This document shows positions 1 to 64,000 of a stretch of 64,000 nt of DNA, in pieces. The DNA lies in NCBI GenBank assembly GCA_003210775.1, contig QCUI01000001.1, positions 1 to 64,000 on the forward strand. Direction: 5' to 3'. The stretch's first letter is position 1. Each line of letters opens with the position of its first letter. The stretch comes from Synechococcus sp. AG-679-A04 (GTDB lineage: Bacteria; Cyanobacteriota; Cyanobacteriia; PCC-6307; Cyanobiaceae). The notes under the pieces were generated by a model. That model was not told where the DNA came from. It saw only the letters and a list, made by a program, of their open reading frames with translations, and did no database searches. Both the position numbers and the translations under genes were made by a program.

Positions 1-2
1 TC

Positions 3-2165
3 GCCTACGAATTGGTCACCGCCTGTTTCGAGCAGCGTTGGGACGATGCCAGCCTCTGGCGTGAACGTCTGCAGGCACTGCAGGTGGAACGCGATGGAGA
101 ACGACTGTTCCCAGAGCTGTATCTCGTGCCCGCTGAACAACTGGCGCTGGAACGACGTGCTCCCGGGAGCCAGAGACGCATCGCCAACGACAACGTGCCG
201 TTGCTCTGGACCCAGAGCCTCGCCTGGATTGGAGACATGCTCCTGGATGGACTGATCAAGGCAGAGGATCTTGACCCCTGCGGGCGGCGACTGTCCGCCA
301 CGCTGGGAGCCGACACAGTGCTGGTTTCACTGGTTCCTGGGAATGACGCCGTCGCGAAAAAACTGCAGAAGCTGGGGTTGCCGGTCAGCGATCCCCAATC
401 CGCAGACCTACCGGTGCTGCCCTCTGAGGCGCTGCGAGAACGGCTAAGCAACGTTGGCGCCGACGCGGCCCTTGGTCTCAGCGGCCACCCACCACTGCGA
501 CCAGAGACAGCGGTCACAGCTCGTCTCTATCGCCAAGGCGGACAAAAACTGGCTTTTCTGCCCGCAGTGCTGGAGGAGGGCACGTTCTTTCTCAGCCATG
601 ACCCGCGACAGCTGGTCGAAAGCATCGTCAACGAACTGCATCTGCTCCAACGGCATTGGCAGGGCCAGGGAGCGCCCCTGCTGCTGATCCCCGTGCAAGC
701 CGCTCTGCTGGAGAGGGAAGAAATGCTTCTGCTGGAACTCACCCAACGATTGCAGAGCGGCAACATTGAGGGAGTTGCTGTGGATTTCGCTGCTCTTGAG
801 ACCCTGGCCAGCAAAGCCCAGTGGTTAACGCTCCCGGAAGAAAGCGAGAACAGCAGACAGGCTGACAACACACAACAAGCAGCTGAACTGCTGCAGGCCT
901 CCACCGATCTGAGTGACCTCACAGCTGCCCAGGAGCAGGAACTGGATGACATTCCCTTGGAAGAGCTGCGTCAGAGGCTTTGGAGCAGCCATTCGCTACG
1001 GGAACAAGCGGAAGTCCTGGAGCTGTTGACGCAACGACTCGGTCAGCAGGCCATCCTCAGAGGACCGAAAGGAGCTCCTGTTGAGCTGTCCACGCTGCAG
1101 CAAGAGATCTACCGCCGCGGCCTCAGCCAGGAGGACTGGAACGTGGCCAGGCGCTGCGCCGGCGCCATGGGTCTGATTCATCCACAGCTGGAAGATGCCC
1201 TCACGGACCTGCTGAGCCGCCAGAAACAGGTTGTGATCGGCCGGAACTACAGCAGCGACTCGCGGCTCACCAGTCCTATCTCCAGCCAGTCGATCGCAGC
1301 ACTGATCGACCGCACCTGCGGCAGTGACGGCCGCGAACGAATGCTCCAGCAGGAGTTACTGCTCGCACTGGACGGGATCGCCAGGCGTGAACCGAGCATG
1401 ATCAGAGGCTCTCTGACCTTCCAGCTAGGGCAGCTGCTGCTGCTGCTGACCTCAGAGCTGGCCGCCGAGCAGCACTGCAGTCAAGACGAAGCCTTCGAAG
1501 CCCTGTGCGATGAACCTCCTCACCGCATCAGCCTGCGCCTGCGAACGGTGCTGGCCGACGTTGACCATGCCAGAGCGGCCCTGCAACGTCGAGAACTGTT
1601 GCACTTGAGCGGCAAGGTGCAATGGAACATCCCCGAACCCCTGGACGAAAGCCCCAGCGGTAGCGACTGGCTGCAGCACCGGATCCGCCTGGGCTCACTG
1701 CAGCAGGTGCCCAAAGAGTTCTATGCAGGGATCTGGTCACTGCTGCATCACTGCCATGGGCTGGTGATTGGCGACAAACTGGAGCGCCGCAACCGTCTAA
1801 CCAGCGCCCTGCTTCTGGAAAAAACTCCGGGCGAACGCAACTTCGCCATTCAGGTGGAGCATCTGCTCAGTCGCATTGGAGCACCGGAATACCGACAGCT
1901 CTGCACTGAAAGCCTGCTCTCATTGATGGCCTTTGCAACCGCCAATCCCGACATGCACTTCGACGACGACATCGCCCTTGATGTGGTCATCGGCCACGCC
2001 GTGAGAGTGGGCTGGCGGAATCGCCATCCGGAGCAGAAAACCGTGGACTATTCCCAGCACAAAGCCGCTGCCTGGGCTCAGTTCTACCGGTCATCTCCAG
2101 CCGAATGCAGGCAGTGGCAGATCGAAGCCCTGAGGGAACTCGCGGATCAGGAAGCACTGCGCTGA
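3..2165 (+). CDS. GH15 / phosphorylase-kinase-alpha-like protein, 5' truncated by window edge
   Basis: Frame is open to the left edge; C-terminal motifs such as 'GIWSLLHHCHGLVIGDKLERR', 'LEKTPGERNFAIQVEHLLSRI' and 'DVVIGHAVRVGW' resemble phosphorylase kinase regulatory subunit / cyanobacterial GH15 proteins. Confidence 0.75.
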   Translation, partial: AYELVTACFEQRWDDASLWRERLQALQVERDGERLFPELYLVPAEQLALERRAPGSQRRIANDNVPLLWTQSLAWIGDMLLDGLIKAEDLDPCGRRLSATLGADTVLVSLVPGNDAVAKKLQKLGLPVSDPQSADLPVLPSEALRERLSNVGADAALGLSGHPPLRPETAVTARLYRQGGQKLAFLPAVLEEGTFFLSHDPRQLVESIVNELHLLQRHWQGQGAPLLLIPVQAALLEREEMLLLELTQRLQSGNIEGVAVDFAALETLASKAQWLTLPEESENSRQADNTQQAAELLQASTDLSDLTAAQEQELDDIPLEELRQRLWSSHSLREQAEVLELLTQRLGQQAILRGPKGAPVELSTLQQEIYRRGLSQEDWNVARRCAGAMGLIHPQLEDALTDLLSRQKQVVIGRNYSSDSRLTSPISSQSIAALIDRTCGSDGRERMLQQELLLALDGIARREPSMIRGSLTFQLGQLLLLLTSELAAEQHCSQDEAFEALCDEPPHRISLRLRTVLADVDHARAALQRRELLHLSGKVQWNIPEPLDESPSGSDWLQHRIRLGSLQQVPKEFYAGIWSLLHHCHGLVIGDKLERRNRLTSALLLEKTPGERNFAIQVEHLLSRIGAPEYRQLCTESLLSLMAFATANPDMHFDDDIALDVVIGHAVRVGWRNRHPEQKTVDYSQHKAAAWAQFYRSSPAECRQWQIEALRELADQEALR

Positions 2166-2171
2166 TCCAGA

Positions 2172-3176
2172 TCAAATAGGAGTCTCGATCGGAACACCGA
2201 CGCCGGGCTGATCCACAGCCTGTTCAATCAAATCAGCCAGACGCAGGGCCCTCGAAGCCTGCTGACCATCCACTGCAGGAGTTTCACGTCCGCGCACACA
2301 CTGCAAGAAGTGTTCGAGTTCGGCGTACAAAGGCTCGATCGAGGTGGTGCTCACCTCCTCAATGAAACCGTCATTGCGATACAACAGCTCGCCGTGATCA
2401 GCGGAGTACCACTCATGGGCCCTGCGGTGGATATGCAGGTTGTGATTGAGAAAGTCAGTTTCAACAAGGCTGGCCCGGCAGTGGGCACTCAGCTTCCGGA
2501 TCTTGCGATGACTCATTTTGCTGGCCGTAAGACTGGCCACCACTCCGTTTTCAAACCCGAGCGTGGCGTTGACGTAATCAATCGGTCCGTCCGAGCTGCG
2601 ACCGCCGGCTGCCGCCAGTTGCACCACCGAGGAACTGGCCAGCTCAAGCACCAGATCCAGATCATGAATCATCAGATCGAGCACCACAGACACATCGTTG
2701 GCACGATCGGCGTGGGGGCTGTGGCGACGCGCCTCGAGCACCACCACCTCTTCATTGGCCACTACCTTGGTGAGCTCGCGGAAGGCGGGATTGAAGCGTT
2801 CGATATGGCCCACCTGAAGCAAGCGGCCCACTCGGCTGGCGGCATCAATCAGGGCAGCGGCCTCCTCCTGGCTGGCTGCGATCGGCTTCTCGATCAGCAC
2901 GTGTGAACCAGCCTCAAGGCAAGCCAGGCCGACGGAGTGATGAAGCAGGGTCGGCACTGCGATGCAGACGGCCTCAACCTCCTTGAGCATGGTGCGGTAA
3001 TCAGCGAACCAGCGACATCCAAACTGCTCAGTGGCCAGTGCCCCACGCTGCGCGTCCGGGTCAGCAACGCCCACGAGATCAGCGTCCTTCAGCAGGCTGA
3101 GCACGCGCGCGTGATGCCAGCCCATGTTGCCGATCCCGATCACGCCGACCTTCACCGGAACCATGGCGTCGGTCAT
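2172..3176 (-). CDS. Gfo/Idh/MocA family oxidoreductase
   Basis: N-terminal Rossmann 'KVGVIGIGNMGWHHARVL', 'EKPIA' motif, 334 aa. Confidence 0.9.
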   Translation of the reverse strand: MTDAMVPVKVGVIGIGNMGWHHARVLSLLKDADLVGVADPDAQRGALATEQFGCRWFADYRTMLKEVEAVCIAVPTLLHHSVGLACLEAGSHVLIEKPIAASQEEAAALIDAASRVGRLLQVGHIERFNPAFRELTKVVANEEVVVLEARRHSPHADRANDVSVVLDLMIHDLDLVLELASSSVVQLAAAGGRSSDGPIDYVNATLGFENGVVASLTASKMSHRKIRKLSAHCRASLVETDFLNHNLHIHRRAHEWYSADHGELLYRNDGFIEEVSTTSIEPLYAELEHFLQCVRGRETPAVDGQQASRALRLADLIEQAVDQPGVGVPIETPI

Positions 3177-3231
3177 CAGTGGGACTGCGCGAACCGGCTG
3201 ATTATCGGTGATCAGTGCAATGGGGAGTGAA

Positions 3232-4545
3232 TTACATCAATCCCTGGTCAGGATTGTGGGAATCAATGGGCGAATCCGGCTCCTCAATCAGAACCAAAAG
3301 CACCCGCACAATGCGGGGACCAGCCATGGCAACGATCTCGAACTGGATGTTGTGGTGGCGCAATGCCTCGCCAGGCGAGGGGATGTGCTGGAGCCGTTCC
3401 AGCAGGAATCCGGCCAAAGTGTGATGGTCGCTGGCTTCGGGGAGATCCAGCTGCAGCTGACGATTCAGCTCAACAATCTCCAGATCTCCGGCCACAAGCC
3501 ATGTACCCGGCTGATCCTCCATGGGCACCAGGTCCGGTTCATCTGTTTCATCGTCAGGTTCATCACCAACGATTTCTCCGGTGAGATCTGCTGCAGTAAC
3601 AAGGCCTTCCGTGCCGCCATGTTCATCGACCACCAGCAGCAGGGGATTCCCAGAGCGAATGATGGCCAGCAGATCTGCCAAGTTGCTCGTCTCCGGCACC
3701 GTCTGCGCAGGCATCAGATAGGGCTCAAGCCAAGAGTCCTCACGCAACTCGCCCCGAGCGATGGGCTCGGCGAGACGCCGCAGATCAAGGACCCCTCGTA
3801 CATCATCCAACGACTGACCGATGACGGGAAAGCGCGCATGGCGGGTGCGGTGCACCGCCTCCATCAACTCCGCAAAACGGACCTCAACGGGAAGGGTGAC
3901 CATTCCGGATCGCGGCACCATCACCTCACGAACCTGGGTATCGCGCAATGCGAACACGCCCTCAAGGATGTTGCGCTCGTCGGGTTTGAGACCGGTCACT
4001 GCGCCACTCTCGATCAAAGTCTCCAGCTCGCCGGCCGTGAGGGCCGGGACAGGTGCATCCCAGCGCTGGGTGAGCCCTGCCAATCGCAGCAACAGCGAAG
4101 CCAGGCTGTCGAGAAACGACAACAGGGGACTCAGCACCCGGATCGCGCCCTCAAGAACAGGACCAAGCTGCAGGGCAGCGAACTCGGGACGGCTGAGCAC
4201 CCAGGCCCGTGGGAGCAGGCCTGCAACCAGGGTGGCCAGCACGACCAGCAGCAAAAACCAGGCGAGATCCCACCAGCGGCCTGCGGGCATCTCCAGTGGC
4301 CACCAGCGCTGACCGAATCCACGACCGATCCAGCCCAAGGCAACCAGCGACAAACATGCCCCGAACTGGGTCATCAGCAGAGCGATGCGCAGATGCCGCT
4401 GCAGTCGCTGCACCGACTGGGCACCGGGGCGGCCCTCCTCACTAAGAGCCTGCACCTGACTGGGCCTAAGCCGAAGGAGAGCCACTTCAGCAGCTGAAAA
4501 CAGAGCCGGGAGAACCAGCAGCGCGATCAGCAGCAGGGTGCGCAT
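3232..4545 (-). CDS. CNNM/HlyC-CorC family protein (transmembrane + CBS domains)
   Basis: N-terminal hydrophobic segments, CBS-like 'VREVMVPRSGMVTLP' and 'DEHGGTEGLVTAADLTGEIVGD', C-terminal CorC-like domain. Confidence 0.9.
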   Translation of the reverse strand: MRTLLLIALLVLPALFSAAEVALLRLRPSQVQALSEEGRPGAQSVQRLQRHLRIALLMTQFGACLSLVALGWIGRGFGQRWWPLEMPAGRWWDLAWFLLLVVLATLVAGLLPRAWVLSRPEFAALQLGPVLEGAIRVLSPLLSFLDSLASLLLRLAGLTQRWDAPVPALTAGELETLIESGAVTGLKPDERNILEGVFALRDTQVREVMVPRSGMVTLPVEVRFAELMEAVHRTRHARFPVIGQSLDDVRGVLDLRRLAEPIARGELREDSWLEPYLMPAQTVPETSNLADLLAIIRSGNPLLLVVDEHGGTEGLVTAADLTGEIVGDEPDDETDEPDLVPMEDQPGTWLVAGDLEIVELNRQLQLDLPEASDHHTLAGFLLERLQHIPSPGEALRHHNIQFEIVAMAGPRIVRVLLVLIEEPDSPIDSHNPDQGLM

Positions 4546-4558
4546 TGGAACAAAACGA

Positions 4559-4631
4559 TGGGGGTCGCGGGGATCGAACCCGCCTAAGGCGAATTATGAG
4601 TTCGCTGCATTCACCAGATTGCTAGACCCCC
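4559..4631 (-). tRNA. tRNA with CAU anticodon (Met elongator or lysidine-modified Ile2)
   Basis: Minus strand GGGGGTC...GCGAA-CTCATAA-TTCGC...GCGGGTTCGATCCCCGC-GACCCCC A; acceptor, anticodon and T arms pair. Confidence 0.93.
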
Positions 4632-4643
4632 AGATTCGTGGAT

Positions 4644-5339
4644 TTACCACAGGGCACGCACAGTCGGAAAGGCTTCCTCCTCCTGATACTCGCTAAGACC
4701 TGGGGAGGACACGTCATCAGCAAGGCTGCCGCTAAAGCCATTGGGGATGTCAACGGTGCGCCAGGGGATCGGATCACTCTGATCCTCAAGCAGCATCCGA
4801 TAAGTTTTCTCAACAGCCAAACCGTCCCAGATGATCGTCTGATCGGGGAAGCCGAATCCCATGAAGCGGTTGCCCTCAGGGCCAGCAACGGCAATTCCCA
4901 GAGGGTTTGTGATCTGATGCAGAAGATCCACGCCGCTCGCAAAGGGAGCTGTCCACGTGAAGTAACGCTCTTCCAACAATGCTTCTGTGCTCTGCACTGG
5001 AGCACAACGAGTCACCTCGACAGGCGATGGCGTCACACCTCCTGCAGAGATCTCAGACGAAGGAGCCTCCAACGTGGTGGAGCAGACCACTGGCCGAGCC
5101 ACTGCAGCTGACTGCAACGAACTCAGTGACAGAACCAGGAGTAAAAATCTGAATCGCAGCCTGTCCACGGGAAGAGGCACCACTGCGCGCAAACTAGGCA
5201 GAGGATCCGCGAAGCACCAGCCCCCATGCCCGTTAATTCCGACCCGTCGATGGATCGCCAGGTCCTGCTGGACCGACTGGCCCGGGAGGCTTACCGGCAC
5301 GGACAGTTCACCCTCGCGTCGGGTCGCAGCAGCGAACAC
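4644..5339 (-). CDS. Hypothetical secreted protein (true start probably well downstream of the ORF start)
   Basis: Hydrophobic '[19 protein letters not shown]' signal-like segment; the upstream part overlaps pyrE head to head. Confidence 0.6.
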
Positions 5340-5807
5340 TATGTGAACTGCAAACCGGTGGCCCTCAGTGGCCGGGGCCTGGCGTTGCTCAGTCCCGCCA
5401 TGCTGGCCCTAGTGGACAAGGAAGCCGTCGCCGTGGGAGGCCTCACGCTTGGGGCCGATCCCCTGGTGAGCGGTGTTGCCATGGCAGCAGCACAGCAGGG
5501 CCGTGATCTGAATGCGCTGATTGTGCGTAAACAAGCCAAAGGCCACGGCACCGGGGCCTGGTTAGAGGGCCCACTGCCTGAAGCGGGTGCCCTGGTGACA
5601 GTGCTAGAGGACGTCGTCACGACCGGTGGGTCCTCCATCCAGGCTGTCAACCAGCTGAAGGAGGCCGGATATGCCGTTCGGCGCGTCATCACCATTGTCG
5701 ATCGTGAGGAAGGTGGTCAGAACGCCATGGATGAAGCGGGCTTAGAACTAGTCAGCCTGTTTCGGCTGAGCGAGGTGGCTGCCAGAGCCAAGGAGCTTGA
5801 ACAGTGA
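5226..5807 (+). CDS. pyrE: Orotate phosphoribosyltransferase
   Basis: '[20 protein letters not shown]' and PRPP motif '[14 protein letters not shown]'. Confidence 0.95.
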
Positions 5808-6661
5808 TGAGCAGGGATCAGGACGTAACAGCACTGATCTGGGATGCGCGATTCCCCCTCATCCGTCTTGAAGGCAGAGGGTGCAGCAGCTTCCTGCATG
5901 GCCAGACCAGCGCCAGGGTCGACGGGTGCGCCGACGGCGATCTGATCCAGGCCTGTTGGCTCAATGCCACAGGCCGAGTGCAGGCACTGCTTGAAATTCG
6001 CCTGGATTCCGCTGGTGCCGATGTGCTCGTGCTCAACGGAGACAGCGACAGCGTCGCTGGCGGGTTTGATCGGGTGATCTTTCCTGCAGACCAGGTGCGA
6101 CTTGGGAAGAGGCGCCAGCAGCGCCGGATGCAACGCCTTGAGGCGGGCAAAGCGCCCAACTTGAACCAGGTGATCTGGTTGAGTGAAACCCACGATGCAG
6201 CACCAGCCTGGGCAGATCTCTCACCCTGCAACGCCACAGAATTGGAAGACTGGCGCAACAAACAGGGCTGGCCGCTGGGAGATCAGGAGATCACTGGCGA
6301 CACCAACCCCTTTGAACTGGGTTTATCCGCTTGGGTCGAGCTGAACAAAGGCTGTTATCTCGGGCAAGAAACCGTGGCCAAACTGGCCTCCCGCGGTGGT
6401 GTGAAACAGCAGCTGCGTTGCTGGCAAAGCACCTCTGAAACTCAACATGTGCTGGAAAGCGGCGATCAGCTCAAGCTGAATGACTCGCGTGCCGGGATCA
6501 TCACCAGCGTGTCCAGAGACAAGGCAACGGGGAACAGTTTCGGCCTCGCCCTGGTCCGACGTCAAGCACTCGATGCAGAAACACTGCAAGCTGGAAACAG
6601 TGATGTGGTGGTCTCCATCGCACGACCCAGCGCCTTCTGCGACCCACCCGCCCGAGGTTGA
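5804..6661 (+). CDS. YgfZ/GcvT-domain folate-binding protein
   Basis: 'LHGQTSARV' and signature-like '[24 protein letters not shown]'; ATGA overlap with pyrE. Confidence 0.88.
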
Positions 6662-8127
6662 GATCTGCTGTCAGCTGTGAGCATCCACGCAGCCACAGCC
6701 CAGGTCGCCAAGCCGTCATCACGGTTGTAGGTGAAGATCCAGCGCAGAGCCTGGACATGTCCACGGTCCAGCGGTCCGGTGCCACGCCACTGCCTCCACC
6801 AAAGCAGAGCCCTTGCACCATCGACCCCTGCCTGACTCCAACTGAATCCAAGCCAATCAGCCACTGTCTTCAACCCGTAACTATTGAGGGGAAGTCGCCA
6901 GTGAGTGCGTATTCGGGCATGCACATCAACCAGCCGGCAGCGCAGGGCATGCAGATCCCCCTCACTGACTCCCTGACGTTGGGCCATCTTGCACAGAGCC
7001 AATGACTCCGTCTCGCCGTAGTGGAGCACTGGCCAGCCCTCATAACGGTTTAGGAATCGCTTGATGCGTTGCCAACAACGGCCTTCACCATGCTCCTGCA
7101 GCATCAGCAGAGGGTGGTAACTGACCCGCTCAAGAGCCCAGCGACCGTCGGGGTCCCGAGGCAGACAGACAAATCCATGCAGAAAGTCATCTCTGGCATC
7201 CGGGTCTGATTCGATGTCATAAAGCAGCACCCCAGGCGCATTGATCAGTTCCGGCAAAGCCAAAGAATCGGCCAGAGCCTGCGCCTGCCCATCCCGCTGG
7301 GCTCGGGCCTGAGCCACGAGGGGAGCCGCCACGGCTCTGTGCTGGTCTCCAAATCGCTGCAGCTGCTCCGCCAGGGCATTCGGATCAGCATCGGCAAGTG
7401 CATTGAGGCCATCAATCCCCAGCTCGTGGAGCATTTCCCGCCGCTTGGCACCGATACCACTGACCTCACTGAGATGTCCAACCCGGCGGGCCTCGGAGTT
7501 GCACACCGAGCGCCAACTGCACAACGAGCATTTACGCCGGTCTGATACGAGCGGGGGTGGCTCGGTCCGCTGCAGGTCAGCCGCCAGTTTGCGCAGTGCT
7601 TCATCAAGCTGACGCTGCAGGTTCTCACCGAGAGCAACGGTGTCCTTCTCGAGGTAGCGGCCTGCTCCAGCCAGAACCAGTCCATCCGTCACAGGAGCGT
7701 CCTGAAACAGTGCAAGCAGACGGGCTGACAACGCCATCTGAAGTCGATGTTCCCTGGTGAGTCGTCGCCCCTGCCTGGCAAGGACGGGACGATAGACGTA
7801 ATCACCCCAGCGGCTGTGACCGGGCTGACGTTGCAACAGCGCTGGATGCGCCTCGATGCTGTATCCCTCCTCGGTGCGTCCACGCAGCCTCAATCCCACG
7901 ACACCGACTTCACCCCGCTCGCAGGCTGCAACCCCATGTCCGGGCTTCTGCGGCAATAACGCAACGAAACTGCGTTGCTGGTCATCAAGCTGCAGGGTGC
8001 GATGAGCGCTGTAAACCCTCTTGTTCTGATCACCATGGCGATCGAGCCATGCCCGGCGCCGGCAACGGGACCAGCTGCGCAGCAGTCGGTCGGTGAGCGG
8101 CTTGTCAGCAGAAGGGGTGTCACCCAT
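6562..8127 (-). CDS. TM0106-type RecB-like putative nuclease
   Basis: 521 aa; RecB-like Cys motif 'RKCSLCSWRSVCNSEA', HhH-like 'LSEVSGIGAKRREMLHELGI', RNase-H-like 'LLYDIESDPDARDDFLHGF'. Confidence 0.85.
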   Translation of the reverse strand: MGDTPSADKPLTDRLLRSWSRCRRRAWLDRHGDQNKRVYSAHRTLQLDDQQRSFVALLPQKPGHGVAACERGEVGVVGLRLRGRTEEGYSIEAHPALLQRQPGHSRWGDYVYRPVLARQGRRLTREHRLQMALSARLLALFQDAPVTDGLVLAGAGRYLEKDTVALGENLQRQLDEALRKLAADLQRTEPPPLVSDRRKCSLCSWRSVCNSEARRVGHLSEVSGIGAKRREMLHELGIDGLNALADADPNALAEQLQRFGDQHRAVAAPLVAQARAQRDGQAQALADSLALPELINAPGVLLYDIESDPDARDDFLHGFVCLPRDPDGRWALERVSYHPLLMLQEHGEGRCWQRIKRFLNRYEGWPVLHYGETESLALCKMAQRQGVSEGDLHALRCRLVDVHARIRTHWRLPLNSYGLKTVADWLGFSWSQAGVDGARALLWWRQWRGTGPLDRGHVQALRWIFTYNRDDGLATWAVAAWMLTADSRSQPRAGGSQKALGRAMETTTSLFPACSVSASSA

Positions 8128-8180
8128 GGCCTGAGGTTAAGGCGGCCAACTGCTAAATCCTGATGGACTAAAGGCATGCC

Positions 8181-9644
8181 ATGGCGACGGCTCCCCTCCC
8201 TCTATGCGCAGCTCCGATCCGTTTCGGCACCGATGGGTGGCGGGGAATCCTCGGGGTGGACATCACCGTGGAGCGGCTGCTGCCGGTGGCGGCGGCGGCC
8301 GCCCAGGAACTCGCCCACCAAGCACCGGATCAGCTCAACAGCAAAACAGTGGTGATCGGCTACGACCGCCGGTTCCTGGCACCGGAACTTGCGGAGGCGA
8401 TCGCTTCTTCAGTGCGCGGAGTTGGCTTGGAACCCCTGCTCACAAGCACCCCTGTTCCCACACCGGCATGCAGCTGGACCGTGGTGCAGCGCGGGGCCTT
8501 GGGAGCCCTCGTGATCACCGCCAGCCACAACCCGCCCGAATGGCTGGGTTTGAAGATCAAGGGACCATTCGGCGGATCAGTGGACGGCAGCTTCACTGCC
8601 GCGGTGGAGCAGCGATTGGCTGCAGGCAGCGTCAACGTGCCGGTTGCGGGGAAGCTGCCACGCTTTGACGCACGCAGCGAGCACTTGGAGGGGCTGCGAA
8701 CCAAGTTGAATCTGAGCGCCATCACCGCTGGACTCAAGGCCATGAACCTGCGTGTGATCGTGGACCCAATGCATGGCTCAGCTGCAGGCTGTGTGTTGGA
8801 TCTGCTCGAAACCGATGCCGATGGCCTCGTTTCCGAAATCCGCAGCCAGCGAGATCCACTCTTCGGCGGCTGTCCTCCGGAACCGCTCGCCTCTCACTTA
8901 CAGGATCTGATCGCAGCGGTTCAGACCTCTGGTCGCCATGGGCAGCCGGCAGTGGGCCTCGTCTTCGACGGTGATGGCGATCGCATCGCAGCAGTGGATG
9001 AGCACGGTTGTTTCTGCAGCACCCAGCAACTGATGCCTCTGCTGATTGATCATCTCGCTGGAGCAAGGCAGTTGCCCGGCACTGTGGTGAAGACCGTCAG
9101 TGGATCCGACCTGATGCGTCTGGTCGCTGAGGACCACGGCCGAGAAGTGCTTGAGCTACCTGTGGGTTTCAAGTACATCGCCGCAGAGATGCTGGCGAAT
9201 GAGGTGTTGATCGGCGGAGAGGAGTCGGGAGGCGTCGGCTTCGGCATGCACCTGCCTGAACGCGATGCATTGTTCGCCGCCATGCTCGTACTGGAGGCCC
9301 TCGTTCAGGGGGGCATGCCACTGGGAGCCCGCATGCAGGCTCTGCGTCAGCGCTGCGGTGGCTCGAGTCATTACGACCGGCTCGATCTGCGCCTGGCCGA
9401 TATGGAGTCCCGTCGACGCCTGGAACAACGACTGGCGACCCAGCCACCGGCACAAGTGGCTGGCCAGTCTGTGACGGAAGTGATCACGACGGATGGCGTG
9501 AAGCTGCGGCTCGGCCCTAGCCACTGGTTGATGCTGCGCTTTTCCGGCACTGAACCCCTGCTCCGGCTGTATTGCGAAGCACCCGACAATGATCGGTTAG
9601 CGGCCGTGCTGGCCTGGGCGCGCAGCTATGCGGAGGCCGCTTGA
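8181..9644 (+). CDS. Phosphoglucomutase/phosphomannomutase family protein
   Basis: 'IRFGTDGWRGI', 'ALVITASHNPPEWLGLKIKG', 'VFDGDGDRIAAVD', 'GGEESGGVGF'. Confidence 0.93.
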   Translation: MATAPLPLCAAPIRFGTDGWRGILGVDITVERLLPVAAAAAQELAHQAPDQLNSKTVVIGYDRRFLAPELAEAIASSVRGVGLEPLLTSTPVPTPACSWTVVQRGALGALVITASHNPPEWLGLKIKGPFGGSVDGSFTAAVEQRLAAGSVNVPVAGKLPRFDARSEHLEGLRTKLNLSAITAGLKAMNLRVIVDPMHGSAAGCVLDLLETDADGLVSEIRSQRDPLFGGCPPEPLASHLQDLIAAVQTSGRHGQPAVGLVFDGDGDRIAAVDEHGCFCSTQQLMPLLIDHLAGARQLPGTVVKTVSGSDLMRLVAEDHGREVLELPVGFKYIAAEMLANEVLIGGEESGGVGFGMHLPERDALFAAMLVLEALVQGGMPLGARMQALRQRCGGSSHYDRLDLRLADMESRRRLEQRLATQPPAQVAGQSVTEVITTDGVKLRLGPSHWLMLRFSGTEPLLRLYCEAPDNDRLAAVLAWARSYAEAA

Positions 9645-10234
9645 GCATGAACACGCAAACCCTGATCATCGCCAGTGGCAATCCGGGCAAGGTGCGGGAA
9701 TTCGAGGGGCTGCTCAGCGGATTACCGCTGAAGGTGAAAGCACAGCCTGAGGGGTTGGACGTTGAAGAAACAGGCAGCACCTTCACCGCCAATGCGCGCA
9801 TCAAAGCGCTTGCCGTGGCGGCAGAGACAGGGGAGTGGGCTCTCGCGGACGACTCAGGGCTGAGCGTGGATGCGCTTGATGGAGCTCCAGGCGTTCACTC
9901 CGCCCGCTACGCCCCGAGCGATCCAGAACGAATCGCTCGGCTGCTGCAAGCCCTCGAATCTGAAGGCAATCGCACCGCCCGCTTCTGTGCAGCCCTTTGT
10001 GTGGCAGCTCCCGACGGCACGGTGCTGCTCGAGGTGGAGGGCCAGTGCAAGGGATGGATCACCCGAACACCGAGAGGAGATCAAGGCTTCGGCTACGACC
10101 CGATTTTTGAAGTCGAAGGCACACAGGCAACGTTCGCAGAAATGTCTCTGCAGGGAAAAAAAGCCCACGGCCATCGAGGTCGCGCTTTCACCTTGCTGGA
10201 ACCTCGCCTGCGGCAACTGCTGTCTCAGCAGTGA
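9641..10234 (+). CDS. rdgB: Non-canonical purine NTP pyrophosphatase (RdgB/HAM1)
   Basis: 'LIIASGNPGKVREFEGLL', 'ALADDSGLSVDALDGAPGVHSARYA', 'FGYDPIFEVEG'. Confidence 0.93.
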   Translation: MSMNTQTLIIASGNPGKVREFEGLLSGLPLKVKAQPEGLDVEETGSTFTANARIKALAVAAETGEWALADDSGLSVDALDGAPGVHSARYAPSDPERIARLLQALESEGNRTARFCAALCVAAPDGTVLLEVEGQCKGWITRTPRGDQGFGYDPIFEVEGTQATFAEMSLQGKKAHGHRGRAFTLLEPRLRQLLSQQ

Positions 10235-10311
10235 GACCCGTGCATGCACTGATTGTGACGAGGGGCTGACAAACAGTTCCTGTACGGTGGGATCTGTCGC
10301 TGACGAGGTCG

Positions 10312-11349
10312 ATGGCCATCGCCATGACCACCGGTTACAGCGCACAGACTGAAGGCGCTCTGCTTTGCATCGAAGCCGCCTCGGACTGGGCCCTGACTTG
10401 TGTTGACCAACTTGCTACTGCTGACAGCCATGTGCTGATCGATTACGGAGCCGCCGATGGCGGAACTGCCGTGGGTCTGTGGCAGCAGGTGCTGGACCGC
10501 TTGCATGCCAATCAGCCCCAGGCCCACCTGACCCTGATCGGCAACGATCTGCCCAGCAACGACAACGTTGCCCTGGCCGAGAATCTGGCACGACAGATCC
10601 CTCGCACTCCCAAGCCCACCGTGCTGGTGAGCGCCCGTAGCTTCTATGAGCCATCTGTGGGTCCCAACACGGTGAGCTTTGGCTTTTCCGCCACTGCCAT
10701 GCACTGGCTGAGCGAGTCGCCAGGTCCGCTGAATACCCATACCCACGTGCTGGCATCCGGTGATGCCGATGCTCTGCAACGTTTCACGGCGCAGGCCCTT
10801 AAGGACTGGACTTACGTTTTGGAGTTGCGCAGCAAAGAGCTGAAAGTTGGTGGTCGCCTGCTGACGGTGAACCTGTCCCGCGATGAAGAGGGTCGTTACC
10901 TCGGCAACAACGGCGGCGAAACCCGCAATGTGCACGACCAGTTGCATCAGATCTGGAAGAGTCTTGCCGACGAAGGCGTGATCTCTGAGGAGCAGTACCG
11001 CAAGGGAACGGTGCTGAACTTCTACAAGTCACCCGAAGAATTCATGGCGCCACTGAAAGATCAGAGCTCGGCGCCCTACCGCAATGGGCTGCGTCTGGTG
11101 GATGAGCGCACGGTGTACGTCAAGTGCCCCTACCGCCGCCGCTGGGAGGAGAACGGCGACACTGCTGCCTTCGCGGCTGGACTGATGGCCACGATCCGCA
11201 GCTGGAGCCGTCACAGCTTCGCCAGCACTGCCGGAGACGCGGTGGCAGATGAGGTGTACAGCCGCTTGGAGCAACGCATCGCGGCAGCCCCCTCCGAGTG
11301 GAGCCTGGATTACGTGGAGCACCACCAAATGATGGAGAAAGTGGCCTGA
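10312..11349 (+). CDS. SABATH-type (Methyltransf_7-like) SAM-dependent methyltransferase
   Basis: 'VLIDYGAADGGTAVGLW', 'LIGNDLPSNDN', 'SFYEPSVGPNTVSFGFSATAMHWLSESP', 'RSKELKVGGRLLTVNL' match the SABATH motif order. Confidence 0.85.
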   Translation: MAIAMTTGYSAQTEGALLCIEAASDWALTCVDQLATADSHVLIDYGAADGGTAVGLWQQVLDRLHANQPQAHLTLIGNDLPSNDNVALAENLARQIPRTPKPTVLVSARSFYEPSVGPNTVSFGFSATAMHWLSESPGPLNTHTHVLASGDADALQRFTAQALKDWTYVLELRSKELKVGGRLLTVNLSRDEEGRYLGNNGGETRNVHDQLHQIWKSLADEGVISEEQYRKGTVLNFYKSPEEFMAPLKDQSSAPYRNGLRLVDERTVYVKCPYRRRWEENGDTAAFAAGLMATIRSWSRHSFASTAGDAVADEVYSRLEQRIAAAPSEWSLDYVEHHQMMEKVA

Positions 11350-12404
11350 TGACAACAACAACCCGACCTGCGCCGGACGTCTCGGTGCTAGCTGAACATG
11401 TCTCCGAGCATCTGTCGGTGTTCGTGGTGGCCGAGAACACCGATGCGCGACGCCCCGCGAACGGCGGCCTGCGTCTGCTCAATTACCCAAGCGATGAGGC
11501 CTGCATTGCTGACGGACAGCGACTTGCGGGGCTAATGACCCACAAGCACGACCTCTACGGCACCGGTTTCGCAGGCGGCAAGATCGTGGCGCGCGCCGCC
11601 GAACCGGAAGCGGTGAAGGACGAGCTGATCAGCGTCACCGCTGGGCTTCTGGAGTCTCTCGACGGAGCCATGATTACTGGCTGCGATCTGAACACCAGCC
11701 TGGAGGACATGGAGCGACTGACGGAGCTCACTCCCCATGTACTGGCAGCCGTCGGCAGTCCTGTTGATGCCAGCGCAGCAACGGCTCATGGCACCCTTGG
11801 CGCCGTTGAAGCCGTACTCGAATCAACCCTGGCTGAGGCGAAACCCGGTCGAGCGCTGGTGCATGGATGCGGCGCCGTCGGCGGCACAGTGGCCCGCGTC
11901 TTGGTTGAGCACGGCTGGACCGTGTTCACCGTGGATCTCAGTCCCGAACGTGCAGGCTTCCCTGGTGCCACCCCTCTGCCTCAGGACTGTCCTTGGTGGG
12001 AGCTGAAGCTGGATCTGCTGCTGCCCTGCTCGATCTCAGGTCTGATCAATGCTGAAATCGCCTCGGCCCTGAGAGTCAAATCCGTGGTCCCAGCGGCCAA
12101 TGCTCCGTTCCAAAGTTCTCAACTCGCCGACGACCTGCGTCGCCGGGGCATCCGTGTGCTGCCAGATCCACTGGTCAATGCCGGCGCCGTGATCGCTGAC
12201 TCGATCGAACGCTTCTCACCCGACGCCTGGAAAGGTGCAGGCGCGGAGGATGTCTACGCCTTCGTACGCAATGAGGTGCGCCAAAGAGCCACTGACTATC
12301 TGAATCAGCGCGATCAGGGCCTCTCCGTTGGAGCAGCTCTGGTGGAAGTGACCGCCGAACGGGAGACCGATCCGATCGGCCTCAGCTTCGGAGACGAGGC
12401 ATGA
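11349..12404 (+). CDS. Glu/Leu/Phe/Val dehydrogenase family protein (leucine-dehydrogenase-like)
   Basis: 'GGLRLLNYPS', two Lys in 'MTHK...AGGK', 'HGTLGAVEAVLES', 'VHGCGAVGGTVARVL'; start overlaps the upstream stop (TGATG). Confidence 0.85.
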   Translation: MTTTTRPAPDVSVLAEHVSEHLSVFVVAENTDARRPANGGLRLLNYPSDEACIADGQRLAGLMTHKHDLYGTGFAGGKIVARAAEPEAVKDELISVTAGLLESLDGAMITGCDLNTSLEDMERLTELTPHVLAAVGSPVDASAATAHGTLGAVEAVLESTLAEAKPGRALVHGCGAVGGTVARVLVEHGWTVFTVDLSPERAGFPGATPLPQDCPWWELKLDLLLPCSISGLINAEIASALRVKSVVPAANAPFQSSQLADDLRRRGIRVLPDPLVNAGAVIADSIERFSPDAWKGAGAEDVYAFVRNEVRQRATDYLNQRDQGLSVGAALVEVTAERETDPIGLSFGDEA

Positions 12405-13588
12405 GCTCGGCCACTCTTCCCTCTAAAGCCTCTGTGGTGATTGTCGGCGGTGGCATGGCAGGTCTCAGCTGTGCCGCGTCCCTGGCCCGTCGCGGCATCA
12501 CCGACGTGGTGCTACTCGAAGCGAAAACACTGGCGCATGCCAAGGCCAGCAGTTTTGGCGAAACCCGGATGTTTCGGGAGATGTACTCCGACCCCGTGCT
12601 CTGCCGTCTAGCGCAGGAGGCCAACAGGCTCTGGCGTGAGGAAGAGATCCACGCAGGAGAACAGCTACGCGAAACCCATGGGTTGCTGTTTTACGGCGAA
12701 AGCTGGGATGAGGAAACGATCGAAGGATCGATCCCAGGTGCCCGCCGGGTGATGGACGATCAGGGCATCCCCTATGAGGCACTGAATGCCGATCAGATCT
12801 CAACCCGCTTCCCCCTGAAACCCAAGAGCGATTTCACCGGCCTGTTTGAGCCCACCGCTGGTGCGGTGCGCAGCGACAAAGTGATTGCCCACTGGATCAG
12901 TACAGCCCGTCAAGCCGGACATCAACTGGTCGAACATTGCCCGGTGGCGAACCTGGATGCCGACGGTGGTGGCGTCACACTTGAGAGCGGTCACCACATC
13001 GCCGCCGGCCAGCTGGTCGTGGCCTGTGGCATCTGGAGCCAGCTGATGCTGGCACCGCTGGGTCTCGCTCCGAAGCTCGAGGTATGGCCCATGCTCTGGG
13101 CTCATTACACCGTGGACCCTGCTTTAGCGGATCGTTATCCGCAATGGTTCTGCTTCCAAAAGGAACGCGGCGATGACGGAGGTCTGTATTACGGCTTCCC
13201 TGTGCTCAGCCATACCAACGATGGCCGACCACGAATCAAAGCTGGCATCGACTGGGCACCCAAAGAACTGCGTGTCGCAGAACCCAATGCCATGACCACC
13301 GAGCCACCGGCCAGGCTGGTCGAACTGCTCGACACGTTCCTGTTCAACGAACTCGAAGGCGTCCAGGAACGGGTCGAAACAGTGATCAATCCCTACTCAA
13401 TGGCCAGCGACGTCAATTTCGTGCTGGACCGTCTGAGCCCCAAGCTGAGCCTGTTTGCCGGAGGCTCAGGCCAAGCCTTCAAATTCGCTCCCCTGATCGG
13501 CGACTCGCTGGCACGACTTGCCAGCGGTGAAACCCCTGCTGTTGATCTTTCCTGCTGGAGTCACCAGCGCGAAGCCGTCAGCGCCTAA
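12401..13588 (+). CDS. FAD-dependent oxidoreductase, monomeric sarcosine oxidase / N-methyltryptophan oxidase-like
   Basis: 'VVIVGGGMAGLSCAASLARRG', 'SSFGETRMFREMY', 'FAGGSGQAFKFAPLIGDSLARL'; ATGA overlap with upstream gene. Confidence 0.88.
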   Translation: MSSATLPSKASVVIVGGGMAGLSCAASLARRGITDVVLLEAKTLAHAKASSFGETRMFREMYSDPVLCRLAQEANRLWREEEIHAGEQLRETHGLLFYGESWDEETIEGSIPGARRVMDDQGIPYEALNADQISTRFPLKPKSDFTGLFEPTAGAVRSDKVIAHWISTARQAGHQLVEHCPVANLDADGGGVTLESGHHIAAGQLVVACGIWSQLMLAPLGLAPKLEVWPMLWAHYTVDPALADRYPQWFCFQKERGDDGGLYYGFPVLSHTNDGRPRIKAGIDWAPKELRVAEPNAMTTEPPARLVELLDTFLFNELEGVQERVETVINPYSMASDVNFVLDRLSPKLSLFAGGSGQAFKFAPLIGDSLARLASGETPAVDLSCWSHQREAVSA

Positions 13589-15188
13589 ATCCCCTCTCGC
13601 CCAAACATCTCCCTTGCCCGACCCATCAACCCTCCAGGACGGCGCGACTGAAACCAGCCAGTGGTGGCAACGCAAACCCCTGTGGATCGGAGCAGGGCCA
13701 TTGCTGGTCTTTCTGGTGGTCGCAGCCGTTGACCTCAAACTGGCGCAGCATTTCACCAGCTCAGGCAAGGCCATTGTGAGCAACGCTCTCGGCGGCCTCT
13801 GGCAGTGGATGGTCCTGCTGCTGTTTGTGATTGCCATCGTGCTGGCAGTCAGCCCGATCGGCACCTTGCGCCTGGGAGGAGCTGATGCCAAACCGAGCCT
13901 GAAATTCTTCGACTGGTGTGCTGTGCTGATTTGCACGCTGCTAGCCGGCGGTGGTGTGTTCTGGTCTGCAGCCGAACCGTTGTTCCACTTCCGGGATCCG
14001 GCGCCCTACTTCGTCGGAGTCGAGGGATCCACAGCGGCTGCGGTTGATCCCTCTTTGGCCGTGAGCTTCCTGCACTGGGGATTCCTGGCCTGGGCCCTGG
14101 TGGCAACAACGGTGACGATCACCCTCTCAATCCAGGAGCAACGGGGCGAACCTCTGCGACCACGCACGCTGCTGGTGGGGATCCTTCCCAGCAGCTGGGT
14201 GAATGGTCCTCTGGGGCACCTCGCGGATGGCCTCTCCGTGGTGGCCGCCATCGCTGGAACCGTGGGACCTCTGGGTTTCCTCTCGCTCCAGCTCAGTAAC
14301 GCCGCAGGCATGCTGCCTGGTTTCAGCGACAGCGCGGGACTGCAGTCTCTAGTGGTGGTCCTGCTCACAGCGGTGTTTGCAACCTCCACGGTGAGTGGAA
14401 TCCAGCGAGGCATCAAGTGGCTGTCTGAACTGAACGTCTGGCTGACCCTTGGTCTTGCAGCCGCTTTGCTGTTACTGGGCCCCGGCCTATGGCTGATTCA
14501 ACACTTCATCAGCGCATTCGGGCTCTATCTCACCAACCTGCCGCGGATGGCACTCGCCCACAACAGCAGTCCAGGCAACTGGGTGAATGGCTGGACCGTG
14601 TTCTATTGGGGCTGGTTCCTCGGCTATGCCCCGCTGATGGGTCTGTTCACGGCAGGGGTGAGCCGCGGCCGTACTCTGCGCGAACTGGTGCTGGCGGTTG
14701 CCATCCTCTGCCCGATCGTGACCAACATCTGGTTCACATTGCTCGGCGGCTCTGGGATGCAGTTGGAACTCGCCAACCCAGGCTCCATCAGCGGCCCTCT
14801 CAGCGCCAGCGGGGAGTCGGGCGCACTGCTAGCGATTCTCGGCCAGCTTCCCTTGTCCTGGCTGTTGATTCCGGTCGGCCTTGTGTTGGTGGTGCTGTTC
14901 ATGGCCACCAGTGCCGACTCAATGAGTTACGCAGCAGCCATGGTGGTGAGTGCTCAGCGCACACCTCCGACCCTGCTGCGTTTGTTCTGGGCTCTGATGA
15001 TCGGCAGCCTCACTCTGGTGTTGCTGCGCATCGGCACCAGCCTGGGAGACAACACCTCGATCAACGCTCTGCAAGCCTTCATCGTGATCACCGCCGTGCC
15101 AGTCACCCCTCTGGTTCTGCTGAGTCTCTGGACGGCCCCACGTCTGGCCTGGAAGGAATGGCGCCAGCGACAGCCGGCTCAGGGCTAA
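13518..15188 (+). CDS. BCCT family transporter (start ambiguous: ATG 13518 or a later TTG near 13.61 kb)
   Basis: 556 aa, many TM segments, 'GWTVFYWGWFLGYAPLMGLFTAGVSRGRTLREL' BCCT signature, 'FMATSADSMSYAAAM'. Confidence 0.92.
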   Translation: MPAVKPLLLIFPAGVTSAKPSAPKSPLAQTSPLPDPSTLQDGATETSQWWQRKPLWIGAGPLLVFLVVAAVDLKLAQHFTSSGKAIVSNALGGLWQWMVLLLFVIAIVLAVSPIGTLRLGGADAKPSLKFFDWCAVLICTLLAGGGVFWSAAEPLFHFRDPAPYFVGVEGSTAAAVDPSLAVSFLHWGFLAWALVATTVTITLSIQEQRGEPLRPRTLLVGILPSSWVNGPLGHLADGLSVVAAIAGTVGPLGFLSLQLSNAAGMLPGFSDSAGLQSLVVVLLTAVFATSTVSGIQRGIKWLSELNVWLTLGLAAALLLLGPGLWLIQHFISAFGLYLTNLPRMALAHNSSPGNWVNGWTVFYWGWFLGYAPLMGLFTAGVSRGRTLRELVLAVAILCPIVTNIWFTLLGGSGMQLELANPGSISGPLSASGESGALLAILGQLPLSWLLIPVGLVLVVLFMATSADSMSYAAAMVVSAQRTPPTLLRLFWALMIGSLTLVLLRIGTSLGDNTSINALQAFIVITAVPVTPLVLLSLWTAPRLAWKEWRQRQPAQG

Positions 15189-16368
15189 AACTGATCCAGC
15201 TGGCCATCACAACACCAAAAAGGGCCAGTGCCCCATAGATCACTAGCACCAGCGACAGGTCTCCCTGAGGAGAGGCCTGCAGAATCAGCCCAGACACGAT
15301 CGTCATCAACCCGCCCATCACCGTGCCAGAGGTGTTGACGATTGACACTGTCATTGCCGTCTGCCCTGGAGGCGCAGCGGCTTCAGCGATCGGGAACGCC
15401 AGCACGGACGTACCGATGCCGACACCGAAGCTGAAGGCAGGCAGCATCAAAACCCCACGCGGCAGAGATGGCGTGATCAACAGCATCAACGACAGCAGCG
15501 TGATCATGGTGCCGGCCAGAAGCAGACCACCACGTTGCTGAGGTCGGCCACCGAGAGCCCCACTGACAACCATCCCCACCACCAGGCCGATCGACATGAT
15601 CAGGGTGAGACTCTCCATTAACGGACTGGACCAGCCCCTCAGGCTGGAGAGCAGGCCGTACTGCGCCATCCCGAACACGAAGCCAAGCCCCCACGCGTAG
15701 AGAAGGCAGCACTGAATCAGGCGATTGACTCCAGCCCTGGTCCAGCGCTGCACACGAACGTCCTGCTCTGCCTTTGGCAAAACGCTCGGCGCGCGTCGAC
15801 TGGCCCCGAGCAGAAGCATCGGCAAGGCCACAACCAGGGCGAGAGAGAGCCCCTGGAGAAGCACCAGATGCCGCCAGCCGGAGCGGCCCAGCAGCAGTGG
15901 CACCACGGCCGCCAACGCGGCACCGACTCCCAACAGGCCATCGGTGAACCCCATCGCCAGGGCGAAGCGATCTGCGGGCAGGCTGCGTCGTGCCAGCAAC
16001 GCTGATGCTGGGAATGCCACAGCGCAAGCCATGCCAGTGCCGATACGAGACAACAGCAGCCCCTGCAGGCTGTCGCTACTGGCGAACACCAGGCTGCAGC
16101 ACGCTGCAGCTAAAGCAGCCAGCAGCAGCCAGAGCTCGACCCTGCCCCGGTCGATCAAGCGGCCAACGGGCACTTGCACTAGGCCATAGGGCAACAGAAA
16201 GCTGCCGGCAACCAGCGCGACCCCTGCCGAATGCAGACGCAGATCCGATCCCAGGGAGCCTTCGAAATACTGAAAGCTGGTTTCCACCCAGACCAGCCAA
16301 ACCACAAACAGAAGGCTTGTGACCCAGAGCAACCGATCGCTGCGTCTCGCCTCCATGACTCCTACCAA
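15103..16368 (-). CDS. MFS transporter
   Basis: About 12 hydrophobic segments, 'PYGLVQVPVGRLIDRGR' MFS loop motif. Confidence 0.88.
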   Translation of the reverse strand: MVGVMEARRSDRLLWVTSLLFVVWLVWVETSFQYFEGSLGSDLRLHSAGVALVAGSFLLPYGLVQVPVGRLIDRGRVELWLLLAALAAACCSLVFASSDSLQGLLLSRIGTGMACAVAFPASALLARRSLPADRFALAMGFTDGLLGVGAALAAVVPLLLGRSGWRHLVLLQGLSLALVVALPMLLLGASRRAPSVLPKAEQDVRVQRWTRAGVNRLIQCCLLYAWGLGFVFGMAQYGLLSSLRGWSSPLMESLTLIMSIGLVVGMVVSGALGGRPQQRGGLLLAGTMITLLSLMLLITPSLPRGVLMLPAFSFGVGIGTSVLAFPIAEAAAPPGQTAMTVSIVNTSGTVMGGLMTIVSGLILQASPQGDLSLVLVIYGALALFGVVMASWISFSPEPAVAGAIPSRPDVGPSRDSAEPEG

Positions 16369-16396
16369 CAGCTCAAAGTCAGTGTGGGGGAATCGC

Positions 16397-17110
16397 TCAG
16401 TTCAGGCAGTAATCCAACGCAAGACTGAGGCTGGCTTTGGGCAGCGGTGCTTCCTCCGGCCTGAACCGTTCTGCTGCACTGACCGCCATTGGAGAGGGGC
16501 GGGCGGTGGAATGACTGCGTTGATCGATGCGCAGCAGTGCAACCCGACGAAGATTCAGGGCAACTGCCGTCCGCTCAGCCTGCCTGCGTCCGCGTTGAAG
16601 AGCCCTTTCCAGCAGTTGATCCTGCAGACGATCCTGCCCCTCAGCTGATGGCAGGGAGGTCATGCCCTGGAGCCGCACACCCTCCAAACGGCCGGCGCGC
16701 TCAATCAAGGAGTCGTAATTGCTGCGGCCCACCGTTCCGGTGATGCTTGTGGAGGCCCGATAGCCCTTGGATTGCGCAGAACCGCCCGTGGCATAAGTGT
16801 TTGGAGCAGGGATCACAAGCCCCCCGATGACCAGGGGCTCCAACGCCACGCGCAACCTGGCCAAACGCCCACTGAGTTGCTCCAGTGCGGCTGCGCTGCT
16901 GGAGGCTTCCGATTCGAGGCGCAAGTTGAAGCGGAAGCTCTCAGTTCGACTTTCACCGCTCTCGCGCAAATTCAGCTGCAGCAGAGTGCCACGGCAAACA
17001 GGGCCCTGAATCTCAGCTTTGGCCGCGAAGGGAATCAGCGAGCCAGTTGGACCAAGCAACAGAACTGCGACCAATGGCAGGCATTGAGGGTGCAAGGCAG
17101 AGAGCTTCAC
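16397..17110 (-). CDS. SIMPL (DUF541)-like secreted protein
   Basis: Signal-like N-terminus, 'YRASTSITGTVGRSNYDSLIERAGRL' and overall SIMPL layout. Confidence 0.65.
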   Translation of the reverse strand: MKLSALHPQCLPLVAVLLLGPTGSLIPFAAKAEIQGPVCRGTLLQLNLRESGESRTESFRFNLRLESEASSSAAALEQLSGRLARLRVALEPLVIGGLVIPAPNTYATGGSAQSKGYRASTSITGTVGRSNYDSLIERAGRLEGVRLQGMTSLPSAEGQDRLQDQLLERALQRGRRQAERTAVALNLRRVALLRIDQRSHSTARPSPMAVSAAERFRPEEAPLPKASLSLALDYCLN

Positions 17111-17215
17111 GCGCGAAACAGCAGAAAGATGAGTTGCTGTCTAAATCAAGAGCCGGCTTGGAACATGTGAGAACCATGACCGGCGCTGCTTGAAGCACCA
17201 CCGGATCAGACTGAG

Positions 17216-18712
17216 TCAGCTGGCATCAACCCAGCTGCCGTGCAGACCGTGGGGTATTGCCAAAGGCAGCTCGAACACAGCCAGCTCGCGCAGGTCAGCC
17301 GCGTCAAGGATCACTAAATCAGAACCTTCCCGATCCCCGTTCCACACCAGTTCAAGCACCCAGCCATCGTCTTCGGCGCTTGCACCTGGCCTGGGAACCA
17401 TCAAGGGCTCACTCACAAAGCCGTGGGGCACCGCACTCCAGATGTGACGCTCACCACTGACCAGGTCAAGCTTCTTGACCACCTGAAGCGGGTCATTACC
17501 CTGCTCACGCGCTGCGGCCGCCATCCAGGCGAAGCGACAGGGGAGGCCTTCCTTCGCAGGATTGACCATCGCAAATTCACAGCAGCGTTCGCTGAGACGT
17601 GTGGTCTGCACCGAGGCGCTCTGCAGGTTGATGCGGCACTGCTCGAGCAAACCCTCGGGGATCAGGTCGAAGTCGACGGCTGCAAAGTCGACATCGGGGC
17701 CGATCGCAGGAAAATCGCTGTAGTAGATGCTCTCCACCACCACATCACCCTGCTCTTCCCAGGCGTTGAGATGGTGAAACACAAAGCCCTCCGGTGCATC
17801 CACAATCCGGGGGGCCTGGCCTGCATAGGCGCCACTATCCCGTGGAATCAGCCAGAACTTGGCCTGACCATTCTGCTTGGATTGCAGACACTGGGCTGCA
17901 CCCTTCCTGCCGAGAACAAAAGGAAGCGGGTTGAAGTCAATCGCGTTCTGCAGGAACACCGCCCAGTTGGGTGTGATGGCGAAATCGTGCAGGAAGGCGA
18001 AGCCGTTGAAGCTGTCACGCCGGTCGCTCAGCAGGTCTCCAGCCTTGATGCCTGCGGTGGAGTCGTTTTCCGTGGCGAATTCCATCAAGCGGATGGTGCT
18101 GCGTGGCCCGGTATTGACCCCGAAGGTGACCATGCGCGGACGATCGTGATGACCGGGATCGAAGCGAGGGTGGGCACTGAAGGCCTCACCTTTTTTCAAA
18201 ACACCCCCTAACAAGCTGATGCCGTGGGTCTCAAGGGTTCGAGGGTCAAGCGCATGGGGTTCGGCCGCTTCCCAAAGCGCAAGCAGCTGGTCACCAAGCT
18301 GCACAACACCAGTGTTGGCGATATTTTTCAACCTCAAATCAAAGGCATTCGCCAGTGGACCCCCAGGTTTTTGGCTGCCAAAAACCCCTCGATACAGCAC
18401 CTTGCCGGCCGCTTCCTCGGCCTGCCATCCAGCCGTACGCACAAAACGATTGGTAAGCGAAACCCCCTCAGCGTTGAACTGAATCGCGGTGATCATGCCG
18501 TCACCATCAAATGGATGATGGACGCGCTGACCATCGCGCTCCATCAATCCAGGGCCATTGCGGTAAAGGGTTCCCAGCAGCTCGGACGGCACATTGCCCC
18601 TAGCTGGCTGAAGCGCAACCTCAGTGAGCTCCTGCTCCACATTGCGGAAGGCGCTGGCCCATTCCGACCGATTGAAACGTTCAGCGGCGGGAGCGACGGT
18701 CACGGAGAACAT
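17216..18712 (-). CDS. Carotenoid oxygenase family protein
   Basis: 'GTLYRNGPGLMERDGQRVHHPFDGDGMITAIQF', His-containing 'SAHPRFDPG', 'FLHDFAITPNWAVF', 'FVFHHLNAWEE'. Confidence 0.93.
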   Translation of the reverse strand: MFSVTVAPAAERFNRSEWASAFRNVEQELTEVALQPARGNVPSELLGTLYRNGPGLMERDGQRVHHPFDGDGMITAIQFNAEGVSLTNRFVRTAGWQAEEAAGKVLYRGVFGSQKPGGPLANAFDLRLKNIANTGVVQLGDQLLALWEAAEPHALDPRTLETHGISLLGGVLKKGEAFSAHPRFDPGHHDRPRMVTFGVNTGPRSTIRLMEFATENDSTAGIKAGDLLSDRRDSFNGFAFLHDFAITPNWAVFLQNAIDFNPLPFVLGRKGAAQCLQSKQNGQAKFWLIPRDSGAYAGQAPRIVDAPEGFVFHHLNAWEEQGDVVVESIYYSDFPAIGPDVDFAAVDFDLIPEGLLEQCRINLQSASVQTTRLSERCCEFAMVNPAKEGLPCRFAWMAAAAREQGNDPLQVVKKLDLVSGERHIWSAVPHGFVSEPLMVPRPGASAEDDGWVLELVWNGDREGSDLVILDAADLRELAVFELPLAIPHGLHGSWVDAS

Positions 18713-18762
18713 TGGTATCGACCTCCATCCTCTCGTAACGGACTGTGAAGCGCGGCGAAGGC

Positions 18763-19371
18763 TTAGTTCGCCCCAGCCTGCTCGAGCACACCCTTACTGC
18801 TAGGAACCGCACCGGCACGACGAGGGTCGATCTCCGTCGCCATACGCAACGCCCTGGCAAAAGCCTTGAAACAGGCTTCAACGATGTGATGGGAATTGGT
18901 CCCATCCAGCTGACGGATATGGAGGGTAAGCCCGCTGTTGTTGACCACCGCCACAAAAAACTCCTTGACCAACTCGGTGTCGTAGCGACCGATCTTCTCT
19001 TTCGGAATCGTGAGGTTGTACGAGAGATGGGGGCGTCCCGAACAATCGAGCACGACCTGCACTAGGGCTTCATCTAGCGGCGCCACGAAGTGACCGAAAC
19101 GAACGATGCCGCGACGATCACCCAGCGCCTGGGCCAGGGCTTGTCCCACGGCAATGCCCACGTCTTCATTGGAGTGGTGATCATCGATATGGGTATCACC
19201 CACCGCATTGATCTCCAGATCGATCAGACCATGGCTGCTGATCTGATGGAGCATGTGATCCAAGAAGGGCACGCCGGTGCTGGCCTGGCACCTCCCACTG
19301 CCATCAAGATCCAGGCACACCTTGACATCGGTTTCACCGGTGACTCGATGGATCTCGCCTTGTCGCGTCAT
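18763..19371 (-). CDS. hisB: Imidazoleglycerol-phosphate dehydratase
   Basis: '[16 protein letters not shown]', '[17 protein letters not shown]'; start chosen at '[16 protein letters not shown]'. Confidence 0.96.
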
Positions 19372-19429
19372 CCCATTGATTTCAATGACTTCATCGTGCC
19401 GCATCAGCAAGCAATCAGAAACCACAACC

Positions 19430-20635
19430 ATGCAATTCCAGGACCTTGACACCGACCGAAAGAACAGCAGTGCGCCGGTCAAACGAAGGGTTCAGGTTCT
19501 GATCGTGGGTCTCGGCCCTGCAGGCACAGCCTGTGGCATGGGTTTGGCGAATAGTGGTCTTGATGTACTAGCAATTGATCGTGCCCACTTCCCAAGAGAC
19601 AAGATCTGCGGTGATGCACTGACAGGCGATGCGCTCCGTTTCCTGAGAGAGAACAACATCCCCTCCAAGATCATCCAGAGATCTGTCAGCGAAACAATCA
19701 AACCCAGCTATGCGGAGCTGACGCACACCCTCGCCGAAGCTAATGGCTACTCACTTCAGGGCACTGCCCTGCGCACGAGGGAAGCGTCCTTTCACAGCAT
19801 TCGCCGCATCGACCTCGACAACTGGCTGGTTGAGTGCTGCGCGAAAGCAGGATTGCCCATGGAATTCGGTTGGCAGATGCAAACGCTCCAGCGTCTGTCA
19901 GCTTCTGATCCCTGGTGTGTTGCAGGCACAATTCGCAGTCGCAATGGTCAAGTGCAGGAGCGATTCGAAGTCACCGCCGAGGTGGTGGTTGGGTGTGACG
20001 GTGTGTCCTCAGTCGTGCAGAACCTGACGCGTGAACAACACGCTGCGCGACCGATTGCATTGGCGAGCCGAAGATATTCCAGGCGCGATGAGGTTGACAC
20101 TCCGGACGTTTCATTGATGGATTATCAGTGGCCTCGCAACCCCTCCTACGCGTGGCGGTTTTCAGTGACTGGCGGAACCAACGCTGGCATTTACTGGTGT
20201 CATCACCGCAACATTCCACCACTCAGCGGTCGCGATCTCCTGGCGATCACCCGTCGGCATGCTCCCAGAGGTGGCGCGATCAGAACCTGGGGAATTCCGG
20301 TGTTGACAGACGATCCGCTGCCCCAATCACCGTCGGGGATTTTGCTCACGGGAGATGCGGCATCACTGGTGGATCCCATGATCGGGCATGGGATCGACCG
20401 CGCCATTCACAGTGGAGAGCTGGCAGGCCAGATCCTGAGCAAAGGATTTCAAACCGGCTGCACTGTTGAAACGATCACACACATCTATGAGAACAACCTT
20501 GAAAGTCGCCGGGTTGAATGGCAGAGAAGTTTTAAGGAAATGGACAACATGCTCGGGGGAATCGATCGCACCGCCGAGCAGTTCACTAAAAGTCTGCTCA
20601 GATCAGTGATGTTGCGTTCAACAACCCAGCCCTGA
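19430..20635 (+). CDS. Geranylgeranyl-reductase-like FAD-dependent oxidoreductase
   Basis: '[21 protein letters not shown]', '[16 protein letters not shown]', '[29 protein letters not shown]'. Confidence 0.85.
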
Positions 20636-20668
20636 ATTCTTCGAGTCCAATCTCACAGCACGACTGAA

Positions 20669-21451
20669 TCACATGCCATTGATGCAATACCCCGCGTCCA
20701 CATAGATGGTTTGGCCGGAGATACCACTGGACAGCTCACTGAGCAGGAATGCAGCAGTGTTGCCGACTTCCGTCTGTGTGACAGTGCGGCGCAGCGGGGC
20801 TTTCTCCTCCACGTTGTGGATCATGTCGAGGATGCCGCCGATGGCAGAGCTGGCCAGCGTGCGAATCGGGCCTGCACTAATGGCATTCACCCGAACCTGC
20901 TTATCGGGGCCTAGCTCCGCTGAGAGGTAGCGAACGGACGCTTCAAGAGCAGCCTTGGCAACACCCATCACGTTGTAGTTGGGAATAGCGCGTTCAGCGC
21001 CCAGGTAAGTCAGCGTGACTACCCCGGCTTTCTCACTGAACAACGGCTTGGCATGACGGCAAAGCGGCGCCAAGGAGTAGGCACTGATCTCGAGTGCACG
21101 GGCAAAACCCTCGGAGCTGGTAGCGCTGTAATCGCCGATCAACTCTTCCTTTCCCGCAAAAGCCAGGCAATGCACCAATCCATCGAGGACGCCCCACTTC
21201 TGCTTGATCTGTGCAAAAACCGTTTCCATCTGCGCGCCATCCTGAACATTCAGAGGCAGAAACAAAGAGGGTTCCAGCGGAGCGGTGAGCTCACGAACCT
21301 TGGTCTCAAAACGACCTTTGTCATCTGGGAGATAAGTGATGCCCAATTCAGCGCCCGCCGCTTTGAGCTGCTGAGCGATGCCCCAGGCAATCGATCGATT
21401 GTTGGCGATGCCGGTAACGAGGATCTTCTTGCCCGTGAGATCGAGAAGCAT
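20669..21451 (-). CDS. fabI: Enoyl-[acyl-carrier-protein] reductase
   Basis: 'MLLDLTGKKILVTGIANNRSIAWGIAQQL', 'YNVMGVAKAALEASVRYLS', 'SGISGQTIYVDAGYCINGM'. Confidence 0.97.
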   Translation of the reverse strand: MLLDLTGKKILVTGIANNRSIAWGIAQQLKAAGAELGITYLPDDKGRFETKVRELTAPLEPSLFLPLNVQDGAQMETVFAQIKQKWGVLDGLVHCLAFAGKEELIGDYSATSSEGFARALEISAYSLAPLCRHAKPLFSEKAGVVTLTYLGAERAIPNYNVMGVAKAALEASVRYLSAELGPDKQVRVNAISAGPIRTLASSAIGGILDMIHNVEEKAPLRRTVTQTEVGNTAAFLLSELSSGISGQTIYVDAGYCINGM

Positions 21452-21531
21452 CGGACCGGTGTTCGCTGAACTGTTGGGAGATTCTCCACCATCCCCGACC
21501 CGAACTCCCAGGAGTAGTCGCGTTTGAGCCC

Positions 21532-22512
21532 TTGGATCGACAGGATGGCTGCTCAAAAGTCCGCCGTTCGGTGCCCTCGCAGCCCAGCTCAACCTCTTTG
21601 TCATGGCCAGAACAGTCTGGAGATCTTCCAAGGGATCTTCCGGACCGCAGAGCCCTCGATCGCCTGCTGGGCGAACAGTTTCCTGAAGCCGGCGGCAGTC
21701 TCAGTCCACTGCGCGGAGGTCGTGCAGCCGCCGAAACAAAATTGGCTCGTCTCGACCCGCGGCGCTACACAAAAAGCCGCAATCACCTCAAAGGCGCAGT
21801 CACCGGATTGTCGCCCTACATCCGCCACGGTGTGCTCAGCCTCGCTGAGGTCCGTGATGCCGTGTTTCAGCGCATTCGCAGTCGTGACGAGGGAATCAAA
21901 CTGATCAATGAGCTGGGATGGCGCGACTTCTGGCAGCGCATGTGGCGAGATCTTGGTGATGGCATCCACGACAGCCAGGAAGAGCTGAAGACCGGACACG
22001 ACCCTGCTTCTTACGCCCGAGAGCTACCTGAAGACATCCGCACAGGACGAACAGGTCTGGCCTGCATGGATGAATTTCAAAGCAAGCTCACCACCCATGG
22101 CTGGCTGCACAATCACGCCCGGATGTGGATGGCGGCTTATGTGGTGCATTGGCGAAAAGTGCACTGGAAAGCGGGGGCAGACTGGTTTCTGGAGCATCTC
22201 CTGGATGGAGATCCCTCCAGCAACCACCTGAGTTGGCAGTGGGTCGCCAGCAGCTTCAGCCACAAGCCTTACTTTTTCAACAAAGGCAATTTGGAGCGGT
22301 TCAGCGATGGACAGTTCTGCAGAAGTTGTTCCAGCAGTGAGCGCTGTCCTTTCGAGGGCAGTTACGAACAGCTGGAAAATCAGCTGTTCGCCAATCAGGG
22401 CTCCATTCGCGATGTACCGACCAGACGCAGCCGCAACCACCAGCAACGCTCAGGCCGACAGCAGAGCCTGAAGGGAAGCGGCCAAGCGGCCATGGCCCGA
22501 CCGAAGCGATAA
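21532..22512 (+). CDS. FAD-binding domain of photolyase/cryptochrome family, lacking the N-terminal alpha/beta domain
   Basis: 'YTKSRNHLKGAVTGLSPYIRHGVLSLAEV', 'ELGWRDFWQRMW', 'RTGLACMDEFQSKLTTHGWLHNHARMWMA', 'SSNHLSWQWVASSFSHKPYFFNKGNLERFS'; start uncertain. Confidence 0.88.
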   Translation: MDRQDGCSKVRRSVPSQPSSTSLSWPEQSGDLPRDLPDRRALDRLLGEQFPEAGGSLSPLRGGRAAAETKLARLDPRRYTKSRNHLKGAVTGLSPYIRHGVLSLAEVRDAVFQRIRSRDEGIKLINELGWRDFWQRMWRDLGDGIHDSQEELKTGHDPASYARELPEDIRTGRTGLACMDEFQSKLTTHGWLHNHARMWMAAYVVHWRKVHWKAGADWFLEHLLDGDPSSNHLSWQWVASSFSHKPYFFNKGNLERFSDGQFCRSCSSSERCPFEGSYEQLENQLFANQGSIRDVPTRRSRNHQQRSGRQQSLKGSGQAAMARPKR

Positions 22513-22515
22513 GCC

Positions 22516-22944
22516 ATGTCTTTTCAACGACCTGTCATCTGGGTGCACGAGGAAGCACTCGGTTCCAGCAACCCAGCGCTGCTTGAACGGCCGAATAGCC
22601 CAGCCCTCTTTGTTTTTGATACCCGCTGGATCCAGGAAGCCCGTATCAGCCGCAAGCGGCTTGGCTTCCTATACGAAAGCGCCCTGGATCTGCCGATCAC
22701 CCTGCGCAAGGGCGATGTGGTCAAGGAAGTGATTGCCTTTGCTGAACGACACAACGCGGATGGCATCTTGAGCAGCCTGCCCGTCGACCCTCGCCTGGAA
22801 CGCATCGCAGCCTCCATCGAAGAGCACTGCCCACTGGAACTGCTTGAACCAGAACCGTTCGTGTCCATGCCGCGACCACCGCGGCTTGGACGTTTCAGTC
22901 GCTACTGGCGAGAAGCCGAGCCAGTGGTCTGGGGAGGCTTCTGA
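22516..22944 (+). CDS. Stand-alone photolyase/cryptochrome alpha/beta-domain-like protein
   Basis: 'ALFVFDTRWIQEARISRKRLGFLYESALDLPITLRKGDVVKEVIAFAERHNADGILSSLPVDPRLERIAASIEE' has the layout of a photolyase N-terminal domain; begins 4 bp after the upstream stop. Confidence 0.7.
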   Translation: MSFQRPVIWVHEEALGSSNPALLERPNSPALFVFDTRWIQEARISRKRLGFLYESALDLPITLRKGDVVKEVIAFAERHNADGILSSLPVDPRLERIAASIEEHCPLELLEPEPFVSMPRPPRLGRFSRYWREAEPVVWGGF

Positions 22945-23459
22945 GCGTCACCCATCAGATCGTCCTCAAGCCGCTTTTCTTTGGCGGGATCCCTCAGTAG
23001 ATCCCGCCGTTCATAAGCCGGCAGCTGTACTGGCATGAGTTCCGAGGCCTCGGTGGGCGGGGGCGTCCACTGCCAGCGGGCCTGGGGAGCCCGCTGCTGG
23101 CAAAGGGCCTTCAACTCGGTCTGCAAAGCGCGGCGCACATCTCTGCGACGCACAGCAGCGAAGAATTCCTCTCGCGGCGCCAGCCCTGCGCTAAAGGGCG
23201 CTGTGCCATTGCCATTGAAGAGACGTGCCGCATCGGGAAACCAGCGAGGTTTGCACTCCCCTGGATCGTCAGTGTCAGTTTCAAGAAACAAATGGAGACC
23301 AAAGCCATCGGGCTGACTCACAACCGCAAGCCCGTCATGGGGCATACGCCGCTGCAGCGGAAACACTTTCCAGCTGGAAGCTTGCGGTGCCGAACAGGCT
23401 CCGAGCATCAGAGCAAGCGTGATAACTGGGATCCGACCTGCCTGGGCACGCCTGAGCAC
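22902..23459 (-). CDS. Hypothetical lipoprotein-like protein
   Basis: 'ITLALMLGACSAP' lipobox-like signal; convergent overlap with the preceding gene. Confidence 0.65.
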   Translation of the reverse strand: MLRRAQAGRIPVITLALMLGACSAPQASSWKVFPLQRRMPHDGLAVVSQPDGFGLHLFLETDTDDPGECKPRWFPDAARLFNGNGTAPFSAGLAPREEFFAAVRRRDVRRALQTELKALCQQRAPQARWQWTPPPTEASELMPVQLPAYERRDLLRDPAKEKRLEDDLMGDAQKPPQTTGSASRQ

Positions 23460-23531
23460 GCGTTCACTGCACCGGAGGGCCGGATTCTGAACCAGGATGA
23501 AACCTGACGCACCATTTATTGCTCGTTCGCC

Positions 23532-24149
23532 ATGGCTCTCACTCCCTCGACCATGCTGCCGCTCGGCGAAGTGCTGCCTGCCTTCCAGTTGCCCGTGGTG
23601 AGCGGAAGCTTGATCGGTGCCGCTGCCTCAGCAACTCTCAGCAACAGCGAGCTGCCTGCACAACCGCTGCTGGTGATGCTGATCTGCGCGCACTGCCCGT
23701 TTGTGAAGCATGTGGAACCCGAACTGAGCAGGATTGCTGAGCATTACGGCCCAGAGGTCACCCTGCTGGCCGTCTCCAGCAACAGCCTCATCACCCATCC
23801 ACAGGATGGTCCCGAAGGCCTTCGTCATCAGGCGGAGCAGCGAGAGTGGAGGTTCCCCTATTTACTGGATGAGCAGCAGAACCTGGCCAAAGCACTCAAG
23901 GGTGCCTGCACTCCGGAGTTCTATCTCTTCAGTCCAGATCATGCGGGTCTACAGACCCTGCGTTATCGCGGTCAGCTCGACGGCAGCCGCCCGGGGAACG
24001 ACGTTCAACTGGATGGTCGCGATCTGCGCAAGGCACTGGATGCGGTCCTGAATGGCCAACCTGTCAGCAAGGAACAGCAACCATCCGTCGGCTGCAACAT
24101 CAAGTGGCATCCCGGACAGGAGCCACCGTGGTTCAGGGCACCGGCTTAA
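23532..24149 (+). CDS. Thioredoxin-like / AhpC-TSA-type protein
   Basis: 'LLVMLICAHCPFVKHVEPELSRIAEHYG', 'FPYLLDEQQNLAKALKGACTPEFYLFS'. Confidence 0.85.
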   Translation: MALTPSTMLPLGEVLPAFQLPVVSGSLIGAAASATLSNSELPAQPLLVMLICAHCPFVKHVEPELSRIAEHYGPEVTLLAVSSNSLITHPQDGPEGLRHQAEQREWRFPYLLDEQQNLAKALKGACTPEFYLFSPDHAGLQTLRYRGQLDGSRPGNDVQLDGRDLRKALDAVLNGQPVSKEQQPSVGCNIKWHPGQEPPWFRAPA

Positions 24150-24150
24150 G

Positions 24151-25371
24151 GTGCCTCCCATGCAGGTGCCTCCCTTCAGCCTCAGTCAGCAGCTCGCCGA
24201 CCTGGGGCAAGAACTCGATGAAGCCGCGCTGCGTGTGTTGCGCAGCGGGCAGTACATCGGTGGCACCGAAATCAAGACGTTTGAAACAGCTTTCGCAGCG
24301 GCTGTCGGGACTGCCCACGCAGTGGGCTGCAACAGCGGCACTGATGCCCTGATCCTGGCGTTGAGAGCGCTCGGAATCGGGGTCGGTGATGAAGTCATCA
24401 CAGCCTCCTTCAGCTTCTTTGCCACAGCCGAAGCGATTAGCGCTGTGGGTGCGACACCCGTGTTCGTGGATGTCGATCCACTCACCTACCTGATCGACCT
24501 CGATCAAATCACTGCGGCGATTACTGCGGCGACAAAAGCCCTAATCCCGGTGCATTTGTTCGGTCGGCCTGTCGACATGACGCGGTTGATGGCGATCGCC
24601 AAGGACCACAATCTGCGCGTGATTGAGGACTGTGCTCAAGCCACAGGAGCGAGCTGGAACGGGCGACCGGTGGGCAGCTGGGGCGATACGGGCTGCTTCA
24701 GCTTTTTTCCTACCAAAAACCTTGGAGCGGCAGGTGATGCCGGAGCCATCACCTGCCACGACGCAGAGCTTGCTCAGCGCATGCGTGAACTGGCTGTACA
24801 CGGCATGCCCCGCCGCTACCTGCACACGGAGCTTGGCTACAACAGCCGGCTCGATGCGATGCAGGCCGCTGTACTCAACGTGAAACTGCCCCGACTCAAC
24901 CAGTGGGTTAACCGGCGCCGGCAGATCGCCCAGCGTTACCGCGAAGCTCTCCAGGATGTACCAGGCCTGCTTCTCCCCGATGCGTCCACTGGCAACGACC
25001 ATGGCTGGAATCAATTTGTCGTGCGTGTCACGGTCTGCCCAACTGAGGTCTCCTCCAATGCCAGCCATCGCCCCAGTGAGTTCGGACTACCGAGCAGTCA
25101 TTGCCGTGATTGGCTGAAACAGAGCCTTCAGGAGCAGGGAGTGAGCACGATCATTTATTACCCCATTCCCATTCATTGCCAACCGGCTTACGCCGATCAG
25201 CACCAAAGCACCCGCCTACCTGTAACCGAGCAGTTGTGCAGCGAAGTGCTGAGTTTGCCGATCTTCCCCGAGCTCTCCAACGAACAGCAAGAACAGGTGA
25301 TTTCTGTGCTTCGCTCGCTACTCATCCAAACTGCCCCATTGGACTCGCAAACCTGCAGCGTGGCCGCCTGA
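24151..25371 (+). CDS. DegT/DnrJ/EryC1/StrS family aminotransferase (start GTG 24151 or ATG 24160)
   Basis: 'GTAHAVGCNSGTDALILALRALGIGVGDEVIT', 'FSFFPTKNLGAAGDAGAI' PLP-Lys motif. Confidence 0.93.
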   Translation: MPPMQVPPFSLSQQLADLGQELDEAALRVLRSGQYIGGTEIKTFETAFAAAVGTAHAVGCNSGTDALILALRALGIGVGDEVITASFSFFATAEAISAVGATPVFVDVDPLTYLIDLDQITAAITAATKALIPVHLFGRPVDMTRLMAIAKDHNLRVIEDCAQATGASWNGRPVGSWGDTGCFSFFPTKNLGAAGDAGAITCHDAELAQRMRELAVHGMPRRYLHTELGYNSRLDAMQAAVLNVKLPRLNQWVNRRRQIAQRYREALQDVPGLLLPDASTGNDHGWNQFVVRVTVCPTEVSSNASHRPSEFGLPSSHCRDWLKQSLQEQGVSTIIYYPIPIHCQPAYADQHQSTRLPVTEQLCSEVLSLPIFPELSNEQQEQVISVLRSLLIQTAPLDSQTCSVAA

Positions 25372-25373
25372 GC

Positions 25374-26851
25374 TCAGGATCTGATCGTGGCGTACAGCGC
25401 CTTGAAGTGGGCCTGCTGTTGCTTGTGATCGATCAGAAGCTCGGGATATCCACGTCGCTCCAGTGCACCGATCTCACCACTGATTAAATCCTTGGTGTTC
25501 ACATGGCGAAGCTCCGGCAACCAGTAACGGATGTAATCAGCTTCGGCGTCGAACTTTGATGCCTGCGTCGCCGGATTGAAAATTCGCAAGGGCTTGGGAT
25601 CCATCCCGCTACTGGCACTCCACTGCCAGCCACCGTTGTTGGCCGCAAGGTCGCCATCCACCTCCAGCTCCATGAACGCCCGCTCGCCCCAGCGCCAATC
25701 GCAGACCAGGTCTTTAACCAGAAAAGAAGCGACGATCATGCGACAGCGGTTGTGCATCCAACCGCTCTGATTGAGCTGACGCATCGCTGCATCGATGATC
25801 GGCATCCCCGTTTGGCCCTCTCTCCAGAAGCCAAACCACTGTTCGTTGTTCTCCCAGGGGAAGCGTCGCCACTGCTCGCGGTAGGGACCATCCGCCAATT
25901 CGGGAAAATGGAACAAGGCCTGCTGGTAAAACTCACGCCAGCCCAACTCCTGCTCCCACACCGTGATCGCATGCTGCTGTTCATCGCTGCGCACGATCTC
26001 TTTGGCGCTCTGAGCAGCACACCAGGCCTGTCTGGGGCTGACCGTGCCAACACTCAGAGCCGCACTCAACGCTGAGGTCCCCTGCTGCCCAGGAAAATTA
26101 CGGTCCGGCTCGTAGCCAAGCAGGGGGCCGTCAGCGAACGTCGCCAACTGGTCCGCTGCTGCGATTTCTCCAGGGCGGCATGGGCACACGTCAGTCCCTG
26201 CGAAGCCATGGCTGCTGTGCAGACGGTCAAGCTCGGACTGTCCCTGGGAACAAAGCCGACCAAGATCGCCTTCTGCAGAGCTGATCTGCTGAAGCTGGGA
26301 CTGCGTCAGATCCTGCAGGCCTTGCGGAGCTTCTGTGGTGCTTGGGCCAAGGCGCTCGACCTGACCACGCCAATTGCGCAGGAAAGGCCCATACACCCGA
26401 TAAGGGTCACCACCACCGGTTTTGAGTGACTCCGGCGCCACCAGCAGCTGGTCCCAGTCAACCAGCAGCTTGCGCCCATCGGTCTGCAAGGCCTTGGCCA
26501 CCTGACGATCACGCTCACGGGCATAGGGCTCTACATCGCGACTCCAAACCACAGTGGGCGCGTTCAAAAGATCTGCCAGCTGCGGCAGCAGTTGAACCGG
26601 GTCACCGGCCAACACCAACAGGCGACTACCGGCCTGGCGCCAGCGCTGTTGCAGTTCGACCAGGCTCTCCACCAGAAACCACAACCGGGCTGGTGCCATC
26701 GGCGGCAGCTGGGGTGGCGGAGTGATCAGAGCCGAATCGAGCACATAAACGCCGGTCACAGCCGGGCCTAGTGATACGGCCGCCTGAAGACCTGAGTTGT
26801 CCGCCAAGCGCAGATCGCGGCGGTGCCAGAACAGCGTGCGAGGGGTACTCA
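25374..26851 (-). CDS. phr: Deoxyribodipyrimidine photolyase, full length
   Basis: 'LFWHRRDLRLADNSGL', 'TGMPIIDAAMRQLNQSGWMHNRCRMIVASFLVKDL', 'NNGGWQWSASSGMDPKPLRIFNP'. Confidence 0.95.
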
Positions 26852-26866
26852 TCCTTGGTTGCGAAT

Positions 26867-27427
26867 TCAAAAACCGAGCAATTGCTTGGCCCGATACCAA
26901 GCGGTGACGCTCTTGCCATCGAGCCACTCTTCGCCAGAGCTCAGGCGAGCATCCAGTTCGGCAGGATTCATCTGCAGGACCTCCAGATCCTCATCGTCGT
27001 CACCCGCGGGGGGATTCTCCAGCGCTGTGAGATCCCTGGCCAAGAAGCAATGAATGACCTCATCGGAGTACCCCGGGCAGGGCAGCATTGGACCGAGGGC
27101 ATCCCAGCGAGCGGCGCTGTAGCCCGCTTCTTCCCCGAGCTCCCGCTTCATCGACTCGAGAGGATCTTCTCCGTCCTCCAGCGTGCCGGCCGGGAACTCC
27201 AGCAACCTGGCCTGAACAGCGAAGCGGTACTGACGCAGCACCACCACCTGACCCTCACTCGTGATCGGCACAGCAAGAGATGCACCGGGATGCCGGATGA
27301 TCCCAAAGCTGCCCTCCACTCCCATCGGCAACCTGATGCGGTTGCGTTCGAAGCGCACCTTGCGCGCATCCAGGGCATCGATGGTCTCCAGTAGCTCGTA
27401 AGGCTCTGGAGCCGGCAGCGGGGCCAT
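26867..27427 (-). CDS. NUDIX hydrolase (ADP-ribose pyrophosphatase-like)
   Basis: NUDIX box 'GTLEDGEDPLESMKRELGEEAGY'. Confidence 0.92.
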   Translation of the reverse strand: MAPLPAPEPYELLETIDALDARKVRFERNRIRLPMGVEGSFGIIRHPGASLAVPITSEGQVVVLRQYRFAVQARLLEFPAGTLEDGEDPLESMKRELGEEAGYSAARWDALGPMLPCPGYSDEVIHCFLARDLTALENPPAGDDDEDLEVLQMNPAELDARLSSGEEWLDGKSVTAWYRAKQLLGF

Positions 27428-27441
27428 GGCTTCTCAGGTCG

Positions 27442-29199
27442 TTGGGCACCAGCATGGCGGTTGAGCGTCAGGATCGACGGACGACTTTTGCTTCGTTCCG
27501 CATCGCACTGACTGATCAAGCACGGCTGCAGCAGCTGCAGCTCCTGAAAGCTTTGGCGCAGGAAGCGGGATGGCGACATCTGATGTTGCAGTCCCTGTTG
27601 AGCGTGGTCAGCAGCCTGCTGGATATCGCTGGACTTGGGCTGGCCATCAGCCTCTTGCTGAACTCAGGGACAGAATCCGCTGCATCACCGACGCTGCTTA
27701 AAGGGCTGCCCTTGTCGTCCAGCCTGGCCCTGCTGGTGAGCCTGATCCTTGCTCGGGGTCTGATCCAGGCACGCGTGGCCATCAGAAGGGAATGGCTGCG
27801 TTCCGGTTTCACCGACCGGCTTCGGCAGCAGTTGCTACACGAGGTGTTCTCAGCCTCCTCCCGGCAGCTTGATCGGCTTGGCCGAGGTGATCTACTCGCG
27901 CTGCTGATGGCCGATATCACTCGCTCTGCCATGAGCCTGGATCAAGCCTTGCGCATGGTTCAGGCCTTGCTGGCGATGCTGATCTACCTCATCAGCGTGC
28001 TGTTCGTGGGGCGCACCGCAGCCTGGCCGCTGCTGCTGGCGCTGGCGGCAACCGCCGGCGCGGCCCTGGTGAAGCGATCCGGCAGTTGGGGACTAGGCAG
28101 GATCCAGAGCCGTCTGAATGCAGCCCTGCAACGCACCGTTGGGGATGGCCTACATGGACTCAAAGCCTTGCGTGCCGCTGCCGCTGAAGACTGGCTCCTA
28201 AACCGCTTTGCGCAGGAGACGGCCAAAGGCCGCTGGTTGCTGAAAGAACGCGTGCGCAGACGAGCGGGCTACAACGCCTGGCGCGACACGCTGGTGGTGG
28301 CCATTGCTGGCATCTGGATGCTGAGGCAGGGGGATGCGCTCACGGCTGAAGTGCTGGCCACAACACTGGTGCTGTCCTACCGAGCCGGCACATCCCTCAG
28401 TGCAGTGGTGCTAGCCCGACGCCTTTGCCTGGGAAATCTGCCTGGATATGAGGCTCTGCGTGAGCGTCGCCATCAACTGCGGTCCAATCCTGCACAGACC
28501 AGTGGCACTCCTCTAAGCGAACACTCTCTGCCAAGACTCGAACTGGAACGCTGGAGCCAGCTTCACTGGCAAAGCACAGACCTTGAAGCCCTTGAGCCGA
28601 CATCGATCAGTCTTCAACCGCAGCGCCTGGTCGTGATCACAGGGGCTTCAGGCTGTGGCAAAACCAAGCTTCTGGATCGATTCAGCGGACTTGGAGACGA
28701 AGAAAATAGCTGCTGGTCAATCCACTGCCATGAGCAGACGTTGCGGCTCTCTGGTCTGCCCGCTGCTCAGCAGCTGCGAGGTCTCATCGCCTGTGCACCA
28801 CAACATGCGGTGCTGTTGGAAGCAAGCCTGCGCGACAACCTGCTGCTTGGCGCTGATCTTCCAGACCAGATCATTGAGGAATGGCTGCATCGCTTAGGCC
28901 TCAGCCATCTGCTCGACCGGCAAGACGGGCTCCGTTCCCCCATGTCGCTCGCCCAGATGCCCTTCTCAGGTGGTGAACTGCATCGACTCGGCCTATTGCG
29001 TGCCTGGCTGCGCAGCCGACCGGTGGAAGTGCTGGATGAGCCCACAGCATTTCTCGATGCCAGCGCCAGCCAGATAGTGCGTGATGTAATCCATGAACGG
29101 TCGCGAGAGCGACTAGTGCTGATCAGCAGCCACGACCCGGCTCTGCTGAAGCAAGCCGATGTGGTGATCGAACTGACCTCTGCAGTGATCAAGATCTGA
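27442..29199 (+). CDS. ABC transporter, fused permease/ATPase
   Basis: TM N-terminal half; Walker A 'GASGCGKT', signature 'FSGGELHRLGLLRAWL', Walker B 'VEVLDEPTAFLD'. Confidence 0.9.
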   Translation: MGTSMAVERQDRRTTFASFRIALTDQARLQQLQLLKALAQEAGWRHLMLQSLLSVVSSLLDIAGLGLAISLLLNSGTESAASPTLLKGLPLSSSLALLVSLILARGLIQARVAIRREWLRSGFTDRLRQQLLHEVFSASSRQLDRLGRGDLLALLMADITRSAMSLDQALRMVQALLAMLIYLISVLFVGRTAAWPLLLALAATAGAALVKRSGSWGLGRIQSRLNAALQRTVGDGLHGLKALRAAAAEDWLLNRFAQETAKGRWLLKERVRRRAGYNAWRDTLVVAIAGIWMLRQGDALTAEVLATTLVLSYRAGTSLSAVVLARRLCLGNLPGYEALRERRHQLRSNPAQTSGTPLSEHSLPRLELERWSQLHWQSTDLEALEPTSISLQPQRLVVITGASGCGKTKLLDRFSGLGDEENSCWSIHCHEQTLRLSGLPAAQQLRGLIACAPQHAVLLEASLRDNLLLGADLPDQIIEEWLHRLGLSHLLDRQDGLRSPMSLAQMPFSGGELHRLGLLRAWLRSRPVEVLDEPTAFLDASASQIVRDVIHERSRERLVLISSHDPALLKQADVVIELTSAVIKI

Positions 29200-29200
29200 T

Positions 29201-29725
29201 TTAGGGACGCCAGTCAACTGATCGCTGCATGGCTGCCAACAGGGGCTCGAGAACAAATTGGCGCAGGTGTAGGCGGGGGTGAGGCAAGACCAGACGCGGA
29301 TGCTCGAGACGCCATTCCCCCCAAAAGAGAAGGTCCAAATCGAGACTGCGCGGACCCCATGGCAGCTCCTGGTCTCGATCACGGCCGAAACGTCGCTCAA
29401 GCTGATGCAGCTCCGTGAGCAACTCCAACGCCGCGGCCTCCGCGGCAGGGCGTTGCACCCCTTCGATGAGCACCACGGCATTGGAGTACAGCGGCTGACC
29501 TGCAGGCCCACCCACAGGAACCGTCTCAAACAGTGGCGACCAGGAGCATCGAAGCTGTCCCGCAGCAGCCATGGCCCAAGGGATTACAAGCTGCTCCAAT
29601 TGAGGACGCACCGTGATCAGCGTCTGACGAGGCGCACCCGCGGCACTAGGCAGGTTCGCCCCAAGGGCGATGGCAAGACAATGAGCCTGATCAGCGAGAC
29701 TGGCGCTCACGCGCAGGGCCGGCAA
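29201..29725 (-). CDS. folK: 2-amino-4-hydroxy-6-hydroxymethyldihydropteridine pyrophosphokinase
   Basis: '[17 protein letters not shown]', '[13 protein letters not shown]', '[18 protein letters not shown]'. Confidence 0.93.
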
Positions 29726-29731
29726 ACATTC

Positions 29732-31888
29732 ATGGTTTCAGGTGGAGGGGTCGCCAGCAGTACGGCCAGCACAGCTGCTCAGGAACAGGCGAGCCGTGCC
29801 TTCCCATTGGCAGCCATCACAGGCCATGGAACGCTGAAACTGTCGCTGATGCTGGCAGCAGTGGACCCGGCTCTGGGGGGCGTGATCATCGCCGGAGGGC
29901 GAGGAACCGGCAAATCGGTTCTGGCACGAGGGCTGCACGCCCTGCTGCCACCGATCGAGGTGCTGGATCAGGAGAGCGCCGATGTGCCTGCGGGGCCGGG
30001 GCTCAACCTCGACCCGAGCCGACCCGAGGAATGGGAGGAGAACTGGCGCGAGCGGCTGAGCAACGAACCACCCTCCAAGGTGATTCCCGCTCCCTTCGTG
30101 CAGGTTCCCCTCGGCATCACCGAAGACCGCCTTGTTGGTGCCGTCGACGTGGCCGCATCACTGGCCAGCGGCAGCGCTGTCTTCCAGCCGGGGTTGCTCG
30201 CAGAAGCTCACCGCGGGGTGCTGTACGTCGATGAGCTCAACCTGCTCGATGACGGCATCATCAATCTTTTGCTGGCAGCGGTCGGCGCTGGCGAAAACCA
30301 GGTGGAACGGGAAGGCCTCAGCCTCAGTCACCCCTGCAGGCCGCTGCTGATCGCCACCTACAACCCCGAAGAGGGCAATGTCCGCGACCACCTGCTCGAC
30401 CGCTTTGCGATCGCCCTCTCAGCCAACCAACTGGTGAGCACCGAGGAACGCGTCGAAATCACCAATGCAGTGCTGAGCCATGGTCAGTGCAGCCGCAGTT
30501 TCTCCGAGCGCTGGAAAGAGGAGACTGATGCTCTGGCCACCCAGCTTCTGCTGGCCCGTCAGTGGCTGCCAGACGTGCGTATCAGCCGCGAGCAAATCGA
30601 GTACCTCGTGACCGAAGCGCTTCGCGGTGGCGTGGAAGGCCACCGATCCGAGCTCTATGCCGTACGCGTCGCCAGAGCCCATGCAGCCCTCAGTGGCCGT
30701 GAACAGGTCGAAGCGGACGACCTGCAGGTGGCTGTAGCCCTGGTCATCGCCCCGCGTGCGTCGCAACTGCCACCGCCAGATCAACAGATGGAGCCACCGC
30801 CGCCACCGGACGCAGGCGAGCAGAACCCGGAAAACCAACCGCCTCCGCCGCAAGGCACTGATCAGGATCAGACCGACTCGCCCGAAGACGACTCCAACGA
30901 CGAAGACGAGAACCGCGAAGACGACAATCGCGAAGACGACAATCGCGACGAGGACGATGACGAGTCGGACCAGGACGAAGCACCGCCCTCGGTTCCAGAG
31001 GAATTCATGCTCGATCCGGAGGCGGTGTCCATCGATCCCGACCTGCTGCTGTTCAATGCAGCCAAGAGCAAAAGCGGAAGCAGCGGCAGTCGTTCGGTGG
31101 TGCTCAGCGACAGCCGTGGCCGCTATGTGAAACCGATGCTGCCCAGGGGGCCCGTGCGGCGCATCGCCGTGGATGCCACGCTGCGCGCGGCGGCGCCCTA
31201 TCAAAAGGCAAGGCGCGAACGCCATCCGGGGCGCAACGTGATCGTTGAGGAATCCGATCTGCGCGCCAAGCTGTTGCAGCGCCAGGCCGGTGCCTTAGTG
31301 ATTTTCCTGGTGGATGCCAGCGGCTCCATGGCCCTGAACCGTATGCAGAGCGCCAAAGGTGCCGTGATTCGGCTGCTCACCGAGGCGTATGAAAACCGCG
31401 ACGAAGTGGCGCTGATCCCCTTCCGAGGCGATCAGGCCGAGGTGCTGCTGCCGCCCACACGCTCGATCACCGCAGCGCGCCGGCGGCTGGAATCGATGCC
31501 CTGCGGCGGCGGATCACCGTTGGCCCACGGACTGACCCAGGCAGCCCGTGTTGGCGCTAACGCCCTGGCAACAGGCGATCTGGGCCAGGTTGTAGTGGTG
31601 GCCATCACCGATGGGCGTGGCAACGTGCCCCTCAGCACCTCCCTAGGCCAGCCTGAACTGGAAGGCGAAGAGAAGCCTGACCTCAAACAGGAAGTGCTGG
31701 ATGTAGCGACGCGCTACCGCATGCTGGGAATCAAGCTTTTAGTAATCGACACCGAACGCAAATTCATTGGCAGTGGCATGGGCAAAGACCTGGCCGAAGC
31801 CGCCGGGGGCAAATACGTGCAGCTCCCCAAAGCCAGTGATCAAGCGATCGCGGCCATTGCCATGGATGCCATCAACGCCGTGACCTGA
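29732..31888 (+). CDS. chlD: Magnesium chelatase ATPase subunit D
   Basis: AAA-like N-terminus '[26 protein letters not shown]', acidic linker, vWA-like '[16 protein letters not shown]'; start set at 29732 ATG. Confidence 0.95.
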
Positions 31889-31897
31889 TCCACAGAC

Positions 31898-32827
31898 CTA
31901 CTTCGAGCCACCCGTTTGGGCGGGGTAGACCTCCTCGAACAGGGTGCCGAGTCCGATCATCAGGCTGCGTAAACCCTTCATGAAACGGGGGTCATCGGTG
32001 AGCTGTTCGATATCACCACCCACCTGGTCGATGCGAGCCGTGAGCTCACGGGCATTGGTCACCGTCTGCTTCAGATCACTGACTGTTTCTGGGTTATCGA
32101 TGGCCCCTGCCAAGTTGTTGATATGGGCCGCAGCAGCGGCAGCCTCCGCAGTGGCCCTATTCAGATTTTCAATAGTGGGCTTGGCTCTGGCCACTTCAGC
32201 GCGCAGCTGATGGACCAGCGTGTCGACATTTTCAGCCGCCACATCAGCCGTATTCAAAAACTTGGAAGCGTCCTGACTGGTGATCCCGAACTGCTTGGTG
32301 GACTCCACCAGCTGGGGGATCAGATTCGACTTCTCAGCCTGATTGAGCAGCTGCTCCAGGGAGGCAGTCACGGTGGAAAGACTGGCCGCTGACTCGCCAG
32401 GGACGGTTGCACCGTTGCAAAGGATTCCGCTGTTGCGACAACGGCCTGATTTCGGCATTGGCGCGTTCTTCGGGAGCGGCGCACCGGTTGTGACCAGTTC
32501 AACCTGTGAATCGCCCCCCAATAGTGATGCCGAGGAGACCGTTGCCTTGACGGGCAAAGGCAACTTCAGGTCATCAGCATTGATCTCAAGCGTTGCTTTC
32601 ACCGACATCGGAGTGACATCAACGGATCGGACCGTGCCCACCATGATTCCCCGGAAGGTCACGGGGGAACGGGCCGCCAGTCCTCCGGCATTGGCGAAGT
32701 CTGCGGTCACAGTCCAGGTCTCCGACCCCAGACGCACACCTCTAAGCCACAGCATGGTGCCAGCAAATCCTGCAATCGCTCCAACGATCGAAAACCCCAC
32801 AAGGGCTTCACGGACACTACGGCGCAT
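31898..32827 (-). CDS. MlaD/MCE-domain ABC transporter substrate-binding protein
   Basis: Single N-terminal TM, 'FANAGGLAARSPVTFRGIMVGTVRSVDV' MCE domain. Confidence 0.9.
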   Translation of the reverse strand: MRRSVREALVGFSIVGAIAGFAGTMLWLRGVRLGSETWTVTADFANAGGLAARSPVTFRGIMVGTVRSVDVTPMSVKATLEINADDLKLPLPVKATVSSASLLGGDSQVELVTTGAPLPKNAPMPKSGRCRNSGILCNGATVPGESAASLSTVTASLEQLLNQAEKSNLIPQLVESTKQFGITSQDASKFLNTADVAAENVDTLVHQLRAEVARAKPTIENLNRATAEAAAAAAHINNLAGAIDNPETVSDLKQTVTNARELTARIDQVGGDIEQLTDDPRFMKGLRSLMIGLGTLFEEVYPAQTGGSK

Positions 32828-32830
32828 GGC

Positions 32831-33700
32831 TCATTGATCGGAGGGCTGCATCGGTCCGCGCAGGTTACCCGTCCTGAACTGAACGACATAGGGGTTATCG
32901 GTGGAGCGATACTCATCGACCGAGCCGTCCCACTGGAAACGGCCGCCATAGAGCATCACAATCCGTTCGGCTGAACGCTCGATGGTGCTGTGCACATGAC
33001 TCACCACAACCGAGCAGCCGCGGGCCACGGTGGTGGTCTTCACGATCAGATCCTCAATGCGGGTTGAGGCCACAGGATCAAGCCCTGCCGTCGGCTCGTC
33101 GTACAGCAGCAGAGGCATCGCGCCCTCTTCGCGATCGGGATCATCAATCAGAGCCCTGGCAAAGCTCACCCGTTTCTGCATGCCACCACTGAGCTGACCA
33201 GGATATTGATCAGCCACATCATTCAGTCCAACAGCCTCAAGACACTGCTGCACGCGCTCACGAATTTGGGGAGCTGTCATGCGCCCAAGACGCATCAATA
33301 GAAAGCCGACGTTTTCTTCAACCGTGAGCGAGGCCAGCAATGCAGGGTTTTGAAACACCAGACGCACATCCGGCGGACGGCGCTGATCCAGGCGCAAGTA
33401 CTCCTGCAATTCACCAAATAGGCGCAGTTCACCGGCTGTAGGGACCTGCAATCCAGCCAACAATCGCAGCACCGTGGATTTGCCAGCTCCTGAAGGCCCC
33501 ACCACGGCAATGCGCTCTCCTGGCTGCATGCAGAGCGACACATCGTCCAGCACAGGCTTGGATCCCCACTGCATCGTGAGGCCACGCATCTCCACCACTG
33601 GGGTCTGGGTTGCTGGAGATGTCGAATCCAGCCTGGTCTGCACGGAGCGATTGCGCGTTACAGGCCCATCTTGCCCTGTTTGCACCACTCCTGTTTGCAC
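32831..33700 (-). CDS. ABC transporter ATP-binding protein (MlaF-like)
   Basis: 'VVGPSGAGKSTVLRLLAGL', 'LSGGMQKRVSFARAL', 'LLLYDEPTAGLDPV'; adjacent to MlaD-like gene. Confidence 0.92.
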   Translation of the reverse strand: MQTGVVQTGQDGPVTRNRSVQTRLDSTSPATQTPVVEMRGLTMQWGSKPVLDDVSLCMQPGERIAVVGPSGAGKSTVLRLLAGLQVPTAGELRLFGELQEYLRLDQRRPPDVRLVFQNPALLASLTVEENVGFLLMRLGRMTAPQIRERVQQCLEAVGLNDVADQYPGQLSGGMQKRVSFARALIDDPDREEGAMPLLLYDEPTAGLDPVASTRIEDLIVKTTTVARGCSVVVSHVHSTIERSAERIVMLYGGRFQWDGSVDEYRSTDNPYVVQFRTGNLRGPMQPSDQ

Positions 33701-33775
33701 TGATAGGGATGGCCATCAGGAACAACTTCCTTACAGTTCACTCATCGCAAGGGAAGCGACGACCCTGGCCCCGGA

Positions 33776-35188
33776 TTGCACTTGACCAGCCCCAGCCATC
33801 GCGGACGCCGTCAACGCATCCGGGCCATGCAGGCCGAACGGCAGCGCGATCTGATGCTGCGTTCCCGCCGAGCCGTGCGTTGGCTGCAACCAGGTCTGGT
33901 GGTGAAGCGCTGGCTACTCACCTCAGGGATTGGCCTGATGTTGGCCCTGCTCGGTGCTGCCGTCTGGGCCGACTTACAGCCGATCTACTGGATGCTCTGG
34001 GCCATCCAGGAATCCCTGAGCTGGATCACAAGAGTGATGCCAAGGGGCATTACCGGGCCGTTGGTGCTGCTCGTGGGAGTCGGGCTGCTGCTCTGGGGGC
34101 AGAGCCGCAGCTTCGGCTCCATCCAGCAGGCCCTGGCTCCAGAAAAAGACACCGTGCTGGTGGATGCGCTGCGCGCCAAAAGCCGCCTCAACCGTGGTCC
34201 AAACATCGTCGCCATCGGCGGCGGCACCGGGCTGTCCACGCTGCTGAGTGGCCTCAAGCGCTACAGCAGCCACATCACGGCCATCGTCACCGTGGCTGAC
34301 GATGGTGGCAGCAGCGGCGTGCTGCGACGAGAGCTGGGCGTGCAGCCACCTGGCGACATCCGCAACTGTCTGGCCGCGTTATCCACCGAAGAACCGTTGC
34401 TGACCCGTCTGTTCCAGTACCGGTTCTCTGCCGGCGGCGGTCTCGAAGGTCATAGCTTCGGCAATCTGTTCCTGTCGGCACTCACCGCCATCACTGGCAG
34501 CCTGGAAACCGCGATCACCGCCTCAAGCCGCGTGCTGGCGGTGCAGGGCCAGGTGGTGCCCGCCACGAATGTAGATGTGCGGCTTTGGGCGGAACTAGAA
34601 GACGGTCGCCGCATCGAAGGCGAATCGGCGATCGGCAAGGCACCAAGTCCGATCGTTCGTCTGGGCTGCCTGCCTGAACGTCCGCCAGCACTGCCGAGGG
34701 CTCTTGAAGCCATTGCACAAGCCGATCTGATTTTGCTGGGCCCAGGCAGCCTTTACACCTCACTACTGCCCAATCTGCTGGTCCCTGAACTGGTGACCGC
34801 TATCCAACGCAGCCGCGCACCCAGGCTTTACATCTGCAATCTGATGACGCAGCCCGGAGAAACGGATGGTCTGGATGTGAGCGGACATCTGAGGGCGATC
34901 GAAGCGCAACTGGCCTCACTCGGCATCAGCCGTCGACTGTTTGATGCTGTGCTCGCTCAAGAGCCCATTCGACAATCGCCGCTGATCAAGCATTACCGCT
35001 CACGCGGGGCTGAGCCGGTGACCTGCAACCGCCGCGAGCTAGAAGCTGAGGGATACGACGTGATGGAAGCACCACTGCAGGGCAGCCGGCCTACAGCAAC
35101 CCTGCGTCATGACCCCCGCAGCTTGGCCCTGGGAGTGATGCGCTTTTACAGAAGGTACAAAGCAGAAAGAACGTCTGCTACGAGTTAA
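33776..35188 (+). CDS. YvcK/CofD-like gluconeogenesis factor family protein
   Basis: 'IVAIGGGTGLSTLLSGLKRYSSHITAIVTVADDGGSSGVLRRELGVQPPGDIRNCLAAL'; two N-terminal TMs. Confidence 0.93.
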   Translation: MHLTSPSHRGRRQRIRAMQAERQRDLMLRSRRAVRWLQPGLVVKRWLLTSGIGLMLALLGAAVWADLQPIYWMLWAIQESLSWITRVMPRGITGPLVLLVGVGLLLWGQSRSFGSIQQALAPEKDTVLVDALRAKSRLNRGPNIVAIGGGTGLSTLLSGLKRYSSHITAIVTVADDGGSSGVLRRELGVQPPGDIRNCLAALSTEEPLLTRLFQYRFSAGGGLEGHSFGNLFLSALTAITGSLETAITASSRVLAVQGQVVPATNVDVRLWAELEDGRRIEGESAIGKAPSPIVRLGCLPERPPALPRALEAIAQADLILLGPGSLYTSLLPNLLVPELVTAIQRSRAPRLYICNLMTQPGETDGLDVSGHLRAIEAQLASLGISRRLFDAVLAQEPIRQSPLIKHYRSRGAEPVTCNRRELEAEGYDVMEAPLQGSRPTATLRHDPRSLALGVMRFYRRYKAERTSATS

Positions 35189-35199
35189 AACTCTCCGAC

Positions 35200-35748
35200 T
35201 TAATAAGCGTCCTGCATCTCATAAAAATCAGGCTGCACGTAGTCCTTGCGCAGTGGCCAACCGGTCCAATCCTCAGGCATCAGTAACCGCTTGGGATGGG
35301 GATGGCCTTCAAAATTGATCCCGAACATGTCAAAGGTCTCGCGTTCCTGCCAGTCGGCACCGCGGAAAAGTCCATAGAGACTGGGAATACTTGGCTCTCC
35401 TTCTCTGGAGAGAAACACTTTTAAACGTACTTCGCGCAGCTGATCCACCAGACCATCGGCAACTTCTGCCAGTGCGATGAAGTGATAGAAGCTGACCAAT
35501 TGCTGGCCAGGCCCTTGGTCGTAGCCGCCTTGGCACTGCAAATGATCAAAACCGTGGCTTTTGAGAGCTGCTGCGATCACGGGGAGAAACAGTGCCTCAA
35601 CACCGATCTGCTCGACCCCGATGTGGTCGGGATCTAACAGAGCGTGATCAAAGCCTTGCTCACTCAGCCACTGACTGACCGGCCCTGGTTCCGGACCCGT
35701 CGCAACTGGAACATCTGCCTTGGTTTCCTTCTCAGGGGTTGCGCTCAT
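35200..35748 (-). CDS. ndhJ: NAD(P)H-quinone oxidoreductase subunit J
   Basis: '[47 protein letters not shown]'. Confidence 0.97.
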
Positions 35749-36521
35749 GACTCCTCAGGGATCTTGACGGGCTCGGCTGTCTCCAATACAGGCATCGGCA
35801 ATCCTGCGCCAGGTTTCAATGCAGCCACCTGGGTTTCAGCACGCAGATAAGCACCGGTGACGATCGGCTCAACAGGAGTCATCGCATGCTCCACCGTGCA
35901 GTAGCGATGGGTCTGAATCAGCAGACGACGATCGGCCACCGATTCATTGGCCACTTTCTTGCGCAGCTTGATCACCGCATCAAAGATCGCTTCAGGTCTG
36001 GGGGGACAGCCGGGCAAGTAGAGGTCAACGGGAATCAGCTTGTCCACACCGCGAACAGCGGTGGTTGAGTCTGAGCTGAACATGCCACCGGTAATGGTGC
36101 AGGCACCCATGGCGATCACATACTTGGGCTCGGGCATCTGTTCATAGAGACGCACTAATGCAGGGGCCATTTTCATAGTCACCGTGCCCGCGACAAGCAA
36201 GAGATCGGCCTGACGAGGCGAACTGCGTGGCACTAGACCAAACCGGTCGAAATCGAAACGCGAGCCCAGCAAGGCAGCGAATTCAATGAAGCAGCAAGCC
36301 GTTCCGTAAAGGAGTGGCCAAAGACTGCTCAATCGTGCCCAGTTGTGGAGATCATCCAAGCTCGTGAGGATGATGTTTTCGCTGAGGTCCTGAGTGACCG
36401 TCGGCACACCCTCAGCAGCACCAGCCACCGGGCCGCAGCTGGATTCCCTCAGATCACGGACCGCCTGAATCGAGGGGGCTTCTCCAGTTGTTGCAGCTCT
36501 TTCGATCGATGAGGTCATGGG
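35745..36521 (-). CDS. ndhK: NAD(P)H-quinone oxidoreductase subunit K
   Basis: '[14 protein letters not shown]', '[14 protein letters not shown]', '[15 protein letters not shown]'; start set at '[16 protein letters not shown]'. Confidence 0.97.
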
Positions 36522-36522
36522 A

Positions 36523-36918
36523 TCAGCTCCACTCCAGGGCGCCCTTGCGCCAGGCATAGGCCAAAGCCACCACGAGGATGGCGATGAACACCAAGGCTTC
36601 TATGAAAGCCAAAATACCTAGTCGATGGAATGCCACGGCCCAGGGGTAAAGGAAAACCGTTTCCACATCGAAGATCACGAAGACCAGCGCAAACATGTAG
36701 TAGCGGATGTTGAACTGGATCCAGGCGCCACCGATCGGCTCCATGCCCGACTCATAGGTGAGTTCACGCTCGCCCACCTGACTGCGAGGAGACACAAGCT
36801 TGTTAGTCACCAGGGCCAACACAGGCACAGCCGCTGCAATCAGCAGGAAGCCGAGGAAAGCGTCATACCCCGGAAGGACAAACATCTGGGCTGATCCGAA
36901 TGAAGTGCAGTCTGGCAT
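36523..36918 (-). CDS. ndhC: NAD(P)H-quinone oxidoreductase subunit 3
   Basis: '[40 protein letters not shown]'. Confidence 0.97.
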
Positions 36919-36987
36919 TTGCAGCCTCTAGCTGACGTTTGACCAGCTGGCGTCGATAGAGTGATTTACCTCTTGGGTAATTCAGCG

Positions 36988-37458
36988 GTGAGCGACGACA
37001 CACAAGCACCGCAGGACCCTGCGAATGACATCGCTACCGATTCAGAGGTGCAGCCAATTGGCGAGGCCGATCTTCTAGAGGAACCCACAGAAGAGGTCAA
37101 AGTGCGTGCCCCAGAAAAGACTCTGGCGGAACAAGCGAGTGATCCACTCACGCACCGTTTCGAGTGCCGAAGCTGCGGATTTGTCTACGACCCTGAAGAG
37201 GGCATCAAAAAATTGCGCCTCGAATCAGGCACCGCTTTTCAGCAGCTTGATGCTTTGACGTTCCGCTGTCCGGTTTGCCGCAGCAGAGTTGGCGCTTTCC
37301 GCGATATCGGACCACGATCCAAGGCCAGTGGTTTTGAAGAGAATCTCGACTTCGGCCTGGGCGTCAACCGTTTGACTCCGGGACAGAAGAATGTGCTGAT
37401 CTTCGGGAGCTTGGCCCTTGGATTCGCCTTCTTCCTCTCCTTGTATTCACTGCGCTGA
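36988..37458 (+). CDS. Rubredoxin with C-terminal TM anchor (GTG start)
   Basis: 'FECRSCGFVYDPEEG...FRCPVCRSRVGAF' plus terminal hydrophobic helix; upstream of ycf48/psbEFLJ. Confidence 0.93.
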   Translation: MSDDTQAPQDPANDIATDSEVQPIGEADLLEEPTEEVKVRAPEKTLAEQASDPLTHRFECRSCGFVYDPEEGIKKLRLESGTAFQQLDALTFRCPVCRSRVGAFRDIGPRSKASGFEENLDFGLGVNRLTPGQKNVLIFGSLALGFAFFLSLYSLR

Positions 37459-37502
37459 ATCCCCTGCATTGCTCCAAACCCTGCCTTCAATCGCAAATCG
37501 GC

Positions 37503-38513
37503 ATGAATTCCCTGATTAAATCCCTGGCCCAGTTGGCACTCGTGGTCTGTATCGGCTTCGGTCTCGGCGGTTGCGTCACGACCAAAGTTCCGACTGCAAC
37601 AGCCAGCCCCTGGCAGGTGATCGATCTCAACACCAAGGCCAATCCGCTGGATGTTGCTTTTACCAGCGCCGACCACGGATTCTTGGTGGGCAGCAACCGC
37701 CTGATTCTTGAAACGAATGATGGTGGCGCGAGCTGGAACGAGCGCAGTCTGGATCTGCCTGAGGAAGAGAACTTCCGCCTGATCAGCATTGCTTTTGAAG
37801 GCGATGACGGCTGGATTGCCGGACAACCTGGGCTGCTGATGCACACCATCGATGGTGGTCAGAACTGGACGCGCCTTTTCCTGGATACCAAGCTGCCAGG
37901 CGAGCCCTATCTGATCACTGCCATCGGGCCGAACAGCGCGGAACTAGCCACCAATGTGGGAGCCGTATACCGAACCAGCGATGGCGGTGGCAGCTGGGAC
38001 GCTGAGGTGAGTGATGCCGCAGGCTCCATTCGTGATCTGCGACGGAGTCCTGACGGCGCCTACGTGAGCGTGAGCAGCCTTGGCAACTTCTATGCCACCT
38101 GGGATCCAGGCCAGACGGTATGGCAAGTCCACCAACGGGTCAGCAGCCAAAGACTGCAGAGCATTGGATACCAGCCCGATGGCCGGCTGTGGATGGTGGC
38201 TCGTGGAGCACAGATCCGCTTCAATGAGGATGCAGCGGACAAAGACAACTGGAGCAAGCCGATCATCCCCATCACCAACGGCTATGGCTACATGGACATG
38301 GCCTGGTCTGATGACGGAGCGATTTGGGCCAGCGGTGGCAACGGCACCCTGTTGGTGAGCCGAGATGAGGGCAACAGCTGGGAACGCGACCCTGAGAGCG
38401 TGCAAGCTCCAACCAATTTCACTCGCTTTGTTTTCGACGACACGGATCGCCAGCAGCATGCATACCTGCTGGGTGAGAGGGGTCTGATGCTGCGTTGGTC
38501 GGCGCTGAGTTGA
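37503..38513 (+). CDS. ycf48: Photosystem II stability/assembly factor Ycf48/HCF136
   Basis: Lipobox 'LGGCVTT', repeated 'NDGGASWNERSLDLP', 'DGGQNWTRLFL' propeller motifs; genomic context. Confidence 0.95.
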   Translation: MNSLIKSLAQLALVVCIGFGLGGCVTTKVPTATASPWQVIDLNTKANPLDVAFTSADHGFLVGSNRLILETNDGGASWNERSLDLPEEENFRLISIAFEGDDGWIAGQPGLLMHTIDGGQNWTRLFLDTKLPGEPYLITAIGPNSAELATNVGAVYRTSDGGGSWDAEVSDAAGSIRDLRRSPDGAYVSVSSLGNFYATWDPGQTVWQVHQRVSSQRLQSIGYQPDGRLWMVARGAQIRFNEDAADKDNWSKPIIPITNGYGYMDMAWSDDGAIWASGGNGTLLVSRDEGNSWERDPESVQAPTNFTRFVFDDTDRQQHAYLLGERGLMLRWSALS

Positions 38514-38617
38514 GTCTTTTCCTGATCGACTAACAACTCTTCGTAACCAACCAGAAGGCTCGTGCGCGGACACGAGCCCTATGCATTTAGGATCCGCACA
38601 GACAAAGGATCTTTTTC

Positions 38618-38866
38618 ATGGCTGGAGGCTCTACGGGTGAACGCCCGTTTTTCGAGATCATCACCAGTATTCGCTACTGGGTGATCCACGCAATCACGTT
38701 GCCTTCGATCTTCCTTGCTGGATTCCTGTTCGTGTCCACAGGCCTGGCCTATGACGCTTTCGGAACTCCACGCCCTGACTCGTACTACCAAGCCAGTGAG
38801 AGCAAAGCTCCTGTAGTTGGTCAGCGCTTCGAAGGCAAGTCGAGCCTCGACTCACGCCTGAAATAA
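38618..38866 (+). CDS. psbE: Cytochrome b559 subunit alpha
   Basis: '[48 protein letters not shown]'. Confidence 0.98.
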
Positions 38867-38875
38867 TAATTTTCC

Positions 38876-39013
38876 ATGACTCAAACACCCACCTCTTCGA
38901 AGCCACGCGTTTATCCGATTTTCACGGTGCGCTGGCTTGCTCTGCACACCCTGGGAGTTCCTGCGGTGTTCTTCATTGGCGCTTTGGCCGCCATGCAATT
39001 CATCCGTCGCTGA
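38876..39013 (+). CDS. psbF: Cytochrome b559 subunit beta
   Basis: Manual translation [45 protein letters not shown] (45 aa). Confidence 0.97.
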
Positions 39014-39034
39014 TTTCAACAGACCTGACACATC

Positions 39035-39154
39035 ATGGAGCGCAACAAAAACCCCAACTCATTGCCTGTTGAACTCAACAGAACCAGCCTTTATCTCGGA
39101 CTGTTGGTTGTGTTTGTCACAGGCATTTTGTTCTCCAGCTACTTCTTTAACTGA
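39035..39154 (+). CDS. psbL: Photosystem II protein L
   Basis: Manual translation [39 protein letters not shown] (39 aa). Confidence 0.97.
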
Positions 39155-39166
39155 GGATCTGAAATC

Positions 39167-39367
39167 ATGAGCGGCAAGAAATCCGGGCTTCCCGACGGTC
39201 GTATTCCTGATCGACTTCCTGACGGCACTCCAGCAGTCAAGTGGCGCTCACGTTGGACCGAGGGAACTCTTCCCCTCTGGCTGGTGGCTACAGCAGGTGG
39301 CATGGCTGCAATCTTCGTTGTTGGCCTGTTCTTTTACGGCTCTTACACGGGTGTAGGTTCTGCCTGA
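39167..39367 (+). CDS. psbJ: Photosystem II protein J
   Basis: 66 aa, '[56 protein letters not shown]'. Confidence 0.97.
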
Positions 39368-39393
39368 TTGCTCAAGTATCAGCCTTCCGAATG

Positions 39394-39422
39394 AAAAAAC
39401 CGGGTTCATACCCGGTTTTTTT
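39394..39422 (+). terminator. Rho-independent terminator downstream of psbEFLJ
   Basis: aaaaaaccggg-ttcata-cccggtttttt perfect hairpin followed by T tract. Confidence 0.92.
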
Positions 39423-39553
39423 GTGGGATTCTTGCAGATCAACCAAGCGATTCATCGATCGGATGAACCTTGACTCCAGTTATGCAGTACTCGTATCGGC
39501 AAAAGACGAAGAGCACCTCGCCGACATACTGTTGATGGGCCAGCCAGTCTCTG

Positions 39554-40024
39554 ATGGTTCTTCTTGCCCAGAAGCCAGCCGACTCAAGGGTCTCAAGTTC
39601 GACCAAGCGCAATCGCCGCCCTAAGAAGCGGCAACTGTTCTGCCCAGCCCACTCTGATCAACTGATCGAAGGCAACGGCAGGAAGTACTACCTGCACCTG
39701 CTGCAGCCGGAACAACTGCAGCAGCGAGGCATTTCAGCCAAACGCGCCAAGCTGATCATCAACGCCTATCCAGTGCTTGTGCTCAGCAATGAGTGGCTGG
39801 AGGAGTTGTATTGCCCCAAATGCGGGAGCTTGCACTGGTGCCATGTGATTAAGCACGACCGAGTGCATCACACGGTGCGTTGGGCTCCCAGAGAGCTTTG
39901 GGAACAGGTGGCACATGTGGATCCTGTTGTGGCGAACCCCACCGCAAGCGAGTATTCCCGCAGAGAAGCCGGGAGGCACCGTCAGAAACGGGTGGATGGC
40001 AAGCGCTATTACGACCGCCATTAG
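39554..40024 (+). CDS. Conserved hypothetical protein with possible zinc-binding CxxC
   Basis: 156 aa, 'LYCPKCGSLHWCHVIKHDRVHHTVRWAPRELWEQVAHVDP'. Confidence 0.65.
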   Translation: MVLLAQKPADSRVSSSTKRNRRPKKRQLFCPAHSDQLIEGNGRKYYLHLLQPEQLQQRGISAKRAKLIINAYPVLVLSNEWLEELYCPKCGSLHWCHVIKHDRVHHTVRWAPRELWEQVAHVDPVVANPTASEYSRREAGRHRQKRVDGKRYYDRH

Positions 40025-40056
40025 GTCGATAACAGTGCTGATTAAAAACGATTTCT

Positions 40057-40509
40057 TCAGGAAACCTCTGGGTTAATGAGCTGCAACGCAGCTTCTCCGC
40101 CTCGAACCGATCGAGGGCTAAGCCGTTGATCAAAGCTGATCAGCAGTCCTTCGTGATGAACTGCCAGAGCGAGCAGATAAGCATCCGTGATCTGCCCATG
40201 GTGCAGAAGCGCATCTGCCAAAAAGAGATCAGCTGCATTCCACGAGAGTGAATCAGGCCAAAACACATGGGCCGGATGGGCCAGCAGCTCTTGGAGGAGC
40301 GGCATCAAAACAACTGGACTTCCTGGACTGTTGGGGTAGCGAGGGTTGCCAAGAATTCTCAGCAATGCACTCTGCGTCAACGGACAAGTCGCCCAGCCAT
40401 CACCACCACGGGCCTGAAACCAACCATGGGCTGGTTGATGGTGAACATGCTGCGGATCGATCAAAGCGATCAGCACGTTGACATCCAGTAGAGCAATCCG
40501 TTCCGCCAT
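40057..40509 (-). CDS. PIN-domain (VapC-like) toxin
   Basis: 'IALLDVNVLIALIDPQHVHH...', 'ITDAYLLALAVHHEGLLISFDQRL' with PIN acidic residues. Confidence 0.9.
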   Translation of the reverse strand: MAERIALLDVNVLIALIDPQHVHHQPAHGWFQARGGDGWATCPLTQSALLRILGNPRYPNSPGSPVVLMPLLQELLAHPAHVFWPDSLSWNAADLFLADALLHHGQITDAYLLALAVHHEGLLISFDQRLSPRSVRGGEAALQLINPEVS

Positions 40510-40754
40510 CAGGCGTCTTGATCACGAAGCTGATTGACAAGCTCCAGATCAACGACGCCACCAGACGCCTTGAGGGGCAATTGCGGTAATCCTGAACGCT
40601 GCGCTCCAGAGTTTTGCGGACCTCTCTCTATGGGCATGGAAAGCGTCTGACGGGCGAGGTCGCTGATGACATCACCGATCGTGCGCTGGCGCTGGCGGGC
40701 CAAAACGCGCGCTGCTTCAAGCACGTCGTCATCCAACTGGAGAGTGGTTCGCAT
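40509..40754 (-). CDS. VapB-like ribbon-helix-helix antitoxin
   Basis: 'MRTTLQLDDDVLEAARVLARQRQRTIGDVISDLARQTL', start overlaps/abuts PIN gene. Confidence 0.88.
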   Translation of the reverse strand: MRTTLQLDDDVLEAARVLARQRQRTIGDVISDLARQTLSMPIERGPQNSGAQRSGLPQLPLKASGGVVDLELVNQLRDQDA

Positions 40755-40837
40755 CAGGCATCACGCATCTCTCATCATCTTAGGTCTGTCTTGGTGAATG
40801 TTCCCCACATCCAGCTTGCTAGGACTTGGTCCTTAAG

Positions 40838-41605
40838 TCACCAGGCCCGATAAACCAGTCTCCCAAGCAACTCACGCAAAGCACGGGAACTGCCATCAAG
40901 GGCCGCAGCGGTCGGAAGCCACTGGGTGGGATCGCGCCAAATCGGTCCTGCCCATTGGCCACGGCCCTGAAAATCCACCGGGAATGGCACCACGTTCAGC
41001 CCCTGGCGTTCGAACAAGCGTTGGGCCCGGCGCATATGGAAAGCACTGGTGACCAGAAGAATGCGTGGGGTCGTGGTTGAACGATCAGACTCCTGCAACA
41101 GCTGACGAATCGCAACGGCTTCCTGGGCTGTGTTCACCACAGGGGGGGTACTTTGCATCGCCGCAGCAGGGATACCCAGCTGCTCAGCCTCCTGCAAATA
41201 ACGCTGCCCCTCTGGTGGCTGGCCGGGGCGAAACGGACTGGCACCGCCGGTAAATAGCAAGCGCGGTGCTTTGCCCTGCCGATACAGATCAAGCCCAGCG
41301 AGGAATCGATCCGGGTCATGCCACTCGCTGACCTTCGCAGCGCCGGGAGCAGGGTGACGGCCGCCACTGAGCACAACGATCGCATCAGCAGACGGAACCT
41401 TTGCTGCCGATTGGCGTTGCCAAGGTGTCTCCAACCAGCGCCAGAGGGTCTGGCTCACCAGCCCCAGCGAAAACAGCCAGAGCAAGACCACAGCCGTGAT
41501 CACTGGCCAGCGCCAGCGACCGATCAAGCCCACCAGCAGCATGATCAGACTGAGCCCAAGGGGCAACAGAACCAGGGGCAGGATTTTGCTCAGCCAGTAG
41601 GCCAT
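40838..41605 (-). CDS. YdcF/DUF218-family membrane protein
   Basis: 'DAIVVLSGG', 'TPRILLVTSAFHMRRAQRLFERQGLNVVPFPVDF'. Confidence 0.88.
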   Translation of the reverse strand: MAYWLSKILPLVLLPLGLSLIMLLVGLIGRWRWPVITAVVLLWLFSLGLVSQTLWRWLETPWQRQSAAKVPSADAIVVLSGGRHPAPGAAKVSEWHDPDRFLAGLDLYRQGKAPRLLFTGGASPFRPGQPPEGQRYLQEAEQLGIPAAAMQSTPPVVNTAQEAVAIRQLLQESDRSTTTPRILLVTSAFHMRRAQRLFERQGLNVVPFPVDFQGRGQWAGPIWRDPTQWLPTAAALDGSSRALRELLGRLVYRAW

Positions 41606-41635
41606 AGGGAAGGTTCAGCCCAGTGGCAGTAACTC

Positions 41636-42658
41636 TCAGACGCTGTAGAACTCGCGATACCAACTGGCAAAGCGATCGACACCCTCCTCAATCGGCGTGC
41701 TGGGACGGAAACCAACCCAATCCTCCAAAGCTTGGGTGTCTGCGGCGGTGGCCACCACATCTCCAGGCTGCATCGGCTGGAAATCTTTGATCGCTTCTTG
41801 ACCGAGCGCTTGCTCCATCACTTCGATAAAGCGCAGCAGTTCGGTGGGCTGGCTGTTGCCGATGTTGAACACCCGATGCGGAGCTGCGGCCGTTGCTGGA
41901 TCGGGCTGGAGCGGATCGAAATCCGGGTTAACGGATGCAGGTTTGTCGCAGCAGCGCAGCACCCCTTCCACGATGTCGTCGATGTAGGTGAAATCACGCT
42001 GCATCTTTCCGTGGTTAAACACCTTGATCGGATCGCCCGCGAGGATCGCCTTGGCGAACAGCATCGGCGCCATATCTGGGCGCCCCCAGGGGCCATAGAC
42101 GGTGAAAAACCGCAAACCGGTTGCCGGGAGGCCATACAAGTGGCTGTAGGTGTGAGCCATTAGCTCATTGGCCTTCTTGCTTGCGGCATACAGGCTCACC
42201 GGATGATTGACGGGCTGCTGTTCATGGAACGGGAGGTTGCGGTTGCCGCCATATACCGAACTGCTGGAGGCGTAAACCAGGTTTTCGACGTCGTGATGGC
42301 GGCAACCTTCAAGGATGTTGCCAAAACCCACCAAATTGCTCTGGATGTAGGCCGCTGGATTCTCCAGCGAATAACGAACACCGGCTTGGGCTGCCAGGTT
42401 GACGACCACGCGTGGCTGCTCTGCCGCAAACAGAGCCATCAACGCTTCGCCATCCTCCAGCGCCAACTGTTCAAAACGACAGGCATCCGCGGCAGCAGCA
42501 GCCTCGATACGAGCGAGGCGAGCGCCTTTGAGCTGGGGGTCGTAGTAGCTGTTGAGGTTGTCGATGCCGACGACCCGCTCGCCACGTTCCAACAAACGCA
42601 GACTGAGGGCTGCGCCAATGAAGCCGGCCGCACCGGTGACCAGAACAGGACGTGTCAT
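41636..42658 (-). CDS. NAD-dependent epimerase (UDP-glucuronate 4-epimerase-like)
   Basis: 'VLVTGAAGFIGAALSLRLLERGERVVGIDNLNSYYDPQLKGARL', 'SLYAASKKANELMAHTYSHLYGLPATGLRFFTVYGPWGRPDMA'. Confidence 0.92.
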   Translation of the reverse strand: MTRPVLVTGAAGFIGAALSLRLLERGERVVGIDNLNSYYDPQLKGARLARIEAAAAADACRFEQLALEDGEALMALFAAEQPRVVVNLAAQAGVRYSLENPAAYIQSNLVGFGNILEGCRHHDVENLVYASSSSVYGGNRNLPFHEQQPVNHPVSLYAASKKANELMAHTYSHLYGLPATGLRFFTVYGPWGRPDMAPMLFAKAILAGDPIKVFNHGKMQRDFTYIDDIVEGVLRCCDKPASVNPDFDPLQPDPATAAAPHRVFNIGNSQPTELLRFIEVMEQALGQEAIKDFQPMQPGDVVATAADTQALEDWVGFRPSTPIEEGVDRFASWYREFYSV

Positions 42659-44121
42659 GGCTGGCCTTCACCCACACGCCAGAGGTTCAGACCGGAGGCC
42701 TGGACCTCAGCAGGTGTGACCAACGATCGGGCATCAAAGACCCAGGCGGGCTGACGCATCAATGGAGCCAATGCTGACCAATCAAGCTCTCGGTATTGAG
42801 TCCACTCCGTGAGAATGAGCACAGCATCAGCCCCCTGCAACGCCGAGGCGATGTCGTCACTGGGCCACCAAGTGCCCTCGCCGCTCAGTGCCGCACGCGT
42901 AGGTCCCGACTCGGCATCCGGTGCAGTACTGGCAGGCAAGTTCAGATCACGGGCAATTTGAGTTGAATCCACTTTGGGATCATGGATGGCGAGCTGAGCG
43001 CCCTCTTCCAATAAATCCCTGGCAATGCGGATAGCCGGGGCTTCACGGGTGTCGTTGGTGTCGGCCTTGAAGGCAAAACCAAGAATGGCGATGCGTTTGC
43101 CAGTGACAGTGCCGAACAGTTTCTGCACCACCGTGTGAGCAATGCGGTGCTGTTGCCAACTGTTCAGCTGCACTACTGACTCCCAGTAGTTGGCCACATC
43201 AGGGAGCCCGAAATGCCTGCAGAGATAAACCAGATTGAGGATGTCTTTGTGGAAGCAACTGCCCCCGAAGCCAGGGCCTGCCTGCAAAAATTTCGCACCA
43301 ATGCGGCTGTCGCTGCCAATTGCCCGGGCCACCTCACGCACATCAGCACCAGTGGCTTCACAGAGAGCCGCAACTGAGTTAATCGAACTGATCCGCTGAG
43401 CCAGAAAAGCGTTGGCCGTGAGCTTGGAGAGTTCGCTGCTCCAAAGGTTGGTGCGCAGGATGCGCTCCTGAGGCACCCAATGGCCATAAACCGATGCCAA
43501 GGCATCGATGGCCTCAGGATGTTCGCCGCCGATCAGCACCCGATCCGGCGATTCAAGATCAGGGATCGCAGTGCCTTCCGCCAAAAATTCTGGATTCGAC
43601 AGAACCGCAAAGGTTTTCTGTGGTGCCTCGCTGGACTGTTCAGCAGCAGAGAGGATCGCTTTGACCGCTTCAGCGGTGCGCACCGGCAGGGTGCTCTTCT
43701 CCACGACGATCGTGTGACCCGTTGCCGATTGAGCCACCTGGCGGGCACAGGATTCCACCCAGCGCAGATCGCTGGCCTGACCAGCACCAAGCCCTTTGGT
43801 TTTGGTGGGGGTGTTCACCGAGATGAACACCATATCTGCTGCGGCGATCGCCTCGTCCACATCTGTTGAGAAATGCAGGTTGCGTCCTCGCGCACGCCCA
43901 ACAACGGCATCCAAGCCAGGCTCGTACACCGGCAACTTGCTCAGATCGCTTTGATTCCAGGCATCGATGCGGGTCTGATTGATATCGACGACTGTGACTT
44001 GAATTTCAGGGCAACGGTCGGCAATGACTGCCATGGTCGGTCCGCCCACGTAACCAGCGCCAATGCAACAGATGGAACGGATGGGAGCAACGGTCATCCA
44101 GTTGTTAGGGCTAGTCGTCAA
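42655..44121 (-). CDS. UDP-glucose 6-dehydrogenase (start possibly 44097)
   Basis: 'ICCIGAGYVGGPTMAVIADRCPEIQVTVVDIN', 'LQAGPGFGGSCFHKDILNLVYLC'. Confidence 0.93.
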   Translation of the reverse strand: MTTSPNNWMTVAPIRSICCIGAGYVGGPTMAVIADRCPEIQVTVVDINQTRIDAWNQSDLSKLPVYEPGLDAVVGRARGRNLHFSTDVDEAIAAADMVFISVNTPTKTKGLGAGQASDLRWVESCARQVAQSATGHTIVVEKSTLPVRTAEAVKAILSAAEQSSEAPQKTFAVLSNPEFLAEGTAIPDLESPDRVLIGGEHPEAIDALASVYGHWVPQERILRTNLWSSELSKLTANAFLAQRISSINSVAALCEATGADVREVARAIGSDSRIGAKFLQAGPGFGGSCFHKDILNLVYLCRHFGLPDVANYWESVVQLNSWQQHRIAHTVVQKLFGTVTGKRIAILGFAFKADTNDTREAPAIRIARDLLEEGAQLAIHDPKVDSTQIARDLNLPASTAPDAESGPTRAALSGEGTWWPSDDIASALQGADAVLILTEWTQYRELDWSALAPLMRQPAWVFDARSLVTPAEVQASGLNLWRVGEGQP

Positions 44122-44227
44122 ACATTGGAATTTTATCGCTGATTCTGGGGACCAATCTCATAGGAGGTGGTGGTCTGCTAGGTGGGTGCCACTGTGGCGG
44201 AACCTAAATGAAAAGATTTTGAAAAAA

Positions 44228-46135
44228 TCAATCCAACCCTTTGTCCCGCTGCCACTCAGGCACCAACTCCGCCAATAAAGTCAGGCAAGCTTCGACATCC
44301 TGCTCCGCAATCATTTCTTCTAAAGCGCCGAGCTTGGGCCAGAGCTCCTGGGGTGAAAGAGACGGCTCATGAGCCCTATAAATCAAGGGATGCGCAGTGG
44401 TCTCTGATTTAGAATCAATCAATAGCTCCTCATAAAGCTTCTCACCAGGCCGTAGACCGGTACAAACAATTTCAATATCACCATTTGGATTGTGCGCATC
44501 ACGCAAGGAAAGTCCGCTGAGACGCACCATCTGTTCCGCAAGGTCTTTGATACGTAACGGTTCACCCATGTCGAGAAGAAAAAGATCACCGGACCGGGCA
44601 AGAGTGGCAGCTTGAAGCACTAGCTGAGCAGCCTCGGGGATCGTCATGAAGTAACGAATGATCTCGGGGTGAGTAAGAGTAATTGGCCCACCATCAGCGA
44701 TCTGCCTACGAAAAAGAGGAACAACAGAACCCGAAGAGCCAAGCACATTACCGAAACGAACCATCGCAAAACGAGTGGGAGGCGGGCCAACACTATTTGT
44801 ACTCTGAAAGGTTTCAAGTGCAATCGCCTGCAGTACCTGCTCCGCCAGACGCTTACTGGCGCCCATCACATTGGTGGGTCGCACCGCTTTGTCGGTAGAG
44901 ATAAGCACCAGTTCGCTCACGCCCGCTGAAAAGGCGGCCCGGCAGACCACTTGGGTGGAACCCACATTGTTGGCGAGTCCCGCCAGCGGATTTGCTTCCA
45001 CCAAAGGCACGTGTTTGTAAGCAGCAGCATGGAACACGGTCTGAACACCATGCTCCACAAAAAGGCGTTGAACCAAAGCTGGATCCGCCGCGCTACCCAG
45101 CACGGGCAGCAACTTCACACAGGCGGGCATAAGCTTGCGTAGCTCCTGTTCCACGGCATAGAGGGACGGTTCATTGTTCTCGAGCAAAATCAGGGCCTTG
45201 GGATCCAGCTGGGAAATCTGACGGCAGAGCTCGGCGCCGATCGTGCCACCGGCTCCGGTGACGCACACCACTGCATCGCTCAGCCCAGGGCCAAGAAGCT
45301 CAGGCACAGGCGGAACGGGATCACGACCAAGCAGGTCTTCAATGGAAACGGGGCGGAGCGCATCGATGCGGGCCCGACCGGCGGTGATGTCATCGACCGA
45401 CGGGATCTGCAACACAGGGATTGACTGACGTTGCAAATCGGAAACGATGCGCCGGCGTTCGCTTCGGGGTAGCGAGGAAATCGCCATCAAAACCTGATCA
45501 AGCTGATCAAGGATCTCGCTTAGCACCTGGGGCGGCTGGATCGGAATGCCGTTGATCGTGCGCTCCCAAAGAGACGGCGCATCATCGAGAAAAGTGACGA
45601 TCTGGTGGTTACCAGCTAGACGTAAAGCAGCGGCGAGCTGGGCACCAGCCTCTCCAGCACCGTATATGGCGACACGAACTGTCTGCTTCTGCTCCGCCGA
45701 ATGAAGCGACAAAAGCAGGTCTCGCAGAGCAAAGCGAACCAGTCCGGAAAACCCTGAAAGCAACAACCAAAGCAGGATCCAGCTACTACGAGGTGGCATT
45801 GGAAGACGCAGCATTACACCAGTTCCAACAAGCACAAGCACCAGCAGTCCATTACGGCCAGCGAGGCGGTAGAAGGCCCGACTTCCCACATAACGCGACA
45901 GGCCTTTGTATTGCCCAGTGAATGCATATAAGGGGAGACCAAAGAGGATCACAATGGGCAACAGCCACAAACCATCAACGAGGAAACTGGGATGAAAGGG
46001 ATTGGCCAATCGAAACCAGAAGCTGAGCCAAACAGAAGTTGGAAGCAACAGTGCATCAGCAGCAATCAAAAGCAAGCGACGATGACTGAGCGAAAGCCTC
46101 GACATCCGATATATGACGGTTCTCAAAGAAATCAA
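44228..46135 (-). CDS. Nucleoside-diphosphate sugar epimerase/dehydratase (CapD/WbpM/PglF-type)
   Basis: N-terminal TM segments, 'VCVTGAGGTIGAELCRQISQLDPKALILLENNEPSLYAVEQEL', 'LISTDKAVRPTNVMGASKRLAEQ'. Confidence 0.93.
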   Translation of the reverse strand: MISLRTVIYRMSRLSLSHRRLLLIAADALLLPTSVWLSFWFRLANPFHPSFLVDGLWLLPIVILFGLPLYAFTGQYKGLSRYVGSRAFYRLAGRNGLLVLVLVGTGVMLRLPMPPRSSWILLWLLLSGFSGLVRFALRDLLLSLHSAEQKQTVRVAIYGAGEAGAQLAAALRLAGNHQIVTFLDDAPSLWERTINGIPIQPPQVLSEILDQLDQVLMAISSLPRSERRRIVSDLQRQSIPVLQIPSVDDITAGRARIDALRPVSIEDLLGRDPVPPVPELLGPGLSDAVVCVTGAGGTIGAELCRQISQLDPKALILLENNEPSLYAVEQELRKLMPACVKLLPVLGSAADPALVQRLFVEHGVQTVFHAAAYKHVPLVEANPLAGLANNVGSTQVVCRAAFSAGVSELVLISTDKAVRPTNVMGASKRLAEQVLQAIALETFQSTNSVGPPPTRFAMVRFGNVLGSSGSVVPLFRRQIADGGPITLTHPEIIRYFMTIPEAAQLVLQAATLARSGDLFLLDMGEPLRIKDLAEQMVRLSGLSLRDAHNPNGDIEIVCTGLRPGEKLYEELLIDSKSETTAHPLIYRAHEPSLSPQELWPKLGALEEMIAEQDVEACLTLLAELVPEWQRDKGLD

Positions 46136-46371
46136 AAAGCGTCTAACGAGTCAACATAGACAATTATTACTTGAAGCACTAGCCGAACTCAGTCGATACA
46201 AACTGAAGGAGTCGCCCAAAACGCGGGTGAGGAGAGACATGAGATTTGAGAGCTATCACAGTCGGGGAAGTCCCAAGATGCTGCTAACCACAACAATAAG
46301 ACAAAAACCAAAGAAGCAAGACATTGTAAAATTAAAGGTGATTACAATACAAACAAATGGACGAGTAAAAA

Positions 46372-47517
46372 TTAATCCAAGCAATAATCAATAGCACTTT
46401 GGAAACTCTTGACAACAATGCGACTATCAAACATAGCAGCGGTTGAGAGAGCATTGGAGGAAAATTGCTTTAACTTAGAGGGGTTAGAAACAACAAAATT
46501 GAGAGCAGAAAGCAAAGAACAAGAATGTTCGGGCATAACAAGGACACCGTTAAAAGAATTAAAGACAAAATCCCTAGGGCCTGAAATGTCGGTAGAGATT
46601 ACAGGTAAACCACAAGACATTGCCTCGAGCAAAGAACTCCCAAAGCCCTCACGAAAACTAGCAGAAACATAGCAGTCGAAGACAGAATAAATCGAAGAAG
46701 TATCATCGACAAAATCAATATGTACAACATTTTGAGCAGAAAACAGTAAATCCATATGAACTTGACCCAATTCAAGGGGCCCAACCAAAACAAGAAAAGA
46801 ATCTGGATAAGAAATCAAATGCTCCTTAAAAGAATGCAAGAGGACAAGAATGCCCTTATCGACACATATTCTGCCAACATAGCCGAAGACAAAGGGTATT
46901 GCATGTTGAGGCAATGAAAGAAGTTTGCCAAGGCATGGTGACCGAGAATTGAAATTAGATAAAAAAAGATAATTAATATCCCGTGGCTTGAAAACACTAC
47001 GATCAACTCCCGACAAAGAACCGGGGGATATCACAACATCGAAAATATTAGCCGAAGAGGCAACAGAAGCCAAAAAGTATCGGGCCTGAGAGTAACTATC
47101 AAAGAAAACATTATCAGCCAAAACATATACTAGATAATCTAAAAAACGGAAAAAAACACGGCGATAACCACGGAAAAGTTGCCATCTTATACCTGTGAAA
47201 TAATGAATAGTATAACCAGAAAGGAAAAAAGTAAATGCGTTGAACAAAGAGCATTTAGGAGTGAAAGAGAGTGTTAGTGAACATCGAGACAATGCCCTGA
47301 GCCAAAAAAATCGAATAAAGGCGACTAGATCAAATAAGGAAGGATTTCTCTCAAAAGGAAAACATTTTAAAATAACACCGGCAGGTAAATCATAAATATA
47401 CTTATCCTCGGGCAGAAAAAGGATTATTTGATACCTAGAAGACAATACGCTAATTAAATATGTAAGATGTTGATGAACAAAGAGAGATGAGTTGGCAGTA
47501 ATAAGAATTTTCTTCAT
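46372..47517 (-). CDS. Family-4-type glycosyltransferase
   Basis: 'FGYVGRICVDKGILVLLHSF', 'SFREGFGSSLLEAMSCGLPVISTDISGP' (EX7E); start at 47517 overlaps the upstream stop (TGATG). Confidence 0.88.
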   Translation of the reverse strand: MKKILITANSSLFVHQHLTYLISVLSSRYQIILFLPEDKYIYDLPAGVILKCFPFERNPSLFDLVAFIRFFWLRALSRCSLTLSFTPKCSLFNAFTFFLSGYTIHYFTGIRWQLFRGYRRVFFRFLDYLVYVLADNVFFDSYSQARYFLASVASSANIFDVVISPGSLSGVDRSVFKPRDINYLFLSNFNSRSPCLGKLLSLPQHAIPFVFGYVGRICVDKGILVLLHSFKEHLISYPDSFLVLVGPLELGQVHMDLLFSAQNVVHIDFVDDTSSIYSVFDCYVSASFREGFGSSLLEAMSCGLPVISTDISGPRDFVFNSFNGVLVMPEHSCSLLSALNFVVSNPSKLKQFSSNALSTAAMFDSRIVVKSFQSAIDYCLD

Positions 47518-48362
47518 CACAGGACAAAGACAAAAACAAGGAAGCGTGAAACAGGATTGTTGCTGGGAAGCCTTTTTATGAAAGATTGTAATCGCACACA
47601 AAACTTCGCAGATAGGCGAGGCTTAAATGAATCAAGGAGTTGCAGAAAAGGAAAACTAGCTATACTAAAACGGGAAAAGAGGGCAACTTCATAAAAGAAA
47701 CCTCTCTCAGTAGAAAAGGAACTAATTCTAGCAATGTCGTTGAAGATGTACTCAGGAATACTGCACACATAAGTTATAGGTGGTGAAACAAGATTCTTCA
47801 GGCTAAACGGAAAAAGAAGAAACAAAAGCTTAACGAAGAAAAAAAGCTTACTTTTATGAAGAGGGTCAAAAATTAAAACCGATGGTTGAATTACAGTAAC
47901 AGAGACCGAAGGAGAAAGTGAATGCATAAAGCGCAAGGCAGTATCAGAACATCTCTTAGAAAGCTCGTACAAATTGAAGATTTGACTCCTAGACAAATGA
48001 TTAAAACGAAGGGGATTTAAATTAAAAGTAGAATATGGAGAAAGTGAACCTACAGAGGATATATGATAAAAAAAAAGGTTATGCCTAGAAGAGACAGTAT
48101 TCAAGAGACTGAATACATGAACAGGCAAATAAAAATTTGAGGCATAATAAGAATTTGGCGTTCGATAATCACCAACACAATTTATAAAGACAATGGTTTG
48201 ACAATCACAAAAAGGTAATTCATTAGAAATAAAAGCATCAAGAGCATCAACACTTAGGATAGAAATGTCATAACAAGTATCGTGAAAGAAATCATAAAGG
48301 CGTTGGCCAAGCCTGCCATAGCCGCCTAAAACAAAAATCCTGGGTTTGATATTAGAAAACAT
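47517..48362 (-). CDS. NAD-dependent epimerase/dehydratase-like protein, divergent
   Basis: 'IFVLGGYGRLGQRLYDFF', 'YHISSVGSLSPYS', 'YELSKRCSDTALRF'. Confidence 0.7.
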   Translation of the reverse strand: MFSNIKPRIFVLGGYGRLGQRLYDFFHDTCYDISILSVDALDAFISNELPFCDCQTIVFINCVGDYRTPNSYYASNFYLPVHVFSLLNTVSSRHNLFFYHISSVGSLSPYSTFNLNPLRFNHLSRSQIFNLYELSKRCSDTALRFMHSLSPSVSVTVIQPSVLIFDPLHKSKLFFFVKLLFLLFPFSLKNLVSPPITYVCSIPEYIFNDIARISSFSTERGFFYEVALFSRFSIASFPFLQLLDSFKPRLSAKFCVRLQSFIKRLPSNNPVSRFLVFVFVL

Positions 48363-48803
48363 TTATTGAAAAGCGATAATCAAATATTTACTTTCAAGGA
48401 AAAAGATTGAATAAACTTGACGAACTAACCGGATAAAAGCCAATTGATCAGAAATAGATTTACACATAACCAGACAATAATGACAAAAAACAAATCCTAC
48501 AATAAAGCCAAAGTGAAAAAGGGTAGTGGATGAATCATAACCCAAATCAAAAAAACAAGCCAGGATAAAGGGCAACAAAATAAACCTGAAATGCAAAAAA
48601 TATATCAAACAAAACAGGGTGCACCGATTACAAAGCAAAAAGGGAGCAAAGGTCAAATTGAGTCTATACAATTGTAAACGAAGAAATCTAAGAGAAAAAG
48701 ATACAACTAATAAATAAACCAAGCCTGCAAGGGATTCAGAAAAACTGCGGCACAGAAGAAAAAGAAAGCAACATATTACGAACTTATCAGAAAATAGTTT
48801 CAA
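48363..48803 (-). CDS. Small hydrophobic protein of unknown function
   Basis: 146 aa, mostly hydrophobic, stop abuts the downstream gene start. Confidence 0.4.
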   Translation of the reverse strand: MKLFSDKFVICCFLFLLCRSFSESLAGLVYLLVVSFSLRFLRLQLYRLNLTFAPFLLCNRCTLFCLIYFLHFRFILLPFILACFFDLGYDSSTTLFHFGFIVGFVFCHYCLVMCKSISDQLAFIRLVRQVYSIFFLESKYLIIAFQ

Positions 48804-48844
48804 GCCACAACAAGTGGAGATATAAACCGTGTTGAAACGGTGAG

Positions 48845-50338
48845 TCAGAGATTAAACATCTTTAAAATCAAAGGACGAATTTCAGTAGCGTCAATGTGTA
48901 AACGAGAATCAAGTGGCTGTATACCATGGCCTGCGAGCATAACCACTCCATATGGCTGGTGATAGCCTGTACCAGGGTCTCGATTAATCATATCAATACC
49001 AAGTTCAATTATAGATAATGATTTTGAGGATCCATCTTTGTGATTAAGGCGCGCTCTATGTTCATATAATGCGGTTTTACTAGGAGAGAGGCCTAGATTA
49101 ACAGTATTGTCAACTTGACGGATGCGTTTCCATATAGATATGCCGTTAGAATCGGTTAAAGAAGAAACCAGACATACAAAATGTCTTGCATGAGCTTCAG
49201 AATCAAAGGAGAAATTAAAGTCTGGCTGCATAGCCAACATATTAGTAACGGGTTTTATCCAACCAATTGTCCGAAAAAATAGTTGAAAATCAGCAATCCG
49301 CCATTCACCACAATAAGCATCACGATATACGGCTTCTTGACCCATACTAGAAGCAATCATTAATCTACCTCGTCGTTCAGAGACATAGGAAAGAAGCTTA
49401 GAAAGCTGTACATCAACAACATCCATTGCATATAAAATATTTTTGGAGCAAAATATATCATATTTAGATTGAAGCTGAAATGAAAAGTCATTTGGAAAAG
49501 TATATTTCCAGTAACGATGCATCATTCCCGCAACATGGTTAGTGAAAAATGTGCAAAACTCTGGATTATGATTATGCAAAGCATCAACAAAAAAATCAAA
49601 AGCCACTAAAGACTGAAGAACAGACCGACGTGAACGATACCAAACATTAAACTTTTCATGAATTAAGTGATTAGCTAAAGCTATACAAGTGGTAAAACGA
49701 AGGCCAGTCCTTAACATTTGAAGAACATCAGTAATCAAACCGGCAGATAATTGAATTTTTCCAGCTATAGCACCATCTTGTCGAACCTGTCGAAGGTTAA
49801 ATCGCTGAAAGGCAGAATACTTAAGGGGCCAAGTATTGTCTCCAGGAGAGAATGTATCAGAGATATAAAATTCATAAGTAGGATCTATATTCGGAGAATA
49901 AGACTGGAGACTTCCGAAAATACCAACTCTAACTCCATTATCTTTAAGAGTATGCCAGACAGGAGGGTAGTTTTTGTTAGCTAACTCTATATTCTGATTA
50001 ATAAAAAATATTTCATGATCTACATTAGTCACACCTCGATGCACAGTAGGCCAAGTTGTCCATGGATGAAGCTCGCCTTCATCTCTGGTGAAACTTGTAT
50101 AAGTAACAGAATGCTTTAGAATATATGCCAAAGACGAGAAGGGTCGCATGAAAGCATACCAATCAACTACACGCCAAGGAACTTCATTTAGCTCGTAGAG
50201 AATAAGAGGTTGATTTTGTGACAATAAAGGAATAGCATAGGAGGTTGAAACTGGCATAAAAATAAGCTTTTTTATAAGGTAGCACAGATAGAGAGGAGGA
50301 AAAAGCGAATGATATAGCGCGCTAAAGCCAGAGAACAA
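48845..50338 (-). CDS. Alkaline phosphatase superfamily-like hydrolase (start uncertain)
   Basis: 'QPLILYELNEVPWRVVDWY', 'HPWTTWPTVHRGV', 'GVVMLAGHGIQP' resemble AlkP/phosphodiesterase metal-site motifs. Confidence 0.65.
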   Translation of the reverse strand: MFSGFSALYHSLFPPLYLCYLIKKLIFMPVSTSYAIPLLSQNQPLILYELNEVPWRVVDWYAFMRPFSSLAYILKHSVTYTSFTRDEGELHPWTTWPTVHRGVTNVDHEIFFINQNIELANKNYPPVWHTLKDNGVRVGIFGSLQSYSPNIDPTYEFYISDTFSPGDNTWPLKYSAFQRFNLRQVRQDGAIAGKIQLSAGLITDVLQMLRTGLRFTTCIALANHLIHEKFNVWYRSRRSVLQSLVAFDFFVDALHNHNPEFCTFFTNHVAGMMHRYWKYTFPNDFSFQLQSKYDIFCSKNILYAMDVVDVQLSKLLSYVSERRGRLMIASSMGQEAVYRDAYCGEWRIADFQLFFRTIGWIKPVTNMLAMQPDFNFSFDSEAHARHFVCLVSSLTDSNGISIWKRIRQVDNTVNLGLSPSKTALYEHRARLNHKDGSSKSLSIIELGIDMINRDPGTGYHQPYGVVMLAGHGIQPLDSRLHIDATEIRPLILKMFNL

Positions 50339-50639
50339 GAAAAAAACATACTAGAATAATGCCTCAGAGTAAAAAGCAAAATGCGTCAGATGACTAATAA
50401 GCAGATATAAAATCACGCATAAATAAAGAGACGAGCCTAAACATATAGTAAACTCAATCGGAAAGGTGTTAATTGCAATAAAGGATAATTTCAACTTTGC
50501 AACGAAAAGCATGTGAAAAGAGAAGCAGAAAGAAAAATATATACACACTTTAAAGGAATCAAACCATCTAAAAATAGGAAAAAAGCTATAACTGCCTGAT
50601 TATACCAAGCGTATTGCTGAAAGCAGGCAAAAAAAGTGA

Positions 50640-51090
50640 AAAAAGCAGGGCGGAAGAACCTTAACATCCGCGAATATTGAGATGATTACAGATGCAAAAT
50701 CGATATCTTGGAGGAATTTGGAGTCAAAACGAACAAAATTGAGAGCTTATAAGAGAGGATAGTCGGGAGAAGTTAGGGCCCCTTGATAGAGACGACTAAA
50801 GTCTCCACAAAAGACGGTCGACATCACACTGGGTGGGGGGTTGTCGCTGAGGTGCTGCTGCTACCGACACAACCAAATTGCTTTAAATCCGAAGATAAAC
50901 AAATGTAAGAAAAATCGCGCTCGGACTTGATTGAAGTGCTGGTGAACAAACACAAGCGACTGAATTTGGTAGCGCCATTGGCTTCAAAGAGATCCTGAAG
51001 CAGAGTTTAAAGGCTCGCAATGACATAAAGACGTAGTGCACCGCACGAAGCAATTCGAACAGGTAATCAAACAAAACTTAAATCATGTGA
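50640..51090 (-). pseudogene. Possible remnant of decayed coding DNA in an intergenic stretch
   Basis: Higher-GC patches than flanks; minus strand near 50870-50756 reads 'QQHLSDNPPPSVMSTVFCGDFSRLYQGALTSPDYPLL*'; plus strand near 50925-51018 reads peptide-like text only with a frame change. Confidence 0.3.
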
Positions 51091-51510
51091 TCAAGACAAA
51101 AGCTGAAACACAAAACTTGAGCCAAACAAGAAACGAGAATAACTCGAGGAACCAAAGATAGTAACTTGAAAAAGTTGGGGGATCGAATATATTTTCAAAG
51201 AAATTAGATTGAGTTAGGCGGAAAAGTGCGTCTTCAGGCGATATATACAAGCGGTAGAGATGGAGGCCGAGAAAAATTAAATAATAAACAATTCCAACAA
51301 AGATATTGATAAACCGATAAAAAAATCAAAACCCTGAAACTTACTGGATTATATGTCGTTGACAAGCCAAAAGTATTACGAGCAAGAAATCAAATATCAA
51401 AAAACTAAAAAAGCGTGAAGCAAGTTAGAAAAAGTGTATAAAAAGTATCTAAAAAGGGAGAATGAGGAAAAAATTAAAAGGTGCCAGGCAAAAAGGTTGA
51501 AGAAATAGAA

Positions 51511-52626
51511 TCATGAGGAAGATAGCTCTTCGTAAGTCGTTGAATAGAGAATAGCGATAAAAACTTGACCTACAAAGTTAAAAATTGAACCGTAATGAAT
51601 GGTTGAAATCAAAAGAACCAAAAAAGATAGTTGAAGGTTCAGCACTTTCGACAGCCTAAAAAAAGCGATAAAGAATATAGAAGAAGGAACTAAGCCGCAA
51701 ATAGAAATCATATTAAGGAGAACAAAATCTCCACCAATAGAAGTTTTTGAAACAATAAGGTTTTGCGAGCTACCAAAAAGAAAATCAATAATATTATCAA
51801 AAGAGATAGAGTTCAGCTTATCTTCCAGGACATAATAAATATAGCCAGGGCTTAGCTTTGTAGAGAAGAGTTGAAAGCCAAAATCGGACAAAAGGAAAAG
51901 AACAAAAACAAATGCTGATGCAACTAAAGTGTAAATAAAACCTTTACTTATTGCAAAAGACTTAAAACATAATAACAAAATCTTCGAGAGATAAAATAAA
52001 ATACCAATGCCTAAAACAAAGAAGCCAACAGTAGAGCCAGAAAGCAAAAAGACAAATAAAAGTGCTAAATAATCAAATAAATGAAGATGATTTAAAACAG
52101 GATTAGACTGTGAAAATATAGATTTTCTTATAATCAGAAGCAAAAGAACGGCTATAAGCGAGGCTGATATACTTGAATTAAGGGCTGGCCCGTAAAGACG
52201 GAAAGAACCTGAGACAAATTCAGCTCTTGAAAAAGCACTTAAATTAGCTAGATTAAAATGATTAATTATATAGAAAGGATGGAAGCCCAGCAACTTGGTA
52301 TGAAAATACTCTACAAAAGAAAAAAGATATAATGAACGGATAAAATATACTGTATTAATTTTAAAATTAGAAAACGCAAAAACAAACAGACCAACGCCGA
52401 AATAAAATCGCGATATCATTATTGAAACAGACAGATGAGGGTAAAGAAAAAAGACATATAAACTAAGAAACAAACAAGTCAAGAGAAAAGGCAGGAATAC
52501 CTTATTTGCTGCAGAAAACCTGTTGAAAAAAGTCCGAAGTGCAAGATAAAGGACAAAGATATAAAACAGTGAAGCAAAACCAAGCTGATAGGAAGGAATC
52601 GCAAAAAAAGAAATAAATGATTGCAT
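51511..52626 (-). CDS. O-antigen polymerase/ligase-like multi-pass membrane protein (Wzy-like)
   Basis: 371 aa, around ten hydrophobic segments, in a glycosyltransferase cluster. Confidence 0.65.
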   Translation of the reverse strand: MQSFISFFAIPSYQLGFASLFYIFVLYLALRTFFNRFSAANKVFLPFLLTCLFLSLYVFFLYPHLSVSIMISRFYFGVGLFVFAFSNFKINTVYFIRSLYLFSFVEYFHTKLLGFHPFYIINHFNLANLSAFSRAEFVSGSFRLYGPALNSSISASLIAVLLLLIIRKSIFSQSNPVLNHLHLFDYLALLFVFLLSGSTVGFFVLGIGILFYLSKILLLCFKSFAISKGFIYTLVASAFVFVLFLLSDFGFQLFSTKLSPGYIYYVLEDKLNSISFDNIIDFLFGSSQNLIVSKTSIGGDFVLLNMISICGLVPSSIFFIAFFRLSKVLNLQLSFLVLLISTIHYGSIFNFVGQVFIAILYSTTYEELSSS

Positions 52627-53648
52627 TACAAGGAATTAAGTCTAAACATTACCATAAAATGGAAGAAATCAGACTGAAGCCTGACATTGTAAAAATAGGG
52701 GGTAAAAACAAGCCTAATGCAATAGCAGAGATATAAGAGTGACTTCAAAGATTTTTCAAACAAGATGTCGAGCAGAATTTTGTGAAACAAACACATCTTG
52801 GCATAACTAAAGTGTAGGGAAAACCAAAGACGGTAGGGTATAAAATCAAAAGAAGAAGAGTAATGATCAAGAATATAATTGACATTTCTGATGGTATTTT
52901 TAGGAGACGTTAGGGTTCGACGTATAGGCTTCACAGAAGACTGAGAAGAAAAACTACCAATATAGTAATACAATAGAGGCTTGCCAATATGAAGAGCTTT
53001 AATAGGAGATGAAATCAAAATATCCAGAAGAAGAATAGCATCCTCTGCACCAATGACCTCGCGGCTTTCTAAAAAATTATGTGATTTCAAGATGTTAGTA
53101 GAAATACTATAAGAGCCGACGGCTGTAATCATGCCATTTAACAATATGTCTTTAGACAAAGAATAGGACGAGACGTTATTAGCATAATTATTGTAACTCT
53201 TAGAGAAAGAAGTGGGTTTTATTATTTGTGGTTGATGAATTAGATCATAAAATTGAATACACGAATGAAAAACAATGTCAGGTTTATTGATTAGATGATC
53301 GGAGATTATTTGGCATCTATCGGACGAGCAAAGATCGTCAGCGTCAAGAAAGCAAGTATAATCGGACTGTACATGTTTGATACCAAGATTACGAGACCAC
53401 GCAGGTCCACCAAAATTCCTCATAAGTTGAAAGAACCGAACAGAAGATGAACATGTATGTGTCGCAAGAAATTGCTGGATAATGTCAACTGTATTATCTG
53501 TAGAGCCATGATCAACAATGATTATTTCGTTAAATGGCTTAATCTGGAAAAAGGCACTTGATAACGATCGAAAAATGTACTTCTCAGAATTAAAAGAAGT
53601 AAGAACTAAAGCAAGCGAAAAAGTATAATTAGACACTAAAGTAGCCAA
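52626..53648 (-). CDS. Family 2 glycosyltransferase
   Basis: 'LALVLTSFNSEKYIFRSLSSAFFQIKPFNEIIIVDHGSTDNTVDII', 'YTCFLDADD'. Confidence 0.9.
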   Translation of the reverse strand: MATLVSNYTFSLALVLTSFNSEKYIFRSLSSAFFQIKPFNEIIIVDHGSTDNTVDIIQQFLATHTCSSSVRFFQLMRNFGGPAWSRNLGIKHVQSDYTCFLDADDLCSSDRCQIISDHLINKPDIVFHSCIQFYDLIHQPQIIKPTSFSKSYNNYANNVSSYSLSKDILLNGMITAVGSYSISTNILKSHNFLESREVIGAEDAILLLDILISSPIKALHIGKPLLYYYIGSFSSQSSVKPIRRTLTSPKNTIRNVNYILDHYSSSFDFIPYRLWFSLHFSYAKMCLFHKILLDILFEKSLKSLLYLCYCIRLVFTPYFYNVRLQSDFFHFMVMFRLNSL

Positions 53649-53723
53649 AAAAGATTCGTAGACATGAAAAGCAAGGAGCTAGTGTAAAAAACATTACAGA
53701 ATCAAACAGCAGAAGCAAAGAGA

Positions 53724-54677
53724 TTAAAAAGATAATTCAAAAGAGTGGTTACTGCAGAATCTTAAAAGGTTATCAATCTCGGAAGAATGACTCATGGTGA
53801 AGATGTCAGATAAAATCTCACTATAAAGACTAGAATAGTGAAGCGGAGGTGTCAAATTATTTCCACTAAAATGGATTGATGGAGAAAACCCAAATAAAGA
53901 AGATGCACTAGTCTGAATTAAGGAAGCTATTTCTAAAAGCGTAAAAGAATGAGAAGAGCCTACATTAATAATATTGGGAGAAACAGATGATAACTCGCGA
54001 ATATCATTGTTCAAAAGAGATGATACTAAATAACACAGATTTGTAATGGGCAGGAAGTTGCGAACAACACCAGCGTCATTGCGGATAACAATTTTTTGAT
54101 CTAAAACAACCTGGCGGCAAAGGTCATTCACAAATAAATGCCAACATGCAATATTTGGTGAAATGGGGGGACCATAAACATTGGACAAACGCAAAATTGT
54201 ACAGTGCATGTCTGATCTTAAAGCAATATCTTGCACAAATTTTTCACCGATAATATTAGAAATTGCATAGGGATGAGAATTTGATGGGATTGAAAACTCA
54301 GTAATCTCTCCAGCAAGAGGACTTCCGTAAATGTGAGCTGTTGAAAAATAAAAAAATTGCTTGATATTTGATTGAGTAGCTGAGTCTAACAAACGAGCAG
54401 TTGAATAAGCATTAAATTTAATCGCAGAAGAAGGCGATAAAGAACAATCCTTGGCGTTCATTCCAGCTGCATGAACAAGAGCATCAACACCGCTACAAAG
54501 AGATTGAAGAGATTGATTGCAATCCCAATTAATAACCCTAAATTCTAAGGATGAATGGCTGAAGCTAAGTTTGGATAAAGAACGTGTTGCAACAATGACA
54601 TGATGACCCTGTTGGGATAAAAAAAGAGCAATTCGGCTTCCTAAAAAACCTGAACCACCTGTTAACAAAACGCGCAT
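53724..54677 (-). CDS. NAD-dependent epimerase/dehydratase (SDR)
   Basis: 'MRVLLTGGSGFLGSRIALFLSQQGHHVIVATR', 'YFSTAHIYGSPLAGEITE'. Confidence 0.9.
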   Translation of the reverse strand: MRVLLTGGSGFLGSRIALFLSQQGHHVIVATRSLSKLSFSHSSLEFRVINWDCNQSLQSLCSGVDALVHAAGMNAKDCSLSPSSAIKFNAYSTARLLDSATQSNIKQFFYFSTAHIYGSPLAGEITEFSIPSNSHPYAISNIIGEKFVQDIALRSDMHCTILRLSNVYGPPISPNIACWHLFVNDLCRQVVLDQKIVIRNDAGVVRNFLPITNLCYLVSSLLNNDIRELSSVSPNIINVGSSHSFTLLEIASLIQTSASSLFGFSPSIHFSGNNLTPPLHYSSLYSEILSDIFTMSHSSEIDNLLRFCSNHSFELSF

Positions 54678-54683
54678 AGGAAA

Positions 54684-55442
54684 TTATAACCAAGGAGCTC
54701 CTTTGCTATACAAAGATTCAAGGAGGGAATGCTCACGCTTAGTATCCATACATTGCCAGAAACCCTCATGACGATAAGCCATCAGCTGACCAATGGACGC
54801 GGCGTATTCAATCGGCTCACGCTCAAGGAGAGTATGGTCACCTTCAATAAGGTCAAAAAAGTCAGGTTCCACGACAAAAAACCCACCATTGATCCACCCA
54901 TCTTGAAGCTGAGGCTTTTCTTGAAAGCTTTTAACAACTGGACCATCAAGATATAATTCACCAAAGCGAGCAGCTGGTCGAACTGATGTCATGGTGACTA
55001 ATTTTCCGTGATTACGATGGAATGAAAGTAAATCATCAACATTGATATCGGCAAGACCATCACCATATGTAATCATAGATGTCTCATTGCCGATGAAGTT
55101 CTTCATACGACGAACACGACCACCAGTCATAGTTTCATCACCAGTGTGCACAAGAGTGACACACCAATCAATAGGTGGTTCTTGTATAGGATTAACAACA
55201 CCAGTACTGAAATCAACAGAAAAATCAGCATTCAATACGCGATAATTTAGGAAATACTCCTTGATAACCTCAGCCTTATAGCCAAGTGCAACATAAAAGT
55301 CTTTATGCCCAAAACGAGCATAAATTTGCATAATATGAAAAAGAATGGGTTTATCACCAATACGGATCATAGGCTTAGGAAGGTGTTCAGTATATTCAGA
55401 AATACGAGTACCTAATCCACCTGCCAGCAGAATGACTTTCAT
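54684..55442 (-). CDS. rfbF: Glucose-1-phosphate cytidylyltransferase
   Basis: 'MKVILLAGGLGTRISEYTEHLPKPMIRIGDKPILFHIMQIYARFGHKDFYVALGYK', 'MITYGDGLADINVDDLL'. Confidence 0.95.
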   Translation of the reverse strand: MKVILLAGGLGTRISEYTEHLPKPMIRIGDKPILFHIMQIYARFGHKDFYVALGYKAEVIKEYFLNYRVLNADFSVDFSTGVVNPIQEPPIDWCVTLVHTGDETMTGGRVRRMKNFIGNETSMITYGDGLADINVDDLLSFHRNHGKLVTMTSVRPAARFGELYLDGPVVKSFQEKPQLQDGWINGGFFVVEPDFFDLIEGDHTLLEREPIEYAASIGQLMAYRHEGFWQCMDTKREHSLLESLYSKGAPWL

Positions 55443-55462
55443 GCTATATACTCAAAGTATCA

Positions 55463-55912
55463 TCAAAAAAAATTAGAAGACCAACCATAGGGAATGCTTT
55501 TGTCATCGAAAGGAAGCCTCAAGATATCTGAGTTCGAATGTTTAATTGTAGCACAGTTAGCGACAAGAGCAGTTTGGGGGCCAACGCATTTAAAACCATT
55601 CCAAATAAGTGGGGGAATAGTAATAAGTTGATAGTTTTCAGGCGAGATAAATAATTCTTGAATAACACCATAAGAAGGACTATCGTATCTGTCATCGTAG
55701 AGAACAAGTTTGATATGACCATGAACAACTGCATAGTTAAGCGTCATCAACTTATGTAGTCGCCAAGCCTTGATAGCTCCTGGATTAACTGTTGAGAAAT
55801 AAATTTCACCAAACTGCTTAAACTGACAAGAATCCTCTCGCAGCATGTGCATAACCTTACCTCGTTCATCGAAAATCTGACGAAGTGGGTAAGTGACCAC
55901 GTCATGAATCAT
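55463..55912 (-). CDS. dTDP-4-dehydrorhamnose 3,5-epimerase (RmlC)-like cupin, copy A
   Basis: 'FGEIYFSTVNPGAIKAWRLHKLMTLNYAVVHGHIKLVLYDDR', 'PPLIWNGFKCVG'. Confidence 0.85.
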   Translation of the reverse strand: MIHDVVTYPLRQIFDERGKVMHMLREDSCQFKQFGEIYFSTVNPGAIKAWRLHKLMTLNYAVVHGHIKLVLYDDRYDSPSYGVIQELFISPENYQLITIPPLIWNGFKCVGPQTALVANCATIKHSNSDILRLPFDDKSIPYGWSSNFF

Positions 55913-55913
55913 G

Positions 55914-56984
55914 CTAAAACTCCGGAAAATAAAATTTAAATTGCTGATGAGTCACCATAGAAATATCGTCTCCATCTAACCAATCTTTATACCAAAGAGC
56001 TGTCTGCTTGAGTGTTTCCTTAACATGCCATCTAGGCTCCCAGCCAAGGTAGTGAAAGGCTTTGTCACAATTAAGCTGCAATAGAGCAGCCTCATGGTTA
56101 AGGGGTCCAGAGACAAGTTCCTCTATTGTTCCTCGACCAATATGACAAAAAATTGAAGAAGCGACTTCATTGACAGTCATGGCATTGGTGGATGGAGGGC
56201 CAAAGTTCCAAGCACCAGAATAATTAGATGGACTACGATAAAGATGGTAAGCGAGGAGTAAATAACCAGATAATGGTTCTAATACGTGTTGCCAAGGTCG
56301 CGTTGAGCAGGGATTACGCAAAATCAGCGGGGAGCCAGATTGAATTGAACGAATACAATCGGGAACAATACGATCGAGCGCAAAATCTCCTCCACCAATA
56401 ACATTACCAGCTCGAACTGATGCGGCGCCTAATGTAATACGCTTGTCAAAAAAAGACGATCTATAAGATGAAAAAATTAGTTCGCATGCTGCCTTCGAAG
56501 CACTATAAGGGTCCCTGCCTCCGAGCCTGTCATTTTCACGATAACCCCAAGGCCATTCTTCATTTTTATAACATTTATCAGAAGTAACATAGACAAGGGA
56601 ACGAACTGAGTCGCAGAGCCTAATAGCATCTAACAAATTTGCAGAGCCAATAATATTTGTTGAATAGGTTGTTAAAGGATCATCATAAGACTCACGAACA
56701 AGAGGTTGAGCAGCAAGGTGAAATACTACCTCTGGCTGGAATGAATGGAGGATTTCAGAAAGGAAATTAGCATCACGTACATCACCTATTATATCTTTAA
56801 TTTTAGGTGATAGATCCAACAAATTAAATAAAGAACATTCAGCAGCAGGTAATGAAAACCCAAGTATTTCTGCTCCAAGAGATGAAAGGATGAAGGTTAG
56901 CCAAGAGCCCTTAAAACCTGTATGACCAGTAATTAAAACACGCCGACCATGAAAAAAGTTGAATACATCAGAATAATTTGACAT
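55914..56984 (-). CDS. rfbG: CDP-glucose 4,6-dehydratase
   Basis: 'RRVLITGHTGFKGSWLTFILSSLGAEILGFSL', 'VYVTSDKCYKNEEWPWGYRENDRLGGRDPYSASKAACELI'. Confidence 0.95.
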   Translation of the reverse strand: MSNYSDVFNFFHGRRVLITGHTGFKGSWLTFILSSLGAEILGFSLPAAECSLFNLLDLSPKIKDIIGDVRDANFLSEILHSFQPEVVFHLAAQPLVRESYDDPLTTYSTNIIGSANLLDAIRLCDSVRSLVYVTSDKCYKNEEWPWGYRENDRLGGRDPYSASKAACELIFSSYRSSFFDKRITLGAASVRAGNVIGGGDFALDRIVPDCIRSIQSGSPLILRNPCSTRPWQHVLEPLSGYLLLAYHLYRSPSNYSGAWNFGPPSTNAMTVNEVASSIFCHIGRGTIEELVSGPLNHEAALLQLNCDKAFHYLGWEPRWHVKETLKQTALWYKDWLDGDDISMVTHQQFKFYFPEF

Positions 56985-57180
56985 GAGAAAATTGCTTTAA
57001 AACATTTAAAGGGGTCTGTGATATCTAGAATATAGTGGATGGGTAAATAAATATGGAGAGAGGCATAAGGGTACGTCAGGCATCAAGTTGCGTATTCATG
57101 CACACAAGGGAGCATAGGTAGAGGTGAAAAGAGGTAATTTAATGCATTATACAAGAAAAATACAAGTTCAATTTAATATA

Positions 57181-57636
57181 TTAAAATAATGAGGACCATT
57201 GATATGGAATAGAAGGGTCAAAGGCAGGTTTTCGCGTGATCTCTGAAGGAACATGAGGTTGTGTCGCACAATTAGCAACAATTGCTGTATCAGAGCCGAT
57301 ACATCTAAATCCATTCCAAATGTTTGGAGGAACAGTGACCAATGAATAACATTCGGGGGAGAGAAATAATTCCTGAACCATACCATTGGTAGTACTAAAG
57401 GAGCGATCGTCGTAAAGAATGATCTGAACTTTACCCATGACACATGCATAATTCAAGGTGATCTGTTGATGCAAATGCCATGCTTTAATAGCTCCAGGAT
57501 ATGTACACGAAAAGTATATCTCACCAAATCGCTCAAATACAGAAGAATCTACATTAAGCATATGCATGACTGTTCCACGTTTATCAGAGATTTGTGTCAA
57601 TGGAGTAACGGTTACTCCATAAATCATATTACTCAT
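57181..57636 (-). CDS. RmlC-like cupin, copy B (paralogue of 55463..55912)
   Basis: 'FGEIYFSCTYPGAIKAWHLHQQITLNYACVMGKVQIILYDDR', 'PPNIWNGFRCIG'; collinear with copy A. Confidence 0.85.
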   Translation of the reverse strand: MSNMIYGVTVTPLTQISDKRGTVMHMLNVDSSVFERFGEIYFSCTYPGAIKAWHLHQQITLNYACVMGKVQIILYDDRSFSTTNGMVQELFLSPECYSLVTVPPNIWNGFRCIGSDTAIVANCATQPHVPSEITRKPAFDPSIPYQWSSLF

Positions 57637-57661
57637 AAGAAAAGAAGATAAGAAAGAATTT

Positions 57662-58756
57662 TTACCGCATAGATATTTCCTTTAAAGCATAAGCGAGATC
57701 AGCTTTATTGACAACATGAGAGAAACTGTTTGAGACGAAACTAACCCAAGCATCTTGTTTTTGATGATAGATTGGCATTAAGGAATTTGAAAGACATGAA
57801 GAGGGTATTGAGTTATGAGAATTAAATCGATCATCCCATGTTCCACTTAGAACACCATCAAGAAAACTTAGCAACATAGAGGCAAGAGGTGATGATTCTC
57901 GGCCCCATAAAGGGTCAGCTGAAAATGATTCACCGCAAACATCTAGAACACCTGGCTCTGTAGAGAAATCTAAAGAGATAGATTGTTGATTTGAATCGTA
58001 CAATTTTATAAGCCTAACACGCTTTACATAGTTACGAGCAATATTAAGTGAAAGAGTGGATTTATTGGCATAAAGATTGATGCAAACATTAGAACCTCCA
58101 TTATTGAGTATCAGGTCAGAGATGGATGCATTACTAACATCAATCAAAGGTGAAATGATTGAGAATATATGTGGAAGACAGTCAACAAACACCGGTATAG
58201 ATGGATCAAAAGACTTCGATTCGCCATAATTAATTTGTGCAAAAGAATCTAACCAATCAAACTGTAAATAAATGGGCTTGGAAAGGAAAGCACAACTGTC
58301 AACAAAGCGTTGAATATATTTTGCAAAAGAAAAAACAAGTGAACAGCATAATTTGGATTTCGTTTGTTGTTCCAGAGTAATTAACCTATGCACAGCGTCA
58401 AGCGAAGGGGCTAAGGGTTTTTCGACTAAAACAGGAACATTAAACAATAAAGATTTAGCTGCGATATATTCATGATCATGAGCAGAATTCGCTACAATGC
58501 ATGCAGAATGCTCGGCAAAACAAACATCATCCAAACACGAGTAATAATGAAACGATCTATGAGATAAATTTAGCCTTGCCCATCTACGCATGAAAGAGAT
58601 ATTTTTTTTTGAAAAAATTGATATCGCAATATTTAAGGGCAAATGTATGTCAAGGACATTTAAGATGACTCGTGACCACCTGCCACCTCCAACGATAAGA
58701 ATTGACTTCAAAGGCAAATACGTACGCATAAATCTAAATGAGCTAAAGTATGTCAA
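57662..58756 (-). CDS. Gfo/Idh/MocA-type oxidoreductase
   Basis: 'SILIVGGGRWSRVILNVL', 'ACIVANSAHDHEYIAAKSLLFNVPVLVEKPLAPSLDAV'. Confidence 0.8.
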   Translation of the reverse strand: MTYFSSFRFMRTYLPLKSILIVGGGRWSRVILNVLDIHLPLNIAISIFSKKNISFMRRWARLNLSHRSFHYYSCLDDVCFAEHSACIVANSAHDHEYIAAKSLLFNVPVLVEKPLAPSLDAVHRLITLEQQTKSKLCCSLVFSFAKYIQRFVDSCAFLSKPIYLQFDWLDSFAQINYGESKSFDPSIPVFVDCLPHIFSIISPLIDVSNASISDLILNNGGSNVCINLYANKSTLSLNIARNYVKRVRLIKLYDSNQQSISLDFSTEPGVLDVCGESFSADPLWGRESSPLASMLLSFLDGVLSGTWDDRFNSHNSIPSSCLSNSLMPIYHQKQDAWVSFVSNSFSHVVNKADLAYALKEISMR

Positions 58757-59963
58757 TAACGAAGCCGGTATATAAGTTTTTAGAAAGATAGGATCTTATT
58801 TCATTTGAAATATGCCAAGCAAAGTTTATAATGGGCATATCTTGATCTGCAAAAGCAAAGAGCTCGGAATCAGATCTGATCTGAATTCGAGTGCCTGGAA
58901 CAAAATGGCCAATCTTGGGAGAACCCGGCTTCTCATAAACAGCGGAAACAATAGATTCATCTAGATTAAGCAACTTTATAAGAATAGCAGCTCTGCCGGG
59001 AAATGCTTTTGCACGTAATGGCCCAGAATGATCAACATAAGATAAAATTTCAGCACGCTTAGATACCTTCCATTCCTCAATATTTGAAGTCATTTGAGTA
59101 AAGTCGTGAGCGAACAAACTCTCTCTAACCAAGATATCTTTATAAGATGATTTATTTAAGTAGTCAAAAAGAGAACATCGGGAAAACGCAATTCTAATAT
59201 TTCCACCATATCTAGCAGGAAAATCAAAAGTTAGTAGTCTAGATTCAAGCTTGGATATAACATGAGTAAAGGAAGTAAGAGTATAAGTTCTAGGATGCTC
59301 ATGATAAAAGGTGTCGAATTGATTGCCATCAATAATTGATCCCAAATAGTGGTTTTCAATTACCACAATAGTGGTGTCACACATTAATCGACTTAAAGAA
59401 AGCAGGACTGAATTCAAATCATCAATATGCGCAAAGACATTTGTAAAAGTAATAAAGTCTGGGTGGCCATGTTTGGATATAATTGTATTCGCCAAGTCAG
59501 GCGATAGGTAATCATCATAAACTACGTGGCCTGCTAATTTAGCATCAATAGAAGCTGCAGTCGGCTCTATGCCTATAGTCTTAGCACCTCTCTCAGCAAA
59601 AAAATTAAGCAAACTTCCATCATTACAACCAATATCTAAAATTAATTTGGACTGCAATGGACCAAATCTATGATCACAATCTTCAACAAGTGAGTGCATG
59701 CCATTTAAAACATCAGCTGTAAATCGGGATCTATAATGGTAACTAGTAGGGAACAATATCTTTTTTGTAACTTGAAATCTCTGATGAGCGGTAGAGCATT
59801 GAGGACAAAATAATATCTGAATGGGATACTCTTTACACGATACAGTTGAGTCAATAGGAATCAAATCATCACACAAAGGATGATTTCCCAAATCGAGAAC
59901 CTGTGAAAGATTCGTGCCACCGCATAGTTCACAGGAAACAACCTGTTTCAAATGTTGACTCAT
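58743..59963 (-). CDS. Class I SAM methyltransferase, sugar C-methyltransferase-like (zinc-binding N-terminus)
   Basis: 'CELCGGTNLSQVLDLGNHPLCDDLI...ILFCPQCSTAHQRFQV', 'LILDIGCNDGSLLNFFAERGAKTIGIEPT', C-terminal NAD-like region. Confidence 0.9.
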   Translation of the reverse strand: MSQHLKQVVSCELCGGTNLSQVLDLGNHPLCDDLIPIDSTVSCKEYPIQILFCPQCSTAHQRFQVTKKILFPTSYHYRSRFTADVLNGMHSLVEDCDHRFGPLQSKLILDIGCNDGSLLNFFAERGAKTIGIEPTAASIDAKLAGHVVYDDYLSPDLANTIISKHGHPDFITFTNVFAHIDDLNSVLLSLSRLMCDTTIVVIENHYLGSIIDGNQFDTFYHEHPRTYTLTSFTHVISKLESRLLTFDFPARYGGNIRIAFSRCSLFDYLNKSSYKDILVRESLFAHDFTQMTSNIEEWKVSKRAEILSYVDHSGPLRAKAFPGRAAILIKLLNLDESIVSAVYEKPGSPKIGHFVPGTRIQIRSDSELFAFADQDMPIINFAWHISNEIRSYLSKNLYTGFVIDIL

Positions 59964-60032
59964 GCTTTAACGAGAAAAAAGACAGAGCAACTATAATCTT
60001 ACCATACATAAATATGAAAGATGAAAAACAGT

Positions 60033-61040
60033 TTAACTAACCGCAAAAAAAAATGAACGCAATTTTCGCATAAAAATAGTTAGGATTGAGAAATAGAAAT
60101 TTGGAAATAGAAGATTTGGGAGCAATTGCTTAAAAGAGACAAACTTAATACCAGACTTGTGTGGGTTGAGGCACATAAAGATGAAATCTGGAATAAAATA
60201 TGCAAGTGTATAATTCCTACAATAATAATATTTATAAAATGGCAAGCCAACCTCCCGGTATGAATCAAGTGCTTCAATAAGACGAATACTCCTGACAAGA
60301 GGGTACAGGGAAGACCACTCTCGAATACCAGATAAAGAAACAATCAGTGGCTTTGAATTAAAATATGCCTTTGACTGTGAGAATGCACGAGAAAAAATTC
60401 TCACATGTGGAAAAGTATTGTCAAAGTGTGAGAATATATCATGAGAGTAAACAGCTGCTTGACATAGAATATGTGAATGAAGGGACCAATGGCTATGCCT
60501 AAATACAGATAAGTACATACCACCTAGGAAATCAAAAGAAATAGAAGGATGAATTAAATCTAAAAAATCAAGCTGACCATCTGATGAATAATTTGAAAAG
60601 CGTTGCATCTTTTTAGGAAGATTATATGTATCAAACGGATGAGCGAAAGCAGTAATATGGTTAAAACTAAGTTTATAAGAATTGACATAGAAAAAGTCTA
60701 CGTGGGGGTACCTGTTTAAAAGCTTAAAAAGGTCCAAAAGTGAATTAGGAAGAAGCAGATCATCGTCTCCGATCAGCCAAACGAACTCACCCTTTGCTAG
60801 AGAAACTACCTTCAGAAAATTTTGGGGGATTCCAAGATTTTCAGAGTTTTTAGAATAAACAAGAGGTAAGGTCGATGTATATTGAGATACGACAGTGTCT
60901 GTATCATCGGTAGAACAATTACTTGAGACAATCACCTCGAAATCAAAATCAACATAATAGGCTGAGATGACTATTGAGTGTAGACAGTTATCTAAGGAAA
61001 GGGCTCTATTGAAGGTTGGAATACAAAGTGAAAGCTTCAT
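60033..61040 (-). CDS. Family 2 glycosyltransferase
   Basis: 'LSLCIPTFNRALSLDNCLHSI', 'EVIVSSNCSTDDTDTVV', 'VWLIGDDDLLLP'. Confidence 0.9.
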   Translation of the reverse strand: MKLSLCIPTFNRALSLDNCLHSIVISAYYVDFDFEVIVSSNCSTDDTDTVVSQYTSTLPLVYSKNSENLGIPQNFLKVVSLAKGEFVWLIGDDDLLLPNSLLDLFKLLNRYPHVDFFYVNSYKLSFNHITAFAHPFDTYNLPKKMQRFSNYSSDGQLDFLDLIHPSISFDFLGGMYLSVFRHSHWSLHSHILCQAAVYSHDIFSHFDNTFPHVRIFSRAFSQSKAYFNSKPLIVSLSGIREWSSLYPLVRSIRLIEALDSYREVGLPFYKYYYCRNYTLAYFIPDFIFMCLNPHKSGIKFVSFKQLLPNLLFPNFYFSILTIFMRKLRSFFFAVS

Positions 61041-61059
61041 TGTACACAGAAAATCACAG

Positions 61060-61596
61060 CTAAATACGCACTAAGTAAAAAGATATATCATCAAGCGGAA
61101 AGAAATGGCTGAGCCTATACTCATAAGTCCAAGGGAATCTATTGGCAAAGGCAACAATTAAATTTTTGAGAGGATCAGCTTTGATTGTCTCATTGAAAAC
61201 AATTTTAAGGGTTTTAAAACGAGCAAAAGTATATTGATAGCGCTGGCAAATAATATGATTAGGATCATAAAATGAGAATGAAATTGTTGAAAAAAAATGC
61301 AAATGAGTAGGATCAGCACTCGCCCAAACCGATCTAAAGTATGGCGTAATAATTTTAACAGTGCCACCAGGTCTAACAATGCGATATATTTCCTCCATGA
61401 CAGATATTAAATCTTGCAGATGCTCAAGAGTATTGTCCATAATTACTTTGTCGACAGAAGCAGTATTAAATGGATAGGGGAATTCATTGAGATTATGCAC
61501 AATGTCAGGATTAGTACATGCATTAAAATCGACACCAATTGTTCCATGCCGTTTCTTTTTACCGCAACCGAGGTCCAGTATTAGAGATGAGGACAT
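61060..61596 (-). CDS. Class I SAM-dependent methyltransferase
   Basis: 'LILDLGCGKKKRHGTIGVDFNACTNPDIVHNLNEFPYPF', 'DNTLEHLQDLISVMEEIYRIVRPGG'. Confidence 0.88.
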   Translation of the reverse strand: MSSSLILDLGCGKKKRHGTIGVDFNACTNPDIVHNLNEFPYPFNTASVDKVIMDNTLEHLQDLISVMEEIYRIVRPGGTVKIITPYFRSVWASADPTHLHFFSTISFSFYDPNHIICQRYQYTFARFKTLKIVFNETIKADPLKNLIVAFANRFPWTYEYRLSHFFPLDDISFYLVRI

Positions 61597-61813
61597 CCCG
61601 ACTATCCGAATATGCCTATATTATACCTAATGAGTGGATACTGAGATTGAAAAAATACAAGGACGACTGGAGATAAAAATTAAATATGGTTAAAAAAAAA
61701 GGGTACGCTCCGTTATGAGATATGGGCATTGGCGAATATAATTCAAAAGATGAACTGTTAAGAAAAGAAGAATAATAATTTTAGAAAACTTGAATTAGCA
61801 AGTAAAAGTAAGG

Positions 61814-63598
61814 TCAAAATTGCAAAATGGATGACAAATTAGTCAAACCAGAAAAGAATGTATTGTCAGGATTAGCAAAGCGTTGACAGAAAAAATGACG
61901 TGCAGACTGTACCTCCTGAGATAACCACCAACCAGGTATATCATCCCAAATCATATTAATATGACGAGAGCATGATGATGGTGAAAAATGCAAAATTCCT
62001 GCATCATTTAAAGCTTGATAATATGGTAAAGCGCTGTCTCGTAAATGCAAGAGATGATTATCCCAAAAAGCTAACATAGGCATATTTCTAGACAACGCTT
62101 CTAATATACCAGTAGAGTCGTAACTGAAAATAAACAAGCGATACTTAAGACTTGCAGAGAATCTATGATTTGCAGAAGAATCAAATTTAAGGTTAGAATC
62201 AAATGATAACCATCGGGATTTATCCGACCAAGTTAAGGATGAATGAGCAGGATGGAGGCGTATACGAGTACGAAGATAAATATTCAGATTCAGGGTGCTT
62301 ATGAAGCTTTGTTGGTCTATAAAATACTTATGAAATTCTGCATATTGATCCCAAGTTCTATTACGGTTGGGCAAACTATCTTCTAAAAGCAAAAGATGTC
62401 CCTTTGGGCAATAATTAAAAAGCTTTTTATTAAGACCCTTTAATACGAATGCTGGTGAATGCTGTTCTAATCCGTCAGACCACCCCCATGTGATGAAACG
62501 ATCCGAAGTAATCTCCTCAATTGATGGATTAGAAAAATAACGATGCGTGCCATAATGATTACCATGCTGGCCAACAATATATTTTGTTCCATTGAGAACT
62601 TTTTCTGCAACCCAAATTTTTAAAACATCATGAACGAGAAAATTATTACTAAGAAAAATCGATCTCGGCTTAGCAGGTAATAGTAAACGTTTTGATTGAC
62701 ACCTCAATTCGCTAAAATTTTCAAGATAACAAGCGGGAAGTAATTCAAAAACGAAGAGTCTTGCAATAGCTTCAAGCGATTTGTCAAATCTTGGACATAA
62801 CCGATCTGCCAACTGAGCTCTTAACACAAAATCAAAAGAGCATTGTTGAGAGAAAGGCTTTACATAAAGGAGGGCTGGAAATTGCCCCATAGAAACTTGA
62901 AGAAGTAGTTCTTTCCATTTAGGAAGATAAGTACTTAGCAAGACTGCATCATTATCACGTTGCATACGGAACGATAGATTATGGCATATTTCGCGTAGAT
63001 ATTGAATTATATTAGACTTTACGCCAAAGCTAGTCTGGGTTGGCAACGTAAAATAAGGCTCCCTATTTGAATCATAGACCTGAAAGAATTCAAGCTGGGG
63101 GTAGTCAAGGAGAAATAATATGCGGGCATAAAGTTCATGATTCCATCTGTCATCATTGCATGCAAGAATGGAGGTGAGCGAGTCATTGGAAACAAGATTA
63201 TATGAGGAAATAAGTATAGAAGTAGAGACAGGATTGTATTCATTTAGACACTGCTGAAGTGAGTTTACACGATTAACAATAATAGAAAGATATCGTCGAA
63301 ACCAATGCCCAAGAATAATGTTCCAATAACGATGATCTGTATTGCTAGAATGAGTTAGCGATAAAATTTTTATTAGATCAGGGAAAATAGCTCTTTCAAG
63401 GTTTCTTAATGTAACAAAATCATGATCTTTTTGGCGAGAATCTAGACCATAAGGTCGAGCAAAAGTATGCGCAAAAGCTTTAAATTGCTCTGTGGTTTCA
63501 AACGTTTGACACCATTTACCTAAAAAAAGATATTCTTGATCTATATTACTCCGAAGACGAGGATCGGAAGTTGTTACTAAATGAAAATCAGTGGTCAT
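61814..63598 (-). CDS. LIC12162-like putative transferase
   Basis: 'EYLFLGKWCQTFE', 'HRYWNIILGHWFRRYLSIIVNRV', 'YIVGQHGNHYGTHRY...SDRFITWGW', 594 aa. Confidence 0.8.
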   Translation of the reverse strand: MTTDFHLVTTSDPRLRSNIDQEYLFLGKWCQTFETTEQFKAFAHTFARPYGLDSRQKDHDFVTLRNLERAIFPDLIKILSLTHSSNTDHRYWNIILGHWFRRYLSIIVNRVNSLQQCLNEYNPVSTSILISSYNLVSNDSLTSILACNDDRWNHELYARILFLLDYPQLEFFQVYDSNREPYFTLPTQTSFGVKSNIIQYLREICHNLSFRMQRDNDAVLLSTYLPKWKELLLQVSMGQFPALLYVKPFSQQCSFDFVLRAQLADRLCPRFDKSLEAIARLFVFELLPACYLENFSELRCQSKRLLLPAKPRSIFLSNNFLVHDVLKIWVAEKVLNGTKYIVGQHGNHYGTHRYFSNPSIEEITSDRFITWGWSDGLEQHSPAFVLKGLNKKLFNYCPKGHLLLLEDSLPNRNRTWDQYAEFHKYFIDQQSFISTLNLNIYLRTRIRLHPAHSSLTWSDKSRWLSFDSNLKFDSSANHRFSASLKYRLFIFSYDSTGILEALSRNMPMLAFWDNHLLHLRDSALPYYQALNDAGILHFSPSSCSRHINMIWDDIPGWWLSQEVQSARHFFCQRFANPDNTFFSGLTNLSSILQF

Positions 63599-63684
63599 AA
63601 AAGACTAATTACTTAGAGGAAATAAGCTAGTAGATCAATAGCTATGGTATAATTCATAGAGTGGCAAGACACAAAGATAAAGGA

Positions 63685-63999
63685 TTATTCTTGTATGGGG
63701 ATAAATACAAATCTGTAATTAAATCCAGAAAATGGAGAATTGGAAGGAGTTGAAATATTGACAGGTAAGTAACCAAATCGATTAAACAAATCAAGCAGCT
63801 CAGGAAGATAAAAAAGTGTGTGAAGTTGAGTATAAGGGTCAAATCGTTTAAGGACGCTTAAATCCCAAGACGCTTTTGTCGTGATATAAATAAAATCAGG
63901 GGAAAGTTGTGCAAGGAGATCTGACAGAAGAGTAAATGGATTTTCTTCGCAGTTTTGCAAGACTCCAATCATAGAAATAGATAAAGGTCTTATGGATAG
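63685..63999 (-). CDS. C-terminal end of a protein running off the window, possibly a methyltransferase
   Basis: 95-aa terminal ORF 'LLAQLSPDFIYITTKASWDLSVLKRFDPYTQLHTLFYLPELLDLFNRFGYLPVNI'; 5' part outside the window. Confidence 0.45.
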   Translation of the reverse strand, partial: LSIRPLSISMIGVLQNCEENPFTLLSDLLAQLSPDFIYITTKASWDLSVLKRFDPYTQLHTLFYLPELLDLFNRFGYLPVNISTPSNSPFSGFNYRFVFIPIQE

Positions 64000-64000
64000 T

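Follow-up and report, generated by a model that had tools for sequence, protein, structure and literature searches.

A 64,000-nucleotide stretch of DNA from Synechococcus sp. AG-679-A04, referred to here as the window, contains a head-to-tail set of four genes on the plus strand encoding a SABATH methyltransferase, an ELFV/LeuDH-type dehydrogenase, an MSOX/NikD-type flavoprotein and a BCCT carrier (Table 1), which probably represents an operon that produces and handles homarine (N-methylpicolinate). In the proposed pathway, the ELFV dehydrogenase would strip the alpha-amino group from L-lysine with NAD(P)+ to give 2-oxo-6-aminohexanoate, which would close spontaneously to piperideine-2-carboxylate (P2C). 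The NikD-like flavoenzyme would then catalyze the four-electron oxidation of P2C with O2 to picolinate and H2O2, and the SABATH enzyme would move a methyl group from SAM to the picolinate ring nitrogen, yielding the zwitterionic betaine homarine. The BCCT carrier could retrieve leaked homarine or move it across the membrane, with homarine potentially functioning as a compatible solute. We infer these substrates, the N-methylation, the direction of transport and the compatible-solute role of the operon. With marginally less confidence, the combination of a lysine 2-dehydrogenase, a NikD-like oxidase, a bacterial SABATH N-methyltransferase and a dedicated homarine BCCT, making homarine from lysine, is likely to be the first genetically defined homarine pathway; no paper on homarine biosynthesis was found in a literature search covering few subscription journals and preprints, and priority cannot be claimed.

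Table 1. Features of the putative homarine locus, with positions given on the window.
Product	Length (aa)	Position	Strand	Pfam	Remark
Ham1/RdgB nucleotide pyrophosphatase		9641..10234	+	PF01725	Syntenic neighbour
SABATH-family SAM-dependent methyltransferase	345	10312..11349	+	PF03492	Candidate picolinate N-methyltransferase (homarine synthase)
ELFV-type amino-acid dehydrogenase	351	11349..12404	+	PF00208/PF02812	Candidate L-lysine 2-dehydrogenase
NikD-like FAD oxidase, MSOX group	395	12401..13588	+	PF01266	Candidate P2C oxidase
BCCT-family transporter		13614..15188	+	PF02028	Candidate homarine carrier; longer frame from TTG 13518

An earlier note on this DNA had placed four same-strand ORFs here, which was borne out, and had described all three junctions between them as overlapping, which holds for the first two. 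The SABATH stop codon overlaps the dehydrogenase ATG (11349) in a TGATG at 11347-11351, and this junction is TGATG (-1) or ATGA (-4) in 91/91 loci, a set in which some loci represent the same genome twice. The dehydrogenase/oxidase junction is an ATGA at 12401-12404; nearly every Synechococcus locus shares this arrangement (-4), and those of Prochlorococcus have an offset of -1 or +4. From TTG 13518 the BCCT reading frame runs uninterrupted through the oxidase stop, but the TTG at 13614, 25 nt past that stop, is the more likely start. As BCCT genes of relatives mostly start between -17 and +45 nt relative to the oxidase stop, an overlap at this third junction is not a conserved feature. A promoter scan of the region returned no sigma-70-like site, and terminator-like matches numbered 14, compared with a mean of 4.4 (sd 2.1) in shuffled sequences. 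The ham1 gene lies upstream in most Synechococcus loci and is absent beside two relocated copies (L036, L081) and two Prochlorococcus loci (L051, L052); its product is probably a syntenic neighbour outside the pathway.

Among 300 genomes sampled from the family, the SABATH gene was identified in 53, belonging to 6 of 59 genera, and the oxidase gene is present in exactly the same 53. In one genome the SABATH gene appears to be frameshifted. All of these encode SABATH, dehydrogenase and oxidase in that order, and in 51 the four genes are contiguous in the same order with BCCT directly after the oxidase, far beyond what chance would produce. BCCT occurs in 52 of the 53 cluster-bearing genomes and is missing from all 247 others; genome counts of this kind are not phylogenetically independent, and the contrasts within genera are the more telling part. 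In Prochlorococcus G270, BCCT is located ~1 Mb from the three enzyme genes, so its co-occurrence with them is not a by-product of linkage, while Prochlorococcus G229 keeps the three enzymes and has no BCCT. Where the cluster is missing from members of genera that otherwise carry it (G225, G267, G009), BCCT is missing as well. Furthermore, both relocated copies retain the four genes and have lost their usual glmM-ham1 neighbours. Mean identities to the window proteins, calculated from 71 loci that contain all six genes after leaving out pairs of >=95% identity, are 86% for SABATH, 87% for the oxidase and 82% for the dehydrogenase, with a lower set formed by glmM (79%), BCCT (79%) and ham1 (73%). 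The four genes form one co-inherited unit; the earlier suggestion that they belong together functionally is supported, and their co-occurrence, which according to the earlier note would have refuted this if rare, is almost perfect.

The full set of SABATH, dehydrogenase, oxidase and BCCT genes was also found in Synechococcus WH7803 (L085), RCC307, UW105, UW140 and MU1642, and Prochlorococcus MIT 9201, MIT 9401 and HNLC1 encode the three enzymes with no BCCT within the stretch examined. The cluster occurs widely among marine Synechococcus and patchily among Prochlorococcus. A wider cyanobacterial occurrence was rejected, as a phylum-wide sample of 386 genomes contained the SABATH gene in picocyanobacteria only. 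Phage or viral origin was likewise dismissed (no match in phages or viral contigs), as was plasmid origin, the only plasmid matches being distant rhizobial and sphingomonad SABATH proteins. A candidate second example of the module on a Rhizobium CB3171 plasmid was rejected because the neighbouring FAD enzyme is not NikD-like.

The oxidase, which matches PF01266 with 149.1 bits (cut-off 27.9), had previously been regarded as an MSOX/SolA-type flavoprotein. Its membership of the MSOX group stands, but it is closer to NikD, which converts an imine to a pyridine, than to sarcosine oxidase or SolA. NikD was the best PDB match by sequence (125 bits, ranks 1-3), compared with 113 bits for a sarcosine oxidase (7exs) and 97 bits for Bacillus MSOX, and a fold search with the AlphaFold model of the oxidase (mean pLDDT 73) returned NikD at ranks 1-4 with ~30% identity in Foldseek. 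NikD Arg53, Glu101, Tyr258, Asp276 and Lys358 correspond to Arg59, Glu108, Tyr264, Asp284 and Lys361 of the oxidase, which are invariant in 90-91 loci. We take Glu101, Asp276 and the other NikD residues to have roles in the active site; the MSOX (1zov) residues at the Glu101 and Asp276 positions are Ser and His (His269). With NikD closer by sequence and fold, and Glu101 and Asp276 common to both proteins, assignment as a sarcosine oxidase or SolA was rejected. The position of MSOX Lys265, which serves oxygen activation, is also occupied by Lys (Lys280). The Cys that binds FAD covalently (NikD Cys321, MSOX Cys315) is absent from the window oxidase at the aligned place and nearby, and the enzyme was therefore classified as NikD-like but outside the covalent-FAD group; in addition, NikD Trp355 is Gln358. 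The oxidase plausibly works like NikD, although the missing Cys and Trp355 and the identity of only ~30% count against the proposed function. In nikkomycin biosynthesis, the route from lysine via P2C to picolinate, with the last step catalyzed by a NikD-type enzyme, is established (PMC4021061), and the P2C part of the route has been proposed for related clusters (PMC11446937).

The dehydrogenase matches PF00208/PF02812 with 59.2/30.4 bits (cut-offs 23.4/25.3), has leucine and tryptophan dehydrogenases (LeuDH, TrpDH) as its PDB relatives and, like the other three proteins, reaches no NCBIfam equivalog cut-off. The catalytic residues K66, K78 and D113 (LeuDH K68, K80 and D115) are present in 91/91 loci, whereas the specificity sites depart from LeuDH (L40 to N38, A113 to G111 and V294 to D284) and are invariant in ~90 loci. 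Leu40/Val294 in LeuDH versus Lys89/Ser380 in glutamate dehydrogenase (GluDH) constitute a known specificity difference (PMC2723916). Asn38 and Asp284, the latter placing an acidic side chain at the pocket's distal end, would suit the ammonium group of lysine. The mapping of Asp284 is the main uncertainty of this reading, as the alignment is ungapped to 6acf, 5b37 and 7vid but HMMER places a two-residue gap there with 8gxd and 3vpx. The earlier description as a LeuDH-type amino-acid dehydrogenase is supported as to family and catalytic residues, and is not supported as to branched-chain specificity: with the hydrophobic Leu40/Val294 pocket of LeuDH replaced by polar and acidic residues, the protein is probably not a branched-chain enzyme, and a function as leucine or valine dehydrogenase was rejected.

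These pocket residues also bear on the view of the earlier note that the operon imports and remodels its substrate, in which BCCT would take up an N-methylated compound, the flavoprotein would demethylate it and the dehydrogenase would deaminate the product. Although a BCCT carrier, an MSOX-fold oxidase and an ELFV dehydrogenase would each be compatible with this scheme, a demethylation route has no evident use for a methyl-donating enzyme, the active-site residues of the oxidase are of the NikD and not the MSOX type, and the dehydrogenase pocket is unlike that of LeuDH. Furthermore, import is not required, since Prochlorococcus G229 keeps the three enzymes without BCCT. We consider uptake and remodelling improbable. 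The idea that the operon deals with an N-methylated zwitterion derived from an amino acid is supported, but the enzyme set and pocket residues agree better with a de novo route from lysine to a methylated pyridine betaine than with conversion of an import. For the substrate, which the earlier note had left unnamed, we propose lysine as the precursor of homarine.

The SABATH assignment of the first gene was confirmed by a PF03492 match of 82.8 bits (cut-off 29.8) over residues 40-327. Its best PDB matches are fatty acid O-methyltransferase (5f2k), the nearest solved relative, and plant salicylate, geniposidate and loganate methyltransferases; the SAM-site motif DYGAADGG is invariant among the SABATH loci. 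An NCBIfam search returned no matching model for this protein, and its AlphaFold model (mean pLDDT 61.5) was too weak for a fold search and was left out. SABATH enzymes are mostly carboxyl O-methyltransferases, and family membership cannot by itself distinguish N- from O-methylation; we infer the former. The coffee trigonelline synthases, which N-methylate nicotinate, also belong to SABATH (PMC8877179). The same lysine-P2C-picolinate logic could instead lead to an ester such as methyl picolinate, or another diamino acid could be the precursor of a different N-methylated heterocycle. Carboxyl methylation is common in the family, the nearest solved relative is an O-methyltransferase, and the dehydrogenase residues Asp284/Asn38 would likewise be compatible with side chains of the ornithine type; however, no betaine-family carrier is needed for a neutral ester, and the pyridine betaine that has actually been measured in Synechococcus is homarine. 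Such another product is unlikely, if marginally less so than uptake and remodelling.

The BCCT assignment likewise held, with a full-length PF02028 match of 427.3 bits (cut-off 27), and the protein is the only full-length BCCT encoded in its genome. Its score against the glycine-betaine BCCT equivalog NF047988 (296.9 bits) is far below the 650-bit cut-off, and it contains unusual BCCT motifs in TM3 (LAGGG) and TM8 (FYWGWFLGYAP), which are almost invariant in 78 loci. In Synechococcus WH8102, SYNW0229 is the only gene mapped to BetT and is part of a predicted operon, SYNW0229-0233 (PMC2874817), whose five genes match the five syntenic genes of the locus. Given one full-length BCCT per genome and the location of the cluster at 229-235 kb in genome G216, SYNW0229-0233 is very probably the same locus and, by this published operon call, WH8102 very probably carries the cluster. 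The same study suggested that SYNW0230-0233 might encode subunits lacking from a betaine transporter (PMC2874817), which would make this a glycine-betaine uptake operon. The BetT assignment and the operon prediction favour that proposal, but BCCT carriers are single proteins, the neighbouring genes encode enzymes of known fold, and the carrier combines altered motifs with its low equivalog score; we regard glycine-betaine uptake as very improbable.

Both strains of Synechococcus that were tested contained homarine, up to 18 mM for WH8102 and ~0.2 mM for WH7803 after a published correction (PMC8269262, PMC10134881), and the latter strain carries the full cluster. The two strains thus differ nearly 100-fold although both should have the operon, and regulation or another factor therefore matters. 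Salinity-expression papers name none of these genes in the passages available from them. The biosynthetic genes for homarine have been stated to be unknown, and earlier literature assumed its origin via a tryptophan/quinolinate route (PMC8269262, PMC8269247); diatoms and the haptophyte Emiliania also make or hold homarine (PMC8269262). The strain difference, the assumed quinolinate route and the homarine of these algae count against the proposal. Homarine is a common marine osmolyte and, among nitrogen-containing betaines, a notable component of ocean particles and Synechococcus. If the proposed pathway is correct, genomes and metatranscriptomes would reveal homarine production, particular Prochlorococcus strains would be testable as new homarine producers, and the SABATH family would gain a bacterial N-methyltransferase in osmolyte metabolism.

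The closest known counterparts of the proposed pathway are the nikkomycin NikC/NikD and caerulomycin CrmC/CrmD modules, in which lysine loses its alpha-amino group and closes to P2C, which is then oxidized by an MSOX-group flavoenzyme. NikD is the nearest solved protein to the Synechococcus oxidase, but the latter lacks the covalent-FAD Cys and Trp355. The first step would be catalyzed by an ELFV dehydrogenase in Synechococcus and not by an aminotransferase, and picolinate would be N-methylated, in contrast to its CoA activation in the nikkomycin/caerulomycin module. The dehydrogenase shares its fold and the catalytic lysines and aspartate with the leucine and tryptophan dehydrogenases, but has Asn, Gly and Asp in place of LeuDH Leu40, Ala113 and Val294. 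The methyltransferase belongs to the same Pfam family as the plant SABATH N-methyltransferases (coffee CTgS1/2 and caffeine synthases), from which it differs in being bacterial, distant in sequence and putatively active on the nitrogen of picolinate, whereas the acceptor of coffee trigonelline synthase is the 3-carboxy isomer nicotinate (PMC8877179). The carrier has family and length in common with BetP, BetT and DddT, from which its TM3/TM8 motifs and its 297 bits against the 650-bit glycine-betaine equivalog cut-off set it apart.

Within the Prochlorococcus genus to which the sampled genome G270 belongs, the cluster is patchily distributed, and its presence in only 9 of the 121 genomes sampled suggests repeated loss or transfer. 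Two further loci, L050 (G242, 2,234,828 bp) and L053 (G239), encode an intact dehydrogenase, oxidase and BCCT carrier beside a SABATH ORF which a frameshift splits into two overlapping pieces. Unless they reflect sequencing errors, these frameshifts offer a natural experiment on the final step of the proposed pathway, the N-methylation of picolinate to homarine. A Synechococcus transcript annotated as 'SAM dependent carboxyl methyltransferase (crtF)' was higher upon addition of an iron chelator (PMC9723758); it may or may not derive from the SABATH gene of the cluster.

The 3' end of the BCCT gene overlaps a convergent MFS ORF by 86 bases (window 15103-15188), and a similar tail-to-tail overlap was found in several related loci. 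Among the sampled genomes, the BCCT gene of G273 is listed with one internal TGA, and in G025 another contig carries an additional, partial BCCT fragment.

Coordinates of the ORFs and clusters discussed
Feature	Location	Strand	Remark
MFS ORF	window 15103-16368	-	convergent with BCCT
BCCT with internal TGA	G273:C1:2315349-2316812		
partial BCCT fragment	G025:C14:4409-4969		
SABATH-containing cluster	L127:4226-9339		Rhizobium sp. CB3171 plasmid NZ_CP121655.1

The Rhizobium plasmid encodes a distantly homologous SABATH protein (31% over 97%, E 4e-49), its gene adjoining those for a putative radical-SAM enzyme and an EamA-like permease (both named by eye), with transposases on both sides of the cluster. 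The SABATH and oxidase proteins were compared for this locus, and the neighbouring DadA-like FAD enzyme is not similar to NikD, the nikkomycin P2C oxidase. The locus appears to be a distinct bacterial SABATH cluster that is so far uncharacterised.
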